DNA from: a virus
Length of the DNA: 28,737 nucleotides
Virus record (IMG/VR): IMGVR_UViG_3300043449_000526
Span: 1 to 28,737 of that record
Reading direction: 5' to 3' (one strand)
Each line of letters opens with the position of its first letter. Within the stretch, counting starts at the first letter, position 1. A program made the translations under genes and the position numbers. The notes beneath the pieces were generated by a model. It was not told the origin of the DNA. It worked only from the letters and a program-made list of their open reading frames with translations, and made no database searches. Of this stretch, positions 1 through 28,737 are shown piece by piece.

Positions 1-75
1 AAGCATATAGGCGCTGGTGCGCCCGCCGCTAAAGCTAATGCAAGTAGGCCCATCAATCTTGAATGGATCACGCAT
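1..75 (-). CDS. PP-loop / PAPS reductase-like protein, N-terminal fragment
   Basis: Only the first 25 codons are visible; the gene runs off the left edge. The product starts MRDPFKIDGP and then has the PP-loop core SFSGGRTSAYML at residues 14-25. This SGGxxS loop binds the pyrophosphate of ATP in the PAPS reductase / ATP-pyrophosphatase (adenine nucleotide alpha-hydrolase) superfamily. Phages often carry such genes; proposed roles include sulfur metabolism, nucleic acid modification and countering host defence, none of which can be chosen here. The ATG at 75-73 overlaps the last 8 bases of the helix-turn-helix gene, so the two are probably cotranscribed leftwards. There is no strong ribosome binding site in front of the ATG. 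Superfamily assignment is fairly safe, function is not. Confidence 0.75.
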   Translation of the reverse strand, partial: MRDPFKIDGPTCISFSGGRTSAYML

Positions 76-250
76 GAGGAGGAGCCTTAGATAGATAGGT
101 CGACAACCGCTGAATCGCGGTGATGCGGGGCCGCTTGGAGCGACCTCGCTGGAGGGCAAGAACGGTACTGTAATGCAGCCCTGTCGCTGCCGCAACGACC
201 CGAACCTTGCGGTCTTGCAGAGCGGCAACGACTTGCTCAATCGTCATCAT
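68..250 (-). CDS. small helix-turn-helix transcriptional regulator
   Basis: This 60-residue protein is nearly all DNA-binding fold. Residues 2-55 read as a Cro/CI-like or antitoxin-like helix-turn-helix: a helix with TIEQVVAALQ, then VRVVAAATGLHYSTVLALQRG, where AAATGL-HYSTVLAL fits helix-turn-recognition helix, then a final helix around ITAIQRLSTYL. The basic stretch RGRSKRP would suit DNA contact. I chose the ATG at 250 because AGGAG lies 8 bases upstream (259-263); a second ATG follows at once at 247. It is transcribed leftwards, divergently from the recombination operon, and faces a control region with three direct repeats. It is therefore the best candidate in the window for a repressor acting on that region. 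That role is inferred from position. Confidence 0.75.
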   Translation of the reverse strand: MMTIEQVVAALQDRKVRVVAAATGLHYSTVLALQRGRSKRPRITAIQRLSTYLSKAPPHA

Positions 251-261
251 AAAGCGTACTC

Positions 262-322
262 CTGAAAAAAAGTTGGTGAAGATCGAAAAAAAGTGTACCA
301 CAAGTCGAAAAGATGGTGTAGG
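262..322. promoter_or_regulatory. control region with three imperfect direct repeats (candidate operator)
   Basis: Three related 17-19 base elements start near 263, 283 and 305: TGAAAAAAAGTTGGTGA, TCGAAAAAAAGTGTACC and TCGAAAAGATGGTGTAGG. They share GAAAA followed by a GT-rich half and are 20-22 bp apart, about two helical turns, so bound proteins would sit on the same DNA face. They fill the gap between the divergent regulator (start 250) and the first rightward gene (379). No convincing sigma70 promoter was found in either direction; TTGGTG (273-278) with TACCAC (296-301) at 17 bp spacing on the plus strand is the best but poor. The A-tracts may also bend the DNA. Confidence 0.45.
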
Positions 323-378
323 ATGGCATCCATGCACTGAACGGATTCCCCGACGAGTGCTGCAACAAGGAGAGCAAG

Positions 379-519
379 ATGCTCAAAGTTACCTTCTACG
401 TTTTCTCCCAACGCCTTAACAAGGAGTTCATCAACATTGAGCTTCATCGCTCAATGGACGATGCTCGGCTCCGGGCTTGCGCGTTGGGCTGGACAATTTC
501 CAAGGTTGAGGCGGCCTGA
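379..519 (+). CDS. small hypothetical phage protein, first gene of rightward operon
   Basis: This is a 46-residue protein beginning MLKVTFYVFSQRLNKEF and ending TISKVEAA. It has a good AAGGAG ribosome binding site 367-372, and it stops at 519, two bases before the ATG of the Sak4-like ATPase, so the two are translationally linked. The sequence alternates hydrophobic and polar residues in the first half (possible beta strands) with a short helix around SMDDARLRACALG. No domain is recognised. It is supported by its position, ribosome binding site and tight spacing rather than by homology. It may be an accessory or regulatory protein of the recombination operon; this is only a guess. Confidence 0.6.
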   Translation: MLKVTFYVFSQRLNKEFINIELHRSMDDARLRACALGWTISKVEAA

Positions 520-521
520 CC

Positions 522-1199
522 ATGGCCATCAACCTAAAAACCACCGCATCCCTGGCGTCCAACGGCGCCAAAATCTTGGTCTACGGCCAAGCAGGCGCAG
601 GCAAAACCACCTTGGCAGCAACCCTGCCAGCGCCCATCATTCTGAGCGCCGAGGGCGGGCTCCTGAGCATTCAGGATGCCAACCTGCCCTACATCGAGGT
701 GAGCTCCATGGCCACCCTGATGGAGGCATACAGCTGGCTGCGCGACAGCCACGAGGCCAAAGACTATCAATCGGTGGCGCTGGACTCCATCTCGGAGATC
801 GCCGAGGTGGTTCTCAACGCCGAGAAGAAAAGCAACAAAGACCCACGCGCTGCTTACGGCGCGATGCAGGAGCAGATGGCGGACATTATCCGGGCCTTCC
901 GCGACCTGCCCGGCCGCCACGTCTATATGTCGGCCAAGCTCGAGAAGACGCAGGACGAGATGGGCCGAGTTTTGTACTCGCCATCCATGCCGGGTAACAA
1001 GACCGGCCAAGCCCTGCCGTATTTCTTTGACGAAGTCTTGGCGCTCCGAGTCGAGAAGGATGCCGAGGGCGTGTCACAGCGGGCACTCATGTGCGACAGC
1101 GACGGCCTGTGGCTGGCGAAGGATCGCAGCGGCAAGCTGGGAGTTTGGGAAGCGCCAGACCTTGGCCAGATCATCAGCAAGATCGGCGGTGCGAAATGA
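522..1199 (+). CDS. Sak4-like RecA-fold ATPase (phage single-strand annealing/recombination protein)
   Basis: The 225-residue protein has a Walker A motif GQAGAGKT at residues 22-29 and a Walker B-like strand SVALDSIS around 84-91 with Asp88. A strand containing HVYMSAK follows near residue 132, as in the AAA_24 / Sak4 group of minimal RecA-like phage ATPases. Proteins of this group promote annealing and strand exchange, usually together with a phage ssDNA-binding protein. That partner is present here as the DUF669-type gene at 1567. The start ATG lies two bases after the preceding gene and the stop overlaps the next start as ATGA (1196-1199). Length and motif order fit the family. A generic AAA ATPase is the alternative, but the neighbouring SSB and nucleases make recombination by far the best reading. 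Confidence 0.85.
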   Translation: MAINLKTTASLASNGAKILVYGQAGAGKTTLAATLPAPIILSAEGGLLSIQDANLPYIEVSSMATLMEAYSWLRDSHEAKDYQSVALDSISEIAEVVLNAEKKSNKDPRAAYGAMQEQMADIIRAFRDLPGRHVYMSAKLEKTQDEMGRVLYSPSMPGNKTGQALPYFFDEVLALRVEKDAEGVSQRALMCDSDGLWLAKDRSGKLGVWEAPDLGQIISKIGGAK

Positions 1200-1561
1200 T
1201 CGCGGTCTGGCTGGCGTGCAAAGAGGCGGAACGTCTAGCAACCGAGGCTCGGCGGGTTGTCGAAGACGCCATGATCGAGCAGTTCAAGATTGCCAAGGAC
1301 ATGGAGGGAACCAAAACCTTTATGAACCTTGGCTACACGGTCAAGATCGCTGGCCGCCTGAACCACAAGATTGACTCGGACAAACTGCAAGCGATCGCCG
1401 CCGAGGCCGGCCTGGCCGAGCACCTTGGTTCTCTGTTTCGTTGGAAACCGGAAATCAATTCGTCGGCCTGGAAGTCAGCCGATGAATCCATCACGCGCCC
1501 GCTACTGGGTGCGATCACCACCACGGCGGGCCGCCCGTCTTTTTCAATCACTAAGGAATAA
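1196..1561 (+). CDS. conserved small phage protein linked to Sak4/SSB
   Basis: The true start is the ATG at 1196 overlapping the Sak4 stop (ATGA); longer readings of this frame run into the ATPase gene. The 121-residue product opens with a long charged helix (WLACKEAERLATEARRVVED). A segment with GTKTFMNLGYTVKIAGRLNHKID follows and looks like a beta hairpin, then KLQAIAAEAGL. This layout, an acidic/basic helix followed by a small beta region, is common among phage proteins placed between Sak4-type ATPases and SSBs. I know no proven function. It may be an accessory factor for annealing or for loading the ATPase on DNA; that is inference from position only. Confidence 0.7.
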   Translation: MIAVWLACKEAERLATEARRVVEDAMIEQFKIAKDMEGTKTFMNLGYTVKIAGRLNHKIDSDKLQAIAAEAGLAEHLGSLFRWKPEINSSAWKSADESITRPLLGAITTTAGRPSFSITKE

Positions 1562-1566
1562 ACATC

Positions 1567-2040
1567 ATGGCTTCATTCGGAGAAACATTCGTCGCTGCTG
1601 ACCTGCCCATGGGCAAGAGCTTTGAGCCTCTGCCTGCCGGCTGGTACACGGCGGTTATCACGCAGGCGGCGGTCAAAGACACCAAGGCTGGCACGGGTCG
1701 CTACATCTCGCTGAAGTACGACATTACCGGGCCGTCGCACCAGGGCCGCACGATCTTCGGCAACTTGAACATCAGCAACCCGAACCCGAAGGCGGAGGAA
1801 ATCGGGCGCCAGCAACTCAACAGCCTGATGCGGGCCATCGGCCTGGCGAAGGTGAACGACACCGACCAACTGATTGGCGGGCAACTGAAGATCAAGCTGG
1901 CGATCACCAGCAGCGAGCAGTATGGCGAAGGCAACGAGGTCAAAGACTTTGCCACCATCGCTGGCGGGGCAATGCCTGCGGCAAGCAAGCCGGTGGCTCC
2001 TGCTGCCGGGGCGAAGGCTGCGCCGCCTTGGGCGAAGTGA
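1567..2040 (+). CDS. DUF669-type phage single-stranded DNA-binding protein
   Basis: This is a 157-residue protein. Its N-terminal part FEPLPAGWYTAVITQAAVKDTKAGTG is followed by ISLKYDITGPSHQGRTIFGNLNISNPNP and later IGRQQLNSLMRAIGL. These match the pattern of DUF669 proteins, which carry an OB-like fold and work as phage SSBs. The family usually stands beside Sak4-type recombinases, as here. The tail after residue 135 is Ala/Pro/Lys-rich and ends APPWAK, which resembles the flexible tails of SSBs, although it lacks the acidic tip of bacterial SSB. The AAGGAA ribosome binding site at 1553-1558 supports the ATG at 1567. It probably coats ssDNA made by the nuclease and helicase encoded downstream. 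Confidence 0.82.
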   Translation: MASFGETFVAADLPMGKSFEPLPAGWYTAVITQAAVKDTKAGTGRYISLKYDITGPSHQGRTIFGNLNISNPNPKAEEIGRQQLNSLMRAIGLAKVNDTDQLIGGQLKIKLAITSSEQYGEGNEVKDFATIAGGAMPAASKPVAPAAGAKAAPPWAK

Positions 2041-2051
2041 GATAGAGCAAC

Positions 2052-2075
2052 GGGGCGTGGCGGGTGTCACGCTCC
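2052..2075 (+). other. intercistronic hairpin after the SSB gene
   Basis: GGGGCGTG (2052-2059) can pair with CACGCTCC (2068-2075) through eight pairs, one of them G-U, around an 8-base loop. It lies in the 59-base gap between the SSB stop and the next ATG. No T-run follows, so it is not a standard intrinsic terminator. An mRNA stability element or partial attenuator is possible. Confidence 0.35.
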
Positions 2076-2099
2076 AATCCAAACCAAATAGGAAATATC

Positions 2100-2267
2100 A
2101 TGATTATCAAGTTGAGCAAAGAAGAGATTACAGAAGCAATTCTGGAGTGGACAAACAAACAAATGGACTTTGACTATCAAGAGCACAAGCTCAACATGGT
2201 GGAAATGCACTACGACGGCTGCGAGGTCTTCTGGGTCAAGCCTGAAGCCGAGCCTGAGGCCGCCTAA
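2100..2267 (+). CDS. small acidic hypothetical protein
   Basis: The protein has 55 residues, from MIIKLSKEEITEAILEWT to PEAEPEAA. The first 20 residues predict a helix, followed by hydrophobic strand-like pieces (NMVEMHYDGCEVFWVKP) and an acidic tail. An AGGAAA ribosome binding site 6 bases upstream supports the ATG at 2100 over an upstream in-frame ATG at 2064, which would lie inside the hairpin. The stop shares one base with the ATG of the nuclease gene (TAATG), so translation is probably coupled. No family recognised. A small partner of the nuclease would fit the coupling but is not shown. Confidence 0.65.
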   Translation: MIIKLSKEEITEAILEWTNKQMDFDYQEHKLNMVEMHYDGCEVFWVKPEAEPEAA

Positions 2268-3253
2268 TGGCCACAATCCCAATCCCCGACCCAGTGGCGC
2301 AAGCCATCGACGCCGCCCACGAGCGCCAGGTTGAGTTGCCCAGGTCGCACCTTGGCGCCAGCCAGCTCGGTCACGCCTGTGACCGGTGGCTTTGGCTGTC
2401 ATTCCGCTGGGCGGTGCGCGAGCCATTCCCTGGTCGCATCCTGCGCCTGTTTCGGCGGGGCCGGCTGGAGGAGGCAATGATAGCGGCGGACCTCAAGGCG
2501 ATTGGGATTGAGATACATAGCACCGAGGGCGAGCAGGCCCGGGTTGACTTTGGCTCGCATGTGAGCGGCAGCTTGGACGGCATCATCGAATCTGGCGTGC
2601 CTGGTGCGCCGAAGGCTAGGCACATATTCGAGGCCAAGACGCATTCCAAGAAATCCTTTGACGATCTGGTCAAGCACGGCGTTGAGAAGTCCAAGCCGGT
2701 CCATGCCGCGCAGATGCAGGTCTACATGGCAGGCACGAACATCGACCGCGCCCTGTACTTTGCAGTCTGCAAAGACGATGACCGGATATACACCGAGCGC
2801 CTGCGGTACAGCCGCACGGAGGCCGAACGCCTGATAGCCCGCGGCCATCGCATCGCACTGGCGGACAGGATGCCCGAGCCGCTCTCCAGCAATTCGGCAT
2901 GGTACGAGTGCAAGTTCTGCGCGGCGCATGATTTCTGCCACGGCAGCAAGAAAACAAAGGAGGTGAATTGCCGAACCTGCGCCCACAGCACAGCCGAGCC
3001 TTCAACGCCAGACCAAGATGCACATTGGACCTGCGCACGATTCGACCGCAGCGTGATCCCTATCGCCACGCAATACACCGGCTGCGACAGCCATGTGCTG
3101 CATCCTGACCTAGTGCCGTGGCAGCGACTGGATGGGCCGGATGCTTGGACGGCGATCTATGTCATTGACAGGCGGGAGGTCGCGAATGGGGAGGGGGATG
3201 CGAATGTGTTTGGGTCTCGGGAGTTGCTATGCTCTACAATGACAACATTCTGA
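2267..3253 (+). CDS. Cas4/RecB-like PD-(D/E)XK exonuclease with Fe-S cysteines
   Basis: The 328-residue protein has the active-site signature of the PD-(D/E)XK superfamily: GSLDG with Asp104, FEAKTH with Glu122 and Lys124, and a motif-IV glutamine in AAQMQVYM (Gln149). Cys38 with C215-x2-C218-x5-C224 reproduces the one-plus-three cysteine layout that holds the 4Fe-4S cluster in Cas4 and AddB nucleases. A second cysteine set (C235, C238, C256, C273) follows and may bind zinc. The protein probably resects DNA ends to make ssDNA for the SSB and Sak4-like ATPase. It is coupled to the preceding gene by TAATG. The last residues SRELLCSTMTTF end just before the HNH insertion, so the C-terminus may have been altered by it. 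Confidence 0.85.
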   Translation: MATIPIPDPVAQAIDAAHERQVELPRSHLGASQLGHACDRWLWLSFRWAVREPFPGRILRLFRRGRLEEAMIAADLKAIGIEIHSTEGEQARVDFGSHVSGSLDGIIESGVPGAPKARHIFEAKTHSKKSFDDLVKHGVEKSKPVHAAQMQVYMAGTNIDRALYFAVCKDDDRIYTERLRYSRTEAERLIARGHRIALADRMPEPLSSNSAWYECKFCAAHDFCHGSKKTKEVNCRTCAHSTAEPSTPDQDAHWTCARFDRSVIPIATQYTGCDSHVLHPDLVPWQRLDGPDAWTAIYVIDRREVANGEGDANVFGSRELLCSTMTTF

Positions 3254-3273
3254 CAAAGTGAGGACGTTGCAAC

Positions 3274-3948
3274 ATGGGAAAGCCTGCAATCGACATGATT
3301 GGACTGAAGTTTAATCGTTGGACTGTTTTGTCGGAAGCGTCAAAACCAATTGGCGTTAAAAATACCGGCAAATTTTGGAACTGCGCATGTGAATGTGGAT
3401 TGCAACGAATTGTTTATGGCTGGACTGTCCGCAGCGGAGCAAGCAAGTCTTGCGGATGCTTGAAAGCAGAAAAAAATTCATTGATGATGAAAGAGATGCG
3501 ATTGCGCCAATCTGGGTCTGTGCGTGACCGATTCTTTTCTAGATTTGTTGAACTTCAAAATGGCTGCTGGCAATGGAGGGCGCACACAGACAAAAACGGC
3601 TATGGCGTACTTCCGGGAGACTATAAAAACATTCGAGCGCATCGTTTATCTTATGAAATACACATTGGAGAAATTTTAGATGGAATGATTGTTTGCCATA
3701 AATGCGACAACCCAGGGTGCGTAAATCCAAAACATCTTTTTATGGGCACCTCAAAAGATAACGCACAAGATGCTTTGCAAAAAGGCAGGCATTACATCGG
3801 AGAAAAAAATGGTAGGTCAAAACTAACAAGACAACAGGCTAATGATATTTTTGCGTCAAAAGAAAATGGACAAATTCTGGCAAATATTTATGGTGTAACA
3901 AGATCAACGATAAATAATATTAAGCGCGGAATAACATGGCAAAAATAG
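3274..3948 (+). CDS. HNH homing endonuclease (probable mobile insertion)
   Basis: The 224-residue protein has three parts. An N-terminal zinc module holds C37-x-C39-x-C41 and C60-x-C62 (CACECG ... SCGC). A HNH_3-type nuclease core covers about residues 98-165, with AHRLSY (His123) and [15 protein letters not shown] (C141, C144, C149, Asn151, His154). A C-terminal helix-turn-helix follows at about 182-218 ([12 protein letters not shown] ... [14 protein letters not shown]), fit for target recognition. This is the usual build of free-standing phage homing endonucleases. The DNA is visibly AT-richer than the genes on both sides, a sign of recent transfer. It sits between the nuclease and helicase genes, and its last five codons overlap the helicase start. 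Its target is probably a nearby site in phages lacking the insertion. Confidence 0.88.
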
Positions 3949-5558
3949 AATTGCGTGAATATCAAACTCGTGCTTTAAGAATGCTTTATGAGTGGTTTGA
4001 AAAAAACGCAACTGGCCATCCCGTACTGAACATGCCAGGCGGGTCTGGCAAGTCGGTGGTGATTGCATCGTTGGCAAAGGATGCGTTGCAAAACTGGCCG
4101 GAGACGCGAATTTTGATGCTGGTTCACTCCAAAGAACTGATCCTTCAAAACGCTGACAAGCTGCGCAGATTGTGGCCCGATGCGCCATTTGGCATCTACA
4201 GCGCCAGTGTTGGCAAGCGCCAGCTTGATGAGCCAATCACCTATGCCGGCATTGGGTCTGTGGCCAATCGTAGCAAAGAGATCGGGCACATTGATTTGTG
4301 CATCATTGACGAAGTGCACGCTGTTTCAACCGCCGAGAGTGGCATTTATCGGAAGCTGATTGCCGACTTGCTCAAGATCAATCCAGCCATGCGAATTGTT
4401 GGATTGAGCGCCAGCCCCTACAGGCTTGGGCAAGGCCTGATAACTGAAGGACCAACCGCAATCTTTTCCGATATTTTGGAGCCTGTCAGCATCCAGGAGT
4501 TGGTTTCCAAAGCGCACCTTGTCCCGCTGCGATCAAAGATCACTAATCACAAGCTGGACACAGACGGGCTGCACAAGCGCCAAGGAGAATACATTGCGTC
4601 CGAGATGGAGGCAAAGTTCAACACCGACGATCACAACGGTGCCGTGGTAGAAGAGATCATCGAGAGGGCAAGCAACCGGGAGCATTGGCTAATTTTTTGC
4701 TCTGGTGTTGCTCACTCTGAAGCTGTAGCCGAATGTTTGCGTGGGGCTGGCATTCCTGCCGAGTCGCTGGATGCAACGCATAGCAAGTCTGAGCGCGAGC
4801 GCAAGTTGGCAGATTTTGAGTCTGGTCGAATGCGTGCTATTTGCTCAGTTGGAATTTTAACGACAGGCTATGATTTTCCTGCCTTGGATTGCATTGCGTT
4901 CTTACGGTCTACTATGTCGCCAGGTCTTTACTTGCAAATGGCCGTGCGCGGCATGAGGCCGCACTTAGGCAAGACCGACTGCCTCGTGCTTGACTTTGCA
5001 GCAGTGGTGGCAACCCATGGCCCAATCACCCATGTCCGACCGCCGAACAAAAAGGGCGAGAAGGAAGGCGCAGCGCCGGTCAAGCTATGCGACAACTGCC
5101 AGGAGTTATGCGCCTTGGCGGCCCGTGTATGCCCTGCCTGTGGGCATCCGTTCCCAGAACCTGAGCTCAAGAAGTTGAAGTTGCAAAACGATGACATCAT
5201 GGGACTGGCGGGCAAAGAGATGGAGGTGACTGCCTGGCGCTGGCGCAAGCATGTCAGCCGGGCCAGTGGGCAGGAGATGTTGATGGTCACCTATTACGGG
5301 GCATTGTCGGACGCACCAGTGAGCGAATACATGCCGGTGAACAATCCCGGCTATGCCGGCGAGAAGGCCAGGCGGACTGTGGCAGAGATCGCCTCGGGTG
5401 CTGATGTGCTTGTGTCCGACCTCTACAACCCGCTGGACGTGGTGGCCGACATTCTGTCCTGCGGCGAGCCGCCAGACATGATTGAGTTCAAGATGGACGG
5501 TAAATATCACCGTGTTTTGCAAAGAAAATGGAAACTAGATGCGCCACAAACAGCCTGA
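3936..5558 (+). CDS. SF2 DEAD/DEAH-type helicase with C-terminal zinc finger
   Basis: The 540-residue protein shows the superfamily 2 motifs in order: a Q-motif-like start LREYQTRAL (6-14), Walker A PGGSGKS (34-40), DEVH (125-128), SAS (158-160), TTGYDFP (309-315) and motif [11 protein letters not shown] (334-342). Residues 385-402 carry four paired cysteines (CDNC ... CPAC), a likely zinc finger. The C-terminal 130 residues are unassigned. The nearest known role is that of UvsW/RecG-like or type III restriction-type phage helicases in branch migration and recombination-dependent replication. The start at 3936 lies inside the HNH gene. The first 75 bases share that gene's AT-rich composition and turn GC-richer after about 4015, hinting that the insertion replaced the helicase 5' end. 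The stop overlaps the next gene by 20 bases. Confidence 0.9.
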
Positions 5559-5730
5559 GATCGTGACGATCTACTACAAGATGCTCGAGGCCGGCCCGCC
5601 CAAGTGCTGCCATAGCTGCGAGATGTATGGCACTGACGGACTGTGCGTGGAGTTTTTTAAGGAGCCGCCGGAAGAGTTTGCCGCCACGCCGGATGCCTGC
5701 AACAAGTGGACCCTTGACCTGCCCTTCTGA
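5539..5730 (+). CDS. small cysteine-rich (zinc-binding) phage protein
   Basis: This 63-residue protein holds the pattern PPKCCHSCEMYGTDGLC followed by C54 in DACNKW, giving five cysteines. CxxC plus two distal cysteines would hold one zinc ion. It overlaps the end of the helicase by 20 bases and ends one base before the ATG of the VRR-NUC gene. Small proteins of this look are commonly placed between helicase and VRR-NUC genes in related phages. The role is unknown; a DNA-binding accessory to the recombination enzymes is the natural guess. Reality of the gene is supported by the tight fit between its neighbours and the ordered cysteines. Confidence 0.7.
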   Translation: MRHKQPEIVTIYYKMLEAGPPKCCHSCEMYGTDGLCVEFFKEPPEEFAATPDACNKWTLDLPF

Positions 5731-5731
5731 T

Positions 5732-6067
5732 ATGAAAACCGAGCACGAAGAACAACGCGAGCTGGTGCAGTGGATACGCCAAGCCTGCGGGGTGCGGGTC
5801 TTTGCGATCCCGAACGGCGGCCTGAGAGGCATCGCCGCGGCTGGTCGCTTGAAGGCAGAAGGCGTATCGGCTGGCGTGCCTGACCTGTTCATCCCGGCTT
5901 GGCTGCTCTGGATCGAAATGAAGCGCGAGACTGGCGGCAGCGTCTCGTCGGAGCAGCAGAGCTGGCATGACTACCTGCGCAACCTGGGCCACCATGTGAT
6001 CGTTGGGCGAGGGCAGGAAGATGCTAAAGAAAAGATGCGAAACCTAGGGTTTGTACCTAGAATTTGA
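5732..6067 (+). CDS. VRR-NUC domain nuclease
   Basis: This is a stand-alone 111-residue VRR-NUC protein. The PD-(D/E)XK-type active site is complete: Glu7 in the N-terminal helix, GVPDL (48-52, Asp51), and IEMKR (61-65, Glu62 and Lys64), followed by a glutamine in SSEQQ. PNGG (26-30) is also typical of this family. Phage VRR-NUC proteins are structure-specific nucleases believed to act like Holliday junction resolvases; the eukaryotic relative is FAN1. I start at 5732 because the longer frame would read through the preceding gene. It closes the DNA-metabolism operon, so it likely resolves the branched intermediates made by the upstream annealing protein and helicase. Confidence 0.88.
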   Translation: MKTEHEEQRELVQWIRQACGVRVFAIPNGGLRGIAAAGRLKAEGVSAGVPDLFIPAWLLWIEMKRETGGSVSSEQQSWHDYLRNLGHHVIVGRGQEDAKEKMRNLGFVPRI

Positions 6068-6126
6068 TGCTTTTTTTTGGGTATTATGCTTCTCACACCA
6101 ACCCGCAACGCGAACAGGAACACAAC

Positions 6127-6330
6127 ATGACACACGCTGATTTTCACACCGTCAACGCACTGGACTACAACAAGTGGGCTGTCATCCGGTTTAGCGACAA
6201 GTACCTTGTCGGTGTCTACCCTTTCGCTGAAATGGCGCTCAAAGTTGCGGCCAACATTGACAAGCAACTGTTGCAAGCATTTCAACGCAAGGCGCGTGCG
6301 CAGATCAAAGCTGGCCTGTTTGTCGCCTAA
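6127..6330 (+). CDS. small hypothetical protein
   Basis: The 67-residue product begins MTHADFHTVNALDYNKWAV and ends KAGLFVA. The ATG at 6127 is preferred to one at 6064, because the intervening residues look like untranslated leader and AGGAA lies just upstream (6116-6120). The first half looks like a small beta sheet (AVIRFSDKYLVGVYPF); the second half is a helix rich in Ala/Lys/Gln (EMALKVAANIDKQLLQAFQRKARAQIK). A 59-base gap separates it from the VRR-NUC gene. This gap holds a T-run (6071-6078) and a -10-like TATTAT (6082-6087) with no good -35, so a weak promoter here is possible. Function unknown. Confidence 0.6.
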   Translation: MTHADFHTVNALDYNKWAVIRFSDKYLVGVYPFAEMALKVAANIDKQLLQAFQRKARAQIKAGLFVA

Positions 6331-6338
6331 CCAACCCA

Positions 6339-6357
6339 GCCCGGCCCAACGCCGGGC
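6339..6357 (+). other. perfect 7-bp GC hairpin before a tiny membrane-peptide gene
   Basis: GCCCGGC (6339-6345) pairs perfectly with GCCGGGC (6351-6357) around the loop ccaac. It stands 8 bases after the preceding stop and 4 bases before the AAGGAG ribosome binding site of the 24-aa gene. No T-run follows. It may limit read-through or affect ribosome access; it is not a clear terminator. Confidence 0.4.
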
Positions 6358-6371
6358 ACCAAGGAGCCCCC

Positions 6372-6446
6372 ATGATCTCTGATGCACTCTTCGCCATAGC
6401 CCTCGGGCTTGCCGGCGCCACCTTCCTCTTCCTGGCCCTGTCATGA
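6372..6446 (+). CDS. tiny single-span membrane peptide (24 aa)
   Basis: The frame encodes 24 residues, MISDALFAIALGLAGATFLF followed by LALS. Almost the whole peptide is one hydrophobic helix, long enough to cross the membrane once. Support comes from a strong AAGGAG at 6361-6366, spaced 5 bases from the ATG, and from an ATGA overlap with the next gene at 6443. It is too short for usual gene callers. It could be a bona fide small membrane protein, or a leader whose translation opens the next gene's start. Known phage peptides of this size include lysis modulators and superinfection factors, but nothing here picks a role. Confidence 0.55.
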   Translation: MISDALFAIALGLAGATFLFLALS

Positions 6447-6721
6447 ACGGCGCCCCACCCTGCCCGCTGGACAGCGTGGAGTTCGTCTACAACATAGACG
6501 ACGTGGACCAGCCCTTGGTCTGCCACCTTGACTACGAGCCCGAGTGCGCAGGCCACGGGGATCACCCCGATTACCCAAGCGCTATGTGCTTGGCGGCGGC
6601 GTACATCAAGGACACCGACATTCTGGGCCTCCTGAGCCCCGACAAGATCGAGGCAATCGAACTGCTTGCCCTGGACGAGCAAGAGCGCTTTGATGGCGAT
6701 GGTGGGTACGATGAAGAATAA
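6443..6721 (+). CDS. acidic hypothetical protein
   Basis: The 92-residue, strongly acidic protein starts by ATGA overlap with the tiny membrane peptide. Its middle has Cys/His residues (VCHLDYEPECAGHGDHPDYP) that could bind a metal, and its second half is helical (SPDKIEAIELLALDEQERF), ending in DGDGGYDEE. A high negative charge is shared by DNA-mimic and enzyme-inhibitor proteins of phages, but no homology was seen and this is not claimed. The next gene overlaps its end by 11 bases in another frame. Function unknown. Confidence 0.6.
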   Translation: MNGAPPCPLDSVEFVYNIDDVDQPLVCHLDYEPECAGHGDHPDYPSAMCLAAAYIKDTDILGLLSPDKIEAIELLALDEQERFDGDGGYDEE

Positions 6722-6917
6722 GCCGCCGCCAAGCGTAGGCTGGTGGCCCACCGGCGAGCACAAGGTTCGCTGGTGGGATGGCAAGTGCTGGTCCTGGGCC
6801 TGTCTGGACAGCGACAGCGAGCACCAGATACGTCATTACAGCGCCAAAGAGGCAACCGATGACGTTGTGGTGTGGTATCCACGGCCAGACAACTGGCCAG
6901 AGAGGAGCAAGACATGA
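6711..6917 (+). CDS. tryptophan-rich small hypothetical protein
   Basis: This 68-residue protein carries eight tryptophans, mostly in the first half: SVGWWPTGEHKVRWWDGKCW SW. The WW-x-G-x-W pattern resembles short beta-hairpin modules seen in surface or carbohydrate-binding proteins, yet the gene lies among early small genes. The ATG at 6711 overlaps the end of the preceding gene by 11 bases, and TGA overlaps the next ATG (6914-6917). The second half is mixed (HYSAKEATDDVVVWYPRPDNW). No family recognised. The gene is supported by the overlap pattern and the non-random composition. Confidence 0.55.
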   Translation: MKNKPPPSVGWWPTGEHKVRWWDGKCWSWACLDSDSEHQIRHYSAKEATDDVVVWYPRPDNWPERSKT

Positions 6918-7018
6918 AAGACAGAGAAGAGTATTTCTGCAAGGCGGCAGCCCGCCAGAGCCTGTTCTGCGCCGTCTGGATCGTCGCCCTGGTGGCGCTG
7001 ATCGCGTGGCTGGCGTGA
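6914..7018 (+). CDS. tiny single-span membrane protein (34 aa)
   Basis: The 34-residue product starts MKDREEYFCKAAARQ, which is charged, and continues SLFCAVWIVALVALIAWLA, one clear transmembrane helix at the C-terminus. The ATG is in ATGA overlap with the preceding stop, with GGAG (6902-6905) upstream. The next gene starts by GTGA overlap at 7015. With the charged end likely cytoplasmic this would be a tail-anchored (N-in) peptide. It is the second such peptide within 600 bases. Role unknown; modulation of the host membrane or of lysis are possibilities. Confidence 0.55.
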   Translation: MKDREEYFCKAAARQSLFCAVWIVALVALIAWLA

Positions 7019-7146
7019 CACACATCGGTTGGATGATCCTTGAGAGCAATGTTTGCATCTTGCTCACTCGGCGCCGCGAAGAGATGCAGTACTGGGTAGA
7101 CCTCGGATGCGATGCGGTGCCGTTATATGCAGTGCCCCCGGTGTAA
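7015..7146 (+). CDS. small hypothetical protein with GTG start
   Basis: A GTG at 7015 overlapping the previous stop (GTGA) opens a 43-residue frame, starting THIGWMILESNVCILLTRR after the initiator and ending PLYAVPPV. It has a compact alternation of hydrophobic strands and one helix (REEMQYWVDLGCD). The frame continues upstream without stop, but those residues look like a shadow of the two preceding genes. The end overlaps the zinc-ribbon gene by 20 bases. No SD is obvious apart from coupling. Moderately likely to be real. Confidence 0.45.
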   Translation: MTHIGWMILESNVCILLTRRREEMQYWVDLGCDAVPLYAVPPV

Positions 7147-7384
7147 CGCGCCAGCCGGCGTACTTGAGACCCGGCAACGCCCCAATAATCTAACTTGGAG
7201 ACGCTATAAATGCTTCAACAACCACCGGTTTTCCACAACGGAACAACTAAGCGATTTGCCCGTTCGCTCGACGAAGCCTTCGGCGGCGACGGTTACGCCA
7301 TCACCCACTACCGAAACAGATGGTCGTGGGCCAACCGAGCCGCTGCCTTTATTGCATGGGTGCTTGTCCTTTCATGGGGAGTAA
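7127..7384 (+). CDS. NrdR-like zinc-ribbon protein
   Basis: The first 40 residues are a zinc ribbon: MQCPRCNAPAGVLETRQR, then RRYKCFNNHRFSTTEQ. CPxC, the ETR segment, RRYKC and HRFST copy the zinc ribbon of NrdR-type and other phage transcriptional regulators; the fourth metal ligand is probably His37. NrdR proper adds an ATP-cone domain, which is missing here. Residues 41-85 are Pro/Thr/Ser-rich and look unstructured. The ATG at 7127 puts the ribbon at the very N-terminus as in relatives; an ATG at 7112 is the alternative. The tail, from 7210 on, is also coding in another frame. Probably a nucleic-acid-binding regulator. Confidence 0.65.
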   Translation: MQCPRCNAPAGVLETRQRPNNLTWRRYKCFNNHRFSTTEQLSDLPVRSTKPSAATVTPSPTTETDGRGPTEPLPLLHGCLSFHGE

Positions 7385-7398
7385 CGTTATGGACTTGA
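7210..7398 (+). CDS. single-span membrane protein overlapping the zinc-ribbon gene
   Basis: The 62-residue product begins MLQQPPVFHNGTTKRFARSL, continues DEAFGGDGYAITHYRNRW and ends with one transmembrane helix, AAAFIAWVLVLSWGVTLW (about 44-61). A soluble N-terminus with RSLDEAFG followed by one C-terminal span is a layout I know from small phage proteins placed just before lysis genes. GGAG at 7196-7199 stands 10 bases upstream. It is read in a different frame from the zinc-ribbon gene over 175 bases, and its stop lies 10 bases inside the lysozyme gene. It may take part in lysis, for instance as a holin regulator; that is inference. Confidence 0.55.
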   Translation: MLQQPPVFHNGTTKRFARSLDEAFGGDGYAITHYRNRWSWANRAAAFIAWVLVLSWGVTLWT

Positions 7399-7811
7399 AG
7401 AGCCAACTGCTACGCGAGGAGGGCGCCGAGTCCTGCGCGTACCAGGACAGTCTCGGCTACTGGACCATCGGCGTTGGTCGGCTGATCGACTCGCGCAAGG
7501 GTGGCGGGTTGTCGCCAGACGAGATCGACTACTTGTTGGACAACGACATCAAGCGCAACTACGAAGCGGTGCTGGCTGCGCTGCCCTGGATGGAGAAGCT
7601 CAACGATGCCCGCCAGGCGGTGCTGATCGGCATGGCCTTTCAGATGGGCCTGAAGGGACTGCTTCAGTTCAAACGCACCCTTGGCAGCATCGAGGACGGC
7701 CACTACAGCGAGGCCGCGGCAGAGATGATGGACAGCGCCTGGGCCAAGCAGACCTTTGGTCGGGCGGCCCGCATGGCAAAACAAATGGAGACTGGCGAAT
7801 GGCAACAGTAG
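7389..7811 (+). CDS. T4-type lysozyme / endolysin (GH24)
   Basis: This is a 140-residue muramidase. The catalytic triad of T4 lysozyme is present at the same positions: Glu11 (REEGAES), Asp20 (YQDSLG) and Thr26 (WTIGVG). The helical C-terminal part includes LNDARQAVLIGMAFQMGLKG and a final WAKQTFGRAARMAKQM, as in phage endolysins. It cleaves the glycan strand of peptidoglycan at the end of infection. There is no signal peptide or SAR helix, so it depends on the holin to leave the cytoplasm. GGGGAG 8 bases upstream supports the ATG at 7389. At 140 residues it is shorter than T4's 164 but similar to many GH24 phage endolysins. Confidence 0.9.
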   Translation: MDLKSQLLREEGAESCAYQDSLGYWTIGVGRLIDSRKGGGLSPDEIDYLLDNDIKRNYEAVLAALPWMEKLNDARQAVLIGMAFQMGLKGLLQFKRTLGSIEDGHYSEAAAEMMDSAWAKQTFGRAARMAKQMETGEWQQ

Positions 7812-8170
7812 AAAAAGTAGCATACGGCAAATTCCAAATTTCACCGGAGGGCTGGTGGTTGGTCAACCCAATGCTTGACCCATCGGTGGCCAAGAGCAAA
7901 CGCGGCGACTGGGGCAATTTTTGGTTAAAGCAGCCGCTGGTTGTGCTGGACATTGCGGACTACCGTGGCGGTGATCCTGGCGAACGCCAGTGCGCTCTCA
8001 TCCACGTCGGCGGCAAAATTTGCTGGGCCGACATTGTTACCGGTTCGCTCTACGATGCCCGCCGGGGTGTTGGACTCACAACGCCAACGCGAACATTTAT
8101 TAAACCGAAAGGCCGCTTCTTGCCGGCTCGGCAAGGCCCAAGTCTTAAAAGACAAAGGAGCGAAGAATGA
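7799..8170 (+). CDS. hypothetical protein between lysozyme and holin
   Basis: The gene encodes 123 residues and overlaps the lysozyme end by 13 bases and the holin start by ATGA. The N-terminal 90 residues look like a compact beta-rich domain (KFQISPEGWWLVNP, WLKQPLVVLDIADYRGGD, CALIHVGGKICWADIVTGSLYD). The C-terminus is basic and probably flexible (FIKPKGRFLPARQG ... KRQRSEE). No signal sequence or membrane span is seen, so it is not an obvious spanin. Position inside the lysis cassette suggests coexpression with lysozyme and holin. Function unknown. Confidence 0.6.
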   Translation: MATVEKVAYGKFQISPEGWWLVNPMLDPSVAKSKRGDWGNFWLKQPLVVLDIADYRGGDPGERQCALIHVGGKICWADIVTGSLYDARRGVGLTTPTRTFIKPKGRFLPARQGPSLKRQRSEE

Positions 8171-8550
8171 CAGTAGATCCGCTGACCGCCGGCATCGAGC
8201 TCGCCACCGCAGCGATCACCCGCATCTGGCCAGACAAGTCTCAGGCAGAGGCCGCGCAGCTTGCCGCTCAGGTCGCCATTGTCCAGGGCCAGCTGGACGT
8301 CAACCGCGCCGAGGCATCGAGCCCCAGCGCGTTCACCAGCGGCTGGCGCCCAGCTATCGGATGGGTCTGCGCGTCGGCGCTGGCCTGTCAATACATCGCC
8401 AGGCCGCTGGTCCAGTGGACCGGCATAGTGCTCGACCACCCGCTGCCGACGCTGCCAGGCATCGACGATAACTTGTGGCAACTGATGTTGGGGATGCTTG
8501 GGCTTGGTGGGTTGCGCACGTTTGAGAAGACGAAGGGGGTTGCGTCGTGA
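8167..8550 (+). CDS. 3-TM-type phage holin
   Basis: The 127-residue protein has an N-terminal amphipathic Ala/Gln-rich region (about 1-55, QAEAAQLAAQVAIVQGQ). The signature GWRPAIGWVCASALACQYIA begins at about residue 58, and a hydrophobic C-terminal segment with LWQLMLGMLGLGGLRTFEK ends it. This arrangement is that of the GTA/3-TM holin family. Holins form the inner-membrane lesions that release the endolysin and set the time of lysis. AAAGGAG at 8153-8159 lies ahead of the ATG. The gene follows lysozyme and one small gene, as expected for a lysis cassette, and couples to the next gene by GTGA (8547-8550). Confidence 0.85.
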   Translation: MTVDPLTAGIELATAAITRIWPDKSQAEAAQLAAQVAIVQGQLDVNRAEASSPSAFTSGWRPAIGWVCASALACQYIARPLVQWTGIVLDHPLPTLPGIDDNLWQLMLGMLGLGGLRTFEKTKGVAS

Positions 8551-8786
8551 CCGATGAACGCATTGCGGAACTGATGGGGTGGCGTTGGCCGACCAGTGTT
8601 CACCCCGACGACATGCTTGCGAAAGTGCGGGCCGTTGTACGCGAAGCTGTACGCACTGAAGGGGGTGAGACATTTGCAGACCGATGCAAGCTGGCAACGG
8701 ACTGCCTGCCAGATGCGCCGTATAGGGCAATGTTGGAGAACCTGCATCGTGAGATGTTGGGCATTAAACAGAGGGTTGAGCCATGA
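8547..8786 (+). CDS. small hypothetical protein (GTG start)
   Basis: The frame starts with GTG at 8547 overlapping the holin stop and encodes 79 residues. An internal ATG at 8562 lies close behind. The protein is mostly helical with charged residues: TDERIAELMGWRWPTSVHPD, then LAKVRAVVREAVRTEGG, and a C-terminal helix LENLHREMLGIKQRVEP. No membrane span and no metal site. It is coupled to the next gene by ATGA at 8783. It is one of six small genes following the lysis cassette with no recognised family. Confidence 0.55.
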   Translation: MTDERIAELMGWRWPTSVHPDDMLAKVRAVVREAVRTEGGETFADRCKLATDCLPDAPYRAMLENLHREMLGIKQRVEP

Positions 8787-8983
8787 ACGAACGAATCCGA
8801 ACATTTATAGACGGTTGCTTCGACGTTTACGTTGACCACCGAGGGCGGGAGGACTTCTCGACTGACTACGCTGGCATCGAGCGGTTCTCTGATTTGATTG
8901 TCAGGGAGTGCGCCGAGTTGAGCACCGATTACCCCGGCAACGTCAAGTTGCTGATACTAAATCACTTTGGACTTGAGCCATGA
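8783..8983 (+). CDS. small acidic hypothetical protein
   Basis: The 66-residue protein is linked at both ends by ATGA overlaps. It is acidic with likely helices at ERIRTFIDGCFDVYVDH and IERFSDLIVRECAELS and a final hydrophobic piece LLILNHFGLEP. This final motif and the repeated aromatic-acidic pattern do not identify a family for me. There is no signal or membrane segment. The overlap structure on both sides argues that it is a real gene. Confidence 0.55.
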   Translation: MNERIRTFIDGCFDVYVDHRGREDFSTDYAGIERFSDLIVRECAELSTDYPGNVKLLILNHFGLEP

Positions 8984-9222
8984 ACGACAACCCGTGGCTG
9001 ATTGCAGGGGTCATAGACCGCACCAGGGAAATGGCAAAAGAACTTGGTCTTCGGATTGAGCCTGGATCGTATAACAACATTGAAATCATGGCAGACAACC
9101 CGCCCTACGGGAAGAACGTAATGCTCGCCAAGCTAGATGACTGGGCGACAGCAAACTTGTACTTGCAGGGCTACCGGCAGGGAAAGCTGGAAATGACTGC
9201 GCTGGCAAAGGGTAAGAAATGA
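8980..9222 (+). CDS. small hypothetical protein
   Basis: The 80-residue protein begins MNDNPWLIAGVIDRTREMAK and ends EMTALAKGKK. The predicted make-up is an N-terminal helix, a short strand region (IEIMADNPPYGKNVML), and a C-terminal helix with WATANLYLQGYRQGKLEM. It resembles a single small alpha/beta domain. Both junctions are ATGA overlaps. No catalytic motif, signal or membrane segment is visible, and no function can be assigned. Confidence 0.55.
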   Translation: MNDNPWLIAGVIDRTREMAKELGLRIEPGSYNNIEIMADNPPYGKNVMLAKLDDWATANLYLQGYRQGKLEMTALAKGKK

Positions 9223-9416
9223 CCGAGACCGAAAGAAATCTAGACCTCCTGCTAGGCGATGCCCTAGCAGAGAATGAGCGGCTGCGGCGAGAGTTGAAGT
9301 ACCAAGACGCCAGAGAGGGCCACATCGGCACGCACGGCCCCGACTGCTGGGCATGGGGGCCGAAGCATTACGAGTGCGCACTGCGGCACATAGGCGGCTC
9401 GAATGATGCATCCTGA
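9219..9416 (+). CDS. small hypothetical protein with coiled-coil N-terminus
   Basis: The 65-residue protein has a leucine-rich helical N-terminus (TETERNLDLLLGDALAENER, then LRRELKYQ) that could form a short coiled coil. The C-terminal part contains Cys and His residues (HIGTHGPDCWAWGPKHYECALRH with some spacing) able to hold a metal. A dimeric metal-binding protein would fit this layout, but that is inference. It starts by ATGA overlap and its end is overlapped by 14 bases by the next gene. Confidence 0.55.
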   Translation: MTETERNLDLLLGDALAENERLRRELKYQDAREGHIGTHGPDCWAWGPKHYECALRHIGGSNDAS

Positions 9417-9813
9417 CACCGAGTTGCTGATGCACCTTGCCGCCAACCTGGTGCGCGAGTACCCCAACGGCGTGAGCACGGTCGACATGCATTTGCGCAT
9501 GGCGATCACGCTCGACAAGACCCGCAAGATTCTGTGCTTTGCCCGCAAGGCTCGCCTGCTGGGCGTGGCCGGCAGCGGCGTCACTGCTCGATGGGCGTCA
9601 CCTGAGCGGGCGGCAGAGCTAGACGCTGGGCGCTGGACGAAGCGCAAGCTGCAGCACAAGGCGTGCAGGGACCGCAAGACAGCAAGGATTGCTGCCCGCC
9701 AGGCCGCATCGGAACTGGCGCCAAGGCGGGTAGCGAAGCCATTCAAGCTCCACGCACCGAATTCAGTATGGCAACTAGTGGACTTCCCATGCGACCAACT
9801 AAAGCGGCGATAG
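9403..9813 (+). CDS. hypothetical basic protein, possible winged-helix DNA-binding
   Basis: The 136-residue protein starts MMHPDTELLMHLAANLVREY. The first 65 residues look like a winged helix: helix one LLMHLAANLVREYP, then VSTVDMHLRMAITLDKTRKILCFARKARLL as helices two and three, and a strand pair GVAGSGVTARWAS. The rest is Arg/Lys/Ala-rich (RWTKRKLQHKACRDRKTARI ...), a likely DNA- or RNA-binding tail. This suggests a regulator or nucleoid-like protein. A late-gene activator would fit its place at the end of the operon, but nothing shows that. It overlaps both neighbours. Confidence 0.5.
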   Translation: MMHPDTELLMHLAANLVREYPNGVSTVDMHLRMAITLDKTRKILCFARKARLLGVAGSGVTARWASPERAAELDAGRWTKRKLQHKACRDRKTARIAARQAASELAPRRVAKPFKLHAPNSVWQLVDFPCDQLKRR

Positions 9814-10010
9814 ACGCCATCCGCGAGGCCTACATGGCTGACGTTCTGACGATCAGAGCGCACATCCTGGCGCTCAATGATCCGCACCTAGAGGACGCCT
9901 GGGCCGGCATCGAGACGTTCGCTGCCGTGGCGTTGCGGGTGATGGCGAAGACCAACCCGTCGAAGCTCAAGAGCGAGATGGTGACTGTGGGTATCTCGGC
10001 GCTGTTATGA
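9789..10010 (+). CDS. small helical hypothetical protein, last gene of rightward operon
   Basis: The start at 9789 gives 73 residues beginning MRPTKAAIDAIREAYMADVL; an in-frame ATG at 9768 is also possible. The protein is mainly helical (TIRAHILALNDPHLEDAWAG, then IETFAAVALRVMAKT) with no known motif. The 5' end overlaps the preceding gene by 25 bases in another frame. The stop TGA at 10008-10010 is overlapped by the stop of the convergent minus-strand gene at 10005-10007, leaving no room for a terminator. Function unknown. Confidence 0.5.
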   Translation: MRPTKAAIDAIREAYMADVLTIRAHILALNDPHLEDAWAGIETFAAVALRVMAKTNPSKLKSEMVTVGISALL

Positions 10011-10241
10011 CCTGTCGACCTTGCCATCGAGCTTGTCAAAGATTCGCCCCAGCAAGTCGCGTATTTCTTTGAGGTCCGACCTGTAATCGTCACGAGTGAC
10101 GTAGGTCTTGGGCATTTCGACCGATAGCCTCGCCAAGTCGCTTCTCAACTCCTTGACCGCCGTCCAGAGTTCTCTGGCAAACCACCCGGTGACGGTACAG
10201 ACGGCACCAAGGCCGGTGTTGATAAGCGACTGGGAATCCAT
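10005..10241 (-). CDS. small membrane-anchored coiled-coil protein
   Basis: The 78-residue protein has an N-terminal hydrophobic stretch (LINTGLGAVCTVTGWFARELW, with some spacing) that may anchor it in the membrane. A charged helical region follows (AVKELRSDLARLSVEMPKTY, then LKEIRDLLGRIFDKLDGKVD), likely a coiled coil. It is the last gene of the leftward virion operon. Small anchor-plus-coil proteins of this build are common in phages near lysis or tail genes; XhlA-like lysis accessories and i-spanin-like proteins share the topology. The ATG shares one base with the preceding stop (TGATG). Membrane topology is fairly likely, function open. Confidence 0.65.
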   Translation of the reverse strand: MDSQSLINTGLGAVCTVTGWFARELWTAVKELRSDLARLSVEMPKTYVTRDDYRSDLKEIRDLLGRIFDKLDGKVDRS

Positions 10242-10501
10242 CAGATCATCCTAGCAAGTAGAGGCACCGCCCCGCCGGCGCAGGTTGCCAGGGCATCGAA
10301 CCATTCTACTCCGTGCGTAGGGGTCAAGCCTGCTCTGATAGCGCGTTGGTTGGAGAGCCAGTCGAGTGCCTCCTTGCCCACTGCGGCCAGCACCACGAGG
10401 CCGTAGGCGGCGTCAGGGCGGCGCAGGATGGCTAGGGCTAGCAGGAAGATCAACGCGCCGTAGATGGCATGGTTGGCCTTGTCTTGGGGCAGTTGGGGCA
10501 T
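10241..10501 (-). CDS. conserved small phage membrane protein
   Basis: The 86-residue protein starts MPQLPQDKANHAIYGALIFL. It has two or three hydrophobic spans: AIYGALIFLLALAIL, AAYGLVVLAAVGKEA and ALATCAGGAVPLLARM. The polar residues DKANH, GKEALD and THGVEWFDAL recur in phage membrane proteins of this kind and could form one polar site in the membrane. The ATG at 10501 shares one base with the upstream stop (TGATG); a GTG one codon earlier is an alternative. It lies at the distal end of the virion operon beside a membrane-anchored coil protein, so the pair could work together in lysis or superinfection exclusion. That is inference. Confidence 0.7.
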   Translation of the reverse strand: MPQLPQDKANHAIYGALIFLLALAILRRPDAAYGLVVLAAVGKEALDWLSNQRAIRAGLTPTHGVEWFDALATCAGGAVPLLARMI

Positions 10502-12105
10502 CACGGATTAGCCTGAGCCTCTTCGTACTTGAACACAGCCCCGACAGTCGTGGCGACATAGGTGTTGCTGCCGGATGCGTTGTAGCTCGCTGAACTGCTG
10601 CGCACCTTGAAACCGTTTGCCAGCTTGTCGGCATGGGTTCCGAAGGTCACTGCGTTGCCGTTGATGGTCATCGCCGTGGGGGTGCCGTTCAGGAACACAA
10701 ACGGGCCGTCTGTGCTGAGGTTGCCGGTGAACGTGCCGCTGGTGGTGACTGTGCCTGCTGGGATGTTGAACGTGTTGAGTGGGAGGAAACCGGTGGGGGC
10801 GGTGTAGGTGAAGGGTTGCTGGCCGAAGTTGAACCCTCCCGTATCATTGGTTCCATCACTACCAGCAGCAGGCGTGAATTCTCCAACCAACCCGGTAAAC
10901 GCAACGCCTTGGGATACATTGTTCTTGTAGTACGTCAATGTACCAGCGGTCAAATCCAAAGCTACCCCAATAACATCAGATGTGGTATACGAAGCGCCAT
11001 AAGCCACTCCACCAGAACCACTGTATTTATTGCCATTGCTTGAGTAATAACCATACCCCGTTGTACCCGTTGCGCCAGTTGACCCCAAGTATGTTGTTGT
11101 GGGAGACGTAGAACTTAATGCAATACCAATCTGAGCGCCAGGGCCGGCGGTGCCCGTCCATTGGAATTCAAAGTACCATTTACCTGTAGTTACTGCAATA
11201 GTCCCTTTTACAATACCCGTTGCAGAACCACCGTATTGCAAATTTCCTGCCGATATTGGTCTTCCCGTGCTTAGTGGGTTCAGCACACAATAGTTCGCCA
11301 CCGTAGTGCTGGTCAGTGTCGGCACATCAGTCAGTGAGTCGTATGTGGACCCGGCAGTTAGGCTGATGTTGTTGGGTGTCCAGTTGTTACCGTTGCCGCT
11401 GGAGTCTGCAACCAGAGTAGATGTGCTGGTGGTGTTCGTGAACGGCAAATAGAACCCATTGGTCCCGTATGTGCCCGTGTAGGCTTTGGGGAGCCATTGA
11501 CTGTTGGCTCCTGTTGCGCCAAAGGCTGTGGGGGCTAGGGCTTGACCGTCTACGAAGTTGATCTCGGCTAGTTCGCCGTCGAAGTAAGCTACTGGCGTTG
11601 CTTCAGCGTCTTTGGCAAAGTACGTTGGTTGTGCCCTATTAAAATAACCACCAAAACTTGCGGTAGGATAATTGGCTGTTGAAAACGAAGTTACTTGAGC
11701 GCCATTAACGTAAATTTTAACTCGGTCAGAGGCAGTTGCTTGAGTATCATCATAAGCAACAATAATATGATACCATGCCGCAAAATCTCTAAATACTTGT
11801 GTGGTAATTAAATTAGTATATGTCGTAGAAAGATTATACTGAAAAAAATTTAATGTGTCTGCGGATGTTAGGTATATAGCACCTAAAACTAAATTAGAAT
11901 TTCCGGTCAATGACGTATTGTATATGACTTGAGTACCACTAGTCCCACGTTTGACCCAACCGCTCCAAGTCCAAGTGTTTATGTTTCCTGAAACGGCGGG
12001 GGTTCTACTTACATACGCACTCGCAGCAGACCGGAAGCGCAGGGATTTGTTCAGGAAGTACCCCGTCACTGCACGGGTCAGGAAGGAGTTGAGTGCTGCG
12101 AACAT
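10501..12105 (-). CDS. LamG/SPRY-type tail or fibre protein (putative receptor-binding)
   Basis: The 534-residue protein combines two beta-sandwich modules. Residues about 40-200 look like a LamG/concanavalin domain (WTWSGWVKRG, WYHIIVAYDD, KIYVNGAQV, FDGELAEINFVDGQAL). Residues about 295-440 look like a SPRY domain (GKWYFEFQW, IGIAL, GVALDLTAGTLTYYKN) ending in NFGQQPFTYTAPTGF, a motif frequent in aquatic phage adhesins. The N-terminal 25 residues may be a virion anchor. It lies after the tailspike gene, where P22-like phages carry host-range genes. Its probable job is binding surface glycans. The LamG coding part (about 11640-11960) is clearly AT-richer than its flanks, a sign of domain exchange. 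It starts by TAATG overlap with the upstream gene. Confidence 0.78.
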   Translation of the reverse strand: MFAALNSFLTRAVTGYFLNKSLRFRSAASAYVSRTPAVSGNINTWTWSGWVKRGTSGTQVIYNTSLTGNSNLVLGAIYLTSADTLNFFQYNLSTTYTNLITTQVFRDFAAWYHIIVAYDDTQATASDRVKIYVNGAQVTSFSTANYPTASFGGYFNRAQPTYFAKDAEATPVAYFDGELAEINFVDGQALAPTAFGATGANSQWLPKAYTGTYGTNGFYLPFTNTTSTSTLVADSSGNGNNWTPNNISLTAGSTYDSLTDVPTLTSTTVANYCVLNPLSTGRPISAGNLQYGGSATGIVKGTIAVTTGKWYFEFQWTGTAGPGAQIGIALSSTSPTTTYLGSTGATGTTGYGYYSSNGNKYSGSGGVAYGASYTTSDVIGVALDLTAGTLTYYKNNVSQGVAFTGLVGEFTPAAGSDGTNDTGGFNFGQQPFTYTAPTGFLPLNTFNIPAGTVTTSGTFTGNLSTDGPFVFLNGTPTAMTINGNAVTFGTHADKLANGFKVRSSSASYNASGSNTYVATTVGAVFKYEEAQANP

Positions 12106-12881
12106 TATGCGAACGCCTGGGCTGCGTTACCGTACCAGCTAGTGCCAATGTAGACAAAGCTGAGAATGTCTTCTGCACTGGCTGTTGCCGTGATCGTTGG
12201 CACAGTTCCGCCGGGCCATTTAACGCCGGTGAAGGTGGCTGTGGTCATGCCTGTTGCTGCTTGGGTCAAGCGAAGGATGAACGAATTCCCCGCCGTAGGG
12301 GAAGTCGGCATTGCGAACGTACAAGGCGTTGAAGCCGTCAGCGTAGCGGTGACAACTGTGCCTGCCGTAATGACGATTGTTGCCGTGCCTGTAACCGTTC
12401 CCAGCGCAGCTACTGACTCAACGTATCCCGAGATCGTCGGGGTTGTCAGCGTTGGCGATGTGCCGAACACATTAGCCCCCGTGCCAGTCTCATCGGTCAG
12501 CAGCGCGGCAAGGTTTGCACTTGAAGGTGTGCCAAGGAAGGTCAGCGCTCCCGCGGCTGTGGTGGTAGTAGATGGCGCAACTCCGGCGCCGCCGCCGATC
12601 ACAAGAGCGCTGGCCGTTAGGGCGGCAGAAGAGGCTATGGTGCCAGCCGCCGTAAACGCCAAGACACCACCAGATGTTCCCGTAGCAAGACCAGTCCCTC
12701 CACTAGCCACCGGCAGCGGTGTAGTGGTCAAGCTCAAGCTGGCAGCGCTCACCGCCCGCCCAGCGGTCAAGTTGGCCACCGAAACCTGCTTGGTGGTCGT
12801 GCTTTGGACAATCGGCAGAACCTCGGTGCCCGCTAGGGGTGTGGTACTTGCCGGGAGGGCGCTGATTTTTGAGTCAGCCAT
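12105..12881 (-). CDS. fibre-like structural protein with N-terminal adaptor motif
   Basis: The 258-residue protein is very rich in Thr, Ala, Gly and Ser and poor in charge, like phage fibres. The N-terminus SKISALPASTTPLAGTEVLP and following KQVSVANL is a short adaptor seen at the start of many tail-fibre and appendage proteins. The middle (VASGGTGLATGTSGGVLAFT) has repeats like those in trimeric fibres. The last 110 residues look like a beta sandwich ending SFVYIGTSWYG. An AAGGAG ribosome binding site precedes the ATG. It follows the tailspike gene and is coupled to the LamG/SPRY gene, so it may be part of the same adsorption apparatus, perhaps a linker. Confidence 0.7.
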   Translation of the reverse strand: MADSKISALPASTTPLAGTEVLPIVQSTTTKQVSVANLTAGRAVSAASLSLTTTPLPVASGGTGLATGTSGGVLAFTAAGTIASSAALTASALVIGGGAGVAPSTTTTAAGALTFLGTPSSANLAALLTDETGTGANVFGTSPTLTTPTISGYVESVAALGTVTGTATIVITAGTVVTATLTASTPCTFAMPTSPTAGNSFILRLTQAATGMTTATFTGVKWPGGTVPTITATASAEDILSFVYIGTSWYGNAAQAFA

Positions 12882-12905
12882 TGCGTTTTGCTCCTTGGAA
12901 AAACA

Positions 12906-15332
12906 TTAGTTGAGGATGATCCAGTCGGCGGGGGATGTCTGGCCGGCAGCCATGTACCATTTACCCGTGCCAGACAAATATGCTCGAGCGCCGAGGAACG
13001 GGGGTGCGTACGTCACATTGTTTGCGACCCATGCCCGACGTCCGGCGCTGTCCGAAAGCGATGCTTGCGACACAGACCCTCGCGTAATGTTCAGGCCTCC
13101 AATATAGCAGATCTCTCCAGTGGCAGTGAACAGGCCTGTTGTGGTGTTGTAGATCGCAATGTACAGGCCCCAATTGGTCCCTGGGGTGATGTTGAACGAG
13201 GTGGTGATAGTGTGCCAGGCCGAGTCTGCTGCTACTTCGCCAAGCAGCGCAGTGCTGCCGCCAAGATCGCTGTATATGCGCACCGTCCGATTGGCGGTGG
13301 TGGGCATATAGAGCGCCGCCAGGATCGAGAGCGTCTCGGTGGCAAGCCAAGGCTGATTGGCCGGCTGCGCTCTGAGAGAATTGGCAAGCACTGCGCTGTT
13401 CTGCGTGTACTTGATGCTGGTGGCAGTCAAGTTGAACGGCCACACAATAGAGGCCTCGGCCACCGCCGTGGAGGTTCCAGCCACCGCAAACTGATCTGGT
13501 GGGCCGGCTGCCTGGCCGTTGGTTGTCCACAGGTCAACCAGCGAGTTGGTGAAGATGCTGTCCAGCGTCGGGGATGGGTTGCCACCGAGTTGGGACCACA
13601 CAACCCCGTTGCTCAACTGCACCGTGGAATCGGTGGTGCTGTAGACCAGCGCTCCAGCGGTGGTGGTTGCTGGAGGTAGCGTAGTAGAAGTGACTTGCGG
13701 CAACCCCCATCCGTACAAGTTGCCGTCCGGGTTGTACAGGTCTGGCGTCGATCCGCTGGTGCCGCCAGCATAGGTGTTGCCGAGGCCGAGCGTGGCAACC
13801 GGGACGCCAGGGCCGCCGTTCAATCCAATATGAGAATACGTTCCTTTGAATATATCATTCATCTCAATGACGTTAAACGAGCACGTAGCGCCTTCCATCA
13901 AGACGGCATACGCTGGCGAGTACCCAATAACAAGCGCCGTTCCAACCAACGATGTTGTTGCTGCTGCAGACATTGTGAACGAGCTGGCGCCCACTACGGT
14001 GATCGTGGTGCCATCCGGGATGCCAGAACCCTTGACCGTGCATCCAACATAGACGTTGGACATTGAGCTAACCGCAGTAACCGACGTAGTGCTATTGGTG
14101 GTGCCGGTAACATTGGTTACAAAACCGCCGCCAGGCTGTATGGTGTTGCCACGTATTTCAGTATAGGTGCAGTTGGATAGGTAAATTTGCGCATCATAGT
14201 ACGCTGTAGTGCTAGCACCATACGGAATATAATAATAAAATGGATACTCGCACTGATTGTTTTCAATGCGCAACTGCGAAGCGTTAAGCGCAACAATTGC
14301 GCCGCCGGAGGTTGTAATACTATTGCTGCGAAATACAACTTGCCGAGCATCTGCGCCAATGCTTGTGTAAAGGATACCTGGGCGACCACCGCTAAAATTT
14401 GTTTGTACTGTGCCGCCATCAGTAATTGTGTTTTCTTCAATGTTTACAGAATCACCAATCTTTATAAGATTCATTCCATTGGAAAACCAACATCTGCGAA
14501 TGCTAAATGTAAAGAATCCGTTTGGATTACTGACGCTGTTGTCAAAAACAAGGCCAAAACTGCCAAAGTCCGCAATGTAGATGCGTTCTATAACGAAGTT
14601 TGACATTAAACCTGTTATTGCGGCCGTTCTGCACACAAATCCAGAAATGCCAGTCCCAGGAGTTGCCGGTTCAATGCCAAAATCATGGAAGTGGCTGAAC
14701 CTGTTGCTTAGGCCCGCCAGTACAGTAACAATTATTGCTTCATTAGCGGTAGATATTATGGTGCTTGTTTGCGCGCTATCACCGTACAAATGCAACCGTG
14801 TAGTAATATTGATGGATGACGTTGTTCTATACGTGCCTGAAGGTATGTATAAGCTAGCGCCAGATAACTGGCAAGCGTTAACAGCATACTGAATTGCTAA
14901 GGTATCGTCGTTTGAACCATCGCCAATTGCGCCAAAGTCTTTAACGCTTACGCTTTGACGTAATTTAGCCTGCACAGTGGTTGGAACTGCGCCAACACCT
15001 GCCGGGTCGTAAATTACCTGAGATGCGTTAATATCCGCTTCGCCAGATAAAGAAGAACTATAGACGGCGCTGCCTTTACTGTTCTGCACCAAGATGCTAT
15101 ATTGCGACCCGACATATACCAGGGCCGGTGTCCCGGCATTGACAACGTACCCGCCAGATGTGCGCAGTGGCTGCGCTGCAGGCAGTGTTAGGGCGGCGTC
15201 CCAGTAGACAACAATCGGGTTGGTCTGCGGCGCTAGATTGGCCGTGCCGATCCAGATGTAGCCATTGTCCAGCGGCTGGCCCGCCGTATCGGTGAAGATT
15301 GGGTAGGCGGGTTGGATTGATAGTGCGGTCAT
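12906..15332 (-). CDS. tailspike with P22-like head-binding domain and pectate-lyase beta-helix
   Basis: The 808-residue protein has several parts. Residues 1-105 match the P22 tailspike head-binding domain (IFTDTAGQPLDNGYIWIG, NPIVVYWD, YVNAG-like turn, ILVQNSKGSAVYSS). Residues 131-148 (KDFGAIGDGSNDDTLAIQ) are the pectate-lyase-3 start of a right-handed beta-helix, which continues to about residue 530. Residues 409-470 are a Thr/Ser-rich insert, and about 600-760 form a jelly-roll-like module (WHTITTSFNITPGTNWGLYI). Tailspikes trimerise, bind and usually cleave O-antigen or capsule. Catalytic residues cannot be named from sequence alone. The beta-helix coding part (about 14130-14960) is AT-richer than the ends. 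AAGGAAT lies before the ATG. Confidence 0.88.
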   Translation of the reverse strand: MTALSIQPAYPIFTDTAGQPLDNGYIWIGTANLAPQTNPIVVYWDAALTLPAAQPLRTSGGYVVNAGTPALVYVGSQYSILVQNSKGSAVYSSSLSGEADINASQVIYDPAGVGAVPTTVQAKLRQSVSVKDFGAIGDGSNDDTLAIQYAVNACQLSGASLYIPSGTYRTTSSINITTRLHLYGDSAQTSTIISTANEAIIVTVLAGLSNRFSHFHDFGIEPATPGTGISGFVCRTAAITGLMSNFVIERIYIADFGSFGLVFDNSVSNPNGFFTFSIRRCWFSNGMNLIKIGDSVNIEENTITDGGTVQTNFSGGRPGILYTSIGADARQVVFRSNSITTSGGAIVALNASQLRIENNQCEYPFYYYIPYGASTTAYYDAQIYLSNCTYTEIRGNTIQPGGGFVTNVTGTTNSTTSVTAVSSMSNVYVGCTVKGSGIPDGTTITVVGASSFTMSAAATTSLVGTALVIGYSPAYAVLMEGATCSFNVIEMNDIFKGTYSHIGLNGGPGVPVATLGLGNTYAGGTSGSTPDLYNPDGNLYGWGLPQVTSTTLPPATTTAGALVYSTTDSTVQLSNGVVWSQLGGNPSPTLDSIFTNSLVDLWTTNGQAAGPPDQFAVAGTSTAVAEASIVWPFNLTATSIKYTQNSAVLANSLRAQPANQPWLATETLSILAALYMPTTANRTVRIYSDLGGSTALLGEVAADSAWHTITTSFNITPGTNWGLYIAIYNTTTGLFTATGEICYIGGLNITRGSVSQASLSDSAGRRAWVANNVTYAPPFLGARAYLSGTGKWYMAAGQTSPADWIILN

Positions 15333-15345
15333 TTATTTGGATTCC

Positions 15346-17319
15346 TTACGGGTTCACAATAGGCAATGCGTTGAGTGCATCATTGATTTTTGCCTTGGTC
15401 TGCCCGGCTTTCCGCATCTTGATGATCTGCACTAGGCTTGTTGCTATTGGTGCCGGCACGCCGGTAAGCATTCCAGCAAGAGCCGATTCACCCATTGCCG
15501 CCAGGATGGTGCCCGCAGTGCCAGATGAGTTGATTAGCGTCCCAGGCGGAACCGTGTTGACATAGCGTACCACATCGTTTAGGTCTCGGACAACCTGGGC
15601 CTGCTTTTTGCCAAGCACAATGTCGAGCCTTCCGTTTGCGTCAAGCGTCCTGACGGCCTGGTGCAACTTTGCCGGGGAAACGATAGGCATGTCATTGGAG
15701 CCCATGCCCATGTTCTTGGTGGCCTCGTCCTTCAAGTATTTGATGGCCGCGCCTTGAAGCTCGCTCCACGCCTGGGCACCGTTGGCCCTGATCTCTGCGG
15801 CGTTCGGGGCGTTGCGCCCGCCGGTCAAGAGCGTGCGCTTTAGCCTAGTAATGTCTGCCGGCGAGCCGTTGATGATTGAGGTCTGAAAAATCCTATCAGT
15901 TGCCACCAGCGGATCGGCCATCCCGGCCCTGTTGAGCAAAAGCCGGCCAATGATTGCGCGATCTTCGTATTTCTCGGATTGATTTCGGCGAAGAGCGCGG
16001 GCCTTCTTGAACATGGGGCCAGATGCCGGGTCGGTGTGGGCGTCTACCATCTTTTTGATGATGGTCTCTTCCCGAATGCCAACTGCATCATCGTATTTAG
16101 CAATGCCGCTCATTTCTTTGCGGAAATCCTCCAGCAAGCCAACAGTTGCAGGGCGAGCTACAAGACCACCATTCTCGTCCAATTGCGCAAGACCCATCTT
16201 TACAAGATAGGATTTTGCAGCGTCCGGAACGGCCGAAGACGGAATGCCAGACACCCTAGAGTTCAAGTATCCGATCAAAGAATTCTGAATTTGATTTTCA
16301 CCAGTGCCAATGGTGACTGTTTCGGTAAGGTTTACCGGGTTTGCTGCCTCTGGTGCTTTTCTGGCTGCGTTGTACGCCGTGCGTACTTGTGTTTTTGACG
16401 CATCCAGCCCTTCGTTCAGTGATTTCAGAACGGCATTGCCGGTTGCTGTCGGCCCCATCTCGGCGGCAACTGCGCCAGTAGCGTCCACCAGTGCGTCAAA
16501 GTTTTGCAGCGCCTGCAGGTTATTTTCTTCCGCCCGCTGGCGCAACGGAGCACCGGCCTCGGCTTTCATTTGCTCTTTTTCAAACGCCAGCTGTGTGGCC
16601 TCTCTGGCCGCTGCGCCTCTAGTCAGAGTGACCGGAACTGGCAGCCCTTCGGCGGTTGCAACGCGTTGGATTGCCGCCGGCGTTGCCGCCGCACCAACGG
16701 ATCCAGGCCGGAGTGGCGTTGATGGAGTGACTACTCCTCTGACTGCGCTAATGGCCTGCTGCACCGGCTGCACAACGCCAGTTCTTGCGGCCTGCACAGC
16801 GGCGGTGCCAGCCCTCTGAGCCGTTGCCTGCGTGATTGGTGCCGCTGCCTGCGTGGCTCGCTGAAGCATGGCCATTTGCGGAAGCATCCCGGTGAGCGGG
16901 ATTGCTTCTTTCAGTACGTCACCGGTAGCCTGCACCATCTCCCGACCGGCCTGCGTCCTTGGAGCATATGTGAGCGCCTCGGCACCTTTGGCGGCGGCCT
17001 GCTCAACCATATTTGCGGCCTGTGGCGTGCCGAAGTTGCCAGATAGAATTTGCTGCGCAAGACCAAGTGCCGTCCCCCCGATGGCGCCAACAGTGCCGCC
17101 GATTGCACCAGTGCCTAGTGTTGTGGCGGTCTCTAGTGCGCCGAGCGCCTTTTCGGCCATGCCAGGCGCTTCAACAGCCGTTGGAACGGCAGGAGTTGCG
17201 GCCCTGCCCTCGTCAGACTTGGCCTGCTGATAGGCCTGCACGACGGTGTTGTAATCCGGTGTGCCACGCTTGGAGACGTTGGAAACAATCCACGCGGCGT
17301 ATTCGTCAGCGGTAGCCAT
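15346..17319 (-). CDS. gp16-like DNA ejection protein
   Basis: The 657-residue protein is long and mostly helical, close in size to P22 gp16 (609 aa). It lies in the gp16 place: third of three ejection-type genes, just before the tailspike. Residues 58-95 form a Gly/Ala-rich hydrophobic stretch (TLGTGAIGGTVGAIGGTALG), a glycine-zipper-like segment that could insert into membranes, and a second one lies near 610-640 (AAMGESALAGMLTGVPAPIA). The middle contains long charged helices. In P22 gp16 is expelled from the virion and helps DNA cross the cell envelope. No lytic transglycosylase motif was seen. The start is coupled to the preceding gene by TAATG. Assignment rests mainly on synteny and composition. 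Confidence 0.7.
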   Translation of the reverse strand: MATADEYAAWIVSNVSKRGTPDYNTVVQAYQQAKSDEGRAATPAVPTAVEAPGMAEKALGALETATTLGTGAIGGTVGAIGGTALGLAQQILSGNFGTPQAANMVEQAAAKGAEALTYAPRTQAGREMVQATGDVLKEAIPLTGMLPQMAMLQRATQAAAPITQATAQRAGTAAVQAARTGVVQPVQQAISAVRGVVTPSTPLRPGSVGAAATPAAIQRVATAEGLPVPVTLTRGAAAREATQLAFEKEQMKAEAGAPLRQRAEENNLQALQNFDALVDATGAVAAEMGPTATGNAVLKSLNEGLDASKTQVRTAYNAARKAPEAANPVNLTETVTIGTGENQIQNSLIGYLNSRVSGIPSSAVPDAAKSYLVKMGLAQLDENGGLVARPATVGLLEDFRKEMSGIAKYDDAVGIREETIIKKMVDAHTDPASGPMFKKARALRRNQSEKYEDRAIIGRLLLNRAGMADPLVATDRIFQTSIINGSPADITRLKRTLLTGGRNAPNAAEIRANGAQAWSELQGAAIKYLKDEATKNMGMGSNDMPIVSPAKLHQAVRTLDANGRLDIVLGKKQAQVVRDLNDVVRYVNTVPPGTLINSSGTAGTILAAMGESALAGMLTGVPAPIATSLVQIIKMRKAGQTKAKINDALNALPIVNP

Positions 17320-18890
17320 TAGCTGCCCCCGCGAATGATTGCATCAGCCTGGCTCCTGATGCTGGTTGTTGGAGCGGCAGCCGGCTGTCCAGCGACTGGA
17401 ATTTGCCCTCGATTTGCCGCTGCAACTTCCGCCGGTGTGCCTGTTGGGATTTGAGCTTGCGGGGTTTGATACCGCTTCGCAATTTCACTTGATACGCGAA
17501 CGGTGAAGTCTGCGAATGTTTCGCCGGCCTTTGCCGAAAGATCGCCAGCAATGAACGCACTTGGCGCCCTGCCGAGCGAGCCCTTGTTTTGTGACATCCA
17601 GTCAACTTTTGCGCTTTGCACCGATGCGTCCAAGTCTTGCATTTTTGCCATGCCGCGCAAAAATGAAGATATGACCTTAGGGTCGGAAGTCTCGGACGGG
17701 AACCCGGATAGTGCCATCTGAATATCTTTATCGGTTGCCGGCCCTGGCGGCAGACTCTGGATAGCCGACGTATTGCGCAAACGTGTAAATTCTTGGCGCA
17801 GTTCGCTGACTGCACCTTGGCTGCCTGTGGATTTTTTAAGCCATTCGTTGAATGAGCCCAGGCTACCCCAAGACGTGCCAATATCGGTAATGCGATTGGA
17901 CAGCGAATTGAGTTGCTCTGCCTGCTGCTTGGATGCGGAGGCAGCAACTGCGGCTTTGTTTATTTCAACTTTTGCGGCGTCTGGAATGGCAACCGCAAGA
18001 TCGGCAATCTTGGCAAGTGTAAGATTAACATTTGCCTGCGTAGTTGCTTGATCTAATTTAAGTTTTGCAACTCTGTCATTTATTTGAGACTGAAGATTTT
18101 TTACATTCCAATTTTCAGTAGTTATTTTTGACTGATTGAGCTGATCTGCAAACTTTGCATCTGATGCGGCCTTAATTGCATTTGATTGGTCAGTTGACAA
18201 CTTAGACATTGCCGATGGCCTAGCAAATTCAGCGGCAACGCCTGCGGCCAGTGCGTCCTCTTCTGCCTTTTTGGCGGCTGCCTCGGCTTCCCGTAGTTTT
18301 GCTGGCGCTTGGGCCTCCAGCCTGCCGGTAGACAATGTCTTGTCAACGTTTTCTAGAATTTCTTTGCCGCCAGGCATCATGGCCATCATAATACCGATTG
18401 TATTTTGAGCGCCAGTTGGGTTTATGCCAATCAGTTTCAGGTATGTTTCTGTGGCCTTTGCCTTTGGCTCATTGCCGCTGTTTCTGTGCGCATCAATTTG
18501 ATCCTGCAACAACTGTTTTGCAATCTCAGGTTGCCCCGCTTTGAGCGCTGAATATACTTCTCCGGCTTGTGACAATGTATTTTGATTCTGAACGGTTGTC
18601 ATCTCCCCGGCAATTTTCAATACATTGTCGGCTTGATCTTTTGGCAGCAGGAAAGATGCTTGAGTAAGATCGCTGGCTGTTGCATTTTTGTCCGCAAGCA
18701 GTGCTTGGACTTTTGCTTGAGCATCCATTGCATTCTTGCGAGCCGTCTCTTTTGCTTGGGCCTCTGCTTGCTTGGCCTGCACCTCTGCACCAGCAGCGCC
18801 AAGTTTGAACCCGCCCAGTGCCGCCTCGAATGGGCTCTGCACGTCTATTGCGTAATTCATCGGCGGTTGGAATGGATTGATGCTTGCCAT
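17319..18890 (-). CDS. gp20-like DNA ejection protein
   Basis: The 523-residue protein is Ala/Gln/Lys-rich and helical, comparable in size to P22 gp20 (471 aa) and in the same place between gp7- and gp16-like genes. Residues about 30-75 form a coiled-coil-like helix (VQAKQAEAQAKETARKNAMD); similar helices recur at 200-225 and 240-320. The C-terminal 80 residues carry a segment like ETFADFTVRVSSEIAKRY and end in a Pro/Ala linker. No enzymatic motif is visible. The expected role is that of an internal virion protein ejected ahead of the DNA to build a channel through the host envelope. AAGGAT stands 5-10 bases before the ATG. Family call depends on synteny. Confidence 0.65.
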   Translation of the reverse strand: MASINPFQPPMNYAIDVQSPFEAALGGFKLGAAGAEVQAKQAEAQAKETARKNAMDAQAKVQALLADKNATASDLTQASFLLPKDQADNVLKIAGEMTTVQNQNTLSQAGEVYSALKAGQPEIAKQLLQDQIDAHRNSGNEPKAKATETYLKLIGINPTGAQNTIGIMMAMMPGGKEILENVDKTLSTGRLEAQAPAKLREAEAAAKKAEEDALAAGVAAEFARPSAMSKLSTDQSNAIKAASDAKFADQLNQSKITTENWNVKNLQSQINDRVAKLKLDQATTQANVNLTLAKIADLAVAIPDAAKVEINKAAVAASASKQQAEQLNSLSNRITDIGTSWGSLGSFNEWLKKSTGSQGAVSELRQEFTRLRNTSAIQSLPPGPATDKDIQMALSGFPSETSDPKVISSFLRGMAKMQDLDASVQSAKVDWMSQNKGSLGRAPSAFIAGDLSAKAGETFADFTVRVSSEIAKRYQTPQAQIPTGTPAEVAAANRGQIPVAGQPAAAPTTSIRSQADAIIRGGS

Positions 18891-18900
18891 TTTCTATCCT

Positions 18901-19545
18901 TTAGAACCCAAAACCTGGCTTTTTGCCAGCGCCGATTTGAGCGCCGACAAACTGGCCTGGCAAGTTGAACAGTTGCCCATAGGCCTTGGCCTCGCCAAGG
19001 ATGCCGCCAGCCTCTGCGGAGCCCTGCTGACCGAGCAGGTTGGCGATGTTGGTGCCAGTCTCCATGCCGGCCGCTCCAACGCCAGCGGCGGAGGCCTGGC
19101 CCAGGTTTGTCATGCCGCCGAGTCGGCCGTACTGCTGATCGATCAGGTTGGACAGGAGTTGCGGCCTGAACTGACCTAGTGCGCCCTGCAGATTGCCGCC
19201 GCGCAGCCCGCCGGTGGCCGATGCTTGCTGTAGCAACGCGTTTTCGCCCTGCGCAGCCAGGGCCTTGAACGTCTCGCCACCAGTGAGCCTGGCAATAGCG
19301 GCCTGCTCTGCTTCCGGCCCTCTGAGGCCTAGCAATGTCTGCTGCTGCTCCAGTGCCGGAATGCCCGCTTCGGTGTACGGCTGTAGGAGCTTGCGCATCT
19401 CGTCAAACTGGCGGCGTTGCTCCTCGATGCCCGCCTGGGATTTGGCGCCTTGAGCGGCGGCGGCGTCACCGGCTGCGCTAGCCTGCATCGAACTGCCGAC
19501 CAGCTGGCTCCCCGCCACAATCATTCCGGTTACTGGATCAGGCAT
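18901..19545 (-). CDS. gp7-like DNA transfer protein (p32-type ejection protein)
   Basis: The 214-residue protein is nearly the size of P22 gp7 (229 aa). It begins with a hydrophobic helix (VTGMIVAGSQLVGSSMQASA) and then has a charged coil (IEEQRRQFDEMRKLLQPYTE). The hallmark follows at about 105-175: GGLRGGNLQGALGQFRPQLL, then LGQASAAGVGAAGM and NIANLLGQQGSAEAGG. This Gly/Ala/Gln region is typical of phage proteins annotated as DNA transfer protein p32. It should be packed in the virion and leave first during ejection, inserting in the outer membrane. Upstream AAGGAG lies inside the end of the preceding gene, whose frame it overlaps by 8 bases. Confidence 0.8.
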   Translation of the reverse strand: MPDPVTGMIVAGSQLVGSSMQASAAGDAAAAQGAKSQAGIEEQRRQFDEMRKLLQPYTEAGIPALEQQQTLLGLRGPEAEQAAIARLTGGETFKALAAQGENALLQQASATGGLRGGNLQGALGQFRPQLLSNLIDQQYGRLGGMTNLGQASAAGVGAAGMETGTNIANLLGQQGSAEAGGILGEAKAYGQLFNLPGQFVGAQIGAGKKPGFGF

Positions 19546-19987
19546 TGCCGAACTCCTTCATGTAATCTTCAAATTTCTCGCCGTACAGGTTCATGACAAG
19601 ATGTGCGTTTTTGGTTGCGAAGCCCGAGCCATGCGATAGCGTAACAGCCATCAGGATCAGATCATAGTACCCGGCCCGCCAAATGAAAGATTTTGCATCT
19701 GCATGCCCGCTGCGCTCGGCGCTGTCTGATGCCTGCCACTTCAAGACCGAGACCGCAAGCATTGGCACCAGGTGGTGCGAGTTGGCGGCAAAGAATTGGT
19801 TCTGCGGCATGCCTACGAAAACATTCCAGATGGTAGCGTTTAAGTCTTTGCGCTTGACCGCATCGCCGTCTGCAATGTCATCAAAGACCTGAATGGCGTC
19901 ATAGACCATCACCAGCCACTCGATGGCCGGCTCTGGCAAGAGAAAAACCTTGCGCAGGTTTTCTATGAGCCATTCAAGGTTGGTCAC
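19538..19987 (-). CDS. hypothetical virion-operon protein
   Basis: The frame gives 149 residues from a GTG at 19987, with GGAAGA 9 bases upstream; a TTG at 19996 is possible but badly spaced. It is a mostly helical protein: TNLEWLIENLRKVFLLPEP, EWLVMVYDAIQVFDDIADGD, FFAANSHHLVPMLAVSVLKW, and the end MNLYGEKFEDYMKEFGNA. It stands directly before the gp7-like gene, near the place of P22 gp14. A role in virion assembly or ejection-protein chaperoning would fit, but I recognise no domain. The WLVMVYDAIQVFDDIADGD piece with His residues could hold an active site; this is speculative. Confidence 0.6.
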   Translation of the reverse strand: MTNLEWLIENLRKVFLLPEPAIEWLVMVYDAIQVFDDIADGDAVKRKDLNATIWNVFVGMPQNQFFAANSHHLVPMLAVSVLKWQASDSAERSGHADAKSFIWRAGYYDLILMAVTLSHGSGFATKNAHLVMNLYGEKFEDYMKEFGNA

Positions 19988-19992
19988 AACGT

Positions 19993-20394
19993 TCAATCTT
20001 CCATCTCAAATTCACGCTCTTCCCAGGCCTGGCAGACGCGCAGATCGTGGCAGATGAACTCAAACTTGTTGCAGTAGCCTCGGAACCCGGCCTCGGCGTC
20101 CCAGTCGTTGCGAGGGATGCGCTCCATTTTAGCCTGCGTCATGGTGCTGTTGTCGTAGTAGGAACAGTTCGAGCACCGGCGGCGCCGAGCCTCCTTCTCG
20201 TCCACCTGCATCGCCTTGCCAACAGCGACCCAATAGACCTTGTTGGCCGTTGGCTCGTTGCTTGGGTTCTCGGGGCCGAGCATCCAGTCCTCGATGACGG
20301 TATCGGTGTTCTTCTTGTTCTCCGCCGTGCTGATGAATTCCTCGCCCATCGGCAGGCCTGCGAAGCCCTTGGGGATGACCATAAATTCTTTCAT
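19993..20394 (-). CDS. hypothetical cysteine-rich protein in virion operon
   Basis: The 133-residue protein starts MKEFMVIPKGFAGLPMGEEF; AAAGGGG upstream supports the ATG at 20394. The first half includes YWVAVGKAMQVDEKEA. The second half has an ordered cysteine set: RRCSNCSYYDNS (CxxC), GYCNKFEFICHDLRVCQAWE (three more cysteines and a His). The pattern suggests a zinc or Fe-S site. A cysteine-clustered protein in the middle of a structural operon is unusual and may be a chaperone or assembly factor rather than virion component. It overlaps the next gene's alternative start by a few bases. Confidence 0.6.
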   Translation of the reverse strand: MKEFMVIPKGFAGLPMGEEFISTAENKKNTDTVIEDWMLGPENPSNEPTANKVYWVAVGKAMQVDEKEARRRRCSNCSYYDNSTMTQAKMERIPRNDWDAEAGFRGYCNKFEFICHDLRVCQAWEEREFEMED

Positions 20395-20405
20395 GTTGCG
20401 CCCCT

Positions 20406-20741
20406 TTAGGTAATTTCGCGGCCTGACACGCGCAGCGTGAGCGCCGTGGCGTTGCTGGCGATCGTGCTGATAAATGCACCAGCGTCCAACTCTTGGCCGA
20501 CAAGCTCCGGGCACAGGTAGGTCTCGCCTGGCACCACGGCCCGGTCATCAATAATCAAGTTGGCGTTGCCTGCGCTACCGCCTGACTGCACTAGGTTGAC
20601 GCTGAATGTTCGGTTGACCGTGTCGGTGTTGGTAACCGTGGCCTTGTCGATCAGCGCCTTGACAGAGTTTGCCGTGTACTGCGTTGTTTGCGAGGCCTCC
20701 ATCTGCTTGGGGGGCACTAAGGTTTTGACGATTACGGTCAT
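20406..20741 (-). CDS. hypothetical beta-rich structural protein
   Basis: The 111-residue protein predicts almost wholly as beta strands: MTVIVKTLVPPKQME, TVNRTFSVNLVQSGG, NANLIIDDRAVVPGETYLCP, and FISTIASNATALTLRVSGREI. This resembles small jelly-roll or head-decoration-like phage proteins that coat fibres or capsids. It overlaps the stop of the candidate needle gene by ATGA. A head-tail accessory or decoration protein is plausible; no family is recognised. Confidence 0.6.
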   Translation of the reverse strand: MTVIVKTLVPPKQMEASQTTQYTANSVKALIDKATVTNTDTVNRTFSVNLVQSGGSAGNANLIIDDRAVVPGETYLCPELVGQELDAGAFISTIASNATALTLRVSGREIT

Positions 20742-21541
20742 TGGACACCTTCGATGTTGTTGTTGACTGTAAGAATTATGGACGGGATGCCGGGATGCGG
20801 TACGGCGGCAGGGAATGTCTTCAGCTCAACACTCAAGTCAGTGACCGAGAACATCAGCTCAACATAATCGCTGGCCTTGAGGTCAAAAAAGTAATTCAGC
20901 GATGAGAAAATCTCAGCATTGTTGCCTTGAATTGTTATTCTGCTGGCGCTGTTTGCCACGTCAGCGCCATTTAAGCGAAACCAGAAATCAAAAACCGCTG
21001 TGCCGCCGCTTGTTTTGTCCAGCTGAAACGAGGTGTCAAAGTTGTAGATGCCCTCGCTGTCCACAACAATGCGCGAGGTGGGCGAGCCGATATACACGCC
21101 ATTGCTCAGGTCGGCGCCGTTGAACGTGATCGCCGTGGCCGTGTTGATGACCGTTGCTGTTTGCGTGGTGGTGTCGTAGAACGATCCGTACCGTGCGCGT
21201 TTAAACTCTCTGGCCGGCGGCGTCATCTGCAGCCCTTCGACCGAGGCCGTCAGGCTCCCGAGCATGGCCATCGCTTGATTGGCCTTGTTCTCGGCCAGCG
21301 CGGCATTGATCGCGGACTCTTGCGCCAGTGACGCAATCATGGACAGCGCCTGTACGGCAGTAGTCTGCGCAATGCCAGAGGAGATGTTGATCTCCAGCAC
21401 CTCGTCCGGAGTGTACTGCGCTATATCAGCAACGGAAAACAGCAGTTCAAACTGTCTGATCTGCTGCTGGTCGGTCAAAAACTGCGCGAGTTGATCCCGC
21501 GTCAGATTGAGCTTCCGAGAGTTCGGCGCAGTGGTTGCCAT
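20738..21541 (-). CDS. candidate tail needle: helical stalk plus jelly-roll-like tip
   Basis: The 267-residue protein follows the gp10-like gene, the place of P22 gene 26. Residues about 12-110 are helical, with heptad-like hydrophobic spacing (RDQLAQFLTDQQQIRQFELL, then AVQALSMIASLAQESAINAA and LAENKANQAMAMLGSLTASV). Residues about 115-260 look like a C1q/TNF-like jelly roll (RYGSFYDTTTQTATVINTAT, GIYNFDTSFQLD, VFDFWFRLNGADV, YVELMF). P22 gp26 is a trimeric coiled coil that plugs the portal channel, and the needle of phage Sf6 ends in a TNF-like knob. The domain order here is the same. Sequence similarity to gp26 was not checked, and the helix is less regular than in P22. Confidence 0.5.
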   Translation of the reverse strand: MATTAPNSRKLNLTRDQLAQFLTDQQQIRQFELLFSVADIAQYTPDEVLEINISSGIAQTTAVQALSMIASLAQESAINAALAENKANQAMAMLGSLTASVEGLQMTPPAREFKRARYGSFYDTTTQTATVINTATAITFNGADLSNGVYIGSPTSRIVVDSEGIYNFDTSFQLDKTSGGTAVFDFWFRLNGADVANSASRITIQGNNAEIFSSLNYFFDLKASDYVELMFSVTDLSVELKTFPAAVPHPGIPSIILTVNNNIEGVQ

Positions 21542-21543
21542 GC

Positions 21544-23058
21544 TTAGAACGCTAGCGCCTCTAGCTGGGCCTCGAGCCTGGCGAATGACACGTGGGCGCT
21601 ACTGTCGCCCCTGAAGCGCTGGATGCGCCAGTTGCGCATGTGGCCTTGCTGGAACCATGCTAGGCGCTTCTTGGTGTCCCCTATGGTGCCGACTGAGATG
21701 AACCTGTCCTGGCTCCACGATCTGCCGTCCACCGAATAGCTTGTGCTGATCTGCGGGTTGCCTAGTGCCGCTGAATTCGGAACAGCGAGCTCAAGCAAGA
21801 TGTATTCGCCATTCTCTTGCAGCAAAAAGAACCCGTTTTCTTGAAGCAGGCCGTTGACCACCTGCGTGGCCAGGGCAACGCTTCCAGTCAATGCCACCAG
21901 TTCTAGCTTGTTGAAGATGGCTCCGTTGCTCTCGTTGTAGACGATGAGCGTGCCGAATTCCCAGCGCACTTGCTGGTTCCAGTGGTGGCCAATACCCTGC
22001 ACAAGATACCCGATGGCGCTGGACTGCGGATCGCCGACCAGCCACCTGTTGTAGCACCAGACAATATTCCTGGCCCGGTACTGCGCGATTCCGGTGGTGG
22101 TGCTGACCAGAACAAACCAGACCTGCTCTTGCAACTCTCGCGAGGCCGATGCGTCGTAGACCAGCGTCTGGTCTGGCAGGTGAACGTAGAGGTGCTCGTG
22201 CGCCTTGTCGTTCCTGGCCTCTAGCTTTACCGTGCTTAACTGGTCTTCGGTGTACCGCTGAAGAATGTTGTCGATCTCTTGAGTGCTGACCTTTGTTGTG
22301 GTTGCGGAGACGCCAAGATAGATGCCTGGCGCTTCGTTCCGCCCGCCCCCAAGGAATGCCATCGAATCAACAAAAACGCAGCAGGCCTGAGTCCCGATGC
22401 AGCCCTTTTGAATCTGAGCGCCCTCGATCCTTGCGAACGGGAAAAGATCGGTGCCTATGTTGTTGAAGACCTCGACGGTGTGCCGATTGAGGGCATAAAC
22501 CTCGTTGCGAAGTTTAAGCAGCGCCACTATTGGGTCAGGGTCCGCTTCGCTTGACCCGTACTTCAGCGGGTTGACAGCGAATGGATCGTTTAGCTCTGTG
22601 ACGATCAGATATTGACCGTCCGTGGTCATGAAGTAGCCATCGACCCAGCAGAAATCGATCACAACACTAAGATCGGGGTCTGTGACTTGCTGCAATCCTG
22701 CGGTGCTGTTCCAGTAATACAGGCGCCCACCCGACGCGACCGCCAGGCTGGTGAAGCTGTAGTCAAAGGTCACCAGGTTGGTGACCGGGCCACCAACATC
22801 GCCAAGAACTGTTACCGCCCCAGCACTTGACACCGACACAAGTTTCGAGCCCATGACCCGATAGCAGATGTTGTTCCACTCGATGCCGCCACGGTCAACG
22901 CCTGGGCCTGTCCCATTGGCGACAATGCCATCGCCTGGGCGCAGGAAACCATTGCTGATGCCGCTGACCTTTGGGACGGGAACCAGATTGACGGGGTAGC
23001 TGGTGCGAATCTCCGGCGTGCCGTCAGTGTAAATTCCGTTCAGGATTGGAATTTGCAT
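21544..23058 (-). CDS. gp10-like packaged DNA stabilisation / tail protein
   Basis: The 504-residue protein matches the P22 gp10 family in size (472 aa in P22) and style: LNGIYTDGTPEIRTSYPVNL at the N-terminus, KVSGISNGFLRPGDG, then repeated beta-propeller-like blades (RLYYWNSTAGLQQVTDP, EVYALNRHTVEVFNNIGTD, AFLGGGRNEAPGIYLG). P22 gp10 forms the hub between gp4 and the needle and helps close the portal. The gene lies downstream of a gp4-like gene as in P22, with three small genes and one fibre-like gene between. Residues about 404-423 hold the LLQENG repeat, also found in the 44-aa gene at 23356. Confidence 0.88.
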   Translation of the reverse strand: MQIPILNGIYTDGTPEIRTSYPVNLVPVPKVSGISNGFLRPGDGIVANGTGPGVDRGGIEWNNICYRVMGSKLVSVSSAGAVTVLGDVGGPVTNLVTFDYSFTSLAVASGGRLYYWNSTAGLQQVTDPDLSVVIDFCWVDGYFMTTDGQYLIVTELNDPFAVNPLKYGSSEADPDPIVALLKLRNEVYALNRHTVEVFNNIGTDLFPFARIEGAQIQKGCIGTQACCVFVDSMAFLGGGRNEAPGIYLGVSATTTKVSTQEIDNILQRYTEDQLSTVKLEARNDKAHEHLYVHLPDQTLVYDASASRELQEQVWFVLVSTTTGIAQYRARNIVWCYNRWLVGDPQSSAIGYLVQGIGHHWNQQVRWEFGTLIVYNESNGAIFNKLELVALTGSVALATQVVNGLLQENGFFLLQENGEYILLELAVPNSAALGNPQISTSYSVDGRSWSQDRFISVGTIGDTKKRLAWFQQGHMRNWRIQRFRGDSSAHVSFARLEAQLEALAF

Positions 23059-23061
23059 GGC

Positions 23062-23349
23062 TTAGGTCCACTTCACGCGGTCACTCCAATACGCTGCGCT
23101 CATCTTGCCCTTCGAGATGTTCTCGGCGTGCCTGGCCTTGAATGACTCTCGGCGAGCCTGTGACGCCTTGGACTCGCCCTCCGTCTTCGGCGACCCGGAT
23201 ACGCCTTGCTGCCCGAAGCGAATGGTCTTCACTTGGTCGCCGGCCTTGGCCACAACAACATGGCTTTTGGTCGGATGCGATGGCGTGCGCTTGGGCTTGT
23301 TGTAGCCCGCGACGCCAGCCCGATCCAGTCTTGAGTCTTTGGCGCCCAT
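23062..23349 (-). CDS. conserved small basic phage protein
   Basis: The 95-residue, very basic protein starts MGAKDSRLDRAGVAGYNKPK and includes TPSHPTKSHVVVAKAGDQVK, TIRFGQQGVSGSP, SKASQARRESFKARHAENIS and finally AAYWSDRVKW. I recognise this as a conserved protein of many podoviruses, with the SFKARHAxNIxKGKMSxAYWxxxVKW end as its hallmark. Its function is not known to me. High positive charge and place between DNA-stabilisation genes suggest contact with packaged DNA or the portal vertex, which is inference. It ends three bases before the gp10-like start. Confidence 0.75.
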   Translation of the reverse strand: MGAKDSRLDRAGVAGYNKPKRTPSHPTKSHVVVAKAGDQVKTIRFGQQGVSGSPKTEGESKASQARRESFKARHAENISKGKMSAAYWSDRVKWT

Positions 23350-23355
23350 GATGCC

Positions 23356-23490
23356 CTAGTCAAGCAAAATATACGCGCCATCCTCTTGCAGCAGGAAGAA
23401 CCCATCCTCCTGCAACAGCGCTCCGGCAACTGGGCCGCCACCGATATTCCAGAATCGAATACGGAAGCGCAGCCGAGTCAGCGGGTACAT
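23356..23490 (-). CDS. 44-aa protein with LLQE-G repeat
   Basis: The frame from ATG 23490 to TAG 23356 encodes MYPLTRLRFRIRFWNIGGGP followed by VAGALLQEDGFF, LLQEDGAYILLD. It starts one base after the preceding gene's stop (TGAGATG) and fills the gap to the next gene. The second half is a tandem LLQEDG repeat that nearly repeats residues 404-423 of the gp10-like protein, at the DNA level too (46 of 60 bases, ungapped, by hand). Very small, but the conserved repeat and exact fit between neighbours support it. LLQE/LLLE-G repeats occur in phage structural proteins; the N-terminus is basic. It may bind the same partner as the gp10-like protein. Confidence 0.65.
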   Translation of the reverse strand: MYPLTRLRFRIRFWNIGGGPVAGALLQEDGFFLLQEDGAYILLD

Positions 23491-23491
23491 C

Positions 23492-23794
23492 TCAGAAGCC
23501 CTCGCCAGGCATGACGTGCAGGGACGTTCCGGCCGCGGAGATGTACGCCATTAGACTGTAATCGCCTGGCTTGGTGATGGTTACCTGCGCACCACCTGGG
23601 ACCGGGTAATCCGCCGTGGTTGCGACCACCGGGGCGGTTTCGCCAAAGCGGATGTAGCAGACATTTGCGCCGAGGTTGGTCAAGCAAACGGTCTGCGTAG
23701 CGCCGGTAACCGTTGCGGTGGCCGATGCCGCTCCTGGGGACACGATGACGCCACGGTTGTAGCCTGGCGAAAATGGGGCTGAGTTGTAAGGCAT
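23492..23794 (-). CDS. small conserved structural protein (beta-rich)
   Basis: The 100-residue protein reads MPYNSAPFSPGYNRGVIVSP, then ATATVTGATQTVCLTNLGAN, VCYIRFGETAPVVATTADYP, VPGGAQVTITKPGDYSLMAY and ends HVMPGEGF. Strand-turn-strand patterns with CLTNLG-x-NVCYIRFG suggest one beta sandwich, like phage head-tail decoration or joining proteins. Small proteins with this phrase are common in the virion operon of P22-like environmental phages. There is no evidence on its place in the particle. It lies 19 bases after a fibre-like gene and its stop precedes the next ATG by one base. Confidence 0.65.
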   Translation of the reverse strand: MPYNSAPFSPGYNRGVIVSPGAASATATVTGATQTVCLTNLGANVCYIRFGETAPVVATTADYPVPGGAQVTITKPGDYSLMAYISAAGTSLHVMPGEGF

Positions 23795-23812
23795 TGGGTT
23801 CGCTCCTGAAGA

Positions 23813-24268
23813 TTAGCCGATGCGATACCAAGAGTTGGTCGCTTGGTAAAAACGCATGGTGAAGAACGCATTGGCGGCCAGGGTGGTCGGCGCTCCGAAT
23901 GCCGCAGCAGCGCCGTTGAGCGCCAACGTGAATGCCGTGATGATCTGCGTGGTGGTCACCAGCAACTGCGTCCCGTCTGGCGTGCCGGTGTTGAGCGGGA
24001 GCGTGATCGTGCCAGTGGCCAGCGTGCCGGCTGGCTGCAGCAGCATCCACTGCTGCTCACTGACTGGAGTCGGGACCGTGATGTTGAACCCGGAGCCTGG
24101 GGTGTAGAGGTTGGTGGAGACGGTTGGCGCTGCAAAGACGGTCTGAAAGTACGCCAGCAACTGGGTAACGCTGACCTTGCGAGCATCGCCGTTGTTCGGG
24201 ACGTAGATCGGTAGAAGATCGCCGCCGGATACCTGACTGAGGCCTGCTAGTTGATTGATCGTCGGCAT
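23813..24268 (-). CDS. structural protein with fibre-adaptor N-terminus
   Basis: Starting at 24268 (AAGAGG upstream) the product has 151 residues. Residues 1-40 (PTINQLAGLSQVSGGDLLPI, DARKVSVTQLLAYF) resemble the adaptor at the N-terminus of the fibre-like protein at 12105-12881. The rest is beta-rich: NLYTPGSGFNITVPTPVSEQ, TGTITLPLNTGTPDGTQLLV, ITAFTLALNG, ending FFTMRFYQATNSWYRIG. Ending in SWYRIG again mirrors the other protein's SWYG. It lies between the gp4- and gp10-like genes, so it could be part of the tail hub where fibres attach. A longer reading from 24367 would overlap the gp4-like gene by 85 bases and lacks support. Confidence 0.65.
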   Translation of the reverse strand: MPTINQLAGLSQVSGGDLLPIYVPNNGDARKVSVTQLLAYFQTVFAAPTVSTNLYTPGSGFNITVPTPVSEQQWMLLQPAGTLATGTITLPLNTGTPDGTQLLVTTTQIITAFTLALNGAAAAFGAPTTLAANAFFTMRFYQATNSWYRIG

Positions 24269-24282
24269 GTGTGTGGCCTCTT

Positions 24283-24765
24283 TCAGGTGTATTCGAGCGG
24301 GCCGTCCTGGCCGGCCAGGGTTGGGTAGACAGGCTGCGCCAGGAATGGATTGTCGTAGACCCTCCAAGGCTTGTTGCCTGCGCCGGATGGCATGGTTCCT
24401 GGCATCTGTTGCTCAATCGGCATGGCGGCCCTGGACAGGAGGGTATTGTACGTCTCCTTGGCTGTCATCTTGGTGTCGGGCATGACCTGCTTGCCATAGC
24501 TGGGAGCCAGCTTCACGCCGAGATTGGTGTAGATCGCTTCGTTCGATGAATCCGGTACGTTGGTCTGCTCGTCCAGATCGCTATCCTGCGGGCTCGAGGG
24601 GAGCGGGTAGCCCAAGCGGATGCCGAGCGCATTCCAGGATGCGATCATGGTATCGAGTCGGCGCAGAGCGCTGTCGAGTTGCTCCGGCGTGAGATCAAAT
24701 ACGTAGGACGCCAGCCCGATTTCCTCGAAAGCCTGCGTTACGAACTGGCGCTTGGTCCATCCCAT
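24283..24765 (-). CDS. gp4-like tail accessory / packaged DNA stabilisation protein
   Basis: The 160-residue protein is close to P22 gp4 (166 aa). It opens GWTKRQFVTQAFEEIGLASY, then FDLTPEQLDSALRRLDTMIA and SWNALGIRLGYPLPS, the helical pattern of the gp4 family. NEAIYTNLGVKLAPSYGKQV follows and the end is flexible (YDNPFLAQPVYPTLAG). In P22, gp4 is the first factor to bind the portal after packaging and carries the ring on which gp10 assembles; muramidase activity has also been reported for it. Order coat, gp4, gp10 agrees with P22. It is separated by two bases from the upstream gene. Confidence 0.88.
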   Translation of the reverse strand: MGWTKRQFVTQAFEEIGLASYVFDLTPEQLDSALRRLDTMIASWNALGIRLGYPLPSSPQDSDLDEQTNVPDSSNEAIYTNLGVKLAPSYGKQVMPDTKMTAKETYNTLLSRAAMPIEQQMPGTMPSGAGNKPWRVYDNPFLAQPVYPTLAGQDGPLEYT

Positions 24766-24767
24766 GC

Positions 24768-25178
24768 TCAGACTCCTGTGATTCGGTGCTGGATCAATTG
24801 TCCCAGCTTTCTGTCCGGCGTGCGACCGTCGAAGCGAATGTCAAGCTCTCGCGCTTTGAGCTCAAGCTCTTGCCGCGTCGGTGGTGCGTCATCCTTCGGG
24901 GCTGGTGCTGCCGCCTTGGCCAACTCTCGCCAGTCTAGAGGCTTTGACGGCTTGTGCTTCTTGACTGGCTTGCGCAGCCACTTGGCCTTGATCTTAACCG
25001 GGCCGCTGGCCTTGTCGCCGGCAGCGATGATAGCCTCATCGGACGATGCAAACCAGCCGGCTGCCAGCCTGGCGTCGGCCTCCTCTTGGGTCTGCACGCC
25101 GATGATCTTGTAGGTGCCAGTGCCGCCAGGCTTTGGGATTTGCCCTGGCGACTGGTACAGCATGGCCGGGAGTTGCAT
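24768..25178 (-). CDS. conserved phage protein with C-terminal HeH/LEM-like helix pair
   Basis: The 136-residue protein starts MQLPAMLYQSPGQIPKPGGT. Then come GTYKIIGVQTQEEADARLAA and GWFASSDEAI, a small alpha/beta segment with a W-x-A-S style loop known in phage structural operons. A basic linker (KIKAKWLRKPVKKHKPSKPL) leads to a C-terminal ELELKARELDIRFDGRTPDR followed by KLGQLIQHRI. This end fits the short HeH/LEM-like helix pair often appended to phage proteins and is probably a nucleic acid or protein contact. It lies between coat-linked small genes and the gp4-like gene, so a head-completion role is likely but unproven. TAATG junction with the upstream gene. Confidence 0.65.
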   Translation of the reverse strand: MQLPAMLYQSPGQIPKPGGTGTYKIIGVQTQEEADARLAAGWFASSDEAIIAAGDKASGPVKIKAKWLRKPVKKHKPSKPLDWRELAKAAAPAPKDDAPPTRQELELKARELDIRFDGRTPDRKLGQLIQHRITGV

Positions 25179-25351
25179 TACTTCTTGGCCTTCATGGGCT
25201 TGGCTGTTTTTGCAGATGCAATGAATGCGGCCTTCGTTGGCGCGCCTTCGGCGCCTGGTTTGCGCATACGCTCAGGCGTCTTGCCTGCGGCCTTCTGGCT
25301 TGCAATGCGCTTGCGCTTGGCCTGAATGTTGGCGTAGAGACCGTCTTTCAT
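25178..25351 (-). CDS. small very basic Lys/Ala-rich protein (57 aa)
   Basis: The product runs MKDGLYANIQAKRKRIASQK, AAGKTPERMRKPGAEGAPTK, and ends SAKTAKPMKAKK. It is highly basic and probably unstructured apart from one helix near the N-terminus. The stop shares one base with the ATG of the next gene (TAATG), and its own ATG overlaps the upstream stop (ATGA). Proteins of this look (GLYxNI-AKRKRI, MRKPG-GAPT-AF) are common just after the coat gene in environmental podoviruses. Function unknown; neutralising or organising packaged DNA is conceivable given the charge. Confidence 0.65.
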   Translation of the reverse strand: MKDGLYANIQAKRKRIASQKAAGKTPERMRKPGAEGAPTKAAFIASAKTAKPMKAKK

Positions 25352-25518
25352 TTCTTGGCCTTTGCTGGGGCTTTACCGGGCTTTCCAGCCTTCATTGCAG
25401 CAGTCCTGGCGGTAGATAGCGCAACGGCAATGGCTTGCTTCTGGGGCATCCCTGCCTTCATCTCTTTGCCGATGTTTTTAGAGATCGACTTTTCGGAGTA
25501 GCCTTTTTTTAGGGGCAT
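25348..25518 (-). CDS. small basic protein resembling DUF6496-type phage proteins (56 aa)
   Basis: The product is MPLKKGYSEKSISKNIGKEM, KAGMPQKQAIAVALSTARTA, with a Lys/Ala/Pro-rich tail ending KAKK. KGYSxKSISKNI and PQKQAIAVALSTAR form the recognisable core: two short helices with the Q-A-I-A-x-x-L-S-x-A-R phrase seen in small phage and bacterial proteins of the DUF6496 kind. It follows the coat gene across an 87-base gap with two hairpins. AAGGAAGAA stands about 10 bases ahead of the ATG. Charge and place again suggest contact with DNA in the head, which is inference. With its downstream neighbour it forms a pair of small basic proteins. Confidence 0.65.
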   Translation of the reverse strand: MPLKKGYSEKSISKNIGKEMKAGMPQKQAIAVALSTARTAAMKAGKPGKAPAKAKK

Positions 25519-25537
25519 GGCAATTCTTCCTTAGAGA

Positions 25538-25583
25538 ATGTACATATCATACTCTTGATTAACTCAAGAGTATGATAGTACAT
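25538..25583 (-). other. long 20-bp stem-loop downstream of the coat gene
   Basis: TATCATACTCTTGA (25545-25558) pairs perfectly with TCAAGAGTATGATA (25564-25577) around the 5-base loop ttaac. Past a single bulged A at 25544 the stem continues with ATGTAC (25538-25543) and GTACAT (25578-25583), 20 pairs in all. It stands between the coat stop and the next gene of the operon. No T-run follows on either strand, so it is not a standard intrinsic terminator. Such a stem could be a transcript-processing site (RNase III type) or protect the coat mRNA 3' end, or be a DNA-level palindrome bound by a protein. Confidence 0.6.
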
Positions 25584-25596
25584 CAAGCGGTATTAC

Positions 25597-25621
25597 TTTG
25601 TTTAATTATTGATTAAACAAA
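25597..25621 (-). other. 10-bp AT hairpin spanning the coat stop codon
   Basis: TTTGTTTAAT (25597-25606) pairs perfectly with ATTAAACAAA (25612-25621) around the loop tattg. The structure includes the coat stop (25606-25608) and the last codons. It is made almost wholly of A-T pairs. With the longer stem 14 bases further on it makes a double-hairpin 3' boundary to the coat gene. Neither has a terminal T-run, so any terminator role would be weak. Confidence 0.45.
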
Positions 25622-26877
25622 AGTATACCTGACATTTCCGGCTGCTTGTTCACAACACCGAACAAGGTATCAAGGCGATACTTGATGACCATGCTGTCGA
25701 TATCGTAGAACTTCTGCATCACCAGTTCAACGCCCTGGTCGGTAGTAGCACGCATCACTGCGGTGCCAGCATCGGACGGGATGGCGTAACGGCCTGGCAG
25801 GATTTCCAGCGAGTCCTTTTGCCAGAACACGTTGATCGCCGTGGCGCCGGTGTTGAGCCAGTTCAGTGCCGCAGCGCCGGCAGCGGTAACCAACTGAACG
25901 TTCTTGTACTGCAGTTCAGCATCGGTAGCCGGTGCGGTGGCTGCAATGATCGGAGGGCTGATGACCAAGGTCACGCCACCGGCGGGAACGCTAATAACGC
26001 GGAAGGTCTTCAGTTGGCCGGTAGACACTTTGGTGATGTGATGCACCGCGTAGATACCGTCAATCGTGAACGCATCGCCAGCCACAACGCCAACCGAGTC
26101 GGACACGGTGACGGTTTGGTAGCGGTTGTCCACGTTGATCTGGCCGCCGACCGAGATCGAGGTAGCCTGTGGCACGTACTGAGCCTGGGCACCGGTAGTG
26201 TCGATGGTGGTTACGCCACCAGCTGCCACGGCGATGCGGTTGGCGTAGTCGAACTTGTAGGTGTCGAAGCCCGCGACCATCCCGACCTGGTTACGCTCGT
26301 AAGCGAGGTTAGATTTCGGGTTGCCGAAGGAACGAGTCGCCACCGCCAAGTTGCCGGCCATGCCGTTGTAATCGCGGCTGGACAAGCCCAGGAAGCGGTC
26401 GTAGTCAGGAACGCCCTGCTCGTTCATGATCGTGTCGCACAGGCTCACGTCGTCATAGTCACCGGCGGCGCCAACGATCGGAACCACCAGCGTGCCCTGA
26501 GCGGCTGCGGTGTTCATGATCGCCACGTTAATGTCCGAGGCTAACTTCTGCTTCGCGCTCTCGCCCAGGCGGCCCTCTTGCAGCGCATCGCGCAGGTCGA
26601 GGGTTGTCATGGTCCATGGCACCGTTTGGCTAAAGCCGATGGTGCTGGGAACCGACAGCTGAGTCATGTTCTGGTACGTGACGGGCGTGCCGGGTGCGCT
26701 GGTTTGCGACTGGGCGATGTAAGGCATCGGGCGCCAGATGGTGTCGTTGGTACGAGCCATCATTGTCTGGTCGGTGTTGTAGACCGAGACGTGACGCGAC
26801 AGCACCAGCAAATCCTGGAAGCCTTCGAGAATGTCTTCGAACGCTACGCGCTCTTCTTTTGAGAAACTATTGCTCAT
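25606..26877 (-). CDS. P22-type major coat protein
   Basis: The 423-residue protein is close to P22 gp5 (430 aa) and lies after the scaffold gene as in P22. Early motifs fit the family: SRHVSVYNTDQTMMARTNDT IW with MPYIAQ, then TTLDLRDALQEGRLGESAKQ KLASDINVAIMNTAAAQGTL. Residues about 230-310 (SISVGGQINVDNRYQTVTVS, GDAFTIDGIYAVH, LKTFRVISVPAGG) correspond to the inserted beta-barrel I-domain that P22 coat carries inside the HK97 fold. The C-terminal part (KDSLEILPGRYAIPSDAG, VELVMQKFYDIDS, YRLDTLFGVVN) is the usual coat end. It builds the icosahedral capsid. AAGGAT precedes the ATG. Two hairpins follow the stop. Confidence 0.93.
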   Translation of the reverse strand: MSNSFSKEERVAFEDILEGFQDLLVLSRHVSVYNTDQTMMARTNDTIWRPMPYIAQSQTSAPGTPVTYQNMTQLSVPSTIGFSQTVPWTMTTLDLRDALQEGRLGESAKQKLASDINVAIMNTAAAQGTLVVPIVGAAGDYDDVSLCDTIMNEQGVPDYDRFLGLSSRDYNGMAGNLAVATRSFGNPKSNLAYERNQVGMVAGFDTYKFDYANRIAVAAGGVTTIDTTGAQAQYVPQATSISVGGQINVDNRYQTVTVSDSVGVVAGDAFTIDGIYAVHHITKVSTGQLKTFRVISVPAGGVTLVISPPIIAATAPATDAELQYKNVQLVTAAGAAALNWLNTGATAINVFWQKDSLEILPGRYAIPSDAGTAVMRATTDQGVELVMQKFYDIDSMVIKYRLDTLFGVVNKQPEMSGILLFNQ

Positions 26878-26897
26878 GATAAATCCTTAGATTGAAA

Positions 26898-27743
26898 CTA
26901 TTTGGATGCCGCTCGCTTTTGCGCTTTGTACTGGATGACCTTGGTCATGTTGCCAGTCTTCTCCGCTTCTGCTCGCAGACGTTCTAGGGTTGAGTCCACC
27001 GCCCCTGATGATCGGCCAGTTCCTGACACGATTTTCTCGGGCGGCGGGGCTGCTTTGCGGTTCGTCACTTTTAAGTCCTTCTCCAGTTTCGCTACCGCAA
27101 AAGCAAACTTCACGGGGTCTGTAATCTCGGATAGCTCCTTCGCCTTCTTCAGGTTCTTGCCGAGTGCGTAAATCACCAGTGCCGGATTCTCGGCACCTTG
27201 TAGCACGACGCCTTGCTGGGTGATGCTGAAGAGCTCCTGGGCCACGGCCTCGGCGTCTTCAAAATCCTTCACTCGCAGTTCGGCTTTCGCCTTACCGTAG
27301 CTGTCCAGCTTGGACTGCCAGGCCTTCTGCTGAGTCATAACTTCAGCCTCTTGCCTGGCGCTTACATCGGCGGCTTTTCTTTTCAGATCAAACCAGTCCG
27401 ACAGTGCTACTTCAAACTTGTCCGCGTCGTAGTCGTGGTCCTCAAGCGTTGGCTTTTTCCCCAGCGTGACCGGTTTGGTCTCAGTCTGCGTGGTTTGTAG
27501 CTTAACTTGCAGATCGCGGTTTTGGCGCTGCAGTTCTCGGTGTGACTTGCGCAGCTCGCGAACCCATTCCGGTGCGTGAGTCTGTTCTTCGGGAGGCGGC
27601 GCTTCCTCCCCTATGGATACTACAACCTCCTCCTCGGCATCATCAGACTCTTCCTGGTCGGCAACTGGGTCGTTGCTGTCCTCGGTGCTGTCCTCAATAA
27701 CGCCAGTGTCTTGGTCGTCCTCTCCAATATCTGCCTGCTTCAT
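26898..27743 (-). CDS. P22-type scaffolding protein
   Basis: The 281-residue protein (P22 gp8 has 303) lies between portal and coat genes as in P22. The first 55 residues are extremely acidic and disordered (VIEDSTEDSNDPVADQEESD). The middle is helical and charged (WVRELRKSHRELQRQNRDLQ, DADKFEVALSDWFDLKRKAA). The C-terminus is basic (MTKVIQYKAQKRAASK), matching the basic helical coat-binding end of P22 scaffold. It directs assembly of the procapsid around the portal and then leaves. I start at the ATG 27743; the in-frame TTG at 27746 is less likely. A weak GGGG ribosome binding site lies about 10 bases upstream. Confidence 0.88.
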   Translation of the reverse strand: MKQADIGEDDQDTGVIEDSTEDSNDPVADQEESDDAEEEVVVSIGEEAPPPEEQTHAPEWVRELRKSHRELQRQNRDLQVKLQTTQTETKPVTLGKKPTLEDHDYDADKFEVALSDWFDLKRKAADVSARQEAEVMTQQKAWQSKLDSYGKAKAELRVKDFEDAEAVAQELFSITQQGVVLQGAENPALVIYALGKNLKKAKELSEITDPVKFAFAVAKLEKDLKVTNRKAAPPPEKIVSGTGRSSGAVDSTLERLRAEAEKTGNMTKVIQYKAQKRAASK

Positions 27744-27799
27744 CAATTGACCCCATCAAACTCACCCATTTAGAACGGCTGGGCGGATGCCGTTGATAC

Positions 27800-27828
27800 A
27801 TTCTGAACTATTTTAGAGCATCTGACAA
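27800..27828 (-). promoter_or_regulatory. promoter-like sequence before scaffold gene
   Basis: In the 89-base gap between portal stop and scaffold start, the minus strand has TTGTCA (revcomp of 27823-27828), 17 bases, then CAGAAT (revcomp of 27800-27805). These match the sigma70 -35 at 5 of 6 and the -10 at 4 of 6 positions. It would allow extra transcription of scaffold and coat. The match is modest and chance is possible. Confidence 0.3.
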
Positions 27829-27832
27829 TAGA

Positions 27833-28737
27833 TCACGCGCCCTGGCCCTGGATCATTCGTTGGATGGCCTCGGCATTGGTGATCGCCATGTTCTGCGCAG
27901 ACTCATCCACCTTGCCAAGTGTCTCCAGAGTCTGAGCCCTCCGAAGCTCCGAGTTGGCGATGGTCTCGACCGTATCGGCTCGAGCCTTGGCGGCCTTTGC
28001 CTCTTCGTTGGCGGCTGCAGCCTGCAAGTACATGGTGTTCGGGTCTTGTGGCGTGTTTTGCATTTCCGCCATCAACTCTTCCTTCTCCTTGTCCGTTGGC
28101 TGGACCACGCCCATGCGCAGGAGCTTCTTGCGGAAGTAGGAATTCGCATCCTCGATGCCCTCGCCCTCCATATTCATCATCGCCATAGCGCCGAGCACCT
28201 GCTGGGTCTCGGGGTCTTGGGTGATCTGGAGCATGCCGGTGAGAGCTCGCACCGTAGCGGCCTTCTTGCTGCTGCTCGATGGGCCAACGTCAACGTTGAC
28301 GTCAAACGCCGCGGCACCGAGGTCGTTGGCCATGACCATCTCGCCGGTTTCCTGGTCAATCGTTGGCTGCATCAACTCCACAATGTCGGTCTCGCCAGTC
28401 TGGGTAAGCGTTTTCATCCGCCGCTTGCTCTCGGTGTAGACGTCCTTGGCCATCGACAGCCAAATCTCGCCGCAGCGCTTCATCCCTTTGGCAAAGTTGC
28501 TCATGTAGATGAAGGTCTGCATGTCCACCCGGGCCTGGATCATCTCGACGGCCTTGCCGGAGACGTTGCTGACCATCTTGTCTGCGCCTTGGGGATTGCC
28601 CAAGATATCTTGCATGTCGGTTTCGGTGATCTGGAGCAGTGCCGCCATAGCGGGCGGGATGTTGGGGCTTTTCGTGTAGGCGACTGGCCCGCTGATGGCC
28701 TGGTTGCCGTTCTGGTCGGTGACCGGGTTGATGAGCA
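27833..28737 (-). CDS. P22-type portal protein, C-terminal part (partial)
   Basis: The frame enters open from the right edge and runs 300 codons to the TGA at 27833. The visible part starts ILINPVTDQNGNQAISGPVA-like just inside the edge, then YTKSPNIPPAMAALLQITET, DMQDILGNPQGADKMVSNVS GKAVEMIQARVDM, QTFIYMSNFAKGMKRCGEIW and LSMAKDVY, all in the style of P22 gp1. The C-terminal third is a long Ala/Glu-rich helix (AAAANEEAKAAKARADTVET ... AQTLETLGKVDE), like the barrel helix of P22 portal. The portal is the dodecameric DNA gate on which gp4 and gp10 assemble. The start codon is outside the window; an in-frame ATG at 28648 is internal, not a start. Confidence 0.9.
   Translation of the reverse strand, partial: LINPVTDQNGNQAISGPVAYTKSPNIPPAMAALLQITETDMQDILGNPQGADKMVSNVSGKAVEMIQARVDMQTFIYMSNFAKGMKRCGEIWLSMAKDVYTESKRRMKTLTQTGETDIVELMQPTIDQETGEMVMANDLGAAAFDVNVDVGPSSSSKKAATVRALTGMLQITQDPETQQVLGAMAMMNMEGEGIEDANSYFRKKLLRMGVVQPTDKEKEELMAEMQNTPQDPNTMYLQAAAANEEAKAAKARADTVETIANSELRRAQTLETLGKVDESAQNMAITNAEAIQRMIQGQGA

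Follow-up and report, generated by a model that had tools for sequence, protein, structure and literature searches.

A conserved early recombination operon of tailed phages with Sak4, a DUF669 SSB, a Cas4-type exonuclease, an SF2 helicase and a putative exonuclease accessory protein

The window (the whole stretch of viral DNA analyzed here, 28,737 nucleotides) carries a widespread and conserved early phage recombination operon. Operons of this kind have already been recognized and the window is a further instance; what is added here is a proposed role for its DUF7173 gene, a conserved double cysteine quartet in its nuclease and a cargo site between the nuclease and helicase genes. Family scans of the contig found genes for portal, major head, head-closure and head-tail adaptor proteins as well as for an endolysin and a holin, which identify it as that of a tailed phage; this 28.7-kb IMG/VR virus record is probably a fragment.

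Organization of the operon

An earlier note, made from the letters alone, had listed five enzymes in the order Sak4, DUF669 SSB, Cas4-type nuclease, SF2 helicase and VRR-NUC, and the family scans agree. All open reading frames that it named were recovered at the positions it gave, with 5732 as the best start of the VRR-NUC gene. Its gene list thus stood as to enzymes and coordinates, but it omitted the HNH open reading frame at 3274–3948 and missed the Pfam name of DUF7173. The operon and its flanking regulator are organized as follows:

68–247, minus strand: Cro-like regulator, divergent, flanking the operon (phrog_18104, E 2e-8)
522–1199, plus strand: Sak4-type RecA-like single-strand annealing protein (AAA_24; phrog_124, E 7e-56; PF13479, E 6.6e-30)
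1196–1561, plus strand: DUF7173 (phrog_2480) protein (PF23791, E 7e-15; AlphaFold2 pLDDT 93)
1567–2040, plus strand: DUF669-family phage SSB (PF05037, E 6.6e-14; phrog_6015 SSB, E 1e-25)
2100–2267, plus strand: 55-aa lineage-specific protein (no Pfam and no significant PHROG match)
2267–3253, plus strand: Cas4-type PD-(D/E)XK exonuclease with two Cys quartets (phrog_1990, E 2e-92; AlphaFold2 pLDDT 91)
3274–3948, plus strand: HNH homing endonuclease between nuclease and helicase (PF13392, E 2e-10; phrog_1872, E 3e-32)
3936–5558, plus strand: SF2 (ResIII/COG1061-like) DNA helicase with C-terminal zinc-ribbon-like cysteines (phrog_16, E 4e-91; PF04851; PF00271)
5539–5730, plus strand: 63-aa Cys4 protein, overlapping the helicase stop (C24, C27, C36 and C54 conserved)
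5732–6067, plus strand: VRR-NUC protein, predicted Holliday-junction/flap nuclease (PF08774, E 8e-6; phrog_824, E 1.5e-34)

The VRR-NUC protein scores 26.3 bits against PF08774 (cut-off 23.8), and its P50-D51 and E62-x-K64 are found in 18/18 homologues. The Cro-like gene was found in 78 loci. In close relatives, a PAPS-reductase-like gene precedes the primase/helicase, which is encoded separately and divergently. The start of a PAPS-reductase-like gene (SGGRTSAYML) lies at 1–78 of the window on the minus strand, cut by the contig end, and locus L028 contains a complete PAPS-reductase-like gene before the primase.

Conservation of the operon across phages

Loci were retrieved via the nuclease alone, yielding 80 close and 64 distant viral contigs, 28 bacterial genome loci and several named phages, and the neighboring genes were detected at these loci by iterated profiles. 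Loci counted as covered upstream with at least 3.5 kb of flanking DNA (118 loci) and downstream with at least 4 kb (91 loci). Both Sak4 and the SSB are present in 118/118 upstream-covered loci, DUF7173 in 111/118 and the 2100–2267 gene in 30/118. Downstream, we found the helicase in 84 of the 91 loci, the Cys4 gene in at least 40 and a recognizable VRR-NUC gene in at least 37, the latter two counts being lower bounds because the profiles miss diverged copies. These locus counts are not independent, since the loci are related.

The gene order is nearly fixed: DUF7173 is located either directly before Sak4 or between Sak4 and the SSB, followed by the SSB, the nuclease and the helicase. The same layout occurs in the phages Pseudoalteromonas H40/1, Roseobacter CRP-901, Salmonella BP63 and ZCSE2, Stenotrophomonas Bhz54, Shewanella S0112 and E. 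coli 9g. A recognized VRR gene is absent from some of the named phages with this layout, including E. coli 9g and Salmonella BP63. The earlier note had suggested checking for co-occurrence of all eight genes, and for the enzymes, found in a single order, this is borne out. For the three small genes the outcome is mixed: DUF7173 is conserved beside the enzymes and 5539–5730 partly so (73 loci), but 2100–2267 is not conserved beyond close relatives. A DUF7173-Sak4-SSB-Cas4-helicase cluster is also found in bacterial genomes (L161–L188), mostly of Rhodobacterales and other alphaproteobacteria; these copies are presumably prophages.

Proposed recombination pathway

The Sak4 gene encodes a Walker A motif (GQAGAGKTT) and, by the phrog_124 profile, a RecA/RadB-like core. 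The DUF669 SSB gene adjoins sak4/DUF7173. In phage HK620, Sak4 anneals strands and the cognate DUF669 SSB stimulates this annealing (PMC5928155). The window resembles HK620 in pairing Sak4 with a cognate DUF669 SSB, with annealing demonstrated in HK620 (PMC5928155), whereas HK620 has Abc2 and lacks the Cas4 exonuclease and the helicase. The SSB tail of the window ends in APPWAK, with PPW in place but the acidic residue missing in comparison with HK620 (NDYPPF).

With Sak4 and the SSB at every upstream-covered locus, the helicase at nearly all downstream-covered ones and one gene order throughout, we consider it highly probable that the operon serves as an early recombination unit of a tailed phage, divergent from the Cro-like regulator and the primase/helicase. 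The SF2 helicase would open or remodel DNA ends and forks and the Cas4-type exonuclease would resect one strand. The DUF669 SSB would cover the single-stranded DNA and load or stimulate Sak4, which would anneal homologous strands. Branches would be migrated by the SF2 helicase, a role suggested by the COG1061-type annotation in a relative, and branched intermediates would be cleaved by the VRR-NUC protein. Jointly, these activities would repair broken phage DNA and produce concatemers for packaging. The DUF7173 protein would be the accessory C-terminal domain (CTD) of a recombination exonuclease, encoded separately by a gene next to Sak4, and would thereby couple the nuclease to the annealase.

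The earlier note had gone further and considered self-sufficient replication or DNA uptake, and neither suggestion held up. The primase/helicase lies outside the module as a separate divergent gene in relatives and the module contains no polymerase, which makes it an accessory to replication and not a self-sufficient replicator. A DNA-uptake system does not agree with a tailed-phage contig that carries lysis genes as well as genes for portal, major head and head closure. We also rejected a competence identity by context, as neither Com/pilus genes nor a cellular chromosomal setting was found on this phage contig.

The Cas4-type nuclease

The nuclease of the window contains the D...ExK and QxxxY catalytic motifs. 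Among 60 non-redundant sequences, to which the nuclease set reduces, D104, E122, K124 and Q149 are found in 60/60 and Y153 in 58/60. The Cas4/AddB-like cysteines pointed out in the earlier note were located as C38, C215, C218 and C224, one N-terminal and three C-terminal, and they are invariant in all 60 homologues. Its second cysteine set corresponds to C235, C238 and C256 (60/60) and C273 (59/59 rows aligned there) and is likewise essentially invariant.

Searching PDB sequences with the profile of the nuclease gave no homologue. The AlphaFold2 model is nearest to LHK-Exo (3syy; Z 12.7, rmsd 4.2 over 177 residues), followed by Cas4 SSO0001 (4ic1; Z 11.9, rmsd 4.3 over 187 residues) and lambda exonuclease (Z 11.6–11.8). 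Motifs, cysteines and nearest folds together identify the protein as a recombination-type exonuclease with a predicted Cas4 Fe-S site. The modeled fold is compatible with either polarity, and we only infer the polarity of resection. The second quartet probably binds zinc; the homologue in phage 9g is annotated with a Trm112p-like domain. In locus L077 (~736–1492), an HNH open reading frame lies inside the nuclease gene and divides the first from the second cysteine set. An Rfam scan of the window and L077 detected no intron or other RNA.

The Cas4 fold and Fe-S cysteine layout could also indicate that the nuclease is a phage Cas4 interfering with how CRISPR systems acquire spacers. A PADLOC Cas4 match (E 7e-6) and a Campylobacter phage Cas4 precedent, as cited in PMC5704561, can be adduced for this. 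We regard this as most unlikely. LHK-Exo and lambda exonuclease score as high as Cas4 in the fold comparison, and the constant partners of the nuclease are Sak4, the SSB and the helicase, not Cas1/Cas2; neither in the window nor in its annotated relatives do the module genes include cas1 or cas2.

A second alternative comes from phage 9g, in which the function of the Cas4-helicase pair was left unknown or as possible restriction (PMC5567051). Restriction of unmodified DNA was proposed there because the pair lies close to the dG+ genes (PMC5567051). A role of the pair in restriction or host-DNA degradation (nucleotide recycling), apart from Sak4-SSB, would also agree with the scores of the helicase against ResIII and type IV restriction helicases, and with the methylases and TGT-like genes at the nuclease-helicase junction. 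It is nonetheless improbable: the 9g pair itself comes immediately after Sak4 and the DUF669 SSB, and across the upstream-covered loci Sak4 and the SSB are constant whereas DNA-modification genes occur in some loci only and vary in type. The neighborhood data favor recombination over restriction for this pair.

DUF7173, a putative exonuclease accessory protein

The small genes were described in the earlier note as undescribed components. This applies to function only, since 1196–1561 is already known as Pfam DUF7173/phrog_2480. A PDB fold search with its model gave no match (best Foldseek E 0.44; best VIA Z 2.9). In BFVD, the matches of the model include the TIN4 PD-(D/E)XK nuclease (prob 1.00, TMq 0.46), the KellEzio RecB-like exonuclease, the Kokobel1 exonuclease and a host-nuclease inhibitor, all reported without the aligned target range. 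Three DUF7173 members weakly match phrog_434 (RecE-like exonuclease; best E 0.011). In an Acuticoccus locus with no detectable DUF7173 (L186), a free-standing open reading frame of the same operon matches phrog_434 over 284–368 (E 6.5e-7). A tblastn search with this free-standing CTD against phages returned nothing, nor did a PF09588 search in 15 related records.

We built a profile of the CTD in the Listeria A118 exonuclease family and searched it against the 13,724 open reading frames of the module loci. All matches (10/10) were DUF7173 proteins, as against 0/5 with the reversed profile and 6/61 with 40 shuffled profiles. Among segment profiles of the exonuclease, the C-terminal segment retrieved DUF7173 in 9/11 matches and the rest of the exonuclease in 0/105. 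In profile-profile comparisons, DUF7173 aligns to the CTD of both nuclease types with P 0.0013–0.0016, decoys giving 0.03–0.8, and the order helix-hairpin-K/R-x-D agrees between DUF7173 and the exonuclease CTD. The individual E-values are weak (best 0.01), and the link is convincing only as a set with its controls. Taken so, homology of DUF7173 to the RecE/YqaJ exonuclease CTD is likely, if not proven, and from this resemblance the protein may act in trans as an accessory domain of an exonuclease.

The only paper found that names DUF7173 reads it differently. In Rosemountvirus SD286, the DUF7173 protein gp38 was interpreted as a receptor-binding protein, and the purified recombinant protein inhibits phage adsorption (PMC12946066, 2026). 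If this applied to the family, its position in the operon would be incidental. The claim draws on competition and binding assays in which recombinant gp38 was used at mg/mL concentrations (PMC12946066). Against it, DUF7173 lies within an early DNA-metabolism operon at 111/118 loci, and its relatives by structure and profile are the C-terminal domains of exonucleases. In the SD286 gene table, gp38 itself lies upstream of the genes for the AAA ATPase, the YqaJ nuclease and the SF2 helicase (PMC12946066). This gene position fits an intracellular DNA role better than receptor binding, and we consider an adsorption function of DUF7173 very unlikely. With the accessory-domain reading, a near-universal gene of the operon gains its first mechanistic hypothesis, contrary to the published claim.

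Other small genes

The 63-aa protein is widespread. Its four cysteines (C24, C27, C36, C54) are conserved in 30/30 non-redundant homologues, and its gene overlaps the helicase stop by a median of 16 nt (−16 nt). The protein aligns to residues 231–285 of the nuclease, the second cysteine domain (hhalign P 0.0014), so that by sequence it is possibly a stand-alone relative of this domain. In loci L119–L130 (e.g. L120, 2137–3395), the Cys4 gene directly follows the nuclease with no helicase detected in between; helicase and Cys4 gene are therefore separable. The 2100–2267 gene was found in 49 loci, all close relatives, and may be dispensable.

A wider reading is possible, if less likely than not. 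The operon might encode a split exonuclease, in which the CTD found in cis in RecE/YqaJ-type and some actinophage Cas4-type nucleases is separately encoded as DUF7173 beside Sak4, and a stand-alone copy of the nuclease zinc domain is encoded behind the helicase, coupling resection to annealing and branch migration.

Comparison with known systems

Among the closest layouts is that of Idiomarinaceae phage 1N2-2 (NC_025439), in which ORF53-45 follow the same order: Sak4, DUF7173, SSB-like protein, Cas4 exonuclease, helicase, a small gene and a VRR-nuclease. A divergent regulator and a primase lie beside the module. Phage 1N2-2 differs in having two other open reading frames instead of 2100–2267, no HNH gene and a longer small gene before the VRR-NUC gene. 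Alteromonas phage PB15 also shares the order, with DUF7173, the small gene after the helicase and VRR-NUC all in place, but has no HNH gene and a different open reading frame before the nuclease. Enterobacteria phage 9g (Nonagvirus) has a contiguous Sak4-DUF669 SSB-Cas4-helicase array, whereas its dG+ synthesis genes come next, a RusA-like resolvase is encoded elsewhere and the DUF7173-like gp17 lies upstream of Sak4.

For Burkholderia phages, it was proposed in 2012 that an exonuclease and Sak4 make up a conserved recombination system (PMC3483164). Phages PA73, KL1 and BcepGomr share Sak4, exonuclease and SF2 helicase with the window but belong to another phage group, and the small genes were outside that analysis. 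Lambda Red and RecET follow the same logic of an exonuclease with an annealing protein, and the nuclease fold is close to lambda exonuclease. In contrast to these systems, the window has a RecA-like Sak4 annealing protein and a Cas4-type nuclease with cysteine quartets, and adds a helicase, an SSB and a junction nuclease. The findings support a Sak4-SSB-Cas4-helicase recombination system that is conserved among very different phages, and with it a role in recombination for the phage Cas4 nucleases, which have variously been called restriction, anti-CRISPR or unknown in papers.

The nuclease-helicase junction as a cargo site

The HNH homing endonuclease is cargo and not part of the core. Its gene has 40.6% GC versus 55–62% for most of the module, and related open reading frames were found in 11 loci. 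The junction in which it resides (3253–3936 in the window) exceeds 400 nt in 58/151 loci and its content varies, comprising cytosine methylases, a TGT-like gene, ParB with a PAPS reductase, an endonuclease VII-like gene or HNH genes (loci with cargo at this junction include L011, L020, L026, L033, L046 and L067). The 5′ part of the helicase gene (3949–5044) is 94.8% identical to L046 (7802–8897), which carries a different cargo gene, versus about 70–72% identical to, or unalignable with, cargo-free relatives. This pattern is as expected for co-conversion beside a homing endonuclease.
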